48,243 nucleotides of DNA from Lachnospiraceae bacterium (GTDB lineage: Bacteria; Bacillota; Clostridia; Lachnospirales; Lachnospiraceae), in contig JAILMH010000065.1 of assembly GCA_024692715.1 (NCBI GenBank), positions 1 through 48,243 of the forward strand, written 5' to 3'. The notes beneath the pieces are model-generated. The model was given only the letters and a program-made list of their open reading frames with translations. It made no database searches and had not been told where the DNA came from. Every line of letters starts with the position of its first letter. Positions within the stretch are counted from its first letter, which is position 1. Positions 1 to 48,243 of this stretch are shown here, one piece after another. Both the position numbers and the translations under genes were made by a program.

Positions 1-791
1 GAAGCTTTAGCCGCCCTGCATATCCCTTCTATCCCGCCGCCAATGACATAAAGCGTATTGATGTTAGAATAGCCTTCAAGCATATGCATGGTGTCACTAT
101 ATGCCTCATCCGCAGCATTGTCTGCCTTATAACTGACCTCCACCGATGCTCCGCGATACCGTTCTTCAAGAACCTTCTTAAAGCTTTCTGCCTTCTTTTT
201 ATCCTCCGTTGTGACCGTTTTCCCGGTTATTATGCCTACACTTGCAGAATTACCTCTTATCAGACCGACTATTCCTGCCGCTGCCGCACCACTTTTTTCG
301 TGATCCGGCCCGACATGGCATATTTTTTCTATGCCATCAATGTCTGTTCCAACTGTAATGCAGCATATTCCTTTATCATAAGCTCTCTTAAGAGCACTTC
401 TTACTAATGCATCATCTATCGGCTGAAGTACCACAAAATGATCCCTTTCTGCAAGCTTCTCTATAAGCTCTGCCTGCTTTTCAGGGCTCACTTCTTCAAG
501 ATGATAAATATCTATACTTGCGCCGTAGTCACCGGCCAGATTTTCCACTGCCTTTACACCATCTTCTAACTGCGTATTTCCGGAAGTAATGATCACTCCG
601 ATCCTATACTGCTTCTTCCTTGCCGCCAGCGCACGTCCTACCCGATTCGGCTTATATCCCATTTCTTCAGCCGTCTTCATCACCAGCTCTGCTGTTCCGG
701 CATTTACACTACCCCTTCCATGAAGAACTCTGTCAATGGTTCCTCTGGATACGCCGGTCTTTTCCGCGATTTCCTTAATAGTTACCGCCAT
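1..791 (-). CDS. LacI-family transcriptional regulator, 3' end cut by window edge
   Basis: About 263 codons are visible, reading leftwards with no stop before the window edge. The protein opens MAVTIKEIAEKTGVSRGTID, a typical LacI helix-turn-helix, followed by a hinge-like NRVGRALAARKK stretch. A periplasmic-binding-protein-like sensor domain follows, with a ribose/xylose-type pattern (VVLQPIDD, CCITVGTDIDG, GKTVTTEDKK). The ATG has GGAGGA five bases upstream. The family binds operators as dimers and responds to a sugar or sugar phosphate. The effector and targets cannot be told from here, because the neighbouring sugar genes lie outside the window. The family call is firm. The C-terminus is missing. 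Confidence 0.88.
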   Translation of the reverse strand, partial: MAVTIKEIAEKTGVSRGTIDRVLHGRGSVNAGTAELVMKTAEEMGYKPNRVGRALAARKKQYRIGVIITSGNTQLEDGVKAVENLAGDYGASIDIYHLEEVSPEKQAELIEKLAERDHFVVLQPIDDALVRSALKRAYDKGICCITVGTDIDGIEKICHVGPDHEKSGAAAAGIVGLIRGNSASVGIITGKTVTTEDKKKAESFKKVLEERYRGASVEVSYKADNAADEAYSDTMHMLEGYSNINTLYVIGGGIEGICRAAKA

Positions 792-852
792 AAACTATCC
801 TCCATAATTAAATTTACCTTCTCTGCGCGTCCCCACACGCTCTCTTTAGCTA

Positions 853-861
853 ATTCTACCA
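853..861 (-). promoter_or_regulatory. Candidate extended -10 promoter of the LacI-type gene
   Basis: On the minus strand TGG is followed directly by TAGAAT (5 of 6 to consensus), about 60 bases before the regulator's ATG. No good -35 is visible. It sits just beyond the ftsH terminator. Confidence 0.45.
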
Positions 862-871
862 CAAATCTATA

Positions 872-907
872 CAAAAAGAGACAGCCCTTCAGCTTTGAAG
901 GACTGCC
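872..907 (-). terminator. Rho-independent terminator after ftsH
   Basis: An 11-bp stem (880-890 with 897-907, two G-U pairs in the RNA) with a 6-base loop is followed on the minus strand by a T-rich tail (872-879). It lies directly behind the ftsH stop. Confidence 0.85.
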
Positions 908-915
908 CTTATTTC

Positions 916-2997
916 TTAAAGTACGCTGCTCGTACCGCCATCATTTGATTTATTCTGATCATCCTTATGACTTTCGCAATCCGGAATGACGCTGTCATCA
1001 AAATTCAGACCAAGCTTTAATTTACCATCATCCTCAGATGTTTCCTTTGAATGAGCTGTCTCATCAGTAACCGTAACATCTATATGAGGCTGCTTATTCT
1101 CATTTTCTTCCTCGGATTTCTTTTCTTCAGGTTCAGGAATTCCCTTTTCCTCCCGGAATATCTTCATGAACTCCTTACCAGTGATAGTTTCTCTCTCAAT
1201 AAGGAAATCAGCAAGTTTATCAAGAAGCTCTCTATTCTCGATAAGCGCGCTCTTTGCTTCAGCATAGGCATCATGGAGCATCTGTGTGACTTCCTCATCC
1301 ACGCCTGCTTCTGTTTCATTAGAGCAGTTCATGACTGTTCTTCCGCTCAGATACTGATCTTCAACTCTCGCGATTCCCAAAAGTCCGAAGCGCTTACTCA
1401 TTCCATACTGAGTGACCATGGCTCTGGCTATCTTTGTCGCCTGTTCAATATCATTTGCAGCACCTGTCGTAACTGTATCAAATACAACTTCCTCTGCCGC
1501 ACGTCCTGCCACAAGGGAAACAAGCCTGTCGTGAAGCTCTGCCTCAGACTCAAGGTACTTCTCTTCCTCCGGAACATTCATAACATATCCAAGAGCACCC
1601 ATGGTTCTAGGTATAATAGTAATTTTCTGTATAGGCTCCGTATTCTTCTTAAGAGCTGAAAGAAGGGCATGTCCTATCTCATGATATGAAACTATCCTTC
1701 TCTCCTTCTTACTGAGAACTCTGTCCTTCTTTTCCTTACCTACAAGTACGACTTCCACAGCATCAAGAAGATCATTCTGTGAAACAAATTCACGTCCATG
1801 CTTAACTGCGTTGATAGCTGCTTCATTGACCATATTTGCAAGATCAGAACCTACCGCACCGCTGGTTGCAAGGGCGATTGCCTCGAAATCAACGCTTTCA
1901 TCCATTTTGACATCTTTTGCATGTACCTTAAGGGTTTCAACTCGTCCCTTAAGATCCGGCTTATCTACAATGACACGTCTGTCGAAACGACCCGGACGCA
2001 AAAGAGCTTTATCAAGAGTCTCCGGACGGTTAGTAGCACCCAGGATCAAGATACCCTTTGAAGAGTCAAAGCCATCCATCTCAGCAAGGAGCTGATTCAA
2101 GGTCTGCTCACGTTCATCATTTCCGCCGTATCTTGAATCTCTTGACTTACCGATAGCATCGATCTCATCGATGAAGATTATACACGGTGCATTTTTATCT
2201 GCTTCACGGAAAAGATCTCTTACTCGTGAAGCACCCACACCTACAAACATCTCAACAAAGTCAGAACCTGCAAGTGAAAAGAACGGGACATGTGCTTCTC
2301 CGGCAACAGCCTTTGCGAGAAGCGTTTTACCTGTTCCCGGAGGGCCCACAAGAAGAGCTCCCTTCGGAAGTCTTGCACCGATCTTAACGTATTTTCCGGG
2401 ATTATGCAGGAAATCTACTACCTCCTGCAGAGATTCCTTGGCTTCATCCTGTCCGGCTACATCCTTAAAGGTAACACCGGTCTCTTTCTGCACGTAAACC
2501 TTGGCATTGCTTCTTCCAACACCCATGATTCCGCCTCCGCCGCCTCCCATGCGTCGTGTGACCATGTGAAGAAGACCGAATACGATAAGAAGCGGAAGAA
2601 GATAATTAAGTGCGACCTGAATAAACGCACCTGAAAGATCCGGCACCTTGGCCTTGAAATCAACACCTGCTGCCGTAAGCTTCTCTACCAGATGCAGATC
2701 ACCTACATAGCCTGTATAGTATGATCTCTTAAAAGGTGTTGATGAATTATCTGCATCTTTAGGTGTTATTTCTATCCTGTCAGAGTCGATCTCAACACTT
2801 GCGACCTGATTTGCAGAAACCATCTTCATAAAATCGCTATAGCTTATTTCCTGTGTTGTGCTTCTCTGCACAAGGGAACTCATAGCATTCATGCAAAAAA
2901 GCGTAACAACTGTAGCTATCAGCATCACTATAAGCGTCTGACGATTTTTCGGGTTTTTATTACCCTGATTATTTTTGTTATTATTGTTCTCGTTCAA
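916..2997 (-). CDS. ftsH: ATP-dependent zinc metalloprotease FtsH
   Basis: A membrane-anchored hexameric AAA+ protease that extracts and degrades membrane and regulatory proteins. Two membrane spans (about 22-42 and 125-147) flank an extracytoplasmic segment, and a Gly-rich linker (151-156) follows. The AAA domain has Walker A GPPGTGKT at 218-225, Walker B IIFIDEID at 273-280 and the SRH arginines in RPGRFDRR near 335-342. The zinc motif reads HEIGH at 439-443 instead of the usual HEAGH, with D516 as likely third ligand. At 693 residues it is slightly long because of an acidic, low-complexity tail after about 620. The apparent start is TTG with a weak ribosome site. No in-frame ATG lies near it. 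Confidence 0.97.
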
Positions 2998-3052
2998 GCA
3001 CTCACCACATCCTGTTCTTTTATTTTTTATGGAAATTCTGAATTAATAGACT

Positions 3053-3087
3053 AAAGACGCATAGCCAAAAAACGGCTACACGTCTTT
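3053..3087 (-). promoter_or_regulatory. Interrupted inverted repeat overlapping the ftsH transcription start
   Basis: AAAGACG (3053-3059) pairs with CGTCTTT (3081-3087) and TAGCC (3062-3066) with GGCTA (3074-3078), separated by a CA/CA mismatch, with a 7-base loop. It abuts the ftsH -10 box. It may terminate galE transcripts, although no U-tract follows on the minus strand, or be an operator or a 5' stem of the ftsH mRNA. Confidence 0.5.
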
Positions 3088-3116
3088 ATTATAAGGTCGC
3101 ACGTATGAATTGTAAA
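3088..3116 (-). promoter_or_regulatory. Sigma-A-type promoter of ftsH
   Basis: Minus strand: TTTACA (3111-3116), a 17-base spacer, then a perfect TATAAT (3088-3093). The predicted start is near 3081, about 85 bases before the ftsH start codon. Confidence 0.8.
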
Positions 3117-3146
3117 ATGAAATTTAGCCGAACGTGCCTATATCAC

Positions 3147-4163
3147 TTAATCTTCATAGCCGTTCGGATTGTTCTTCTGGAAGTTCCATGCATCACGGCA
3201 CATATCCTCAATATCAAGCTCAGCCTTCCATCCAAGCTCCTTTTCAGCCTTTTCAGGACTGCAGTAACATGTGGCGATATCGCCTGCACGACGAGGCTTG
3301 ATAGAGTACGGGATCTTGATATCATTTACCTTCTCAAAGGCCTTTACAATATCAAGTACAGAATATCCGTGTCCTGTACCAAGATTGCATATGAATGCAC
3401 CCGGCTTTGTTCTGAGCTTATCGATAGCCTTTACATGAGCCTTTGCAAGGTCTACTACATGGAGATAATCTCTTACACCTGTTCCATCAGGAGTATCATA
3501 GTCATTACCAAATACACCAAGCTCAGGTCTCTTACCTACAGCAACCTGTGTGATGTATGGCATAAGGTTATTCGGGATACCGTTAGGGTTCTCTCCGATA
3601 AGACCTGACTGATGAGCTCCGATCGGGTTAAAGTAACGAAGGATTACCATGTTCCAGTCCGGATCTGCCTTCTGCATATCAAGAAGGATCTGCTCAAGCA
3701 TCCATTTTGTCCATCCATAAGGATTTGTACATGTACCCTTTGGGCATTCCTCTGTGATAGGTATCATGGCCGGATCGCCATAAACAGTTGCTGATGAAGA
3801 AAATACGAAGTTCTTTGCTCCGTGCTTTCTCATGACATCGAGAAGAGTTAAAGTTCCTCCGATGTTGTTGTTATAATATTCCCAAGGCTTTTCAACAGAT
3901 TCGCCAACAGCTTTAAGTGAAGCAAAGTTGATGACTTCCTGGATGTCATTCTCGCTGAAGATCTTCTCAAGATCCTCACGGCTGCTGATGTCTGCCTTAT
4001 ACCATTTTACCTTCTTGCCTGTGAGCTGCTCAACTCTGTCGAGTGCCTTAGGTGAAGAATTTGTAAAATTGTCCATAACAATGGCATCATAGCCGCCATT
4101 TAAGAGTTCTACTAATGTGTGTGAGCCAATATATCCTGCTCCGCCAGTTAAAAGAATTGCCAT
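3147..4163 (-). CDS. galE: UDP-glucose 4-epimerase
   Basis: Interconverts UDP-glucose and UDP-galactose in the cytoplasm (Leloir pathway, precursor supply for envelope polysaccharides). It is an extended short-chain dehydrogenase of 338 residues. The Rossmann motif GGAGYIGSH is at 7-15, the catalytic Ser is in SSSATVYGD (122-130), and the YxxxK pair is Y149/K153. Length is normal for GalE. The ATG has GAGGAGG seven bases upstream. It lies 26 bases after the nucleotidyltransferase gene and is probably co-transcribed with it. Confidence 0.95.
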
Positions 4164-4189
4164 AATCTGCCTCCTCTTCTGGTATTAGA

Positions 4190-5116
4190 TCACCAGAGTT
4201 TTTCCGGATAAACTCCCGCATCCTTAAGCTTCTGGATGGAAGCCATAACATCCGGCTTATCTTCTTTATATGTAACCCCGAACCACTTATCATTAGAGGT
4301 AAGTACTTCAGCTGTTGCCTGATTTGCTTTGATCAGATGATCAACTACACTTGGAAGATAACATTCTGCTTTGAGCGGATTTTCTGCTGAATCAAGATTT
4401 TCAAGAAATTCATTGAAAGATTTTTGAAGTTCCGGAACGATCGACTTTCCGAATCCCCAGAAATTCATAGAAACTGTTTCGTTTCCGCTGAAGCTGTTCC
4501 AGGTCTTTCCGTCATCCTCTGTATATTTTGCAGCTTCTCCATCTTTTTCTATATGAGTATGCTCATTTACACTTACAAGATAGTTTTCCGGAGAAACCGT
4601 ACAAATACCTCTTGAAACATATCCATTATCTGTCAAAGTATTTTTAAGGATAAATCCAACCATAGCATAGCGATACTTTTCATCATCCTCTGCATTGACA
4701 AGAAAATCATGCATCTTTACAAAAGCTTCTCTTCCATAAAAGTCATCGGCATTGATAACTGCAAACGGTCCGTCTATAAGATTTCTTGCTGCGAGCACTG
4801 CCTGAGCTGTTCCCCATGGCTTTACCCTTCCTTCAGGTACTTTACAGCCTTCCGGGAGGTCTTCAAGCTTCTGATACGCAAACTCAATGTCAACTTTGCC
4901 GCGAAGTCTGTCAGCGATCGCCTCATTAAAGGCTTCCTGATTTTCTTCCTTGATTATAAAAATAACCTTTGCAAAGCCCGCCTGAACAGCGTCATATATT
5001 GAAAAATCAATGATCTTATTTCCGTAATTATCTACCGGATCGATCTGTTTGAGTCCGCCATAACGTGAACCCATACCTGCTGCCATGATAACTAATGTAG
5101 GTTGCTTTTGTTTCAT
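4190..5116 (-). CDS. Sugar-phosphate nucleotidyltransferase-like protein
   Basis: A 308-residue cytoplasmic protein of the NTP-transferase superfamily. The N-terminal nucleotide-binding loop reads AAGMGSRYGGLKQIDPVD (12-29), a variant of the GxGxR...PK signature of sugar-nucleotide pyrophosphorylases. AVINADDFYGR near 117-127 gives the metal-binding Asp pair. The substrate is not evident. Position just ahead of galE suggests supply of an NDP-sugar for surface glycans. Only a weak Shine-Dalgarno is visible, and a TATAAT hexamer touches the ATG but is too close to act as its promoter. The gene may be read from the upstream acylation operon. Confidence 0.8.
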   Translation of the reverse strand: MKQKQPTLVIMAAGMGSRYGGLKQIDPVDNYGNKIIDFSIYDAVQAGFAKVIFIIKEENQEAFNEAIADRLRGKVDIEFAYQKLEDLPEGCKVPEGRVKPWGTAQAVLAARNLIDGPFAVINADDFYGREAFVKMHDFLVNAEDDEKYRYAMVGFILKNTLTDNGYVSRGICTVSPENYLVSVNEHTHIEKDGEAAKYTEDDGKTWNSFSGNETVSMNFWGFGKSIVPELQKSFNEFLENLDSAENPLKAECYLPSVVDHLIKANQATAEVLTSNDKWFGVTYKEDKPDVMASIQKLKDAGVYPEKLW

Positions 5117-5154
5117 ATTATATTCACACTTTCCCTATTTTGAAATAAATTTAT

Positions 5155-5189
5155 GTATCCTTGGTATGCACTTTTGTTGTACCGGATAC
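5155..5189 (-). terminator. Stem-loop after the acylation operon, possible weak terminator
   Basis: GTATCC/GGATAC and GGTA/TACC form a stem with a 2-base bulge and a 13-base loop. On the minus strand an AT-rich but not T-pure tail follows. It lies between the microprotein stop and the nucleotidyltransferase start and may terminate or only attenuate. Confidence 0.4.
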
Positions 5190-5205
5190 GCCTTATCGGT
5201 CTCGA

Positions 5206-5331
5206 TCAAAAGCCCTGATACAACACTGTAGTTGTTGTTCCTGCAAAGACTGCATATAAAACAACTGCAAGTTCCAGCGAAAGCCATATAAATTTCACCG
5301 GTAATGGTGCCTTCTTAAAAAGCTCATTCAT
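5206..5331 (-). CDS. 41-residue single-span microprotein, DltX-like
   Basis: A short gene beginning three bases after the MBOAT stop, with an AAAGGG-type ribosome site inside the MBOAT end. It starts MNELFKKAPLPVK, runs through one hydrophobic span (about 14-33) and ends in TVLYQGF followed by TGA. The N-terminal Lys residues predict the N-terminus inside and the C-terminus outside. In D-alanylation operons a similar tiny protein, DltX, carries a conserved C-terminal Tyr/Phe motif and is reported to relay the acyl group between DltB and DltD. Tyr38 and the terminal Phe41 here fit that Y-x-x-F pattern. Its position beside an MBOAT, a carrier protein and an SGNH protein supports the same role. 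The assignment is inference from position, size and motif. Confidence 0.72.
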   Translation of the reverse strand: MNELFKKAPLPVKFIWLSLELAVVLYAVFAGTTTTVLYQGF

Positions 5332-5334
5332 ATC

Positions 5335-6558
5335 TTACACCCTTTCCATGATAAAACCTATAACATCATAGCCTACAAAACTAAAGGAAAGTGCCACATA
5401 CAGCATTGTCCACGCGTGTTCAAAAATAATTACAGGAAGCTTCTTTTCATATTCCTTATAGCCTTTTTTACCATATTTCTTCTGAAGCTTTGACTTTCTT
5501 ACAGAAGAGATCACTACGCCGAGTCCTTCAAGGAGTCCATATACAACATAGTTCAGATTTGTTCCATGCCATATTCCGGCTATCAGAAAGGTAATGAACA
5601 AAGCTGCACACTGTCCTGCGAAAAGGTTCTTTTTACACGGACCACTTATGAGTTTCTTTATCACCGGGCTGTATATATAGTCCCTTATCCACTCTGAAAG
5701 TGTTATGTGGTGCCTGTTCCAGAATTCTGTCATGGATCTTGCCATGTAAGGCTTATTAAAGTTTTCTCTGAGTGTCATTCCGCAAAGAGCCGCACCACCG
5801 GCAACTACATCACAGTATCCCACAAAATTAAAATAAATAAAAAGCGCGTTAAATACAGCAAAAAGGACATATATTATGACTGCCTTTGCCAGATTCCCGG
5901 CTTCTGATATCCTTCCGAACCAATACGAAGCAAACCACGACATAAAGGAAGAGATCACATATACCTTTACATATCCGAATATTATCCTGTGTGCCTGATC
6001 CATGACGGCATTACCGTCAAGAGCCGGCTTTTCGCTGTCGTAGAAATCTGTAACAAACTCCTCATATCTCATTATCGGGCCGGCCATTATAGTATAAAAA
6101 TTAAGGACATAATTTATATAGTCCACAATAGTTATCCTGACCTTCATCTCTCTGAGATATTCATACTGCATCGTATAATCGACTTCCCTAAAAAGAAGAT
6201 ACGAAAGTCCAAGGAATTTCAATGCCGCAAAGTATGGGAGCTTCTTAAAAATTATTATCCAGTCATAGTGCATCAGATACAAAAAGCCCACCAGCATCAG
6301 TATATAAAATAACGGCTTCAGAAATCTGCTGATACTCTTTTCACTCTCCTGCACCAGAAACGGCGCCATAAGGTATGGCGTTATTATCCAGAAAACTGCA
6401 ATTATCCCTGCATAAACACTTTTTAATGTCAGCGTAAATACTACTATATTGACAATAAAAAATATATACTGCCTCCACTCCCTTTTTAAATTCATTAGAA
6501 GAGGCATAACTATTAACAGCACCCCAAACGCGATGCTTCCAATTGAAAAGTTAAGCAT
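5335..6558 (-). CDS. MBOAT-family membrane O-acyltransferase, DltB/AlgI-like
   Basis: A polytopic membrane enzyme of about 407 residues with roughly 10-12 hydrophobic spans. The AlgI/DltB signature FWNRHHITLSEWIRDYIYSP lies near 279-298, and the catalytic-His motif GIWHGTNLNY has its His near 331. The family moves an acyl group from a cytoplasmic carrier across the membrane to an extracytoplasmic acceptor. I chose the ATG at 6556-6558, which overlaps the carrier-protein stop by eight bases (translational coupling). An upstream in-frame TTG at 6597 is less likely. It is the third overlapping gene of the operon. The substrate is probably the group loaded onto the neighbouring acyl carrier protein. 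Confidence 0.9.
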   Translation of the reverse strand: MLNFSIGSIAFGVLLIVMPLLMNLKREWRQYIFFIVNIVVFTLTLKSVYAGIIAVFWIITPYLMAPFLVQESEKSISRFLKPLFYILMLVGFLYLMHYDWIIIFKKLPYFAALKFLGLSYLLFREVDYTMQYEYLREMKVRITIVDYINYVLNFYTIMAGPIMRYEEFVTDFYDSEKPALDGNAVMDQAHRIIFGYVKVYVISSFMSWFASYWFGRISEAGNLAKAVIIYVLFAVFNALFIYFNFVGYCDVVAGGAALCGMTLRENFNKPYMARSMTEFWNRHHITLSEWIRDYIYSPVIKKLISGPCKKNLFAGQCAALFITFLIAGIWHGTNLNYVVYGLLEGLGVVISSVRKSKLQKKYGKKGYKEYEKKLPVIIFEHAWTMLYVALSFSFVGYDVIGFIMERV

Positions 6559-6790
6559 TACCAGTCTTTCTATCAATAAGCTTGATAAATTCTCCAACGT
6601 TCTTAAGCTTCATAACCTCTACTGTAGAGAACTTGCACTTAAAAGCCTCTTCAACGGCTACTACGAGCTGAACGTGTGTAAGGCTGTCCCATGCATCAAT
6701 ATCATCAGCTGTCATCTCATCTGTGATCTCGATAGTCTCATCATCAAAAACATCTCTGAAAACTTCATTTAACTTTGCTTTTGTATCCAT
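6551..6790 (-). CDS. Acyl carrier protein, DltC-like role
   Basis: A 79-residue acidic helical protein. The phosphopantetheine attachment motif is AWDSLTH, with Ser36 as the modified residue. The ATG overlaps the end of the FkbH-like gene by 22 bases and has GAGGAG eight bases upstream. Size and Ser position match stand-alone carriers such as DltC and FkbH-partner carriers. It is expected to be charged by the upstream HAD protein and to hand its acyl group to the MBOAT. Confidence 0.92.
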   Translation of the reverse strand: MDTKAKLNEVFRDVFDDETIEITDEMTADDIDAWDSLTHVQLVVAVEEAFKCKFSTVEVMKLKNVGEFIKLIDRKTGNA

Positions 6791-8553
6791 GTCTTTTTCT
6801 CCTCAACTTTATCATCTAACTTATATTCATAAAGAACTCTTGCATTATCTTCTAATGCACTAAATCCCATTTTCGCGTAAAAACTCTCAACCATTCCATT
6901 TTTCTTTGTCGGAATGTACTCGCCGATTATCCTCGTGCATCCCATTCTGCGCGCCTCTTCCTTAACGGCATTAAAGGCAAAATCCTCAACACCTCTCTTA
7001 AGGACACGGCAGGACATACACCAGTTATCTATAAAGCAGTCCTTATCTCCAAATCCTTCGACCTTATCTCCGCGCCTGAGGACTATGCACGAAATTACAC
7101 CATACGCTGAGAACTTATCAGTAAGCGATACATAAATACATCTCGTATCCTCATCCTTACACATATCAGCGATCTGGCCTTCTGAATACCTCTGCGTTCT
7201 AAGGTTGAACTGATTTGATTTATTGGTGAGCTGTGCGAATCTTTCAAGCTCTGCATCGCCTACAAGGCCACACTTTCCTTTCATTTCAAGAGCTTTTAGA
7301 TATTCGTCATAATTTACAAAGGAAGATTTCATCTCTTCGCGCTTTGCATTCTGAATATATGAATCCGAGCGCTCACGGTCTTCCTTCGTGATCGATGCCC
7401 ATTCAAAAGCTGCAGCTTCATCCAGAGCTTTTACATAATTTTCCGCATCTGTCGGAACATCGATAACTGTAACCTCCGGACAGAATTTTTTTACGATCTC
7501 TCTTTCAGCCGGATTATCATCAAAGAATACAAGCGTATCTATGCCGATATTCAGGCTCTTTGCAATGTACTGCATATTTGAAGCCTTATCATTCCAATTG
7601 GCGCAGAAACATGCAATATCATCGAGCTTGAGTATCATATCAGAGTTCTTTATAAAAGGCTCTTTGGCAACCTCTTCATCATTCTTTGAGTTAACTGCAA
7701 GAATTACCCCTCTTTTTTTAAGTGCAAGCACGTATTTCTGAAAATGACGATATGCTTCACCCACCGCATTATGCGGATCGATCTCGATTCCAAGAGGACC
7801 GTCATCTCCAACGACACCTCCCCATAAAGTATTGTCCAGATCAAGGACAAGGCATTTATTAGTGTGTCTGAACACGGCATTTATGATATTGGTCATCTCA
7901 TTGGCAACCATACCCATACAATTAAGGCTGAATCCCTGCTTTGTAAGGAAATACGAAGCTTCATCAAACCATTCATTTTTACCATAAACAGATGACAGAT
8001 ATTCCATATCTACCACATGGACATTTGACGGGTGCTCCTCTGTAAGCCGCATATTGAGCCTTCTGATCAATGACTGCATTGAATCAGCGTATAATGCTTC
8101 AAGACCGCCAAAGGGGCGCATTACCGGTGATGCAAAATTAGTCTGCAGGACCGTTACACCCTGAATTTTATCAAGGTGACTCCAGAGATTCTTTAAGTAA
8201 GCCATTTCTGCATCCACATCTTCAGCCTTTTCCATGTGAAGATCAGAATACCTCATCATCAGGATGACTGCATCCGGTTTAAATTTATAAAGCTCTGAAT
8301 CATCATCGAGAACATCCATATTTATACCGTCATATTCACCTTCGTAAATATCCGTATAAATACCGGCTCTGTCTAAATACAACCTTAAAACTCTCACATA
8401 ATGCTGAATGGAATGGGTACCAAGTACAGCGATCTTCAAAGGCTCTCTGCTTCGATCGGCTCTTGACTCCTTTTCAGGGTCTTTTATCAGAGCATTAGCC
8501 ATTTTTAAAAGCTTTGAAACAGATTCATCTGCTCTTAAACGTTCATCACTCAT
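6769..8553 (-). CDS. FkbH-type HAD-IIIC protein (acyl-ACP loading enzyme)
   Basis: A 594-residue three-part protein. An N-terminal SGNH-like domain (VLGTHSIQHYVRVLR near 43-57) is followed by a HAD domain with the DxDxT-type motif LVLDLDNTLWGG (D238, D240) and FFDDNPAERE near 343-352. A GNAT-like C-terminus covers about 420-580. FkbH proteins in antibiotic pathways take 1,3-bisphosphoglycerate, lose phosphate and place a glyceryl group on a carrier protein. That activity would replace DltA in this operon. The best start is the ATG at 8551-8553, with GGAG six bases upstream. It overlaps the SGNH gene's stop. Two further in-frame ATGs up to 8574 are less well placed. The family is firm. The exact acyl group is inference. 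Confidence 0.9.
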   Translation of the reverse strand: MSDERLRADESVSKLLKMANALIKDPEKESRADRSREPLKIAVLGTHSIQHYVRVLRLYLDRAGIYTDIYEGEYDGINMDVLDDDSELYKFKPDAVILMMRYSDLHMEKAEDVDAEMAYLKNLWSHLDKIQGVTVLQTNFASPVMRPFGGLEALYADSMQSLIRRLNMRLTEEHPSNVHVVDMEYLSSVYGKNEWFDEASYFLTKQGFSLNCMGMVANEMTNIINAVFRHTNKCLVLDLDNTLWGGVVGDDGPLGIEIDPHNAVGEAYRHFQKYVLALKKRGVILAVNSKNDEEVAKEPFIKNSDMILKLDDIACFCANWNDKASNMQYIAKSLNIGIDTLVFFDDNPAEREIVKKFCPEVTVIDVPTDAENYVKALDEAAAFEWASITKEDRERSDSYIQNAKREEMKSSFVNYDEYLKALEMKGKCGLVGDAELERFAQLTNKSNQFNLRTQRYSEGQIADMCKDEDTRCIYVSLTDKFSAYGVISCIVLRRGDKVEGFGDKDCFIDNWCMSCRVLKRGVEDFAFNAVKEEARRMGCTRIIGEYIPTKKNGMVESFYAKMGFSALEDNARVLYEYKLDDKVEEKKTWIQKQS

Positions 8554-9586
8554 TTTTTTCTCCATTGATCTCATCTATTACCTCGTTGAGATCATGATCT
8601 AGTTTTAATGTATAACGGATTGACGCCTTATAAGAAAGATGAGCTCCATCTATGAAGTCCTCTTCTTTATATTTTCCTCTATAATCCAGGTATTTGATAC
8701 CATGCTTTTTAAGAAACGGTTTCATCTTCTTTTTAATAAAACGCATGTATTTCTTACCACTGTCTGTTTCGGCAAGTCCCGGAGCAATAGGTGAAAACTC
8801 AACTACCACATTGGTCTCATTATCAAGCTGCAGCAGCTGTGTCTCAATTTTTTCAACTTTATCATCTGTAACTGAAAATGCCTTTGCCGTATTTTCATGA
8901 TTAAAATAATTATTTCGATAGTTTCCAGGGCCTATCTTAGCAGCTCTGTCCACCGGTGAAAGATACGATACACCTAATTCAAAGACATTTTGAATCCTCA
9001 TGAGATTCACTCTTAAAGCATACAAAGGATCGAGCAGTGCAGTATTTCTCTCTACTCCGAACTCAGGAGTCACACTGTATTTTCCCCATTTATCAATTGT
9101 TGATTCCGCAATGGTAGTACTATTTGCATTCCTGAAGGTCGAATACGAAACCTCAACCTTGACAATATCCGTATCCGTATACTGATACTCCTTACGTATA
9201 AGATTATCCAGGATGATATTCGTCCTCCAGGAACCTCCGCCGCTTGCAAAAATATACATATCATAGCTGTCTCTAAGACGTTCTTTCTGCTTCACAGGAT
9301 CAAATTCCAGTGCTGTAAGGGACGAACCTATCGCAATAATATTTCCATCGTCATTGTTATCTGAAGTTAAACGATCAAGCTCTGAAATAAAGCCTTCATC
9401 AACAACATGAAGACCATTTGTATACCAGGGTGCTATATAACCCTTATCATTTTCCTTAAATGCTTCGTAATAGTGATCATCAGTTATTTCCGTGATGATT
9501 ACTGCAAGACGCGCCGCCAGCCAGATCCACACTGCTGCAAGCGCCAATATTATGACCAGATATTTTAGATATAGCTTCTTATTCAT
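8546..9586 (-). CDS. Membrane-anchored SGNH/DltD-like protein
   Basis: A 346-residue protein with an N-terminal membrane anchor (about 8-31) and an extracytoplasmic SGNH-hydrolase-like domain. The nucleophile block is IAIGSSLTALEF (Ser88 or Ser89) and the C-terminal DxxH block is DGAHLSY (D313, H316), the same arrangement as DltD. DltD makes the final transfer of D-alanine onto lipoteichoic acid. This protein probably makes the final transfer of this operon's acyl group onto a surface polymer. It is the first gene of the operon, 21 bases after tadA. No strong ribosome site is visible. Confidence 0.82.
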   Translation of the reverse strand: MNKKLYLKYLVIILALAAVWIWLAARLAVIITEITDDHYYEAFKENDKGYIAPWYTNGLHVVDEGFISELDRLTSDNNDDGNIIAIGSSLTALEFDPVKQKERLRDSYDMYIFASGGGSWRTNIILDNLIRKEYQYTDTDIVKVEVSYSTFRNANSTTIAESTIDKWGKYSVTPEFGVERNTALLDPLYALRVNLMRIQNVFELGVSYLSPVDRAAKIGPGNYRNNYFNHENTAKAFSVTDDKVEKIETQLLQLDNETNVVVEFSPIAPGLAETDSGKKYMRFIKKKMKPFLKKHGIKYLDYRGKYKEEDFIDGAHLSYKASIRYTLKLDHDLNEVIDEINGEKNE

Positions 9587-9607
9587 ATGGCATGTATTCT
9601 AGCACGA

Positions 9608-10105
9608 TTAGTCAATATTAACAACTTTCGCTACTTTCTTTAGTTTAATTTTACCCCTCAGTTCTTTAAAAAATTCCGTCAGCAATGCTGCGCATTCTTC
9701 TCCCAGCACGCCGGATTCAACTTCTACCTGATGATTAAATCTCGGTTCATCGAGTAAATTTAAGATTGAACCTGCGCATCCTGATTTTGGTGACATCGTA
9801 CCAATTACGCATTTATCCATTCTTGCCTGCACTATGGCACCGGCACACATCGGACACGGCTCCAGCGTAACATACATGGTACACCCTTCAAGTCTCCAGT
9901 CTCCCATGACCTTTGTAGCCTTTTTTATAGCTGCTATCTCCGCATGCGCGAGTGTACTGTGATCAGTCTTACGGCGATTATAACCTCGCCCGATCACCTT
10001 TCCGTCATAAACAATGACGCAGCCGATCGGAACCTCTCCTATTCGGGAGGCCTTTCTCGCCTGCGTAATTGCCTGTTTCATAAATTTTTCTTCAACTGTC
10101 TGCAT
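9608..10105 (-). CDS. tadA: tRNA adenosine(34) deaminase
   Basis: Deaminates A34 to inosine in tRNA-Arg(ACG). The zinc site is H54-A55-E56 with PCPMC (C84, C87), and E56 is the proton shuttle. At 165 residues the length is usual. The start ATG overlaps the stop of the upstream CdaR-like gene by one base, and residue 9 (FMKQAITQA) aligns with the usual TadA N-terminus. It sits in an operon between a regulator and the acylation genes, with no evident functional link to either. Confidence 0.95.
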   Translation of the reverse strand: MQTVEEKFMKQAITQARKASRIGEVPIGCVIVYDGKVIGRGYNRRKTDHSTLAHAEIAAIKKATKVMGDWRLEGCTMYVTLEPCPMCAGAIVQARMDKCVIGTMSPKSGCAGSILNLLDEPRFNHQVEVESGVLGEECAALLTEFFKELRGKIKLKKVAKVVNID

Positions 10106-11202
10106 CAGAATCCACTTGTCTCCTGATATCTAAGATAATTGATCACCATTAACGCAATCTTAAGTGTAAGGGCATCATCAAACCTTCTGATATCGAGTCC
10201 CGTTGCCTTCTCAACCTTTTCTACACGATAAACAAGCGTATTTCTATGTACAAAAAGCTGACGTGCTGTCTCAGAAACATTAAGATTATTTTCAAAAAAC
10301 TTATTTATTGTAACAAGTGTCTCATCATCGAGATGATCCGGAATGTCTTCTCCAAAGATTTCTTCAAGGAACATATGGCAGAGCGCTTCCGGAAGCTGAT
10401 AGATAAGTCTGCCGATTCCAAGAGAATCATATGATGCCGTGCTCCTGTCCTCATAGAATATCTTACCTACATCCATCGCCATCTTGGCTTCTTTATAAGA
10501 GCGTGAAACGTCTTTTATCTGACTGATTATCGTTCCGTTAGAAACTCTTACCTTGAGCATTGCTTCTGAGCTGAGCATATCAACGATAGTATCTGCTGTA
10601 TGCTGTATCTCTTCTTTTTCGTTCTCAAGCCCTACATTTTCAAGGCTCTTTATAAGAATCACCTGTTTCTCATCTACTGCTGTAACAAAATCGCCTGTAG
10701 CGTCCGAAAAAATTCCCTTGATAACATCGATTCCATTATTATCAACAGGCTGCTCAGGCTCAATAAGGAAAACAGTTCTTCTGATATCTGTGCGGATATG
10801 AAGCTTCTTGGCCCTGTTATAAATATCAACAAGAAGCATATTATCCAGAAGAAGACTCTGATAAAAGTTATTTCTATCGAGTTTTTCTTTATATGCTGTG
10901 ATAAGATGTCCGAGCTCACTGACTGCAACACGGCCCATCATATATTCAGTATCATTCTCACTAGAGGCTGCAAGTACATATGCTGTCACTTCTTCGTCAA
11001 CAACTCTGAAGAGATGATAATCATTAATAACCTGGGAATCCGCTGTGCTGTCTATAAATGAGCGCACACTGAGAGGTGAAAGATAAAATTTATCATTTGT
11101 TGTTGCAACAACTGTACCATCAAGATCCAATACTGCAAAATCTACTTTAGTTATCTCATTTAATTCCTCAATACAGGTTGCGATTATCTGATTCGCTATC
11201 AT
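10105..11202 (-). CDS. CdaR/PucR-family transcriptional regulator
   Basis: A 365-residue protein. The N-terminal part (about 1-130) resembles the sugar-diacid recognition domain of CdaR (FAVLDLDGTVVATT). The C-terminal 60 residues form a PucR-type helix-turn-helix (LNVSETARQLFVHRNTLVYR). E. coli CdaR responds to glycerate, glucarate and galactarate. The effector here is unknown. It is the first gene of a run that continues through tadA into the acylation operon, so it may regulate those genes. AAAGG lies about ten bases before the ATG. Confidence 0.85.
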   Translation of the reverse strand: MIANQIIATCIEELNEITKVDFAVLDLDGTVVATTNDKFYLSPLSVRSFIDSTADSQVINDYHLFRVVDEEVTAYVLAASSENDTEYMMGRVAVSELGHLITAYKEKLDRNNFYQSLLLDNMLLVDIYNRAKKLHIRTDIRRTVFLIEPEQPVDNNGIDVIKGIFSDATGDFVTAVDEKQVILIKSLENVGLENEKEEIQHTADTIVDMLSSEAMLKVRVSNGTIISQIKDVSRSYKEAKMAMDVGKIFYEDRSTASYDSLGIGRLIYQLPEALCHMFLEEIFGEDIPDHLDDETLVTINKFFENNLNVSETARQLFVHRNTLVYRVEKVEKATGLDIRRFDDALTLKIALMVINYLRYQETSGF

Positions 11203-11249
11203 CTACGTTACTGCCTTTCATCAAACACTTATAATAATTTACAAAAAAC

Positions 11250-11279
11250 ATTATAACCGAATAGACAGTATAACGTAAA
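11250..11279 (-). promoter_or_regulatory. Candidate promoter of the CdaR-like gene
   Basis: Minus strand TATAAT (11250-11255) with TTTACG 18 bases upstream (11274-11279). It overlaps the T-tail of the preceding terminator. Confidence 0.45.
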
Positions 11280-11307
11280 AAAAAGGCGTGGTCAAACAAC
11301 CACGCCT
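11276..11307 (-). terminator. Terminator after the MsmK-type ATPase gene
   Basis: A perfect 9-bp stem (11284-11292 with 11299-11307) with a 6-base loop, followed on the minus strand by eight T. Confidence 0.92.
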
Positions 11308-11341
11308 AAAAAATTTATAAATTTTTATTTTATTTTATATA

Positions 11342-12469
11342 TTAGTTTGTGATAACCTTCTCTGTTTCCTTATCAAATACATGAATCTTTTCTGTATCGA
11401 TAACAAACTTGCATGTATCACCAGGTCTTGCTGTTGTACGAGGATCAACACGAGCTGTCATGTTAGCTCCGCCAAAGTCGAAGTAAAGGAATACTTCAGC
11501 ACCGAGAAGCTCATATACACGGATTGATGCATCGAAGCTTGCTTCTGCAGGAAGTGTAGAAACAGCCATTTCTGAATCATATACATCCTCAGGACGGATA
11601 CCGAATGTAACTGTCTTATCCTTATAGCCGCCGTCGATAACCTTCTTAGCCTTTGCAGGAGGAAGCGGAATGTTGTGCTTCTTACCGTTGTTAACAACTT
11701 CAAGAGAAGCCTTGTCTCCGTCAACTCTTACTACAGCGTCGAGGAAGTTCATCTGTGGTGAACCCATGAATCCTGCAACGAAGAGGTTGCATGGCTTCTC
11801 GTAAAGGTTCTGAGGTGTATCAACCTGCTGTACAACACCATCCTTCATAACTACGATTCTTGTACCAAGAGTCATAGCCTCTGTCTGGTCATGTGTTACA
11901 TAGATAATGGTGGTTCCAAGTCTCTGATGAAGCTTTGCGATCTCAATTCTCATCTGAACACGAAGCTTTGCATCAAGGTTTGAAAGAGGCTCATCCATGA
12001 GGAATACCTTAGGATTACGAACAATAGCACGTCCCATTGCTACACGCTGTCTCTGACCGCCTGAAAGAGCCTTTGGCTTACGATCAAGGAGTTTGTCAAG
12101 ATCGAGGATCTTAGCAGCCTCACGAACCTGCTTGTCAATCTGCTCCTTCGGAACCTTACGAAGCTTAAGACCAAATGCCATATTGTCATATACTGTCATA
12201 TGCGGATAAAGAGCGTAGTTCTGGAATACCATAGCGATATCTCTGTCCTTAGGCTCTACATCATTAACGAGCTTTCCGTCAATCTTAAGCTCTCCGTCAG
12301 AGATCTCTTCAAGACCTGCGATCATACGAAGTGTTGTTGACTTACCGCATCCAGAAGGTCCAACGAAAATGATGAATTCCTTATCTGCAATTTCCAGGTT
12401 GAAATCCTTAACAGCTTCAAAACCGTTAGGATATCTTTTATAGATATGTGATAATGATAAACTTGCCAT
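11342..12469 (-). CDS. msmK: Sugar ABC transporter ATPase, MsmK/UgpC type
   Basis: A cytoplasmic ATPase of 375 residues that energises carbohydrate uptake permeases. Walker A GPSGCGKST is at 37-45, the signature LSGGQRQR near 135-142, Walker B VFLMDEP follows, and a C-terminal OB-fold regulatory domain typical of MalK/MsmK/UgpC is present (about 240-375, including TFGIRPEDVY). No permease or binding-protein gene is near. Orphan MsmK ATPases of Firmicutes often serve several sugar transporters. AGGAGGG precedes the ATG. It has its own promoter and terminator. Confidence 0.92.
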   Translation of the reverse strand: MASLSLSHIYKRYPNGFEAVKDFNLEIADKEFIIFVGPSGCGKSTTLRMIAGLEEISDGELKIDGKLVNDVEPKDRDIAMVFQNYALYPHMTVYDNMAFGLKLRKVPKEQIDKQVREAAKILDLDKLLDRKPKALSGGQRQRVAMGRAIVRNPKVFLMDEPLSNLDAKLRVQMRIEIAKLHQRLGTTIIYVTHDQTEAMTLGTRIVVMKDGVVQQVDTPQNLYEKPCNLFVAGFMGSPQMNFLDAVVRVDGDKASLEVVNNGKKHNIPLPPAKAKKVIDGGYKDKTVTFGIRPEDVYDSEMAVSTLPAEASFDASIRVYELLGAEVFLYFDFGGANMTARVDPRTTARPGDTCKFVIDTEKIHVFDKETEKVITN

Positions 12470-12501
12470 AATGCCCTCCTAATAGTAAGAACTACCTTGT
12501 T

Positions 12502-12558
12502 TGTTCAACGATTAGATTATAGCAAAGGTATTAATTTCTGAACATGACCGTGTTCAAC
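12502..12558 (-). promoter_or_regulatory. msmK promoter with repeated TGTTCAAC elements
   Basis: Minus strand -10 TATAAT (12516-12521) has TGTTCA at the -35 position (12539-12544) with a 17-base spacer. An inverted repeat GAACA-N6-TGTTC (12540-12555) covers the -35. The octamer TGTTCAAC (plus-strand reading) occurs at 12502-12509 near the predicted start and again at 12551-12558. The arrangement suggests a regulator acting at two sites. Confidence 0.55.
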
Positions 12559-12603
12559 AAACTTTTTTCAAAATAATATACAACTTAACCATTCTTGTGT
12601 ATA

Positions 12604-12639
12604 CAATAAAACAGGGCGTTTGCAATGCAAACACCCTGT
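12604..12639 (-). terminator. Terminator after the dnaB/yesL-like operon
   Basis: A 13-bp stem (12611-12623 with 12627-12639, one G-U pair) and a 3-base loop are followed on the minus strand by TTTATT. Confidence 0.88.
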
Positions 12640-12660
12640 CCTGTGATTAAAATAGATCAA

Positions 12661-13284
12661 TCATACCTGCTCTGCTTCATAGAGCTTAAAGATCCTGCTG
12701 AATATAAATGCCTGAATATAAGCGATTCCCGAAAATCCCGCGATAAAAATGACTGGAAGCATTCTATACATGAAGATATATGTGACAGCTGCGACCACTG
12801 CAGGAACAGCGATTATCAGTATGGTCCACGGCAAATGACGTATACTCATCAAAAGAGCATTTTTCATGGTCTGCTTTACGGTATTCACAAACCTTGAAAG
12901 GACTGCAAACACATACGACAGCTCAAATACCCAGACTATCAGAAGCGCATAAATAACAACTCTGATAACAGGCGAGATAGCTATTGCCATGTTGTTCAGA
13001 ACATAAAAATCAACAAAAAATACTGTTCCGAGTACCGCCATTATAAGCCAGATGGCAGTGGCCTGCTTAAAATTCTCCTTAAAGGCCTTAAAGAAATCTT
13101 TAACGATATAACCTTCTTCACCCCTTACTATTTTAAGCATCATATAGTTGAGAGCCGTAACAGACGCTCCTATAGTGAAGAGCGGAATACAGCAGATCAT
13201 AAACAATATGTTCAATATAAAAAGATTTGCAACTTTATCGAGGAAACCAAAAAGCGGTCCATCATAATTAAAAATGTGGTTCAA
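12661..13284 (-). CDS. YesL-like (DUF624) membrane protein
   Basis: A 207-residue integral membrane protein with about five hydrophobic spans. Its opening, FNYDGPLFGFLDKVANLFIL, is typical of the YesL/DUF624 family, often found next to carbohydrate ABC transporters. No biochemical function is established. The start is a TTG whose last bases overlap the dnaB stop (TTGA), implying translational coupling. It is the last gene of its operon. Confidence 0.82.
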   Translation of the reverse strand: MNHIFNYDGPLFGFLDKVANLFILNILFMICCIPLFTIGASVTALNYMMLKIVRGEEGYIVKDFFKAFKENFKQATAIWLIMAVLGTVFFVDFYVLNNMAIAISPVIRVVIYALLIVWVFELSYVFAVLSRFVNTVKQTMKNALLMSIRHLPWTILIIAVPAVVAAVTYIFMYRMLPVIFIAGFSGIAYIQAFIFSRIFKLYEAEQV

Positions 13285-14630
13285 TTGTTATTCTCTCTTT
13301 CCGGATTAGCAAATTTAGTATAGTTTGGCAGCCATGCAAGCTCAACGGTACCGATAGAACCATTTCGCTGCTTAGCCATGATTATTTCTGCAATATTCTT
13401 TTTTTCAGTATCAGGATGATAATAGTCATCACGATAGATAAACATAACGACGTCGGCATCCTGCTCGATAGCTCCAGATTCTCGGAGATCCGAAAGCATA
13501 GGTCTGTGATCCGGTCTCTGCTCTACAGCTCGTGAAAGCTGCGAAAGCGCGACTACAGGCACCTGCATCTCACGGGCCAGCGCTTTAAGAGAACGTGAAA
13601 TATCTGAGATCTCCTGCTGACGGCTTGACTCTTTTGCAGAGCCGCTTCCCGTCATAAGCTGAAGGTAATCGATTATGATCATATCGAGGCCTTTCTCAAG
13701 CTTGACCTTACGACATTTTGAACGCATCTCAGAAATTGAGATCGCAGGAGTATCATCGATCACAAGGTTTGAAATTCCAATTATTCCTGCGCCTTCTACT
13801 ACCTTATCCCAGTCAGAGTCATGCAGATCACCAACCCTAAGCTTCTGCGAATCAACATAGGATTCACTGGCAATAAGACGATGTACCAGCTGCTCCTTTG
13901 ACATTTCCAAAGAAAATATCATGACTTTTTTATTATTTCTAAAGCATGCGTATTCACCGATATTTAAGGCAAAGGCCGTTTTACCCATTGAAGGACGGGC
14001 CGCGATAAGGATAAGATCTGATTTCTGAAATCCCGCCGTCTTGAAATCAAGCTCTCTGAAACCGGTTGCCACACCTGTAACGGAGCTTGTATTTTTCGCT
14101 GCTTCCTGGATCGATTTAAGAACGTTCATAACGATCTTATTTATCGGCACAAGCTCACCGGAGCCCTGATTCTGGACTATCTCAAATATCTTCTTTTCCG
14201 TATCTGCAAGCAGGTCCTCCGTTGTCTCTTTACCCTCATAGCAGGCACTTGCGATCTCTTCGTTGACCTTTATCAGTCTTCTTTTCACCGCATTATCATG
14301 CACTATCCTTGCGTATGAACGGATATTGGCACTTGTCGGGACTCCGTTTACAAGTTCCGCCAGGAAATTCATGTTTCTGATCTCCGGAGGCGCCTGCATC
14401 TGCTCAAGGCGCTCCAGTATAGTTACCGAATCCACCGGCTTACCTTCGTTAAAAAGACCCGTTATCGCCTCAAAAAGGATTCCATACTGTCTTGTATAAA
14501 AGTCATCCTTTGTAAGCATTTCCGATGCTGCTATTATCGCATCTTTTCCCATAAACATAGCGCCGATGACTGATTGCTCAGCCTCGGCGGAATGCGGGGG
14601 TACTCTCTTGATTAAATTCTCACTATCCAT
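13281..14630 (-). CDS. dnaB: Replicative DNA helicase DnaB
   Basis: A hexameric 5'-3' helicase that unwinds DNA at the replication fork (called DnaC in Bacillus). The N-terminal domain (12-110, HSAEAEQSVIGAMF) binds primase. The RecA-like C-terminal domain has Walker A ARPSMGKT at 211-218 and IIIDYLQLM as Walker B. There is no intein and the length (449) is standard. AAGGAA precedes the ATG, and the gene starts nine bases after rplI in the conserved gdpP-rplI-dnaB order. Confidence 0.97.
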   Translation of the reverse strand: MDSENLIKRVPPHSAEAEQSVIGAMFMGKDAIIAASEMLTKDDFYTRQYGILFEAITGLFNEGKPVDSVTILERLEQMQAPPEIRNMNFLAELVNGVPTSANIRSYARIVHDNAVKRRLIKVNEEIASACYEGKETTEDLLADTEKKIFEIVQNQGSGELVPINKIVMNVLKSIQEAAKNTSSVTGVATGFRELDFKTAGFQKSDLILIAARPSMGKTAFALNIGEYACFRNNKKVMIFSLEMSKEQLVHRLIASESYVDSQKLRVGDLHDSDWDKVVEGAGIIGISNLVIDDTPAISISEMRSKCRKVKLEKGLDMIIIDYLQLMTGSGSAKESSRQQEISDISRSLKALAREMQVPVVALSQLSRAVEQRPDHRPMLSDLRESGAIEQDADVVMFIYRDDYYHPDTEKKNIAEIIMAKQRNGSIGTVELAWLPNYTKFANPERENNN

Positions 14631-14639
14631 AGAATTTCC

Positions 14640-15086
14640 TTATTCTGCTTCTACATGAACTGTAAGTTCACCAGTAACCTCCGGATGAAGCTTGATCGGA
14701 ATCTTATAGGTTCCAAGACTTCTGACCGGCTCTGCCATAACAAGCTTCTTTTTATCAAGTTCGATATTGTGCTGTTTTTTCGCTGCCTCCACGATCTCCT
14801 TTGATGAAACAGAACCAAATGTTCTTCCATTCTCTCCGGATTTGATCTTTACACTTATCTTGATATCTTTAAGTTCCTCAGCAAATACCTTTGCTGCAGC
14901 AAGTTCTTCCGCTGCCACCTTTGCATCATTTGCCTTTTTAAGCTTTGCATCATTTAAGTGCTGGGCAGTTGCTTCAACAGCCTGACCCTTCTTTATAAGG
15001 ACATTTCTTGCATATCCTTCACTAACCTCAATGATCTGTCCCTTCTTTCCCTGAGACTTTACATCCTGAAGTAAAATAACTTTCAT
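14640..15086 (-). CDS. rplI: 50S ribosomal protein L9
   Basis: A 148-residue L9 with the N-terminal domain [20 protein letters not shown], a long central helix rich in Ala/Lys/Glu (about 40-75) and a C-terminal 23S rRNA-binding domain ending in VHVEAE. The ATG overlaps the gdpP stop by one base (TAATG), giving tight coupling. Confidence 0.97.
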
Positions 15087-17122
15087 TACTTAAGTGCTCC
15101 TTCCTCTTCCATTTGATCTAATGTATGTTTCAATAATTCTCTAGCTTCCTCAATTGTTGTGTTGTCCAGCTGGGCACCTGCGATATTCATATGGCCACCG
15201 CCGCCAAAACGCTCCATTATGATCTGTACGTTTACTTCATCGATAGAACGCGCACTTATATAGATCCTGTTCTGATAGTCAGTAAATATAAACGAAGCCC
15301 TGACAAGATTGATGTTCAAAAGCTCATTTGCTGCCTGAGCTCCTGTAACTGTCGGAGATGCAACATTTGCCGAACATGTCGAAATCGCATAACAGCCCTT
15401 GTAAAGCTCCGCATTGCTTACAGCTTCTGCCCTTGCCTTGTATTCTGCGATATCATCTCTGAAAAGCTTACGAACCCTTGTTATATCGGCTCCGTTACGC
15501 CTTAAGTAAGCCGCCGCCTCAAAAGTTCTGACTCCTGTCTTTGTCATGAAATTATTTGTGTCTATCATAATTCCAGCATACATACAGTCAGCCTCTATAG
15601 GCATTACTCTTATGTCATCGGAAATGTACTGAAGTATCTCTGATACCATTTCACAGGCACTTGAAGCATATGGCTCGATATAAGAGAGCGTAGCATTTTC
15701 TATACGCTCAGAGCTTACTCTGTGATGGTCAAGAACTACTATGGTTCTGGATATTCCCAGCAGCTCCGGGCACTCCGTGAGCTTCGGCTTATTGGTATCC
15801 ACCACTACGACTGCTGTCGAATCCGGGTCACAGAGCGAGATTGCCTCATTACTGTTCACAAAAATATCCGGCGGATAATTTTTATCACTTATGATACCAT
15901 CACTGAACGGTCTTATAGATGCCGTAACATCATTGATAACGATATGCGCCTTTTTACCGCACTTGGCAACTGCCCTGCAGACACCAACCGCTGAACCGAA
16001 AGCATCAATATCTGTTATCTTATGACCCATTACAAGGACATGCTCTTTGGACTCAATGATCTCTTTAAGTGCATGCGCTTTAACACGGGCTTTAACACGG
16101 GTATTTTTCTCGACCGTCTGGCTCTTTCCGCCATAGTAACTGATCTTATCAGGTGTCTTAACTACTGCCTGATCTCCACCTCGTCCAAGCGCCAGATCGA
16201 TAGCATTTCTGGCATATGCATTGTCCTGAACAAAAGAATCCGCCTCCAGTCCGAATCCTATAGAAAGTGTCACCGCCATCTGGTTTCCTATGCTTACAGT
16301 CTTAACATCCTCCAGAATGTCGAAGCGGCTCTCCTGCATCTCAAGGAACGAAACCTTCTTCATTGCGACAAAGTATTTATCATTTTCCAGCTTTTTGACG
16401 ATCGCATCATAACGCTGGAAATATTTGTTGATCTTTCTGTCTATAAGCGCAGTGATTAGCGAACGCTTAACATCCTCGACTCTTTCCATGGCCTCATCAT
16501 AGTTATCCAGATAGATAAGACCTGCAACAAGCTCTCCCTCTTCTTTGAGTCTGATATACATATTGATGTCCGTCTCATCAAAGAAGAACACTGCTATAAG
16601 CGAGCCCTCAAAGCCCGAATGTTCCTCATCCGAAGCCTCCGAGATAGAAATTCTCCTGAGATCCACGCGGTAATCGCGATTCTCGTAATTAAGCTCGATC
16701 GTTTCGACCTTGCCCTCCTCCGGAAACTGATCCTTTGTAATTTCCGGGAAGAACGATGCAATAGATTTAGAATAAAAACGATCCTTATGGATGATCGCCG
16801 CAAAACCTGCGTTACTCCATATAAAACGTCCATTCTCATCCAAAAGAGCATACGGTATCGCAAGTCCTTTCAAAAGGCCCTTCTGCACCTGACCATAGTG
16901 TGTTGCGAAATTTACAACATCTTTTTTAAGATTCTGACGGCTATACCAGTAGATAGCAAAAGCAGCTATAGTATAAATAATCCAGCAGACTATCATAAAA
17001 GACAATGTTTTTCGCTCAATACACACAGAAATCACAACATCTGCTGCGAGTAAAATCGAAAGCAGGATTGGCCACTCTCCATAGAGCTTAAGTGCGCCTT
17101 TCAGCTTTAATTTTTTTTTCAT
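15086..17122 (-). CDS. gdpP: c-di-AMP phosphodiesterase GdpP
   Basis: A 678-residue membrane protein that hydrolyses cyclic di-AMP and so affects osmolyte balance and cell-wall homeostasis. Two N-terminal membrane spans (about 15-60) are followed by a PAS-like domain ([19 protein letters not shown]), a degenerate GGDEF domain, and DHH/DHHA1 catalytic domains. Visible motifs are [25 protein letters not shown] and [11 protein letters not shown]. Length is typical. A good SD (GGAGAAGGGAAAGG) precedes the ATG. It follows the ChbG-like gene by 18 bases. Confidence 0.95.
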
Positions 17123-17140
17123 TCCCTTTCCCTTCTCCGT

Positions 17141-17908
17141 TTAAGTGAGATAATATGCCTGTCTTTCAGCCTTAAGTCTGTCAAGCAGACGATCTACATC
17201 CTCCATAGGAATAGTCTTTGAATCGACAAGTCTGCCCTCTTCATCATGCATAGGATGAACCATGACCTCGACCAAAGCATTCTCCGGAAGAGCTTCTCCG
17301 CAAAGAAGAAGATCTCTGTATGAGCCAAAGTAATCTGTAACTACCGGAACAGAGGCTTTAAGACGGCGATTATAGGAATTCTTGTATATTTTTTTAGCAG
17401 GATCCGTTCTCTTAAAAAGATTCCTTGTCAATCTCACTGACCGAAAATCATATTTATGGATAAGAGGCATCAGCACCTTCATGACAGATCTGTCTGTATG
17501 GACGTGATGATGCGAATCCAGATGACGCTCCGGGAGCCCATAATCAAAATATTTCCGAATCTGAGCTTCGATTTCTACTGCCACACATTCGCTTTCCTTC
17601 GCCGAAATATGAAGGCGCGTCAAAGTATTCTGCTGAAAATGGGCATTAAAACGACCATCTTTCCTGCAGAATCTTGGACATTTTTTGATGGGATCTGTAA
17701 GCGGCATCCCACTTGTAAGATTCAGATGAAGACCTACCGCCTCCTCGAATCCATACTCGCGTGCAAGCTCTACAGCCTCATCAGCGTATGGCATATTTAC
17801 CATTAATGTTGTTCCTGTAAGTATGCGCTTTTCAAAGCATTCGCATATTGCCTTATTTACATCCGGGCTGATTCCAAAATCATCCCCATTTATTATAGCT
17901 CGAATCAT
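17141..17908 (-). CDS. ChbG/HpnK-family (YdjC-like) carbohydrate deacetylase
   Basis: A 255-residue cytoplasmic protein. The opening INGDDFGISPDVN carries the metal-binding Asp pair, and HLDSHHHVHTD carries the metal-binding His cluster. ChbG deacetylates acetylated chito-oligosaccharides and HpnK acts on hopanoid glucosamine. The substrate here is unknown. It is first in the operon with gdpP, rplI and dnaB. The ATG has a short A-rich leader and no clear Shine-Dalgarno. Confidence 0.85.
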   Translation of the reverse strand: MIRAIINGDDFGISPDVNKAICECFEKRILTGTTLMVNMPYADEAVELAREYGFEEAVGLHLNLTSGMPLTDPIKKCPRFCRKDGRFNAHFQQNTLTRLHISAKESECVAVEIEAQIRKYFDYGLPERHLDSHHHVHTDRSVMKVLMPLIHKYDFRSVRLTRNLFKRTDPAKKIYKNSYNRRLKASVPVVTDYFGSYRDLLLCGEALPENALVEVMVHPMHDEEGRLVDSKTIPMEDVDRLLDRLKAERQAYYLT

Positions 17909-17934
17909 ATTTTCTATTTTAACCGCATAAAGGA

Positions 17935-17943
17935 ATTATATCA
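17935..17943 (-). promoter_or_regulatory. Extended -10 promoter of the chbG-gdpP-rplI-dnaB operon
   Basis: Minus strand TGA followed by TATAAT (17935-17940) without a good -35. The predicted start leaves a leader of about 20 bases before the ATG. It lies back to back with the comEB promoter. Confidence 0.6.
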
Positions 17944-17958
17944 AGGTGCGAGAATCTG

Positions 17959-17987
17959 TTGACACACCTTCTCAACCATCATAAAAT
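17959..17987 (+). promoter_or_regulatory. Sigma-A promoter of comEB
   Basis: TTGACA (17959-17964), a 17-base spacer, TAAAAT (17982-17987). GGAG follows before the ATG at 18014. Confidence 0.8.
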
Positions 17988-18013
17988 CTATAACACAAGA
18001 ATGGAGAAAAAAT

Positions 18014-18553
18014 ATGGAACGAAAGCTTTTTACAGAATGGGCAATGGACATTGCCGAAGACAGCAAAATCAGAAGTACCTGCCTTTCACGTCAGGTAGGT
18101 GCCGTTATCATAAAAGATAAGCAGATCATCGCCACCGGCTACAACGGAGCGCCTGTGGGTGCCATCCACTGTACTGACATCGGCTACTGTGAACGTCGTC
18201 ACCGCGGTATCCCTTCCGGTCAGGGTCTCGAGCTCTGTCGCGCCGGGCACGCTGAAGCCAACGCTATCGACCAGTGTGCACGTCGCGGAACCAGCTGTCT
18301 CGGAGCAACTTTATATGTCACGACCCAGCCATGTGTATTCTGTTGTATTCATATAATTCAGGCCGGTATAAAAAAAGTAATATTCAAGGGCGAGTACCCG
18401 ACAGGTCTCGGGCTTGAACTTCTTCAGGAATCCGGTGTCGAATACCTTAAATACGAAGATGCCCTTGAAGCTGAGCGCAAAGAACAAAACGAAAAGCACG
18501 CGCTGGAAATGCAGCGCGTGCGTGACTTCTTAAATAAACCAAAAAACTATTGA
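18014..18553 (+). CDS. comEB: dCMP deaminase (ComEB family)
   Basis: Converts dCMP to dUMP for thymidylate synthesis. It is a zinc-dependent cytidine deaminase fold with H79-A80-E81 and QPCVFC (C107, C110) as zinc and catalytic residues. A second Cys/His-rich insert (HCTDIGYCERR, 52-62) matches the allosteric-site region of the family. At 179 residues it is normal length, with a charged C-terminal tail. It is monocistronic and divergent from the chbG operon. It converges with the chemoreceptor-like gene. Confidence 0.93.
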   Translation: MERKLFTEWAMDIAEDSKIRSTCLSRQVGAVIIKDKQIIATGYNGAPVGAIHCTDIGYCERRHRGIPSGQGLELCRAGHAEANAIDQCARRGTSCLGATLYVTTQPCVFCCIHIIQAGIKKVIFKGEYPTGLGLELLQESGVEYLKYEDALEAERKEQNEKHALEMQRVRDFLNKPKNY

Positions 18554-18556
18554 TGC

Positions 18557-19183
18557 TTAAAGCTGAGCCTCTTCGGCATCTTCTCTGACTGCATCACCAA
18601 TCTTACCCATTATCTCTTTAAGGGTATGTGCATCTTTCTCGATATCGCCATAAATAGCACCTGAGCTTTTTGACATATCTCCCATCTGATGCGCAACAAC
18701 GGCAAAGCCTGCACCTGCAGTACCTGCTCTGGCTGCTTCGATAGAAGCATTCAGAGTAAGGATATTCTGCTTTGACGCAATATCCTCAAGCTTTTTAGCT
18801 CTTCCGGTAATATCGATAACGCTCTGATTAGCTTTCTCGATCTCCGGTTTAATAATCCCGTCAAAGGCCTCTTTCATCTTTTCAAATCTATTTGCAAGAG
18901 CAACACTCTTGATTCCATCCGCAACAATAAAGGCAGCAGCAGAAAGCTCATCGTCGGTCTTCGGGACTCCACTTTGAGTACTGATAATAACTCTACCAAC
19001 TCTTTCATTTCCAAACATAATATTTTCAGTTGCCTTCTGGGCATTTTCGTCAGGATGACCTGCTGTCTTTCCAATAGGCTTTCCAGAGGCATCTTCAATA
19101 GTTATGGCAATTCCTGCAGCTTTGTTTACACCCTCAACAACTTTCTGCAGATCCTCTTTTTTCATGTAGTCCAGAATTCTCAT
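18557..19183 (-). CDS. Minimal soluble chemoreceptor-like (MCP) protein
   Basis: A 208-residue protein with no membrane span or HAMP domain. An N-terminal sensor-like domain of about 90 residues (AGIAITIEDASGKPIGKTAG) precedes a helical region that contains the conserved MCP hairpin tip: KQNILTLNASIEAARAG at 139-154 and GAGFAVVA at 157-164. After the tip the usual DEVRxLA reads HQMGDMS, so residues important for CheA/CheW contact differ. The hairpin arms are much shorter than in full receptors. It may be a cytoplasmic sensor or a scaffold. No che genes are near. GGAGGG precedes the ATG. Confidence 0.75.
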   Translation of the reverse strand: MRILDYMKKEDLQKVVEGVNKAAGIAITIEDASGKPIGKTAGHPDENAQKATENIMFGNERVGRVIISTQSGVPKTDDELSAAAFIVADGIKSVALANRFEKMKEAFDGIIKPEIEKANQSVIDITGRAKKLEDIASKQNILTLNASIEAARAGTAGAGFAVVAHQMGDMSKSSGAIYGDIEKDAHTLKEIMGKIGDAVREDAEEAQL

Positions 19184-19329
19184 GCTACCTTCCCTCCAAT
19201 AAGTAATATTGCTAAATTATACACCCTTTATAATTTATTCGCTTTTATAACTCCATTATATACTATCTGCGAAAAAATATTGTTCAAAATCACGTTCCGG
19301 ATAGTATTTCGGCTAATTTTTTTGAAATA
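19184..19329. other. AT-rich spacer between pyrD and the MCP-like gene
   Basis: It holds several minus-strand TATA boxes, including a TATAAT about 30 bases before the MCP-like ATG. None has a convincing -35. I see no clear terminator for pyrD. Confidence 0.4.
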
Positions 19330-20235
19330 TTAACCCACACATCCTATTATTTCGTTGATGTCTTGTATACCTGTCTTTTTCATAAATTCTTCGATGCCAT
19401 CGATACAATCTATCATCGCTGAACTTCTGTGGAAATTATACATTCCAACAGCTACAGCAGATGCTCCCGCCATGAGAAATTCGACCGCATCCTCTGCAGA
19501 TGCGATTCCTCCCATTCCGATAACAGGGATCTTTACCGTATGAGAAGCTTCATACACCATTCTTACAGCTACAGGCCTTATGGCCGGGCCCGAAAGTCCT
19601 CCCGTCTTATTCGCAAGGGCAAATTTTCTCCTATAGATATCGATCTTCATGGCTGTAAGAGTATTTATAAGCGATATTGCATCTGCTCCTGCCGCCTCTG
19701 CAGCCTTTGCCATATCTGAAATACTTGTAACATTAGGCGAAAGTTTCATGATCACCGGCTGTTTTGCCTTTGCCTTTACAGCTCTTGTGATCTCCTCAAG
19801 CGCGTGAGGGTCTGTTCCAAAGGCTATTCCGCCATGCTTAACATTCGGGCAGGACACATTTATCTCAAGCATAGAGACCTTTTTCTCTTCGCCAAGGCGC
19901 TCAACAACTTCCACATAGTCCTCAACAGAACGTCCACAGACATTTACAATGACATTTGTATCATATCCTTCGAGGAATTTAAGGTCTCTTTCGATAAAAA
20001 CATCAATTCCCGGATTCTGAAGCCCGATCGCATTCATCATCCCGGAAGGAGTCTCAGTTACACGCGGTGTAGGATTTCCTTCCCACGGTACATTTGCAAC
20101 ACCTTTTGTGACAATAGCTCCAAGGCGGTTAAGATCGACCATTTCAGAATATTCTATTCCACTGCCGAAGGTACCTGACGCATCCATTACAGGGTTCTTA
20201 AATTTAACTCCACAGATCTCAACTTGTGTATTCAT
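19330..20235 (-). CDS. pyrD: Dihydroorotate dehydrogenase B, catalytic subunit
   Basis: Oxidises dihydroorotate to orotate with FMN, passing electrons to PyrK and then NAD. It is a 301-residue TIM barrel. Class 1B features are the catalytic Cys in EINVSCPNVKHGG, the phosphate-binding GMGGI near 241-245 and NPVMDASGTFG at the N-terminus. The ATG overlaps the pyrK stop (TGATG-type coupling), the standard arrangement for a heterotetramer. Confidence 0.96.
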   Translation of the reverse strand: MNTQVEICGVKFKNPVMDASGTFGSGIEYSEMVDLNRLGAIVTKGVANVPWEGNPTPRVTETPSGMMNAIGLQNPGIDVFIERDLKFLEGYDTNVIVNVCGRSVEDYVEVVERLGEEKKVSMLEINVSCPNVKHGGIAFGTDPHALEEITRAVKAKAKQPVIMKLSPNVTSISDMAKAAEAAGADAISLINTLTAMKIDIYRRKFALANKTGGLSGPAIRPVAVRMVYEASHTVKIPVIGMGGIASAEDAVEFLMAGASAVAVGMYNFHRSSAMIDCIDGIEEFMKKTGIQDINEIIGCVG

Positions 20236-21023
20236 CAGATTTCTACCTCTTCTGCCTCAAATACCGGGCCTTCTGTACATATTCTTGAATTATTTACATG
20301 TGAATGTGCATCCACCTTTTTAGTTTTTACAACACATCCAAGGCATGCTCCCACTCCGCAGGCCATTCGCTCTTCAAGCGAAATATACGCCTTTATGCCT
20401 TTTTCTGCTGCAAGCTTTTTAATTGCAGAAAGCATCGGCATCGGGCCGCATGCGAAGATAACATCTGCCTGAATGTCATTTTCTTTTACTGCGTCCACAA
20501 CAGTACCGTGAGTCCCGCTGCTTCCATCATCAGTTGCTATATATACATTCGAGAACTTCTTAAAGTCTTCTGCAAGGAAAAGTCCTCCGGCTTCGCCTCT
20601 ATAACCAAGCACTGCCGATACACTCTCGACTCCAAGCTTCTTAAGCTTATTTGCCACACCAAGAAGCGGCGGAGCACCTATTCCGCCTCCCATGAGAAGC
20701 ACCTTTGTCTCAGGCGCCACTTCATCAAGCGGAAAACCATTTCCAAGAGGGCCCATGATTTCAAACTTATCGCCTATCTTCGCCTCAGAAAGCTCGCCTG
20801 AGCCGTAACCTACAGTTCTGAAGACAAGTCTGAGCTGCCCTGCTTCTTTTCTGATATCCGATATACTTATCGGTCTTCCGAGCAGATGCGCATCCGAATG
20901 TGTATTGACCATGACAAACTGCCCCGGTCTGGCAGACCTTGCAATCTCCGTATCAAACCAGACACTGTAAATCCCGTCCGATAATCTTTCACTTTTCTTT
21001 ACAACAGCCAAACTCTGAATCAT
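20235..21023 (-). CDS. pyrK: Dihydroorotate dehydrogenase B, electron-transfer subunit
   Basis: A 262-residue FAD and [2Fe-2S] protein that links PyrD to NAD. The ferredoxin-reductase fold shows the FAD motif GRPISIS, the NAD-binding GGGIGAPPLL, and a C-terminal iron-sulphur cluster motif CGVGACLGC with a distal Cys in RICTEGPVF. The start overlaps the murF stop (ATGA). Confidence 0.96.
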   Translation of the reverse strand: MIQSLAVVKKSERLSDGIYSVWFDTEIARSARPGQFVMVNTHSDAHLLGRPISISDIRKEAGQLRLVFRTVGYGSGELSEAKIGDKFEIMGPLGNGFPLDEVAPETKVLLMGGGIGAPPLLGVANKLKKLGVESVSAVLGYRGEAGGLFLAEDFKKFSNVYIATDDGSSGTHGTVVDAVKENDIQADVIFACGPMPMLSAIKKLAAEKGIKAYISLEERMACGVGACLGCVVKTKKVDAHSHVNNSRICTEGPVFEAEEVEI

Positions 21024-22405
21024 GATCTCTCCACGCCTTTCGTAAGCTTCTCTACAATTTCTTCAAAATGCATGCCATGCGATGCCTTTACAAGTATATT
21101 ATCGCCATTTTTAAGCACATTATTCATATCTCCAAAGAACTCTTCCTTGGTTTTATAATAGTGCTTTTCTGACTTACCGCATTCCAGAGCTCCCCTGTAT
21201 ATCTCTTCTCCAAGTCCACCTATGGCCACGATCACATCTACACCTGTTTCAGATGCATAACAGCCAACTTCATGATGCATTTCACGCTCATTTTCTCCAA
21301 GTTCAAACATGTCTCCCATAATAGCCACTTTGCGTCCATTCGCCAGCATCAGCATGTTCAGCGCTGCTTTCATCGAATCCGGATTCGCATTATAGCAGTC
21401 ATCGAGGATTATGCTTTCTCCCGCATGTATCACATTCGAACGTCCGCTCATAGGCTTTACTGCCGCGATTCCTTTGACGATCTCTTCATCTGTGAGCCCA
21501 AAATGCTCCGCAATAAGCGCTGCACAGGCAGCATTTCTAACCATATGCTCTCCGCTGAGAGAAATATGCGCATTGAGCTTTGAACTCCGTCCCCTCAGCT
21601 CAAGTTCAAAATCACTGCCATCAAGGCCCTTTGAGACGATATTTTTTATTTTTGAAGATGCGTCAGCACCCTTGCCAAAATAAAGGACTTTATGTCCTTT
21701 CGCATCATCGACCTTTGAAAGTATCGGATCATCACCGTTTAATACCGCAAAACCTTCGTCTGAAAGATAGTCAAAAATGTGGCTTTTTTCCTCATATATT
21801 CCCTGCTGCGAGCCAAGATTTTCCATATGACTTGTTCCTATGTTTGTGATAACTGCGATATCAGGCCTTGCGATCCTGTCCATTCGCACCATTTCCCCAA
21901 AATGGCTTATTCCAAGCTCAAGAACTGCAATTTCATGCTCATCCCTTATGGAGAGGACCATAAGTGGAAGGCCGATGTTATTATTCAGATTTCCGGCTGT
22001 TTTAAGGACTTTATACTTTTCAGATAACACAGCAGCGATCGTCTCCTTGGTACTGGTCTTTCCAACACTTCCTGTGATGGCAACGACCTTGCAGTCAAGC
22101 TGTGCACGATAGAATTCTGCAGCCTTTTCAAGGGCTTCAAAAGAAGATTTTACAAGAATATATGCTCCCTTCGGGTCTTCAGGACGCTTTTCACATATTA
22201 CACATGCCGCTCCTTTTTCAAACACCTGCGGGATAAATGTATGTCCATCAACCCGTTCACCTACAGTTGCAAAAAAAAGATTTCCTGCTCCGATCTTCCG
22301 GCTGTCAAGTTCAGCCCCTGTGATCTCTGTTTCAGGATCAGCCCCGTTCAAAACGAGCTCGCCTTCAACAGCTTCAGCAATGTTCTTAAGCGTCATGTTT
22401 TTCAT
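21020..22405 (-). CDS. murF: UDP-N-acetylmuramoyl-tripeptide--D-Ala-D-Ala ligase
   Basis: Adds D-Ala-D-Ala to the UDP-MurNAc-tripeptide, the last cytoplasmic step of peptidoglycan precursor synthesis. It has 461 residues and three Mur-ligase domains. The ATP loop is TGSVGKTSTKE (111-121), the central domain has NNNIGLPL, and the C-terminal domain has ILDDCYNANPDSM. It leads the murF-pyrK-pyrD transcript, an unusual mix of wall and pyrimidine genes joined by overlapping start/stop codons. Confidence 0.96.
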   Translation of the reverse strand: MKNMTLKNIAEAVEGELVLNGADPETEITGAELDSRKIGAGNLFFATVGERVDGHTFIPQVFEKGAACVICEKRPEDPKGAYILVKSSFEALEKAAEFYRAQLDCKVVAITGSVGKTSTKETIAAVLSEKYKVLKTAGNLNNNIGLPLMVLSIRDEHEIAVLELGISHFGEMVRMDRIARPDIAVITNIGTSHMENLGSQQGIYEEKSHIFDYLSDEGFAVLNGDDPILSKVDDAKGHKVLYFGKGADASSKIKNIVSKGLDGSDFELELRGRSSKLNAHISLSGEHMVRNAACAALIAEHFGLTDEEIVKGIAAVKPMSGRSNVIHAGESIILDDCYNANPDSMKAALNMLMLANGRKVAIMGDMFELGENEREMHHEVGCYASETGVDVIVAIGGLGEEIYRGALECGKSEKHYYKTKEEFFGDMNNVLKNGDNILVKASHGMHFEEIVEKLTKGVERS

Positions 22406-22459
22406 AATTCTAAAGATAACCTTTCCTATTCTGACTTTTTACACTTATGACAGATTATA

Positions 22460-22468
22460 TGTTATAAT
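22460..22468 (+). promoter_or_regulatory. Extended -10 promoter of pyrC
   Basis: TGT followed by a perfect TATAAT (22463-22468). Only weak -35 candidates are present (TTACAC with an 18-base spacer). The predicted leader is about 35 bases. Confidence 0.65.
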
Positions 22469-22509
22469 TGAGCGTAACGCAATTAATTCAGCGAAAGGAA
22501 GGCTTTTCT

Positions 22510-23784
22510 TTGCTAATAATTAAAAATGCATCTGTTGCTGATCCTGAAGCATCAGAAATCAAAAAAACTGATATTTCAATCGAAAACGGCAGAATTCTAT
22601 CCATTGTTGACATTTCTGACACAGAAAATGCTGATGTCATCGATGCCGATGGACTCATCGCTGCCCCGGGCTTTGTTGATGTACACACTCATTTTCGCGA
22701 TCCCGGTTTTCCAGATAAAGAGACAATACATACCGGAGCGCTTGCCGCAGCTGCAGGCGGTTATACGACCGTAGTCTGTATGGCCAACACTTCACCTGCT
22801 GTAGACAACGAAGACACCCTCAAATATGTGCAGAATGAAGCTTCAAGAGAGCTCATTCATGTTCTTCAGACGTCCACTGTGACCAAAGGAAGAAAGGGTT
22901 CCGAACTCGTTGATATGCCGGCTATGCTCAAAGCAGGTGCCGCAGGCTTCACCGATGACGGAAGTCCGATACTGGACGCTGAGCTCACCCGTTCTGCAAT
23001 GAAAAAGGCAGCAGAGCTGAATACCATCCTCTCTTTCCATGAAGAGGACCCGGCCTATATAAAGCAAAGCGGCGTCAATTCAGGAAAAGTCGCTGAAAGC
23101 CTCGGGCTCGGAGGAGCTGACCGCATGGCAGAGATCGTCATGGTAAAGCGCGACCTCGCTATGGCACTTGAAACAGGATGCAAAATAGATATTCAGCATC
23201 TAAGCGCTGCAGAATCTGTTGAACTCATCCGTAATGCAAAGAAACAGGATGCTAAAAACTGCATACACTGCGAAGCTACGCCTAATCATTTTTCACTCAC
23301 AGAAGAAACTGTAAAGAAATACGGAACACTTGCAAAGATCAATCCGCCGCTTCGGACAGAAGCCGACAGGCAGGCCATAATCAAAGGTCTTGCAGATGGA
23401 ACTATAGATATGATCGCAACAGATCATGCCCCACATACTTCTGCTGAAAAAGACCGTGATTTTGCCAAGGCTCCAAGCGGCATCATCGGGCTTGAAACAG
23501 CACTCTCACTTGGCATTAAAAACCTTGTAGAGCCCGGACACATTTCTATGCTTCAGCTTATACGTCTCATGAGCTATAATCCTGCAAAGGTCTATGGCTT
23601 AAATGCCGGAACGCTTGCCAAGGGTGCCCCTGCTGATATTGTTCTCTTTTCAGCTGATGAAGCTCATCACTACGAAAAATTCAGAAGCCGTTCATGCAAT
23701 TCTCCGCTCCTCGGCTCTACTCTTCCCGGAACAGTACACATGACCATCGTCTCGGGAAATATTGTTTACTCAAAGGAGTTATAA
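22510..23784 (+). CDS. pyrC: Dihydroorotase
   Basis: Cyclises carbamoyl-aspartate to dihydroorotate. It is a 424-residue amidohydrolase with zinc ligands in GFVDVHTHFRDPG (H59, H61), further His in CEATPNHFSL, and the catalytic Asp in IATDHAPHT. The likely start is TTG at 22510, eight bases after an AAAGGAAGG ribosome site. The next residues (LLIIKNASVAD) match dihydroorotase N-termini. Upstream in-frame codons lack a ribosome site. It is divergent from the pyrD/pyrK transcript and followed by a plsC-like gene after three bases. Confidence 0.94.
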   Translation: MLIIKNASVADPEASEIKKTDISIENGRILSIVDISDTENADVIDADGLIAAPGFVDVHTHFRDPGFPDKETIHTGALAAAAGGYTTVVCMANTSPAVDNEDTLKYVQNEASRELIHVLQTSTVTKGRKGSELVDMPAMLKAGAAGFTDDGSPILDAELTRSAMKKAAELNTILSFHEEDPAYIKQSGVNSGKVAESLGLGGADRMAEIVMVKRDLAMALETGCKIDIQHLSAAESVELIRNAKKQDAKNCIHCEATPNHFSLTEETVKKYGTLAKINPPLRTEADRQAIIKGLADGTIDMIATDHAPHTSAEKDRDFAKAPSGIIGLETALSLGIKNLVEPGHISMLQLIRLMSYNPAKVYGLNAGTLAKGAPADIVLFSADEAHHYEKFRSRSCNSPLLGSTLPGTVHMTIVSGNIVYSKEL

Positions 23785-23787
23785 GTA

Positions 23788-24531
23788 ATGATTCGTTTTA
23801 TAATATGCGTAATTGCAGTCGTACTTTACGTTGTACTTTCAATTCCGCTTTTGATCGTCACATGGCTCATAAGCCTCAAGAGGCGTGATATCGCTGATAA
23901 GATCAGCATGTATTACGTCAAATTCGGCTTTACCATAGTCCAGCCGCTAGCCGGGGTTCACTCCACTATCATTGGCTATGATAAGATTCCGCGTGACAAC
24001 GCTGTACTTTTTGTCGGCAACCATCGCAGCTTTTTCGACATCATTGTCACCGGTGCCGGATTTTTCCGTCCAACAGGCTTTGTTGCCAAGAAGGAACTCG
24101 GAAAATTTCCTGTCTTCTCTCACTGGATGAAATTTATCCATTGTAAATTTCTCGACAGAGATGATCTTAAAGCCGGAATGCAGATGATAATGGAGTGTAT
24201 TTCGGACATCAAGAACGGAACCTCCATTGTCATATACCCGGAAGGCACAAGAAATTCCGGAGAAGAAGGCTCGCTCCTTCCATTCCACGAAGGAAGCCTT
24301 AAAATAGCCGATAAAACAGGCTGTGCGATCGTACCTGTGGCAATCTCCAACACACAGGCAATATTTGAAGAGCACTTCCCTAAAATCGTCAGCACACACA
24401 TCGTAGTAGAATACTGCGATCCTATATATCCTAAAGATCTTTCCAAGGAGGAACGCAAACAGCTAGGTGCGCATGTGCGTGAAATTATTCTAAATAAGCT
24501 TAAAGAGCACAAGCTCAAAAACTTATACTAA
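23788..24531 (+). CDS. plsC: 1-acylglycerol-3-phosphate acyltransferase-like (PlsC family)
   Basis: Acylates lysophosphatidic acid in phospholipid synthesis. It has 247 residues with an N-terminal membrane span (about 4-28). The catalytic NHRSFFD motif gives H79 and D84 (HX4D), and the glycerol-phosphate binding motif YPEGTRNSG lies near 148-156. AAAGGAG precedes the ATG. It is probably co-transcribed with pyrC. Other lysophospholipid acyltransferases share these motifs, so the exact substrate is open. Confidence 0.88.
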   Translation: MIRFIICVIAVVLYVVLSIPLLIVTWLISLKRRDIADKISMYYVKFGFTIVQPLAGVHSTIIGYDKIPRDNAVLFVGNHRSFFDIIVTGAGFFRPTGFVAKKELGKFPVFSHWMKFIHCKFLDRDDLKAGMQMIMECISDIKNGTSIVIYPEGTRNSGEEGSLLPFHEGSLKIADKTGCAIVPVAISNTQAIFEEHFPKIVSTHIVVEYCDPIYPKDLSKEERKQLGAHVREIILNKLKEHKLKNLY

Positions 24532-24551
24532 ACGGAGGGTTAATAGTTACT

Positions 24552-26057
24552 ATGGATTATTCAAAACTTCAGAACGGAAGTGATATCCGCGGAATCGCTA
24601 TGGAAAATGAGACCGGCCCTGTAAACCTTACAGAAGATGCTGTACGTCATCTTGCCGCTGCATTTGCAGTATGGCTTAAGGGTAAGCTCAACAAAGATTC
24701 TCTCAAAGTTGCAGTAGGACATGACTCACGACTCACAGGTGAGCTTTTCGTAAATGCTGCAATAGAAGGCCTTAATTCAGAAGGCTGTACATGTGCAGAT
24801 TGCGGTCTTGCAAGCACTCCTGCTATGTTCATGACAACAGTTACAGAAGGCTATTGCTACGACGGCAGCATCATGATCACAGCAAGCCACCTCCCATGGT
24901 ATAGAAACGGAATGAAGTTCTTTACTGCAAACGGCGGGCTCGAGTCATCAGACATCAAAGAACTCACTGCACTTGCCGGTAAGACTGAAATAAATGTTCC
25001 TTTGAACAGCAGCGCTGAAAAGCTTGATTTCATGACAGTCTACTCTGCGCACCTCTGCGATACTATCAAAAAAGCTGTTAAAGCCGACGATTATGAGCAT
25101 CCTCTCAAGGGTCTCCACATCATCGTTGATGCAGGCAACGGAGACGGCGGATTTTATGTTTCAAAGGTTCTTGAACCACTTGGTGCCGATACTACCGGCA
25201 GCCAGTTCCTTGAGCCTGACGGACACTTCCCGAACCACATTCCTAACCCGGAGAACAAAGAGGCTGCCGAAGCAATAAGAAAGGCTACACTTGCATCAAA
25301 GGCTGATCTCGGCATTATTTTCGATACTGACGTAGACCGCGCAGGTGCGATCCTTCCAAGCGGACGTGAGCTTACCAGAAACGCTCTTATAGCTGTACTT
25401 TCGAGAATCGCTCTTTCAGAGCATCCGGGAACAACAATTGTTACAGACTCTGTAACATCAACAGGACTTGCTGAGTTCATCACCTCACACGGTGGTGTTC
25501 ACAGACGTTTCAAGAGAGGCTATAAGAACGTTATCGACGAGTCTATCCGCCTTAATAAAGAGGGCACAGACAGCCAGCTCGCCATTGAAACTTCAGGACA
25601 CGGCGCTTTCAAAGAAAATTATTTCCTTGATGATGGTGCCTACCTCATGGTAAAGCTCCTTGTAGAGCTTGGTAAGGGTCATAAGCTCGACGAGATGATC
25701 GCAGACCTTAAAGAGCCTGCTGAAAGCATCGAGCTTCGTTTCCCTGTTCTTGCAGAGAATGTTTCACTGATTGCAGACAAGATCCTCGAAACCGTCACAG
25801 CTGCTGTCCCTATCACAAACGGTTGGACACTTGCTCCTGACAATTTCGAAGGCGTACGCGTAAACGCTGACAGCGACCACGGAAACGGCTGGCTCCTTCT
25901 CCGTAAGTCACTTCACGAGCCTATCATGCCTCTTAATATCGAAAGTGACGAGGAGGGCGGATGTTCTATCATCGCACGTTCACTTTATGACCTCCTCAAG
26001 CAGGAGACCACTATCGATCTTCAGCCTATCATTGATTTCATAGGCAGATCTTTATAA
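24552..26057 (+). CDS. Phosphomannomutase/phosphoglucomutase
   Basis: A 501-residue alpha-D-phosphohexomutase that shifts phosphate between C6 and C1 of hexoses for sugar-nucleotide supply. The phosphoserine loop is TASHLPWYRNG (S112), the metal-binding loop is DTDVDRAG (D258, D260, D262), and the sugar-binding segment is ETSGHGAFKENYFLDDGAY. The loop carries SHLP where SHNP is most common. The SD is GGAGGG. It follows plsC by 20 bases and ends at a strong terminator. Confidence 0.9.
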   Translation: MDYSKLQNGSDIRGIAMENETGPVNLTEDAVRHLAAAFAVWLKGKLNKDSLKVAVGHDSRLTGELFVNAAIEGLNSEGCTCADCGLASTPAMFMTTVTEGYCYDGSIMITASHLPWYRNGMKFFTANGGLESSDIKELTALAGKTEINVPLNSSAEKLDFMTVYSAHLCDTIKKAVKADDYEHPLKGLHIIVDAGNGDGGFYVSKVLEPLGADTTGSQFLEPDGHFPNHIPNPENKEAAEAIRKATLASKADLGIIFDTDVDRAGAILPSGRELTRNALIAVLSRIALSEHPGTTIVTDSVTSTGLAEFITSHGGVHRRFKRGYKNVIDESIRLNKEGTDSQLAIETSGHGAFKENYFLDDGAYLMVKLLVELGKGHKLDEMIADLKEPAESIELRFPVLAENVSLIADKILETVTAAVPITNGWTLAPDNFEGVRVNADSDHGNGWLLLRKSLHEPIMPLNIESDEEGGCSIIARSLYDLLKQETTIDLQPIIDFIGRSL

Positions 26058-26111
26058 AAAAAGTATTAAAAATAGTCCATTGAACTAATTTTTGCATACA
26101 ATTTTGCCGAT

Positions 26112-26149
26112 AAAAGGGATGAAGCACTACATAGCTTCATCCCTTTTTT
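26112..26149 (+). terminator. Terminator after the phosphohexomutase gene
   Basis: A 12-bp stem (26114-26125 with 26134-26145) with an 8-base loop runs into six T. Confidence 0.93.
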
Positions 26150-26226
26150 GCGCCTAGAAAGGGAAGTTTAATGCACCGGTGTCGACAAGGATGTCGAAAA
26201 CACCTGAAGATCAAGGAGGAACACTT

Positions 26227-26898
26227 ATGAGCAACGTCAGTACCATCACCACCATCAATAACGTGGCAGCTACTTATTCTGCCCCCGATTCCAAAACTAC
26301 AGAATCAAAAAAGAATACATCTACATCTGCAGCCGAAAAAGCCGCTGTTTATACAGCTTCTACAGAGACCGAGAAGGCAAATGACTCCGTATCATCCAAA
26401 ATGAATGCCTCAACTGATTATACAAATGTTATCTCTAAGCTTCAGGCTGATGCCGAAGCACGTACAGCAAATCTGCGTTCGATCGTTGAAAAGCTCATGC
26501 TTGGACAAGGCAAAGCTTCTGCTTTTGCTGTAGACGGAGAGGAGATAAGCGACGAATCCATATGGAAATTCCTCGCTTCCGGAGACTACGAGGTCAGCCC
26601 TGAAGTTAAGGCACAGGCTCAGGAAGACATCGCAGAGGGCGGCTATTGGAGCGTAGAAGAGACTTCTGACAGAATTGTAGACTTCGCCATTGCCCTTTCA
26701 GGGAATGACTCTTCAAAAGCAGATGAACTCCTTGAAGCATTTAAAAAAGGATATGAGCAGGCTGAAAAGCTCTGGGGCGGAGAATTACCAGAGATCAGCA
26801 AAAAGACTTTCGACTCGGTTTTAGACAAATTCGATCAATGGAAAAATGGAACATATCCACCTGCAGAGACAGAGGATGTCGAAAGTTCCGAAACATAA
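26227..26898 (+). CDS. Conserved-looking hypothetical protein with Ser/Thr-rich N-terminus
   Basis: A 223-residue protein that I do not recognise. It has no signal peptide or membrane span. Residues 1-65 are Ser/Thr/Ala-rich and look disordered. Residues 75-223 look helical and globular, with tryptophans and the segment LWGGELPEISKKTFDSVLDK near the C-terminus. That segment loosely recalls a family of short Gram-negative proteins of unknown function (DUF5610). I cannot confirm this. The ATG at 26227 has an ideal GGAGG. An in-frame GTG at 26179 has none. It stands alone between two terminators, and I see no clear sigma-A promoter in the 77-base gap before it. Confidence 0.75.
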   Translation: MSNVSTITTINNVAATYSAPDSKTTESKKNTSTSAAEKAAVYTASTETEKANDSVSSKMNASTDYTNVISKLQADAEARTANLRSIVEKLMLGQGKASAFAVDGEEISDESIWKFLASGDYEVSPEVKAQAQEDIAEGGYWSVEETSDRIVDFAIALSGNDSSKADELLEAFKKGYEQAEKLWGGELPEISKKTFDSVLDKFDQWKNGTYPPAETEDVESSET

Positions 26899-26905
26899 AA
26901 CATGA

Positions 26906-26950
26906 TAAAAAAGAGGTCGCTTCTATTTCTAGAAACGACCTCTTTATTAT
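26906..26950. terminator. Bidirectional terminator between the hypothetical gene and rpsR
   Basis: A 10-bp stem (26910-26919 with 26936-26945), extended by 4 bp after a mismatch, has A- and T-runs on both sides. It serves both convergent genes. Confidence 0.88.
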
Positions 26951-26955
26951 ATGTC

Positions 26956-27222
26956 TTACTCTACTACGTATGGAAGCATTGCAAGATGTCTTGCACGCTT
27001 AACAGCTACTGTAAGAGCTCTCTGGTGCTTTGCGCAGTTACCAGTAACACGTCTAGGAAGGATCTTTCCTCTCTCTGAAACGTACTTTCTGAGCATTGCA
27101 ACGTTCTTGTAATCGATTACAGCGTCCTTACCACAGAATACGCAAACCTTTCTTCTTCTGTGCATTCCGCCTCTTCTCCTTGCCGGAGACTCTGAACGAT
27201 CATTATTCTTTGTGTATGGCAT
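26956..27222 (-). CDS. rpsR: 30S ribosomal protein S18
   Basis: An 88-residue S18. [11 protein letters not shown] (CxxC) and a third Cys in TGNCAKHQR suggest a partly Cys-type zinc site. The start is the ATG at 27220-27222 with GGAGG nine bases upstream. A TTG nine bases earlier lies inside the ribosome site and is not used. It is last in the rpsF-ssb-rpsR operon. Confidence 0.97.
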
Positions 27223-27245
27223 AATATTCAACCTCCATTATAAAA

Positions 27246-27701
27246 TCAACCAAACGGAAGCTCTTCGTCGATGCCGTCCGGAACATTCATGAAGCCATCA
27301 TCTGCTGCCTGGGGTGCAGGCTGTGAATTTGACATCGGAGCGCCGTATGAACTACCACCATCGTAGGAATCAGCAGCTCTCTTACTCTCCGCAAACTCGA
27401 CTTCCTCTGCAACGACATCAGTCGTATAGACCTTCTGTCCATCTTTGTTGGTATAACTACCTGTCTGAATTCTTCCGGTCATTGCAATCTTAGTTCCCTT
27501 GTGAACATACTTCTCAATGAACTCAGCCTGCTTACCAAAAGAAACACAGCTGATAAAATCAGCTGACTGATCCGCGCCGTCTCTTCTGAAACGACGATCA
27601 ACAGCAAGTGTATACCGTGCTACAACCATTGAATTCTCGCCCTGTGTGTGACGAATATCCGGATCTCTTGTAAGGCGCCCCATTAAAATAACTTTATTCA
27701 T
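27246..27701 (-). CDS. ssb: Single-stranded DNA-binding protein
   Basis: A 151-residue SSB with an N-terminal OB fold (MNKVILMGRLTRDPDIRHTQ; FISCVSFGKQAEFIEKYVHKG), a Gly/Ser/Gln-rich linker and an acidic C-terminal tip. The tip reads DEELPFG, with one Gly after the Phe that usually ends the protein-docking tip. It sits between rpsF and rpsR in the standard order. Confidence 0.96.
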   Translation of the reverse strand: MNKVILMGRLTRDPDIRHTQGENSMVVARYTLAVDRRFRRDGADQSADFISCVSFGKQAEFIEKYVHKGTKIAMTGRIQTGSYTNKDGQKVYTTDVVAEEVEFAESKRAADSYDGGSSYGAPMSNSQPAPQAADDGFMNVPDGIDEELPFG

Positions 27702-27747
27702 ATTATTACCTTACTTCCTTCCTTGCTATGGTCTTGTTATCTCTAAA

Positions 27748-28095
27748 TTATTCAGCTGCTTCTGTTTCAGCAGACTCTGCAGGCTTCTCTGCCTTTGGAG
27801 CTGGTGCTTCAACGTCATCAACAACGATGAGATAACGAACTACGTTGTCCATTATGCGAATACGACTTTCAATCTCAGCCGGTACGTTTGCTTCAGCCTC
27901 AAAGTGGATAAAGTTGTAATAACCTTCCTTCATCTTTGCTACTTCGTAAGCAAATCTCTTCTTGCCCTGCTCATCAACAGATGTGATCTTTCCGCCAAAA
28001 CGCTCTACAAGATCCTTTACCTTGCCGAGGACTACATTCTTGTCATCCTCTTCAAGCTTTCCGCTGATTACAACGGCTAACTCATATTTGTTCAT
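27748..28095 (-). CDS. rpsF: 30S ribosomal protein S6
   Basis: A 115-residue S6 (MNKYELAVVISGKL, GKKRFAYEVAKMKEGYYNFI) with an Ala/Glu-rich C-terminal tail. A strong AGGAGGT lies before the ATG. It is first in the operon with ssb and rpsR. S6 with S18 autoregulates this operon in many bacteria through its mRNA leader. Confidence 0.97.
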   Translation of the reverse strand: MNKYELAVVISGKLEEDDKNVVLGKVKDLVERFGGKITSVDEQGKKRFAYEVAKMKEGYYNFIHFEAEANVPAEIESRIRIMDNVVRYLIVVDDVEAPAPKAEKPAESAETEAAE

Positions 28096-28114
28096 CTTTC
28101 TACCTCCTTTTGGA

Positions 28115-28147
28115 CTTCTGGCTCACGCATTACGCATGAGCAAGGAT
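28115..28147 (-). promoter_or_regulatory. Stem-loop in the rpsF mRNA leader, candidate S6:S18 autoregulatory element
   Basis: In the minus-strand RNA an 8-bp stem (28121-28128 with 28134-28141) with a 5-base loop can extend by CUU/AAG across a CAG bulge. It lies 13 bases before the ribosome site. The CCG bulge of the described rpsF leader motif is not clearly present, so identity is uncertain. Confidence 0.4.
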
Positions 28148-28162
28148 ATACCACGAAGAGTT

Positions 28163-28191
28163 ATTTTACTATAAGAAAGATAACAAATCAA
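28163..28191 (-). promoter_or_regulatory. Promoter of rpsF-ssb-rpsR
   Basis: Minus strand TTGATT (28186-28191), a 17-base spacer, TAAAAT (28163-28168). Confidence 0.65.
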
Positions 28192-28196
28192 GCGAT

Positions 28197-28376
28197 TTAA
28201 TCTAAAATATTTTTTATATTTTTCTCCGCATCTCGCCTTTTTATCATTATCAGCTTGGCACAGCCGCAGCACTTAAGCTTAAAGTCTGCTCCAACTCTGA
28301 GGATCTCCCATACATCAGATCCACACGGATGTTTTTTCTTCATCTGAACCTTCTGACCAATCTGAAATTCGTTCAT
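28197..28376 (-). CDS. DUF951-family small protein
   Basis: A 59-residue protein beginning MNEFQIGQKVQMKKKHPCGS and containing DFKLKCCGCAKLIMI. The Cys/His set (HPCG and CCGC) is typical of DUF951, a small widespread Firmicute family with a possible nucleic-acid or metal-binding fold. The function is unknown. I chose the ATG at 28374-28376 because it matches family length. A longer frame reaching 28469 would run through its own promoter. Confidence 0.85.
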   Translation of the reverse strand: MNEFQIGQKVQMKKKHPCGSDVWEILRVGADFKLKCCGCAKLIMIKRRDAEKNIKNILD

Positions 28377-28419
28377 TTCTATGCTTATCCTTTTCTTAAT
28401 ATGGGCTTCCTTTCGCACA

Positions 28420-28444
28420 ATTATATCATGTACTGTGTTATAAT
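28420..28444. promoter_or_regulatory. Divergent extended -10 promoters for DUF951 and the GH25 gene
   Basis: Plus strand: TGT then TATAAT at 28439-28444. Minus strand: TGA then TATAAT at 28420-28425. Neither has a convincing -35. The plus-strand box lies only six bases before the GH25 ATG. Confidence 0.6.
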
Positions 28445-28450
28445 ATTCAC

Positions 28451-29536
28451 ATGAATAGACGAATAGCAAAAAAATTTTTTCGATTAGCTGTCTATTCCTG
28501 TTTAATGACGCTTACATCCGTTGTTTTACTGATAGTTTCTCTGGTCCTCGCCCACACCCATGCATGTCCGGGCGACGCAGAAAAACGTTTAGCCACATTA
28601 TCAGAAGATTTTGCGATCCTTAAAAAGGAAAATACAGCTCTTCGTTCCAAAAATAAATACCTTGTATCCGAAAACTCTATACTTGCAGAGACTTCAACCG
28701 GGGAAAAATTCCGTTCCAAACTCAAATCAATGCTACAGTCTGGCAGTTCTACCATGTCAGTCGTTAAATACTTTTTTCCCGAAGAACTTGTTTTGACTGA
28801 CAGCGGAAGCTTCCAATTTTTCCCTATAGACGACTCTCTGGAAAAGCACCCATTCCTGGACGAAAACTTCTCAATGGATGAATCCGGTAAAGTAACATAC
28901 TCAGACGGTGGAAATGTCTCATCCATCATCGGGATAGACGTCTCAAAGCACAACGGGGCTATAGACTGGGAAAAGGTCGCTGCATCAGGTGTCAGATTTG
29001 CCTATATCCGGTGCGGACTTCGCGGTTATGAATCCGGCAAGATTGCGGCAGATGAAAATTTCCAGACAAATGTTGAAGGTGCTCAGGCCGCAGGTATATC
29101 TGTTGGAACGTACTTTTTCAGCCAGGCTGTCAATGAAGATGAAGCCAGAGAAGAAGCTGAGTTTGTTCTTGATGCAATCAAGGATTATAACATAACTCTT
29201 CCGGTGGCTACTGATATAGAAAAGGTAGACGGTACAGATTCAACTCCAAGGACCAACTCCATATCGCAGGAACAGCGCACGGCTAATGCGCTCGCTTTCT
29301 GTAAAGCCATCACTGACGCAGGACATACTCCCATGATCTACGGAAATCTGAAGACCTTCCTGATGCTTCTGGATATGCACCAGATCGAGGGGATTCCCAA
29401 ATGGTATGCTGAAGAGGCCGTGCGCAACGATATAACCCCTTATTTTCCATACTCTTTTCAGATATGGCAGTATGATTTTGACGGCTCCATTGACGGAATC
29501 ACAGGCGATGTGGATATAAATATAGCATTTAACTGA
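28451..29536 (+). CDS. Membrane-anchored GH25 lysozyme-like muramidase
   Basis: A 361-residue protein. The basic N-terminus and one membrane span (about 14-34) act as signal-anchor, a coiled coil follows (about 42-80), and the GH25 domain begins near 159. Catalytic residues are D163 (IGIDVSKHNGAIDW) and the D255/E257 pair in ATDIEK. The family cleaves the MurNAc-GlcNAc bond of peptidoglycan. There is no Shine-Dalgarno before the ATG, and the -10 box ends six bases upstream, so the mRNA may be leaderless. It converges with the NlpC/P60 gene. Confidence 0.9.
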   Translation: MNRRIAKKFFRLAVYSCLMTLTSVVLLIVSLVLAHTHACPGDAEKRLATLSEDFAILKKENTALRSKNKYLVSENSILAETSTGEKFRSKLKSMLQSGSSTMSVVKYFFPEELVLTDSGSFQFFPIDDSLEKHPFLDENFSMDESGKVTYSDGGNVSSIIGIDVSKHNGAIDWEKVAASGVRFAYIRCGLRGYESGKIAADENFQTNVEGAQAAGISVGTYFFSQAVNEDEAREEAEFVLDAIKDYNITLPVATDIEKVDGTDSTPRTNSISQEQRTANALAFCKAITDAGHTPMIYGNLKTFLMLLDMHQIEGIPKWYAEEAVRNDITPYFPYSFQIWQYDFDGSIDGITGDVDINIAFN

Positions 29537-29563
29537 AAATTTTAAGCATTAAGTTTGCTTTCA

Positions 29564-29609
29564 AAAAAAGACATTTTGGGTCAGTTTCTTTTCCCAAAAT
29601 GTCTTTTTT
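29564..29609. terminator. Bidirectional terminator between GH25 and NlpC/P60 genes
   Basis: A perfect 17-bp stem (29564-29580 with 29593-29609) and 12-base loop, ending in T-runs on either strand. Confidence 0.93.
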
Positions 29610-29610
29610 A

Positions 29611-30984
29611 TTATACAAATCTTCTGATAGTTGAAATAGAACGGTAGGTAGCCGGACTGATCTTTATTCCTGTTGCCTCAGTCGACGCATGAACTATGCA
29701 TCCGCCTCCGATATATATTCCGACATGTCCCGGGTAGCAGACTATATCACCCGGCTGTACATCCGAATATGAAACAGCTGTACCTGCAGCCGCCTGAGCA
29801 CTTGAATTTCTCGGAATGCTGATTCCAAAGTGAGCATATACCGACATCGTAAATCCTGAACAGTCTGTACCATTAGTAAGGCTTGTTCCACCGGCCACAT
29901 AAGGGTTTCCAATAAACTTCTGTGCATAGGCAGCTATTGCACTTCCTGTAGCACTTCCACTTGAGCTTGAAGATTTCTTTTCCTCTTCTTCTGACTCATC
30001 CTCTGATTCGCTGTCATCCTCAGCTTCCTGCTCTTCTTTATCGGCCTCCTCAGAAGCCTTCTTCTCAGCTGCTTTCTTGGCGGCTTCATCTTCCGCCTTC
30101 TTGGCAGCTTCCTCCTCCGCCTTCTTGGCAGCATCTGCGGCATCCTGCTTAGCCTTGGCTTCATCATCAGCCTTTTTCTTAGCCTTAGCCTCTTCCTCGG
30201 CCTTCTTTTTAGCTTTGGCTTCCTCTTCGGCCTTTTTCTTCGCTGCTGCAGCAGCTTCACTTTCCGCTATTTTACGGATCTCTTTATTCTGGTTCTCGAT
30301 CTCAGCCTTATACTTTGATGCCTCAGCTTTAGCACTTGCAAGCTCTGCGTCAAAATCCTCGACAACAGCCTTTCTCTCTTCAATGGTCTTATTGAGCTCA
30401 TCCGACTGTTCATCATAGGTTTCCTTGAGCTCTGTCATTTCATTGAGCTCTTCAACAAGACGCTCCTCTTTTGCCTTAGTCGTAGCCTTGGTTTCACGAT
30501 ATCCTTCAAGAAGCTTTCTATCGTAATCATAGAGCTGCTCTGCATATCCGGCTTTATTTAAGAGGTCTGAAAAGCTGGCCGCCTTAAGGAATATCTCGTA
30601 ATACGACGCCTCTGAACCACCATTGACATACATATAGTGGATTCGCTTTTTTATGGCCTCGTACTGCTCTGCTTCATTCTGAGAGGCAGTATCATACTGC
30701 TCCTGTGCATCGTTGACAGCATCCTTTTTATTCTTTATCTCATCTTCGATGATATCAACATTTGCAAGCACTTCGACAAGCTGCTTTTTTGCTTCATTCA
30801 TTGAAGCTTCCGCATCCTGCTTTTCCTCCGCAGCCGCATCTACTTTCCCTTCAGCCGTAGTCAGATTTTTCTGCGATTCTGCCTTTTCTTTCTGAAGCTG
30901 TGTTTTTGTCTTTGCAAAGCTTCCTGCAGCCATGCAAAGAGCTAGTGTTATGCTGAGCAGAACACATATCTTCTTTTTCATCAT
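29611..30984 (-). CDS. Secreted NlpC/P60 peptidoglycan hydrolase with coiled-coil domain
   Basis: A 457-residue protein with a signal peptide (MMKKKICVLLSITLALCMAA, cleavage after about residue 24). A long coiled-coil region resembling CwlO/PcsB N-termini follows, then an Ala/Lys/Glu repeat stretch, an acidic Ser/Glu linker and a C-terminal NlpC/P60 domain of about 110 residues. The catalytic Cys is in NGTDCSGFTM and the His in PGHVGIYIG. The family cuts stem-peptide bonds, and coiled coils of this type often keep the enzyme inactive until FtsEX-like partners act. The start is one of two adjacent ATGs behind GGGGG. Confidence 0.92.
   Translation of the reverse strand: MMKKKICVLLSITLALCMAAGSFAKTKTQLQKEKAESQKNLTTAEGKVDAAAEEKQDAEASMNEAKKQLVEVLANVDIIEDEIKNKKDAVNDAQEQYDTASQNEAEQYEAIKKRIHYMYVNGGSEASYYEIFLKAASFSDLLNKAGYAEQLYDYDRKLLEGYRETKATTKAKEERLVEELNEMTELKETYDEQSDELNKTIEERKAVVEDFDAELASAKAEASKYKAEIENQNKEIRKIAESEAAAAAKKKAEEEAKAKKKAEEEAKAKKKADDEAKAKQDAADAAKKAEEEAAKKAEDEAAKKAAEKKASEEADKEEQEAEDDSESEDESEEEEKKSSSSSGSATGSAIAAYAQKFIGNPYVAGGTSLTNGTDCSGFTMSVYAHFGISIPRNSSAQAAAGTAVSYSDVQPGDIVCYPGHVGIYIGGGCIVHASTEATGIKISPATYRSISTIRRFV
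30070..30250 (-). repeat. In-frame Ala/Lys/Glu repeat in the NlpC/P60 gene
   Basis: Near-repeats of about 30 bases encode runs of KKKAEEEAKA-like units, with variants to the left. This is low-complexity coding sequence that may change length by slippage. Confidence 0.7.
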
Positions 30985-30993
30985 TGACCCCCG

Positions 30994-31087
30994 GTTTACC
31001 CCCACAGTAAACTTTTATTTTTTGCAGCCGCGTCAAGCCAAAAAGACCTGACGCAAGATTCGGGATCTGCATACGCAAACCCCGAAT
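30994..31087 (-). promoter_or_regulatory. Structured leader with three stem-loops before the NlpC/P60 gene
   Basis: Stems at 31058-31064/31081-31087 (7 bp), 31030-31035/31049-31054 (6 bp, extendable) and 30994-30999/31007-31012 (6 bp, just before the ribosome site). None has a U-tract typical of a terminator. The first may still end asnS transcripts. Confidence 0.4.
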
Positions 31088-31096
31088 GATAATTTA

Positions 31097-32491
31097 TCAA
31101 AGATCACATGTACCAACTGTACGTGGGAATGGAAGGACGTCACGGATGTTCTCCATACCTGTTACATACATAACTGCTCTCTCAAAGCCAAGGCCGAAGC
31201 CTGCATGTCTTGTAGAGCCATATTTTCTAAGATCCATATAGAAGTCATAATCAGACTCATTCATACCAAGCTCTTCGATTCTCTTCTTGAGCTTATCATA
31301 GCTGTCCTCTCTCTGAGAACCGCCGATGATCTCACCAATACCTGGAACAAGGCAGTCCATTGCAGCAACAGTTTTTCCGTCCGGATTCTCCTTCATGTAG
31401 AAGGCCTTGATCTCCTTTGGATAATCTGTTACGAAAACAGGTCTCTTGAAGATCTTCTCTGTAAGGAAACGCTCATGCTCTGTCTGAAGATCACAGCCCC
31501 ATGAAACCTTGTACTGGAACTCATCGTTATGCTCCTCAAGCATCTTAACAGCCTCTGTATATGTAACCCGACCGAAATCTGAATTCATAACATGGTTAAG
31601 TCTCTCAAGAAGTCCCTTGTCAACGAATTTATTGAAGAATTCCATCTCTTCAGGAGCTTCATCAAGAACATACTTGATAATGTACTTGAGCATATCCTCT
31701 GCGAGCTGCATATCATCTTCAAGGTCTGCAAAAGCGATTTCCGGCTCTATCATCCAGAACTCTGCCGCATGTCTTGTTGTGTTTGAATTCTCTGCACGGA
31801 ATGTAGGTCCAAATGTGTAGATCTTCTTGAATGCCTGTGCAAATGTTTCACCGTTAAGCTGTCCTGAAACAGTAAGGTTGGTTGGCTTTCCAAAGAAATC
31901 CTGTGAATAATCTACAGCACCATCCTCTGTCTTAGGTGTATTTTCAAGCGGAAGTGTTGTCACCTGGAACATTTCTCCTGCACCTTCTGCATCAGAGCTT
32001 GTTATAAGCGGAGTGTGCACGTACACGAAGCCTCTCTCCTGGAAGAACTTGTGAATTGCAAAAGCAACAAGTGATCTTACACGGAAAGCTGCCTGGAATG
32101 TATTAGTACGAGGTCTGAGGTGTGTAATTGTACGAAGGAACTCCATTGTATGACGCTTTGGCTGAAGCGGATAATCTGGTGTTGATGTTCCCTCTACTAC
32201 GATCTCATCTGCCTGGATCTCAAATGGCTGCTTTGCATCAGGAGTAGCAACTAACTCACCTGTCGCAATGATTGAAGCACCTACGTTAAGCTTTGCGATC
32301 TCTGCAAAATTACTCATCTTATCATGATATACGATCTGAAGAGTGTTAAAAAAGGTGCCGTCGCTGATAACTGCAAAACCAAATGTCTTAGAATCACGAT
32401 TTGTACGAATCCATCCGCCAACTGTGATCTTTTTCCCGATATACTTATCAGTGTTCTTAAAAAGTTCTCTGACCTCTACTAATTTTTCCAT
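31097..32491 (-). CDS. asnS: Asparaginyl-tRNA synthetase
   Basis: A 464-residue class IIb synthetase that charges tRNA-Asn. The N-terminal OB fold ([20 protein letters not shown]) binds the anticodon. The catalytic core has motif 2 [15 protein letters not shown] and motif 3 [10 protein letters not shown]. The length fits AsnRS, and the asparagine-type motif 2 rules out AspRS. It lies 21 bases after the trigger-factor-like lipoprotein gene and is likely co-transcribed. No T-box is visible. Confidence 0.96.
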
Positions 32492-32512
32492 TGTTCTAAT
32501 TTCTCCTTAGTA

Positions 32513-33607
32513 TTACTCTACTGTCCATGTAACCATTTCAGGATTTGTGATATTCGCATTCTTGAAAAGGAACTCTTCTACTTCTGTAGTAAGCACAGAT
32601 TCCTTAAATGTATCTTCTCCGCTTCTTTCCTTAACAGTCTTCTTGAAGTCGTCTGTACTTTCATATCCATACTGAGTCGCATATTTTTCATATGCTGCTT
32701 CAATATCTTTATCAGTTATCTTAATATTCTCAGCCTGAGCGATCGCCTCTACAAGAAGCTGCTGTTTAGCAATACTTTCTGCATAAAGCTGGATCTGCTC
32801 ATCGAAATCTTCTTCAGTCATACCGTAGTTGCTGAGATATTTCTCAAGTGTGATGTTATATGCGCTCAAATTTGCTTCGAAATTTGACTTTTCTGTCTCT
32901 GCGTTCTGCTTTACAAGCCACTGAGGAAGCTTATTGCCGGAAACGATCTCTGCATTGTCATTTGCAAGCTTAAGAAGGTCTGAGTAAACCATTGACTTTG
33001 CTGTATTCTGCTTTGTCTCTTCAAGCTCACTCTTTACAGCAGCCTTATACTCTTCAACTGTTGAAACAGATGAATTTATCTTTGCAGCAACTTCATCAGT
33101 AAGCTCAGGAACAACATTTACGCTTATAGAATTGATAGTTACATCAAATACTACATCCTGTCCTGCAAGCTCAGTGCTCTGATAATTCTCAGGGAATGTA
33201 AGGTTAAGTGAAACCTGATCTCCTGCGTTATGTCCTACAAGTCCTTCTTCAAAACCTGTGATATATGTATGAGATCCAATAACGAGGTCAGCACCGTTCG
33301 CTGTACCTCCATCGAATGCAACGCCGTCTTTTTTACCAACATAATCAATATTTACAGTATCGCCATCTTCAACAGCTCTGTCTGTTACCGGCTCAAGAAC
33401 CGCCTGGCTCTCTAGATCTGACTGGATCGTCTCTTCGATAGCACCCTCTGAAACTGTAGTATCATTCACAGAAACCGTAAGTCCCTTGTACTCACCAAGT
33501 GTGACATACTTAGAAGCATCAAGTGAATCAAGTGACTGACTTCCGCAGCCTGTCATCATGATCGCCGCACCAATAACAACACCAGCCAAAACTGATAATT
33601 TCTTCAT
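32513..33607 (-). CDS. Trigger-factor-like peptidyl-prolyl isomerase lipoprotein
   Basis: A 364-residue exported protein. A signal peptide with lipobox MTGC (Cys21) precedes an FKBP-type domain (about 75-160: GDTVNIDYVGKKDGVAFDGG, GFEEGLVGHNAGD) and a helical C-terminal part like trigger factor (about 165-355). The ribosome-binding N-domain is missing. It probably folds secreted proteins on the outer face of the membrane, like PrsA. The start is the ATG at 33605-33607 with GGAGGAAG. It precedes asnS. Confidence 0.88.
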   Translation of the reverse strand: MKKLSVLAGVVIGAAIMMTGCGSQSLDSLDASKYVTLGEYKGLTVSVNDTTVSEGAIEETIQSDLESQAVLEPVTDRAVEDGDTVNIDYVGKKDGVAFDGGTANGADLVIGSHTYITGFEEGLVGHNAGDQVSLNLTFPENYQSTELAGQDVVFDVTINSISVNVVPELTDEVAAKINSSVSTVEEYKAAVKSELEETKQNTAKSMVYSDLLKLANDNAEIVSGNKLPQWLVKQNAETEKSNFEANLSAYNITLEKYLSNYGMTEEDFDEQIQLYAESIAKQQLLVEAIAQAENIKITDKDIEAAYEKYATQYGYESTDDFKKTVKERSGEDTFKESVLTTEVEEFLFKNANITNPEMVTWTVE

Positions 33608-33626
33608 TTTAATCTTCCTCCGAAAA

Positions 33627-33641
33627 TACATGATCCATGTA
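33627..33641. repeat. Palindrome TACATG-N3-CATGTA in the lipoprotein leader
   Basis: A 15-base inverted repeat six bases upstream of the ribosome site. It may be an operator or an mRNA hairpin. Confidence 0.4.
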
Positions 33642-33777
33642 AAGACATTTAATTATGATCATGACCAGCAACGGCCAAAAAACTCAAAACATAAGCAATG
33701 TACTTCTCAGGATACACAGTTATATTTATTTATAGCACAAAAACCTAATTCAGTCCATAATACCGCACTTCTTTTGC

Positions 33778-33806
33778 TTTACCATAGTGAAAAAATATGC
33801 TAAACT
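33778..33806 (+). promoter_or_regulatory. Candidate promoter of the anchored hypothetical gene
   Basis: TTTACC (33778-33783), a 17-base spacer and TAAACT (33801-33806). AGGAGG follows. Confidence 0.5.
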
Positions 33807-33843
33807 AATTTCCATGTTAAGTTTTTAGGAGGATTTATTTCAG

Positions 33844-34392
33844 GTGAATACGGTAACAATTGTTTTATTAGTCATATTGGTGGTACTCATTGCTGCAATC
33901 GTAGCTCTTTATTTTCTTGGAAAACGACTTCAGAAGAAGCAGGAGGAAGGCGAAGCTGCTATCGAGGCAACTAAGACTACCATTCCACTTCTTATAATCG
34001 ATAAAAAAGTTATGAAGATCAAAGACGCAGGTCTTCCGGCTGAGATCACATCACAGATTCCTAAATGGAGACAGCGTATCAAGGTAATGGTCGTAAAGGC
34101 AAAGGTCGGCGGATATCAGATGCCAGCCAGCCAGAAAATGAGTCGTATGACAGGTGGTCCTACAGCTAAAGTACAGTCACAGATCGTTACTCTTATTTGT
34201 GATCGTAAAGAAGTTTTTGATTCAATTCCATTAAAGAAAGAAGTTAAGGCAACTATCGGTGGTGGTATTCACATCATTGATATCAAAGGTGTTCACGGAA
34301 ACACAACTGTTAAGCCGGAAGCAAAGAAAAAGACAAAGTTCCAGCAGTTCAAAGAAAACATTCAGAAAAAGGCAGGCGCTAAGCCGCTTTGA
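33844..34392 (+). CDS. Single-span membrane protein of unknown function
   Basis: A 182-residue protein with a GTG start 11 bases after AGGAGG. Residues 4-26 are one hydrophobic span with a short outside N-terminus, so the rest is probably cytoplasmic. The body is Lys-rich and partly beta-like (IPLLIIDKKVMKIKD, WRQRIKVMVVKAKVGG), with a basic C-terminal tail KKKTKFQQFKENIQKK. I do not recognise the family. It is monocistronic, with its own promoter and terminator. Confidence 0.75.
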   Translation: MNTVTIVLLVILVVLIAAIVALYFLGKRLQKKQEEGEAAIEATKTTIPLLIIDKKVMKIKDAGLPAEITSQIPKWRQRIKVMVVKAKVGGYQMPASQKMSRMTGGPTAKVQSQIVTLICDRKEVFDSIPLKKEVKATIGGGIHIIDIKGVHGNTTVKPEAKKKTKFQQFKENIQKKAGAKPL

Positions 34393-34398
34393 TAAAAT

Positions 34399-34452
34399 AA
34401 AAAGACAAACAGCTCTAAGATCAGTACGATCAAAAGGTTGTTTGTCTTTTTT
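34399..34452 (+). terminator. Terminator after the anchored hypothetical gene
   Basis: A 13-bp stem (34399-34411 with 34439-34451) with a 27-base loop containing a small GATC/GATC stem. A T-run ends the right arm. Confidence 0.82.
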
Positions 34453-34565
34453 ATTGAAATTTAGTTCATTTTCGTTTCTAAAAAGCACAAATAATATTGC
34501 TATCAGAAAGCACTCTCATGTAATATTATTCTTAAGAGGGATATTTACAATGGAGGGTTATCAAA

Positions 34566-36008
34566 ATGGGAAAAAATCCTAAACATAAACAGCAGGCTGT
34601 CAAAAAAAGTCTTATACAATTAACAGATTTTCAATGGCACATATTGACCATTGCTTATGCCGCAATTCTATTCTCATTGAATTTCATAAGAATATTCGAT
34701 AATAATTTCTGGGGAGATGAAGGATTCTCGATCAAATTAATGAAGATGACCATTCCGGAAATGATAACAGCCACTTCTAATGATGTACATCCGCCGCTGT
34801 ATTATCTGTTCTGCATGGTATTATACAAGATCTTCGGTACACACGGATGGGTCTACCATCTCTCAGCGATAATCCCCTATCTTGGAATTATCATTTTCTC
34901 ACTGACCGTCTTATATAAAACATTCGGTAAAGAAGCTGCATTACTTTTCATAACATTCTCATCAATCCTCAGTAATGCACTGACTTATGATCTCGAAGTC
35001 AGAATGTACTCTCTGGCAGCTTTTTTCATGGTCCTGTCATTTTATTCTTTATACAGGATCTCCATCCTTAATCATGACAGTAAAATAACTGCAATGTATC
35101 TTTTATTTATTGTTTCCTCTCTCTGCGCTGCATATACACACTACTACTGCATAATATCCGCAGCTGTATTTTACATTGCACTATTGATCCTGTTTTTCGA
35201 AAAAAGGGTCAGATTCAAGCATCTTGCTCTGACATATATAATCACTATCATAGGCTACTTACCTTGGCTGAAAATCGTCTTAAATACCACTGCCTCTGTA
35301 ACTAAAGATTTTTGGATGACTACCACACCCGAAATAAGCAGCAGCATGCTGTATTTTTTCAATAATAATGATACTATCTATAGCCTTGTAATGTTCTGCA
35401 TAACCGTATTTCTGATCTTTCTGCTAAGAACTGAAGGTACAGGCAATAGCTTTCTGATAATAGGTGCTTTATCAGCACCACTTACATCGCTGTTTGGTAT
35501 AGCACTATCTTCAGCTTACAGACCCGTTTACATGGATCGATATTCATATCCCGCTTCAGTTGTGTTTTGGCTTGTTTTATCGATCTGTATTTCAAAGCTG
35601 GGCAAAAAATCGGTTTACACTTTGATCATCATTGCTATCACCCTGCTTGAAGGAATTCCAAACTATATAGATATGTATAACGAAGAAGTGAAGAACAATC
35701 AGGAATGTGCAAAATGTGTCGCAATCCTAAAAGACAGCATTAAAGAAAATGATATTTTGATCACTGATAATAATTTCTTTGACTGGACAATATTTGAATA
35801 TTATCTTCCCGACCAAAATTATATATATACTGATTCTTTTTACGATAAGCTTGAAGACGGCAAAAACTGCTATCTGGCCTGGAGCGCATATCTGACAGAT
35901 GACGAAATCATATGGCTCAATGAAAACGGATACGAATCCGACCTGATAATTGACGACGGGCTTATCGGAGACAGTGAATTCTACTTTTATAGAATATCCA
36001 AAAAATAA
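34566..36008 (+). CDS. GT39-like polytopic membrane glycosyltransferase
   Basis: A 480-residue GT-C-type protein with about 11 membrane spans. The first outer loop carries NNFWGDEGFS (D51, E52), matching the Asp-Glu pair that GT39/ArnT-like enzymes use for metal and lipid-phosphate sugar donors. HPPLYY and VRMYSL are also typical of the family. Such enzymes transfer sugars from polyprenyl-phosphate donors to proteins or envelope lipids outside the membrane. The acceptor is unknown. GGAGGG precedes the ATG. A weak promoter (TTGCTA, 18 bases, TAATAT) lies at 34497-34526. Confidence 0.82.
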   Translation: MGKNPKHKQQAVKKSLIQLTDFQWHILTIAYAAILFSLNFIRIFDNNFWGDEGFSIKLMKMTIPEMITATSNDVHPPLYYLFCMVLYKIFGTHGWVYHLSAIIPYLGIIIFSLTVLYKTFGKEAALLFITFSSILSNALTYDLEVRMYSLAAFFMVLSFYSLYRISILNHDSKITAMYLLFIVSSLCAAYTHYYCIISAAVFYIALLILFFEKRVRFKHLALTYIITIIGYLPWLKIVLNTTASVTKDFWMTTTPEISSSMLYFFNNNDTIYSLVMFCITVFLIFLLRTEGTGNSFLIIGALSAPLTSLFGIALSSAYRPVYMDRYSYPASVVFWLVLSICISKLGKKSVYTLIIIAITLLEGIPNYIDMYNEEVKNNQECAKCVAILKDSIKENDILITDNNFFDWTIFEYYLPDQNYIYTDSFYDKLEDGKNCYLAWSAYLTDDEIIWLNENGYESDLIIDDGLIGDSEFYFYRISKK

Positions 36009-36011
36009 ATT

Positions 36012-36045
36012 GACTCTGTGAGAATATTCTCACAGAGTCTTTTTT
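36012..36045 (+). terminator. Terminator after the GT39-like gene
   Basis: A perfect 28-base palindrome (36012-36039) followed by six T. It touches the end of the convergent GH53 gene and may work both ways. Confidence 0.93.
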
Positions 36046-37036
36046 ATTCCTTGAATGCATTCATAACATCCGTAAATTGTAATTTTTTATCCTCAACAAG
36101 CCTGCAGGCGCCAAGCGGATAATGGTCGGGAAGAATCTTTGCACAAACTCCCGGCTCCCAATAAAAGATACCTAGTCCACGATTTTCCGGAACCATCTCC
36201 AGCGATTTTTTGACAACTTTTATCATTTCTGAGGTATTCTTTACCGCATCCTCAAGCCCGCCAATTTCGCATATCATTACATCCTTTTTATACTTGGATG
36301 CACATTTCATCATGTTCATTGTCAGATCCTTGATATTCTTCGTATAGTCCTTTCCGAGCCAGAAAGGATAGTAAGACATCCCTATAATATCAGTTTTCGC
36401 ACCATAATGAATGAGCATATCGTCAAAAAACTGTTCAAACTGCTTCTTATCATTTCCTTCTGCCAGATGTGTGATCACTTTTGTCTCAGGAAAAACTGAC
36501 TTTACCGCTTCATATCCAGCTGTTAAAAACTTTGCAAGATTACGCTTCTCGTCAGGATACTTTCCAAGGGGCCAGAGCATTCCATGATTTATTTCATTTC
36601 CGACCTGCACAAACTCCGGAGTGATATCAACTTCCTTCAATGCCTCTAGAAACCTCTCTGTATGTTCCTGTATCAATCCCCAGGCCCATACATCATCTGC
36701 AGCTTCCCAAAGCTTGGGAACATCTTGAAATTCCGGATCTGCAAAATGGTCGCTGTAGTGAAAGTCGATCATCAGCTTCATACCTGCAGCATGTGCTCTC
36801 TTCGCACTTTCAAGTACATGCTTCTTATCCGTGAAGCCAAGCATTACCTTTTTATTTTTCTTCTTTTCCCAGTAAAAATCAGTCGGCGGGTCAACAAAAA
36901 GCCTTAATCTGACCGCATTTATCCCGAATTCCTTTAATAATTCCAGTGGATCGCGCTTATTGCCCTCACTATCGACGTATTCATATCCCAAGCTTTCCAA
37001 TTGTGAGATCCAACTTATATCCGCACCATTAATCAT
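36044..37036 (-). CDS. GH53 endo-beta-1,4-galactanase-like enzyme, no signal peptide
   Basis: A 330-residue TIM-barrel glycosidase. INGADISWISQLE and AVRLRLFVDPP are GH53 signatures. The acid/base is E148 (QVGNEIN) and the nucleophile E257 (VMICEIGG). GH53 enzymes cut beta-1,4-galactan side chains of pectin. Most are exported, but this one starts directly with the catalytic domain and has no leader, so it probably acts on imported galacto-oligosaccharides. The length is near the bare catalytic domain. A weak GGATGAGA precedes the ATG. It is separated by a terminator from the DUF1934 gene upstream. Confidence 0.9.
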   Translation of the reverse strand: MINGADISWISQLESLGYEYVDSEGNKRDPLELLKEFGINAVRLRLFVDPPTDFYWEKKKNKKVMLGFTDKKHVLESAKRAHAAGMKLMIDFHYSDHFADPEFQDVPKLWEAADDVWAWGLIQEHTERFLEALKEVDITPEFVQVGNEINHGMLWPLGKYPDEKRNLAKFLTAGYEAVKSVFPETKVITHLAEGNDKKQFEQFFDDMLIHYGAKTDIIGMSYYPFWLGKDYTKNIKDLTMNMMKCASKYKKDVMICEIGGLEDAVKNTSEMIKVVKKSLEMVPENRGLGIFYWEPGVCAKILPDHYPLGACRLVEDKKLQFTDVMNAFKE

Positions 37037-37084
37037 AATTTATCTCATCCATTTCATAAATAAGTGTTTTGTCAGATATCTAGT

Positions 37085-37117
37085 CAAAAAATGCCCTGAA
37101 GAAAAACTTCAGGGCAT
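37085..37117 (-). terminator. Terminator after the ispE-gntR-DUF1934 operon
   Basis: A perfect 11-bp stem (37091-37101 with 37107-37117), 5-base loop, then five T and a G on the minus strand. Confidence 0.92.
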
Positions 37118-37123
37118 CATCTT

Positions 37124-37534
37124 TCATGTTGCCTTTGCTATAAGTTTGCAGTCAGCAATAAATTCATGATTGATCTCTAATGCATAATTAACGGTAAGGC
37201 ACACAGAATTCTCGCTTATCTCAGCAGAGTAATCTTTCGTATCCACTCCCATCAACATGGTACCGTATGGTGATTTGTAATTTGTCATCGTCTTCTGTCC
37301 CGGCAGAAACGTCATACGAAGCTGGACCATTCCATTTCGTGTGACTTCCATCGAATTCTCATCGAATACAATAACAGTCTTAGTCACTCCGCTCTCTCTT
37401 GATTTCTCTTCAAAGCGCAGGTAACCCTTATTATTTTTAATCGTATATCTGCCATTCGCAACAACTTCAACAGAATCCTGATCTGCGTCCATTGTCTGAA
37501 AACCGCTGACCGTAACTACAACATCTTTACTCAT
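37124..37534 (-). CDS. DUF1934 (YwiB-like) protein
   Basis: A 136-residue cytoplasmic beta-rich protein (MSKDVVVTVSGFQTMDADQD; MTNYKSPYGTMLMGV; LEINHEFIADCKL). It matches the small lipocalin-like DUF1934/YwiB family, whose function is unknown. Its ATG overlaps the stop of the GntR gene (ATGA). It is last in its operon. Confidence 0.85.
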   Translation of the reverse strand: MSKDVVVTVSGFQTMDADQDSVEVVANGRYTIKNNKGYLRFEEKSRESGVTKTVIVFDENSMEVTRNGMVQLRMTFLPGQKTMTNYKSPYGTMLMGVDTKDYSAEISENSVCLTVNYALEINHEFIADCKLIAKAT

Positions 37535-38250
37535 CTACGGTTGAATTTCTCCTCGACCTTATCTTCATTCTTAAGATGATAATAAATACCAAGCTCCTGT
37601 GTATCAATGTGAAGCTTGATGACCTCAACTGCACGATCGTTGCTTCCATGCTCAAAGGCATCACAGATCATTGTGTGCTCAGTTACAAGGTGGTCATAAT
37701 CATCTGTATCCTTGAGATACTCATAGTTATAACGGAAAATCTGCTCCTTAAGGCGATAAAGGATACTCTCTATCTTTGTATTGCCTGCATAACGGGCGAT
37801 AGCTTCGTGGAATGTTGTATCTGTCTCAGCGATGCGGATAACATCTCCGGCCTTAACAGCCTCGGCGAAGTCATCATTAAGACGTCTGAGCTCTTTGAGT
37901 TCATCATAAGTGATCCTTGAGCATGCTGCATTTACAGTGAATGTCTCAAGTGTACGACGAACCTCAAGCATTTCCTCAAGCTGTTTTTCTGTGATGCTGG
38001 CTACATGCGCACCTCTTCTCGGAAGAAGTACTGCAAGTCCCTCCTGCTCCAGCATACGAATAGCTTCTCTTACAGGTGTTCTTGAAACACCAAGTCTCTC
38101 AGCTAACGCAACTTCCATCAGTCTTTCACCTGGCTTCAGCTCTCCGTGGAGAATCTGCAGTCTTAACTGATTAAAAACTGTGTCTCTGAGCGGAAGAAAT
38201 GCATCGTTCTCTTCTTTTGTGTAATCATACTCCATAGCCTTCTTAGTCAT
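37531..38250 (-). CDS. GntR-family (FadR/FCD) transcriptional regulator
   Basis: A 239-residue regulator. The N-terminal winged helix (QILHGELKPGERLMEVALAE, LGVSRTPVREAIRMLEQEG, PRRGAHVASI) is a standard GntR domain. The all-helical FCD domain follows, with metal-binding residues suggested by DTTFHEAIAR and TEHTMICDAF. FCD regulators usually respond to small carboxylates or sugar acids. It follows ispE by 55 bases with AGGAGGG before the ATG. A palindrome of GntR-operator type lies at the ispE start and may be its site of autoregulation. Confidence 0.92.
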   Translation of the reverse strand: MTKKAMEYDYTKEENDAFLPLRDTVFNQLRLQILHGELKPGERLMEVALAERLGVSRTPVREAIRMLEQEGLAVLLPRRGAHVASITEKQLEEMLEVRRTLETFTVNAACSRITYDELKELRRLNDDFAEAVKAGDVIRIAETDTTFHEAIARYAGNTKIESILYRLKEQIFRYNYEYLKDTDDYDHLVTEHTMICDAFEHGSNDRAVEVIKLHIDTQELGIYYHLKNEDKVEEKFNRR

Positions 38251-38305
38251 ACTTATCCTACCCTCCTAAAGTAAGATGCGTCCTGCTTTTTGCAGACGCG
38301 CTTTA

Positions 38306-39181
38306 CTATGATTTACTAAATAAAACTGTACTGATCACTTCAGTATCAGCAAAGTTTCTATTTATCACAGCAGCTGCATTTTGCATAGTTTCTTTGCTGC
38401 TGAAAATACCAAAAACCGTAGGCCCGCTTCCACTCATAAGAGTTCCTTCAGCGCCTGATTCAAGCATTTTCTCTTTAATGTCACCGACTACCGGCAACAT
38501 CGGTATAGTAACATCCTCCAAAACGTTACCAAGATTTTTGATAATACCCTTTATATCCTGCCCCTGTATAGCATTGATCATCGCATCCACATCAGGATGT
38601 TCATGATGATCCATCGAATCATATCTCTGGTAGACTTCCCTGGTTGAAGCGCCTTCCTTAGGCTTAGCTAAAAGACAGTAGATATCTTTAAGCGCCGGCC
38701 TTACTTCTGTAAGAACCTCACCTATTCCTTCCGAAAGCATCGTTCCGCCTTTTATACAATACGGAACATCAGCACCAAGCCTGACTCCAAGTTCCTGAAG
38801 CTTTTCATCAAAAAGTCCCAGCTCAAATTCTGCATTGATACCGCGCATTACCGCAGCAGCATCAGAGCTTCCTCCGGCCAAACCTGCCGCAACAGGTATC
38901 CTTTTGACAATCCTAATATTTATATCGTCAGTTAAGCCGAATTCATCAACCATTAATTTTGCAGCTTTCCAACCAAGATTGTGTGTATCGTCACTGACCA
39001 GCTCTGAATCAGTTTGAATTCTGATCGTCTGATCACTGCCGTTAGGCGCAAGACGCTCAACATACACATCATCGTGAAGGTCCAAAGTCTGCATGATCAT
39101 TCGCACTAAATGATAGCCGTCTTCTCTCTGTCCGACGATATCTAGTGCTAGATTAATTTTAGCATATGCATAATTTACCAT
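38306..39181 (-). CDS. ispE: 4-diphosphocytidyl-2-C-methyl-D-erythritol kinase
   Basis: A GHMP kinase of the non-mevalonate isoprenoid pathway. It has 291 residues from the ATG at 39179-39181. Conserved segments are YAKINLALDIVGQREDGYH, the ATP loop VAAGLAGGSSDAAAV and a late SGSGPTVFG. A TTG further upstream is less likely, as residue 1 here aligns with the usual N-terminus. No Shine-Dalgarno is visible, and a promoter places its start at or next to the ATG, so the mRNA may be leaderless. It heads an operon with the GntR regulator and DUF1934. Confidence 0.93.
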   Translation of the reverse strand: MVNYAYAKINLALDIVGQREDGYHLVRMIMQTLDLHDDVYVERLAPNGSDQTIRIQTDSELVSDDTHNLGWKAAKLMVDEFGLTDDINIRIVKRIPVAAGLAGGSSDAAAVMRGINAEFELGLFDEKLQELGVRLGADVPYCIKGGTMLSEGIGEVLTEVRPALKDIYCLLAKPKEGASTREVYQRYDSMDHHEHPDVDAMINAIQGQDIKGIIKNLGNVLEDVTIPMLPVVGDIKEKMLESGAEGTLMSGSGPTVFGIFSSKETMQNAAAVINRNFADTEVISTVLFSKS

Positions 39182-39189
39182 GTATACAT
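39180..39189. promoter_or_regulatory. Palindrome ATGTATACAT at the ispE start, candidate GntR operator
   Basis: A perfect 10-bp palindrome that includes bases of the ispE ATG. FadR-type GntR regulators bind GTATAC-centred palindromes of this form, and one is encoded two genes along. The same GTATAC core recurs inside the terminator at 39267-39296. Confidence 0.5.
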
Positions 39190-39212
39190 TTTGATACAAT
39201 ATAGAAAATTTG
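39184..39212 (-). promoter_or_regulatory. Promoter of ispE
   Basis: Minus strand TTGACA (39207-39212), a 17-base spacer and CAAAAT (39184-39189). Six bases separate the -10 from the proposed ATG. The palindrome above overlaps the -10. Confidence 0.6.
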
Positions 39213-39259
39213 TCAACAGAATTTGCAAAAATTATTAAAAAAAATGTCTATTTTTTTAG

Positions 39260-39296
39260 TAAAAAAAGGGTGAAGAATGTATACATTCTTCACCCT
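39260..39296 (-). terminator. Terminator after the PqqD-like gene
   Basis: A perfect 30-base palindrome (39267-39296) with GTATAC at its centre, followed on the minus strand by a run of seven T. Confidence 0.93.
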
Positions 39297-39301
39297 GTAT
39301 A

Positions 39302-39649
39302 TCAAGACCTTATAAACCTGATAAATCTATAGCTTTCAACTATACGTAAAAATTTTATCAATCTCGGATATAACGGCTCTGCAGCCTCTCCAAAATGCTC
39401 TTTTACCTGCAGTGATATGTCATAAACATTATTCTTACCGTCTATTAACGGCCATACAAAACTTCCCTCTTCATCAAGATTAATGCTGGACACTGCCGGA
39501 GTATGGAAAAATTTCTGGGCTATCCTGTCAAAAAAGCCGTTGTGTGGGACCTTAAGAACCACATTTCCATCTTCCGCAACTTCCGATGTTATCGACTCAT
39601 CTTTCACCGGAATATAATTCATAAAATTTTCACTTTTTTTATTTTTCAT
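39302..39649 (-). CDS. PqqD-like small protein
   Basis: A 115-residue protein resembling the PqqD peptide-chaperone fold (INLDEEGSFVWPLIDGKNNV; a helical stretch near KFLRIVESYRF). PqqD-like domains bind precursor peptides for radical-SAM enzymes, yet no such enzyme is nearby. The ATG overlaps the end of the OPT transporter gene by 11 bases. A TTG 15 bases earlier is possible but has no ribosome site. The tight overlap implies a role linked to the transporter. Confidence 0.72.
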   Translation of the reverse strand: MKNKKSENFMNYIPVKDESITSEVAEDGNVVLKVPHNGFFDRIAQKFFHTPAVSSINLDEEGSFVWPLIDGKNNVYDISLQVKEHFGEAAEPLYPRLIKFLRIVESYRFIRFIRS

Positions 39650-41528
39650 CTTTTGATAATCCAACCTTAAGGATACCGGCTACGATCACAATGAGCAGAA
39701 CAACTGCTCCGACCTGGCCTGCTGAAAAGCTTCCTGAAAAATCGATCTTCTTATCCACTCCAAATACTGCGCAAAATGCAAGTACGATACCTATAAGGCC
39801 CTCGCCCGCAATAAGTCCTGAGCAGAAAAGAACTCCGCCGTTAGTCTCTGAATCCTTGTTTGAAGCTGTTGACTTCTTATCAACAAACCAGCGAACAATA
39901 CCTCCGACGATGATAGGTACTGAAAGCTTGAGCGGAAGATACAGACCAATAGCGACCGGAAGTACCGGAACCTGAAGGATCTCCATGACTATTGCGATAA
40001 ATACACCGATAAATACAAGTGTCCAAGGAAGGTTTCCATCCATAACACCTTCTGTGATCATCTTCATGAGCATTGCCTGAGGTGCTGAAAGCTCATCTGT
40101 ACCAAATCCCCATGCTTTATCGAGAAGGAGAAGAACTCCACCGATAGTTACAGAAGAAGCAGTGATACCGATGATCTCACCGATCTGCTGATTTCTAGGA
40201 GTTGCTCCAAGAAGGAAACCAGTCTTAAGATCCTGTGAAGTATCTCCGGAAACACCCGCGATAACACAGATAACTGAACCGATGCAGATCGCACCGACCA
40301 TTCCTGCAGCTCCTGTCATTCCTGAAGCCTTGAGGATAAGTGTTGCAAAGAGCAGTGTTGCGATCGCCATTCCTGATACAGGGTTATTGGAACTTCCTAC
40401 AAGACCTACCATTCTTGAAGATACTGTTGCAAAGAAGAATCCAAAGATAACGATGAGGATAGCTCCGAGAAGGTTAACAGGTACTGCCGGCATAAGCCAG
40501 AGTGCGAGTGCTATAACAACAACTATGACACCACAGGTAACGTTGCTGAGGTTTTTATCTGTTCTTGCTGCTGTTCCTGTACCTTTATCACCCTTAAGGC
40601 CCTTCACTGAATCGCCGAATGTCGAAACAATAGTCGGAAGAGACTTGATAAGGCTGATGATACCGCCTGCTGCTACTGCACCGGCACCAATATACTTTAT
40701 GTAGCTTGACCAGATTCCTGACGCACCGTTTTTAGCATAAATAGCTGCGATAGTTTCAGTTCCCGGATAAAGAATAGTGTCTCCGCCGAATGTAACGATC
40801 GCCGGGATGAGAACAAACCATCCAAGAAGACCACCAACAAACATATATGAGGCAATTCTTATACCGCAGATGTATCCGACACCTACAAGTGCAGGATAAA
40901 CCTCTGCTGAAAACTCTGTTGACATTGCTTTGACAGGAATTGTGATCGCGCTTGATACGACCTTAAATCCATCAACGACAAACTTTATCAAAGCAGAAAT
41001 TCCAAGACCTGCAAATACAGACTTAGCACTTGAACCGCCTTCTTCACCGGCAAGAAGGACATCTGCACAGGCTGTTCCTTCAGGATACGGAAGAATACCG
41101 TGTTCTTTAACGATAAGTGCATTTCTGAGCGGGATCATGAAGATAACTCCAAGGATACCTCCGCAAAGAACGATCGCTGTAATTGTTACCATACTTGGTG
41201 TCTCAATGAGTCCCTCTTTTGCCCAGAGGAAGAGACATGGCATTGTGAATATCGCTCCTGCTGCAAGAGCTTCTCCTGCAGAACCAATGGTCTGAACCAT
41301 ATTATTCTCAAGGATCGAATCTCTGCGCATGATCATTCTTATCACAGCCATTGATATTACTGCTGCCGGAATCGAAGCTGAAACTGTCATTCCGACTTTT
41401 AATCCAAGGTATGCATTTGCTGCGCCGAATATGATCGCCAGTATGATACCTGTAATAATTGATGTAGGTGTTACTTCTGCCGTTACCTTATCTGCAGGTA
41501 TAAACGGCTTAAATTCATCTTGCTGCAT
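39639..41528 (-). CDS. OPT-family oligopeptide transporter
   Basis: A 629-residue membrane protein with about 15 spans. ANAYLGLKVGMTVSASIPAA near the N-terminus is a hallmark of bacterial OPT/YSL-type transporters. Further conserved parts are GVSGDTSQDLKTGFLLGATP and LPVAIGLYLPLKLSVPI. The family imports peptides or metal chelates with protons. The substrate is not evident. AGGAGTG precedes the ATG. A strong promoter with an upstream palindrome drives the gene. Confidence 0.93.
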   Translation of the reverse strand: MQQDEFKPFIPADKVTAEVTPTSIITGIILAIIFGAANAYLGLKVGMTVSASIPAAVISMAVIRMIMRRDSILENNMVQTIGSAGEALAAGAIFTMPCLFLWAKEGLIETPSMVTITAIVLCGGILGVIFMIPLRNALIVKEHGILPYPEGTACADVLLAGEEGGSSAKSVFAGLGISALIKFVVDGFKVVSSAITIPVKAMSTEFSAEVYPALVGVGYICGIRIASYMFVGGLLGWFVLIPAIVTFGGDTILYPGTETIAAIYAKNGASGIWSSYIKYIGAGAVAAGGIISLIKSLPTIVSTFGDSVKGLKGDKGTGTAARTDKNLSNVTCGVIVVVIALALWLMPAVPVNLLGAILIVIFGFFFATVSSRMVGLVGSSNNPVSGMAIATLLFATLILKASGMTGAAGMVGAICIGSVICVIAGVSGDTSQDLKTGFLLGATPRNQQIGEIIGITASSVTIGGVLLLLDKAWGFGTDELSAPQAMLMKMITEGVMDGNLPWTLVFIGVFIAIVMEILQVPVLPVAIGLYLPLKLSVPIIVGGIVRWFVDKKSTASNKDSETNGGVLFCSGLIAGEGLIGIVLAFCAVFGVDKKIDFSGSFSAGQVGAVVLLIVIVAGILKVGLSKDEK

Positions 41529-41571
41529 TTTTTCACTCCTAACTAGAACTGCTTTTCAAGCATGTTTTGAG

Positions 41572-41600
41572 ATTATAACATACATATATTAAAGTATCAA
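41572..41600 (-). promoter_or_regulatory. Strong promoter of the OPT transporter gene
   Basis: Minus strand TTGATA (41595-41600), a 17-base spacer and TATAAT (41572-41577) preceded by TGT. Confidence 0.82.
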
Positions 41601-41603
41601 CGC

Positions 41604-41617
41604 TTTAATCGATTAAA
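41604..41617. promoter_or_regulatory. Palindrome TTTAATCGATTAAA upstream of the OPT promoter
   Basis: A perfect 14-bp palindrome four bases upstream of the -35 box. It is a candidate operator or activator site. Confidence 0.5.
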
Positions 41618-41725
41618 ATCAATCAATTTTTTATAAAATTTTGGTGCAGTTTTAAGGCATTCTTCATTATTGATTTATTTTAACATGGCAATTTGCACAT
41701 AAAATGTTTGTTTAAAAATTCAATA

Positions 41726-41765
41726 TTGACGATTATTACATATAATGCTAGTATTCACGTATAAT
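41726..41765 (+). promoter_or_regulatory. Candidate opp promoters
   Basis: TTGACG (41726-41731), 17 bases, TAGTAT (41749-41754). A second option is TATAAT (41760-41765) with TTACAT 18 bases upstream. Either gives a leader of about 170-180 bases. Confidence 0.55.
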
Positions 41766-41801
41766 CGTATCAATTAATACAAAAAAACAATTGTGTTTCA
41801 G

Positions 41802-41834
41802 AGACGGAACTGTATAGCTCGTCTTTTATTTTTT
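41802..41834 (+). terminator. Terminator-like stem in the opp leader, possible attenuator
   Basis: A 6-bp stem (41802-41807 with 41819-41824) with an 11-base loop is followed by TTTTATTTTTT. It lies between the opp promoters and oppA. Confidence 0.4.
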
Positions 41835-41942
41835 AACTCTTCGCTTTAATGCGTTGCAGTTTTACAGTACAACGTATTCACGTGATAACACGACAGATTG
41901 TATTTAAGATACGACAGAACGACTATCATGGAGGGATAATTT

Positions 41943-43646
41943 ATGAAAAGAAGGATACTCGCATTAATCATGGCCTCTGTCATGACCTTAAGCCTTGCAG
42001 GCTGCGGCGGATATAATCAGTCCGGCTCACAGGCTCCTGCAGCAGGTTCAGAATCTGCATCTGAAAGCACCGAGGCCTCAGCCTCAGCCGCAAGCGCATC
42101 ATCAGACTTAAACGTCATGCTTGAAACCCCTGTTCAGTCTCTTGATCCTCAGCAGGCAACCGACGGAACATCATTTGAAGTGATCGCTGACTTTACCGAC
42201 GGACTCATGCAGATGGATTCTGACGGTCAGGCAGTAAACGCACTTGCAGAAAGCTATGAGCTCTCAGACGACGGTCTTACTTATACTTTCCACATCAGAG
42301 ATGATGCAAACTGGAGCAACGGAACTCCTGTTACTGCTGCCGACTTCGTTTTCGGATGGCAGAGAGCTGTTGATCCGGAAGTCGCTTCTGAATATGCATA
42401 TATGCTAAGCGACATCGGTCAGATCAAAAACGCAGCCGAGATCATTGCCGGCGAAAAGGATAAATCCGAGCTCGGTGTTACTGCTGTTGACGATAAGACT
42501 CTTAAGGTAGAGCTCAATGTTCCTGTTTCATACTTCCTCTCACTTATGTATTTCCCGACTTTCTATCCGGTAAATGAGGAATTTTTCAACACTTGTCCTG
42601 ATACCTACGGAACAAGTCCTGAGACAACTCTTTCAAACGGAGCTTTCGTCCTTGATACCTACGAGCCGGCTGCCACAGCCATTCACCTCACAAAGAGCGA
42701 GGACTATTATGATGCAGAAAAGGTTCAGCTCTCCGGTATCAACTATCAGGTCATCCAGGATTCTCAGCAGGCTCTCATGAGCTATCAGGCAGGCGATCTC
42801 GATATGACCCTGGTTAACGGCGAGCAGGTAGATCAGGTCAAGGACGATCCGGCATTTAAAGCTGTCGGCGCAGGTTATCTCTGGTATGTAAGCCCTAACA
42901 TGGATAGTGTTGCAGAGCTTAATAACCTCAATATCAGAAAAGCACTTACAATGGCTATCGACCGTGATTCTATCACAACAGGTGTCCTGAAAGACGGCTC
43001 TGCTCCTACATACACAGCTGTTCCTATGGATTTTGCAGCAGGTCCTGACGGCTCTGATTTCTCAGCTGACCAGGAAAAATTCTCAGATGTCTGCAAATTT
43101 GATGCAGAGGCTGCTGCAGATTACTGGAGCAAAGGACTTGAAGAGCTCGGGATCGAGTCACTTGAGCTCGACATGATCGTTGACGCTGACGATGCACCTC
43201 AGAAGGTCGCTCAGGTACTTAAAGAGCAGTGGGAAACAACTCTTCCGGGATTTACCGTAAACCTCGTTATCGAGCCAAAGAAGCAGCGTGTACAGGATAT
43301 GCAGGACGGAAACTTCCAGCTTGGACTCACAAGATGGGGACCTGACTACGCCGATCCTATGACATACCTTGGAATGTGGGTAACAGATAATTCAAACAAC
43401 TACGGACTTTGGAGCAATTCAGAATATGATTCTATCATCGCTGAATGCACAACAGGTGATCTTGCAACTGATGCTGAAGCTCGCTGGAACAGACTTTACG
43501 ATGCAGAAAAGATCGTCATGGATGATGCAGTTATCTTCCCGCTCTACACTCAGTGCAACGCAGAGATGGTCAACACAAATGTAAGCGGAATCGACTTCCA
43601 CCCTGTTGCTCTCAACAGAGTATATAAGTCAGCCAAGAAAAATTAA
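41943..43646 (+). CDS. oppA: Oligopeptide ABC transporter substrate-binding lipoprotein OppA
   Basis: A 567-residue SBP_bac_5 protein anchored outside the membrane. The signal peptide ends in lipobox LAGC (Cys21), and a Ser/Ala/Glu-rich linker runs to about 55. The binding domain follows (LDPQQATDGTSFEVIADFTD; DDGLTYTFHIRDDANWSNG; DFVFGWQRAVDP). It binds peptides of loose sequence and hands them to OppBC. GGAGGG precedes the ATG. Confidence 0.95.
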   Translation: MKRRILALIMASVMTLSLAGCGGYNQSGSQAPAAGSESASESTEASASAASASSDLNVMLETPVQSLDPQQATDGTSFEVIADFTDGLMQMDSDGQAVNALAESYELSDDGLTYTFHIRDDANWSNGTPVTAADFVFGWQRAVDPEVASEYAYMLSDIGQIKNAAEIIAGEKDKSELGVTAVDDKTLKVELNVPVSYFLSLMYFPTFYPVNEEFFNTCPDTYGTSPETTLSNGAFVLDTYEPAATAIHLTKSEDYYDAEKVQLSGINYQVIQDSQQALMSYQAGDLDMTLVNGEQVDQVKDDPAFKAVGAGYLWYVSPNMDSVAELNNLNIRKALTMAIDRDSITTGVLKDGSAPTYTAVPMDFAAGPDGSDFSADQEKFSDVCKFDAEAAADYWSKGLEELGIESLELDMIVDADDAPQKVAQVLKEQWETTLPGFTVNLVIEPKKQRVQDMQDGNFQLGLTRWGPDYADPMTYLGMWVTDNSNNYGLWSNSEYDSIIAECTTGDLATDAEARWNRLYDAEKIVMDDAVIFPLYTQCNAEMVNTNVSGIDFHPVALNRVYKSAKKN

Positions 43647-43675
43647 TGATAGTTAAATTGTAATAGCTGTTTTCG

Positions 43676-43699
43676 GGGCAGGACGCACATGTCCTGCCC
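43676..43699 (+). terminator. Stem-loop between oppA and oppB
   Basis: A perfect 9-bp GC-rich stem (43676-43684 with 43691-43699) and 6-base loop with only a short U-poor tail. It is more likely an mRNA stabiliser or partial terminator that keeps oppA in excess. Confidence 0.65.
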
Positions 43700-43721
43700 T
43701 ATTTCCAAAAGGGTATAGCTT

Positions 43722-44654
43722 ATGAAAAAATACATTCTTAAACGATTGATCACAGCATTTTTTACACTACTTGTGATCCTCTTGGTGCTTTTTATATTAA
43801 TGCACCTTATGCCGGGCTCCCCATTCAACGATGAAAAACTGAACAGTGATCAGCGGGCCGCTCTTTATGCTAAATATGGATTAGATCAGCCGATCGTTGT
43901 TCAGTTTTTCAGATACGTCGCAAATATGCTTCACGGCGATTTCGGCGTAAGCTACAACATTTCCAAGAACACACCTATAGCCCAGCTTATACAGTCAAGA
44001 CTTCCGATTTCTATCCAGATAGGCGGCTGTGCCGTGGCTCTCGGTGCAGTAGTCGGTCTTCTGCTTGGACTTCTTGCAGCCTTTAAGCATGACACCATCT
44101 GGGATACTTTAGCTACGATAATCTCCGTAATAGGTGTTTCGGTACCTTCCTACGTTTTCGCTCTGGCCCTCAGCTACCAGCTCGGCTTCAAATGGGGACT
44201 TTTCCCTATGCTGTACCGCGCAGACCATGCTTTCGACTCTGCCGTCATGCCAAGTATCGCTCTTTCGATGTTCACCATGGCCTCGATCGCACGTTTTACA
44301 AGATCTGAAATGTTGGAAGTTCTCGGCTCGGAATACATGCTCCTTGCAGAAAGCAAGGGTCTTTCAGGTTCATCGCTCATATTTAAGCACGCCCTGAGAA
44401 ATGCACTTATTCCGATAATCACCGTTCTTGCGCCGCTCATTGTCGACCTGATGACAGGTTCGCTGGTAGTTGAAAAGATTTTCGCTATCCCCGGTGTTGG
44501 AAGCCTGCTTGTTAATGCCATACAGTCAAACGACTATAATGTGGTCATCGCATTAAGCTTCATATACTCAGCTATGTATATTCTAATCATGCTTGTAGTA
44601 GACATCCTTTACGGTATCGTAGATCCAAGGATACGTCTTGCAAAGGAGGGTTAA
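43722..44654 (+). CDS. oppB: Oligopeptide ABC transporter permease OppB
   Basis: A 310-residue permease with six spans. The N-terminus (LKRLITAFFTLLVILLVLFI) and LMPGSPF are typical of OppB/DppB. The EAA-type loop for ATPase contact lies near EYMLLAESKGLSGSSLIFKH. It pairs with OppC as the transmembrane pore. An AAAGGG ribosome site precedes the ATG. Confidence 0.95.
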   Translation: MKKYILKRLITAFFTLLVILLVLFILMHLMPGSPFNDEKLNSDQRAALYAKYGLDQPIVVQFFRYVANMLHGDFGVSYNISKNTPIAQLIQSRLPISIQIGGCAVALGAVVGLLLGLLAAFKHDTIWDTLATIISVIGVSVPSYVFALALSYQLGFKWGLFPMLYRADHAFDSAVMPSIALSMFTMASIARFTRSEMLEVLGSEYMLLAESKGLSGSSLIFKHALRNALIPIITVLAPLIVDLMTGSLVVEKIFAIPGVGSLLVNAIQSNDYNVVIALSFIYSAMYILIMLVVDILYGIVDPRIRLAKEG

Positions 44655-44657
44655 TCA

Positions 44658-45737
44658 ATGGAAACACAGCCTGTTATTTATACCGATCAGGTATCCAAAG
44701 CTGCATCGAATACAACTTACACTCCTACCTCGCAGGATTTTAGCTTTAAGAAAGATAACACGATCGAGATAGACAATAACTTTGCCTCACAGAGCTACTG
44801 GAAAGAGGTCATACTTCGATATATAAGCAAACCAAGCGCCATGATAGGCCTCTTCTTCATTATAGCCATCACTATAATGGCAATAATCGGCCCCGGAATG
44901 AACGATTTCTCTTACTCTGCACAAAATCTGCTCCAGAAAAATTTTGCGCCAAGAATTCCCGGCTTTGAAAATCTCGGAATTTTTAACGGTTCTGAAACCA
45001 TCAGCACAACGACCGGATTTAAGACCATCAACTACTACGCTGAGCAGGGGCTCAACGATATATACTACTGGTTCGGCTCTGATAACTTCGGACGTGATAT
45101 CTGGACCAGGACCTGGTCCGGTGCAAGAGTTTCTCTGATCATAGCTGTAGCCGCAGCGATCATTGATATGCTCATAGGCATGAGCTATGGACTGATCTCA
45201 GGATATTTCGGAGGAAAAGTGGATATCATAATGCAGCGAATCCTCGAGATCGCAAACGGTATTCCACGACTTGTCATCGTAACTCTTCTGCTCCTGGTAC
45301 TTAAGCCCGGCATGGTAACTATAGTCATAGCACTTATGTTAACCGAATGGATGAGCATGAGCCGAATTGCCCGTGCCGAAATGCTTAAGCTCAAGGAAGA
45401 AGAATTTGTACTTGCATCAAGAACTCTCGGTGCCGGAAGCTTCTTTATCATCTTCAAGGAGATCCTTCCAAATATCATCGGGCCGATCATAACGCAGGTG
45501 ATGTTCTCTATCCCGACAGCTATTTTCACCGAGGCATTTTTGAGTTTCGTCGGACTTGGAATCCCTGTTCCTCAGTGTTCACTCGGATCACTGATCTCAG
45601 AAGGCTTTAACTCATTTACAACTCATCCGTATCAGATAATCCCGCCAATTATCGTAATGGCGCTTCTGATGCTCAGCTTTAACCTCACTGCTGATGGATT
45701 GAGGGAAGCTCTTGATCCAAAGCTCAAAGAAAGATAA
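44658..45737 (+). CDS. oppC: Oligopeptide ABC transporter permease OppC
   Basis: A 359-residue permease. A long cytoplasmic N-terminus (1-50) precedes the first span, and an extended outer loop (about 90-145) includes YYWFGSDNFGRDIWTRTW, a signature of OppC/DppC. The EAA loop is near EEFVLASRTLGAGSFFIIFK. It starts four bases after oppB, behind AAAGGAGG. Confidence 0.95.
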   Translation: METQPVIYTDQVSKAASNTTYTPTSQDFSFKKDNTIEIDNNFASQSYWKEVILRYISKPSAMIGLFFIIAITIMAIIGPGMNDFSYSAQNLLQKNFAPRIPGFENLGIFNGSETISTTTGFKTINYYAEQGLNDIYYWFGSDNFGRDIWTRTWSGARVSLIIAVAAAIIDMLIGMSYGLISGYFGGKVDIIMQRILEIANGIPRLVIVTLLLLVLKPGMVTIVIALMLTEWMSMSRIARAEMLKLKEEEFVLASRTLGAGSFFIIFKEILPNIIGPIITQVMFSIPTAIFTEAFLSFVGLGIPVPQCSLGSLISEGFNSFTTHPYQIIPPIIVMALLMLSFNLTADGLREALDPKLKER

Positions 45738-45750
45738 CGAGGGCTAATTT

Positions 45751-46848
45751 ATGGAACGAAAGAAAATTTTAGATATTAATGATCTTGATATAACATTCAA
45801 GACGACCGCAGGAAAGGTACACGCCATCAGAGGTATCAATCTTGAGCTCTACAAGGGTGAGACTGTAGCGATCGTAGGTGAATCCGGCTCCGGTAAATCT
45901 GTTACCATGCGCGCCGCCATGGGTATACTTGCCTCAAATGCCAAAGTGAATTCCGGCGAGATAAATTTCACCTATTCACACGATGACGGAATTACAGAGA
46001 CCGTAAATATTTTAAGCAAAAATAAAAAATGGATACGAAGCCACATAAACGGCAAACGTATCGCAATGATTTTTCAGGACCCCATGACAAGCCTTGATCC
46101 TACCATGAGCATCGGAAAGCAGATCATGGAAGGAATGATATGGCACTATAAAACTCCAAAGGAAGAAGCCTACAAAAAAGCGGTCAGACTGCTTCAGGAA
46201 GTCGGCATCACCGACGCTGAAGCCCGCATGAAAAGCTATCCTCATCAGCTTTCCGGCGGTATGCGTCAGCGTGTTGTGATAGCTATCGCACTTGCCTGCA
46301 ACCCTGACCTTCTTATCTGTGATGAGCCCACAACTGCACTTGATGTTACAATTCAGGCAAAGATACTTGAGCTCATCAAGAAGATTCAGGAAGAACGCGG
46401 CATCTCAGTAATATATATCACGCATGACCTTGGCGTAGTCGCTAAGGTGGCAGATTATGTAAATGTAATGTACGCAGGAAGGATCGTTGAAAAAGGCAGG
46501 ATCGATGAGATCTTTTATGATCCGCGTCACCCTTATACCTGGGGTCTTCTCTCAGCCATGCCTGACCTTGAAACAGATGATGACAGGCTTTACACCATCC
46601 CCGGTTCACCGCCGAACCTCCTTCACGAAGTACAGGGTGATGCCTTTGCCCCCAGAAATGCTTTTGCGCTCCAGATCGACGAAAAACTTGAGCCTCCTAT
46701 GTTCAAGATCACCGATACTCATTCTGCCGCCACCTGGCTGCTTGACCCGAGGGCACCTAAATGCGAAATGCCTTCAGAGCTCAAGCATAGGATCGAACGC
46801 ATGAAAGCCGCTGCCAAAAAGCTTAAGGAAGGGGAAAGTGCATCATGA
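45751..46848 (+). CDS. oppD: Oligopeptide ABC transporter ATPase OppD
   Basis: A 365-residue ATPase. Walker A GESGSGKS, signature LSGGMRQR, Walker B LLICDEPT and the C-terminal oligopeptide-transporter extension (VEKGRIDEIFYDPRHPYTWG) with late Cys are visible. It has an insert between Walker A and the Q-loop (about 70-100). It pairs with OppF, and its end overlaps the oppF ATG by four bases. Confidence 0.95.
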   Translation: MERKKILDINDLDITFKTTAGKVHAIRGINLELYKGETVAIVGESGSGKSVTMRAAMGILASNAKVNSGEINFTYSHDDGITETVNILSKNKKWIRSHINGKRIAMIFQDPMTSLDPTMSIGKQIMEGMIWHYKTPKEEAYKKAVRLLQEVGITDAEARMKSYPHQLSGGMRQRVVIAIALACNPDLLICDEPTTALDVTIQAKILELIKKIQEERGISVIYITHDLGVVAKVADYVNVMYAGRIVEKGRIDEIFYDPRHPYTWGLLSAMPDLETDDDRLYTIPGSPPNLLHEVQGDAFAPRNAFALQIDEKLEPPMFKITDTHSAATWLLDPRAPKCEMPSELKHRIERMKAAAKKLKEGESAS

Positions 46849-47786
46849 GAAAACAAATCGACTACTCTGCTGAACCTATTCTTGATGTCAAAGGGCTTAA
46901 GCAGTACTTCAAAGTAAGCAAAAACTTCACTGTAAAGGCCGTAGATAATATTAGCTTTAAGATCTATCCCGGAGAAACCTACGGTCTTGTAGGCGAATCC
47001 GGCTCCGGTAAATCAACAATAGGCCGAAGCGTGATCAGGCTCTATGATCCGACAGAAGGTTCAATAACCTTCCGCGGCAAAGATATCAGTGGAAAAATGA
47101 ACCGTAAGACCACCGAAGAGCTCCGCACTAAAATGCAGATGATCTTTCAGGATCCAATGGCTTCACTCAACCCGAGAAAGACTATCGGAGACATAATCGC
47201 CGAAGGACTTGATATCCACCATTCATATAAAACTGCTGCCGAGCGTAAAGAGAAGGTCCAGTCCATTCTTAAAAAAGTAGGCCTCGCTCCGGAGCACGCA
47301 GGACGATATCCTCACCAGTTCTCCGGCGGACAGCGCCAGAGAGTCGGAATTGCCCGAGCGCTTATAATGAACCCTGAGCTTATCATTGCCGATGAATGTA
47401 TTTCAGCCCTCGACGTATCGATCCAGGCACAGGTTGTAAACCTCATGCGGGATATTCAGGAAGAGACCGGGACAGCCTACCTCTTTATCGCCCACGACCT
47501 CTCAATGGTCAAGTATATTTCAGACAGGATCGGCGTACTGCACCTTGGCCATCTGCTTGAGACCGGCACAAAAGAAGAGATCTTTGACCATCCGGTACAT
47601 CCTTATACCAAAAGCCTTCTTTCTGCTATCCCATCTCCGAATCCTGAGCTTGAGAAAAAACGGACAGCACTTGAATATGACTATAAGACCTCCGGTATTG
47701 ATTATAATAAAGGCACTGACCATCTTGTCAGCGGAACCCATTATGTCAAATGTACTGATGAAGAGTTTGAAGCCTGGACAAAATAA
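46845..47786 (+). CDS. oppF: Oligopeptide ABC transporter ATPase OppF
   Basis: A 313-residue ATPase. Walker A GESGSGKST, signature FSGGQRQR and Walker B LIIADECIS are present. The Walker B region reads DECISALD where DEPxSALD is common. The C-terminal extension has HPVHPYTKSLLSAIPSP, typical of OppF/DppF. It is the last gene of the opp operon. Confidence 0.95.
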   Translation: MRKQIDYSAEPILDVKGLKQYFKVSKNFTVKAVDNISFKIYPGETYGLVGESGSGKSTIGRSVIRLYDPTEGSITFRGKDISGKMNRKTTEELRTKMQMIFQDPMASLNPRKTIGDIIAEGLDIHHSYKTAAERKEKVQSILKKVGLAPEHAGRYPHQFSGGQRQRVGIARALIMNPELIIADECISALDVSIQAQVVNLMRDIQEETGTAYLFIAHDLSMVKYISDRIGVLHLGHLLETGTKEEIFDHPVHPYTKSLLSAIPSPNPELEKKRTALEYDYKTSGIDYNKGTDHLVSGTHYVKCTDEEFEAWTK

Positions 47787-47799
47787 ATTTGTGCACCAA

Positions 47800-47838
47800 A
47801 AAGGGAGACCTGCGGATAAACGCGGTCTCCCTCTTTTA
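47800..47838. terminator. Bidirectional terminator between oppF and thioredoxin genes
   Basis: An 8-bp stem GGGAGACC/GGTCTCCC (47803-47810 with 47824-47831), extended by GCG/CGC after one bulged base, has T-rich flanks on both strands. Confidence 0.9.
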
Positions 47839-47849
47839 ATTTCATTTAA

Positions 47850-48158
47850 TTACTTAGAAATTGCATCCTGGATGAAAGCTTTAACTCCGTCCTTAGGCTG
47901 GAAACCAACCTGACGTGCAACTTCCTTACCATCCTTAAGGACTACGAGAAGCGGAATGCTCATTACGCTGAACTCTTCAGCTTCCTTCTGAGCCTCATCT
48001 ACATCAATATTATAGAACTCTGCTTCTGACATTTCATCTGAAAGCTGATCCATTACAGGGCCGAGCATCTTACAAGGTCCGCACCATGTTGCTGAGAAAT
48101 CTACAACTGCTACCTTTGCTGCCTTTGCATCTGTGAGATTATTAACTTTCTTTACCAT
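47850..48158 (-). CDS. trxA: Thioredoxin
   Basis: A 102-residue cytoplasmic thioredoxin. The active site WCGPCK is at 25-30, the buried Asp is D20 and the cis-proline P69 is in SIPLL. It reduces disulphides with thioredoxin reductase, which is not in the window. AAAGGAG precedes the ATG. It is monocistronic and convergent with the opp operon. Confidence 0.96.
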   Translation of the reverse strand: MVKKVNNLTDAKAAKVAVVDFSATWCGPCKMLGPVMDQLSDEMSEAEFYNIDVDEAQKEAEEFSVMSIPLLVVLKDGKEVARQVGFQPKDGVKAFIQDAISK

Positions 48159-48212
48159 ATAAAACTCCTTTCGATCTATCCGAAGAGCTGTGTTTTTCTT
48201 GTTGACAATTAT

Positions 48213-48240
48213 ATTGTATCAAATTAATTTTATTTGTCAA
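48213..48240 (-). promoter_or_regulatory. Promoter of the thioredoxin gene
   Basis: Minus strand TTGACA (48235-48240), a 16-base spacer and TACAAT (48213-48218). A TATAAT overlaps it at 48208-48213. A plus-strand TTGACA at 48202-48207 mirrors the -35, forming an inverted repeat. Confidence 0.7.
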
Positions 48241-48243
48241 ACA

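Follow-up and report, generated by a model that had tools for sequence, protein, structure and literature searches.

A compact five-gene set on the minus strand

The window analysed here is a contig of 48,243 nucleotides from a Lachnospiraceae bacterium (JAILMH010000065.1). Positions 5206–9586 of its minus strand hold genes for an SGNH-type protein, an FkbH-type protein, a carrier protein, a short DltB-like MBOAT and a 41-residue microprotein, which we call X. These genes and their neighbours are:

9608..10105, minus strand: tadA, tRNA adenosine deaminase, a housekeeping neighbour (NF008113, 173.1 bits)
8546..9586, minus strand: SGNH-type extracytoplasmic acyltransferase candidate, 346 aa (IGSSL and DGAHL motifs)
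6769..8574, minus strand: FkbH-type HAD protein, 601 aa, proposed loader (TIGR01686; PF21211, FkbH_N; HAD motif DLDNTLWGG)
6551..6790, minus strand: acyl carrier protein, 79 aa (PF00550, 27.5 bits; phosphopantetheine serine in WDSLTH)
5335..6558, minus strand: short DltB-like MBOAT, 407 aa from ATG (PF03062, 73.4 bits; EFWNRHHI and AGIWHGT)
5206..5331, minus strand: X microprotein, 41 aa, proposed acyl shuttle through Tyr38 (C-terminus TTTTVLYQGF)
4190..5116, minus strand: nucleotidyltransferase, a conserved neighbour that probably has no dedicated part, judging by its occurrence in the genome sample
3147..4163, minus strand: galE, UDP-glucose 4-epimerase, neighbour (TIGR01179, 439.8 bits)

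A preliminary description of this DNA had reported five overlapping or near-abutting genes, and this arrangement holds throughout: the SGNH and FkbH genes overlap by 29 bp, the FkbH and ACP genes by 22 bp, and the ACP and MBOAT genes by 8 bp, with a gap of 3 bases between the MBOAT and X genes. The tadA gene lies upstream, 21 bases from the SGNH gene. For the MBOAT, the ATG at 6558 is a more likely start than the upstream TTG at 6597, because a methionine at that column is common to all 14 aligned relatives. Promoter-like sites were no more numerous than expected by chance (31 found; 27.9 expected, sd 6.4); terminator-like sites were above chance (11 found; 5.4 expected, sd 2.2), and none of those on the minus strand ends the gene set.

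The FkbH-type protein and its carrier

The FkbH-type protein scores 300.5 bits against TIGR01686 (cut-off 146.65), also matches the FkbH_N family, and its profile aligns with the solved structure of BF1531 (3slr) at an E value of 4.7e-84. Of 52 FkbH rows, at least 97% retain each of the residues D245, D247, T249 and C522; the two aspartates lie in DLDNTLWGG and the cysteine in MSCRV. The carrier motif WDSL(T/S)H is kept in all 13 orthologues. By analogy with the FkbH family, the acyl group on this carrier would be glyceryl, and in peptide assembly lines an FkbH domain is described as taking the place of the A domain (PMC8949500). FkbH proteins of the operon type are present in each of the 14 genomes found with a short MBOAT and form one clade with support of 100/100 in a tree that left out frames shorter than 500 aa. 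One genome, G079, has an operon-type FkbH and no short MBOAT.

A short MBOAT related to DltB

The sequence comparisons make the MBOAT a clear homologue of DltB. Searched against the PDB at E 0.01, its profile retrieved two sequences only, both of them DltB (6bug and 8jem, E 3e-37), and hhalign matched it to Lachnospiraceae DltB with a probability of 99.8; against TIGR04091 (LTA_dltB) it scores 170 bits, under the cut-off of 375. The histidine-containing motifs EFWNRHHI and AGIWHGT are kept in 14 of 14 MBOATs, and the protein's own C-terminus is without an acyl-shuttle motif. In the MBOAT tree the short proteins form a separate group (100/100), and a branch with support of 99/98 sets them, together with DltB and one flavobacterial row, against all MBOATs with a fused shuttle. 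DltB joins the flavobacterial row with support of 92/71, a placement that carries a long-branch warning, and because the tree is unrooted and long branches meet in it, we draw no order of MBOAT events.

X carries a tyrosine motif like that of DltX

The preliminary description had noted a one-span microprotein, and by eye X does have a single hydrophobic stretch; beyond that description, it also carries an acyl-shuttle motif of the DltX/PatA type. Its tail, VLYQGF, agrees with the FXYXXF motif of DltX in all but the first residue. According to a 2025 account of MBOAT–SGNH systems (PMC12148441), DltB transfers the carrier's acyl group onto the tyrosine of this motif, and in PatA the motif is fused. 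The form (V/I)LYQ(G/S)F is kept on X in all 14 distinct genomes found with a short MBOAT, its first residue being valine or isoleucine and never phenylalanine; a C-terminal tyrosine shuttle peptide, the feature of the wider kind that may reside on an MBOAT or on a microprotein, is thus present here on X. The corresponding C-terminal pattern matched 28 of 6456 small ORFs (a total in which some genomes are counted twice), and every match was X, DltX or one flavobacterial microprotein (L131). As a control, the same pattern finds DltX: in the six family genomes with DltA over cut-off, all six dlt operons carry a DltX of 53–54 aa ending in F(V/I)Y.QF.

The last 30 codons of X have a mean pN of 0.21 and a mean pS of 0.79, the latter near saturation, and pN is the smaller of the two in 90 of 91 pairs; X therefore changes like a protein. 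Motif and size alone are common to X and DltX, as a profile comparison detected no similarity beyond the motif. None of 12 X members matched PF12459 (DltX), a weak test in that a genuine DltX (L154) itself scores only 20.9 bits against the cut-off of 25. In six of the 14 genomes X is in the frame of the MBOAT, and in five of these it begins 0 or 3 bases after the MBOAT stop codon. Stop-codon read-through from the MBOAT into X was considered and dropped, as the frame is common to only these six genomes.

The SGNH-type protein

The 346-aa protein has one N-terminal hydrophobic stretch, judged by eye, and its serine and DxxH motifs would fit an SGNH fold: IGSSL contains Ser88 and Ser89, and DGAHL contains Asp313 and His316. 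IGSSL and DG.HL.Y are kept in 13 of 13 orthologues. The description of this protein as DltD-like stands in part, in that the GSS and DxxH motifs are present, while its similarity to DltD as a whole is only suggestive. It matched no Pfam or NCBIfam family at E 0.1, and none of eight members matched DltD (PF04914) or another SGNH family, the E values being at chance level (at least 0.032) where a genuine DltD scores 318 bits. After removal of an odd 609-aa frame (L156) from the DltD set, hhalign gave a weak match over the GSS stretch (P 0.0025, probability 12%); an earlier run that included this frame gave no match for either the SGNH-type protein against DltD or X against DltX.

The gene set recurs in genomes in which DltA was not found

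A genome search for SGNH–FkbH–ACP–MBOAT neighbourhoods without DltA, as the preliminary description had proposed, showed that the gene order recurs. The order SGNH–FkbH–ACP–MBOAT–X is unbroken in 10 of the 14 distinct genomes. It also holds across an assembly gap in UBA1753, in G237 a contig end truncates the set, and in G218 and G226 all parts were found on two contigs, with FkbH apart from the MBOAT set. Among the carriers of the set, strains KH1T2, MA2020, MC2017 and NK4A144 appear from their record titles to be isolates. In 13 of the 14 genomes the ACP gene is next to the MBOAT gene or overlaps it; the exception is G226, where its neighbour is X, encoded on the opposite strand. The recurring gene order, together with the protein-like pattern of change in X, leads us to regard the gene set as more than a chance arrangement. 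Downstream of X lies galE in 11 of the 14 genomes, and tadA is upstream of the SGNH gene in nine (in G218 it is beside FkbH).

The preliminary description had further held that this is a dlt plan lacking DltA, and the genus sample bears this out. DltA (TIGR01734, cut-off 559.85 bits) was found neither over cut-off nor at E 1e-100 in any of 48 genus genomes, 22 of which are at least 90% complete; controls from B. subtilis and L. lactis pass. The four matches in the source genome, all under cut-off, score 287.8, 133.9, 40.5 and 36.7 bits, and the 133.9-bit protein is encoded beside a small carrier protein. Absence from this genome by itself proves little, because the assembly is 90% complete. 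Weaker matches to the model are common in the family, with 174 of 200 sampled genomes matching at E 0.001 and only six over cut-off. The companion idea, that FkbH stands in DltA's place as the loader, gains support from the presence of operon-type FkbH wherever the short MBOAT was found.

The same description had seen the neighbouring nucleotidyltransferase as a possible supplier of the glycan, and this proposal is weakened. The protein occurs in 20 of 41 genomes searched, three with a short MBOAT (G000, G200 and G245), four of other families, and 13 same-genus genomes that were searched for a short MBOAT and gave none. Since it is present in those 13, its adjacency here is not special.

A proposed route for the acyl group

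We consider it probable that these genes encode a transmembrane acylation machine of the Dlt type, in which FkbH replaces the ATP-using DltA and a glyceryl group passes via the MBOAT and X to a surface polymer. By family precedent, FkbH would take 1,3-bisphosphoglycerate, dephosphorylate it at the HAD site and place D-glyceryl on the carrier. On the cytoplasmic side, the short MBOAT would then transfer the carrier-bound acyl group to Tyr38 in the VLYQGF tail of X, as in DltB/DltX and PatA. The X tail is predicted to swing to the membrane-anchored SGNH protein, whose serine would take the acyl group and esterify a hydroxyl of the surface polymer. A DltA-type loader is replaced here by an enzyme type that loads glycerate, and therefore the cell surface is probably decorated with glycerate esters. 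We lean, by a smaller measure of confidence, towards the full reading: an envelope acylation of a second kind, fed by a carrier and shuttled by a microprotein, that draws D-glyceryl straight from 1,3-bisphosphoglycerate without an ATP-using ligase and esterifies it on a surface polymer much as D-alanylation does.

Several other explanations deserve consideration. The machine might work as proposed and carry another hydroxy acid, or a processed glyceryl group such as lactyl or hydroxymalonyl, made by enzymes encoded elsewhere. Conversion of glyceryl-ACP to lactyl-ACP by a dehydratase–ketoreductase is described as possible (PMC4765723), and its oxidation to hydroxymalonyl-ACP has been proposed (PMC7489565); however, no converting enzyme is found among the eight window genes scanned, and because these include no dehydratase–ketoreductase, no lactyl route is seen in the window. 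We regard a different acyl group as unlikely. A distant adenylation enzyme might instead load the carrier with an amino acid, leaving FkbH with another job. The source genome does encode two full-length adenylation enzymes (the 287.8- and 133.9-bit matches), of a sort widespread in the family, but neither adjoins an MBOAT: one is grouped with a formyltransferase and a MATE transporter, and the second has radical SAM and ATP-grasp proteins and its own small carrier beside it. With no genuine DltA found in the genus sample and FkbH retained in all 14 short-MBOAT genomes, amino-acid loading seems to us improbable.

We give similarly little credence to a division of labour in which FkbH and the ACP serve a soluble metabolite or lipid, while the MBOAT, X and the SGNH protein use another donor, such as acyl-CoA. 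The separate contigs of FkbH and the MBOAT set in G218 and G226, and the solitary operon-type FkbH of G079, would fit such a division; the close linkage of the ACP gene to the MBOAT gene, or in G226 to X, argues against it, as does the likeness to Dlt, which by the account of PMC12148441 also keeps its carrier and its microprotein as proteins of their own. X might also be nothing more than an MBOAT tail split off by gene fission, needing no special explanation, and its position in frame shortly after the MBOAT stop in some genomes speaks for this. Yet the short MBOATs are a group of their own, with the fused long ones all on one side of the 99/98 branch; X has one span by eye, like DltX, where the fused form adds two spans as PMC12148441 describes it; and all 14 genomes retain an intact, conserved X. 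Simple fission is, in our judgement, very improbable.

Relation to known systems

The proposed Dlt-type machine shares with the Dlt system (DltA, DltB, DltC, DltD and DltX) a carrier, a short MBOAT without a fused shuttle, a separate one-span microprotein with a tyrosine motif, a membrane-anchored SGNH-type protein and a compact operon. It differs in having FkbH instead of the adenylating DltA, an SGNH protein that is not detectably DltD, and an X in which no kinship with DltX is detected beyond the motif, which here starts with valine or isoleucine. Acetylation systems of the PatA/PatB and AlgI/AlgX types likewise combine an MBOAT, an SGNH protein and an acyl-tyrosine shuttle motif, but are described as acyl-CoA users in which the MBOAT itself bears the motif; PMC12148441 gives them no carrier or DltX-like microprotein. 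More generally, non-Dlt pathways are presented there as having neither of these two proteins; unlike them, the present operon has both, without DltA. The assembly lines for tetronates, methoxymalonyl-ACP and vioprolide also pair FkbH with a stand-alone or in-line carrier, but their glyceryl group enters a small molecule, whereas here it is predicted to reach the envelope via the MBOAT. Among the matches listed in a full-text literature search, none described an FkbH–MBOAT envelope system, and the co-mention of FkbH, MBOAT and acyl carrier protein concerned aeruginosins.

Should the model hold, the shuttle chemistry of the Dlt system would also serve a different acyl group, with a donor taken directly from glycolysis, and in gut Clostridia glycerate esters would stand next to D-alanine as wall modifications of the dlt style. 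Envelope decoration would then keep in step with glycolytic flux, and the group added would be a neutral diol, not a cation. As to the acceptor, our guess is a glycerol-phosphate polymer or a phosphoglycerol-bearing glycan. PF04464 is over cut-off in seven of eight genomes (not G218) and appears in the source genome only as a partial 45.6-bit match, and PF00884 has matches in all eight genomes searched; of two such matches examined, the source-genome protein is without N-terminal spans by eye and the G222 protein is LtaS/GacH-like.

FkbH loci elsewhere in the family

Our family sample gave 42 FkbH loci from 41 genomes (G079 contributes two), after FkbH fragments shorter than 300 aa (L061 and L077) were dropped and G087 (L092), which has no complete FkbH frame, was excluded. 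An ACP is near in 35 of these loci and an MBOAT in 20, so an FkbH–ACP pair beside an MBOAT is a recurrent arrangement. One apparent FkbH–ACP fusion, a single 720-aa frame in UBA1753 (L130), is not claimed, as the join crosses a stretch of N. In 17 of the 20 MBOATs the shuttle motif is fused at the protein's own C-terminus (two of the 17 are short as read, L054 with 325 aa at a contig end and L071 with 415 aa), and 15 of the 17 also have an ACP near. These loci of other Lachnospiraceae resemble the present operon in combining FkbH with an MBOAT and a shuttle motif, and differ in that the shuttle is part of the MBOAT and the FkbH proteins belong to other clades. The presence of fused-shuttle MBOATs at 17 of the 42 FkbH loci suggests that glyceryl-type decoration of Lachnospiraceae surface polymers may be common and have gone unnoticed.

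A conserved five-gene set with a separate microprotein

The window contains five successive minus-strand genes, overlapping by 29, 22 and 8 bases, with a gap of 3 bases between the last two. In transcription order they are:

8546-9586, minus strand, SGNH-type protein (first)
6769-8574, minus strand, FkbH protein (TIGR01686, 300.5 bits, cut-off 146.65; FkbH_N)
6551-6790, minus strand, acyl carrier protein (PF00550)
5335-6558, minus strand, short MBOAT (PF03062; DltB model score under its cut-off)
5206-5331, minus strand, X, a microprotein of 41 residues (last)

In family scans the FkbH assignment is firm, resting on both TIGR01686 and FkbH_N; the same scans placed the SGNH protein and X in no family at E 0.1. 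X lies in the MBOAT's frame, starting one codon past the MBOAT stop (window:5331-5337), and this frame is shared in 6 of the 14 genomes described below.

Within the window's own genus, 12 of 48 genomes encode the short MBOAT (identity of at least 45%). Genome G052, found by searching 200 family genomes for FkbH, and UBA1753, from a contig scan, bring the total to 14 distinct genomes. Several of these are closely related (G221 and G222, for instance), so they do not count as 14 independent cases. In a class-wide draw it was present in 1 of 391 genomes, the window's own, so it looks rare; in these samples it has so far been found only in Lachnospiraceae.

The five genes are contiguous and in the same order in 10 of the 14 genomes. 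The order also holds in UBA1753, where an assembly gap interrupts the set, and in G237 the set is truncated at a contig end. In G218 the SGNH, carrier, MBOAT and X genes are together, and FkbH is elsewhere, on a separate contig between tadA and a nucleotidyltransferase, the flanks of the whole set in other genomes. In G226 FkbH is on a different contig, and the carrier gene adjoins X on the opposite strand. All 14 genomes keep the operon-type FkbH, which forms one clade (support 100/100) that includes one protein of G079, a genome in which the short MBOAT was not found. This FkbH without its MBOAT, and the unlinked parts in two genomes, do not fit the model. The operon-type FkbH genes of G079 (L046:6064-9922) and G226 (L152:7988-11892) follow a gene that resembles the L151 aminotransferase and a YdjC-family gene (the YdjC-family scan covered L046), and their neighbourhood adjoins genes that are pilus- or secretion-like by eye. 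The nucleotidyltransferase beside the set is not specific to the operon.

Active-site motifs are retained throughout: IGSSL and DG.HL.Y in 13/13 SGNH proteins, DLDNT and MSCRV in 14/14 FkbH proteins, WDSL(T/S)H in 13/13 carriers, and EFWNRHHI and AG(I/V)WHGT in 14/14 MBOATs. Among 52 aligned FkbH sequences, Asp245, Asp247, Thr249 and Cys522 are conserved in at least 97%; judging by this conservation, Cys522 would receive the acyl group.

X ends in an acyl-shuttle motif

The key piece of evidence in the set is X, whose last ten residues are TTTTVLYQGF. PMC12148441 describes an acyl-shuttle motif, FXYXXF, whose Tyr carries the acyl group; DltX ends in it, and PatA has it as a fused C-terminal part. 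The C-terminus of the short MBOAT lacks such a motif. DltX of Bacillus thuringiensis is a single-span protein with its C-terminal tail outside, ending TFIYNEF, and Gram-negative DltX proteins are reported to share this topology without sequence similarity (PMC5541007). X is similar to DltX in size and the same in shape by eye, with Val or Ile at the position of the first Phe.

We searched 6456 ORFs of 30-60 aa, taken from the loci read (some genomes twice), with the end-anchored pattern (F/V/I)(I/L/V/F)Y..F. The 28 matches were 21 copies of X from 14 genomes, six DltX, which served as a positive control and come from dlt operons with DltA over the TIGR01734 cut-off, and one microprotein from a Flavobacteriales contig. 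The strict pattern F.Y..F misses X. Over the last 30 codons of X, mean pN is 0.21 and mean pS 0.79 (pS being near saturation), and 90 of the 91 pairs have a pN lower than their pS. Five of the eight invariant columns in a 12-member alignment fall in the tail (T35, L37, Y38, Q39 and F41). A profile comparison of X with DltX found no similarity outside the motif.

Relation to Dlt

Searched against the PDB at E 0.01, the MBOAT profile matched only two DltB sequences (E 3e-37), and hhalign gave a probability of 99.8 against Lachnospiraceae DltB. The SGNH protein compared with DltD at P 0.0025 and a probability of 12%, the aligned region being the GSS stretch. A branch supported at 99/98 divides an MBOAT tree in two: every fused-shuttle MBOAT falls on one side, and the other side has the short MBOATs, DltB and a flavobacterial MBOAT that comes with a microprotein of its own. 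The tree has no root and drew a long-branch warning. The flavobacterial locus (L131:2669-5053) encodes a short MBOAT, a DltD-like SGNH protein (PF04914, 29 bits) and a 36-aa microprotein ending FLYANF; it is a possible further split-shuttle system, and FkbH had no match on that contig.

DltA, over its cut-off or at E 1e-100, was found in none of the 48 genus genomes (22 of them at least 90% complete). In the wider family sample it exceeded the cut-off in 6 of 200 genomes, and weaker adenylation enzymes were present in 174 of 200 at E 0.001. All six DltA operons carry DltX, with dltX after dltD in each (L153-L158), in contrast to the dltXABCD order given for S. aureus in PMC3783018. The window's own genome (assembly 90% complete) has four sub-cut-off matches to the DltA model, two of them full-length and neither adjoining an MBOAT. 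Its best, at 288 bits, is an adenylation enzyme (L085:5697-9582) adjoining formyltransferase-like and MATE genes, with no MBOAT found near.

Proposed mechanism

We infer a three-step route for these conserved parts. FkbH, judging from its family, would transfer D-glyceryl from 1,3-bisphosphoglycerate to the carrier protein; the MBOAT would load Tyr38 of X with this group; and the SGNH protein would deliver it to a polymer outside the cell. Glyceryl loading by FkbH is described or proposed in assembly lines (PMC8949500, PMC7489565). In peptide lines, FkbH occupies the A-domain position, the same swap as in this operon (PMC8949500). Other MBOAT-SGNH pathways, according to PMC12148441, have neither a carrier nor a DltX-like microprotein. 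None of the matches listed from the open-licence literature dealt with an MBOAT envelope system fed by FkbH. Clostridioides difficile lipoteichoic acid is reported to contain glyceric acid, as part of the repeat described in PMC10642750; we claim no link to this operon.

FkbH recurs beside MBOATs in the family

A carrier protein is encoded close to 35 of the family sample's 42 FkbH loci, and 20 of the 42 have an MBOAT on the same strand no more than 6 kb away. With six MBOATs in the 2.09 Mb of the window's own genome, we estimate that a few per cent of loci would have an MBOAT close by through chance; thus the pairing recurs, and it does so in two architectures. Seventeen of the 20 MBOATs have the motif fused at the C-terminus, two are short and accompanied by X, and one is a near-miss ending PAYIVF. 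The remaining 22 loci lack a nearby MBOAT, so other uses of FkbH exist too. Loci with FkbH and a carrier adjoining fused-motif MBOATs are found in many Lachnospiraceae (L047, L049, L053, L058, L062, L065-L069, L073 and others); at L047 an AlgX-like SGNH protein (PF16822, 32.5 bits) lies between the MBOAT and FkbH.
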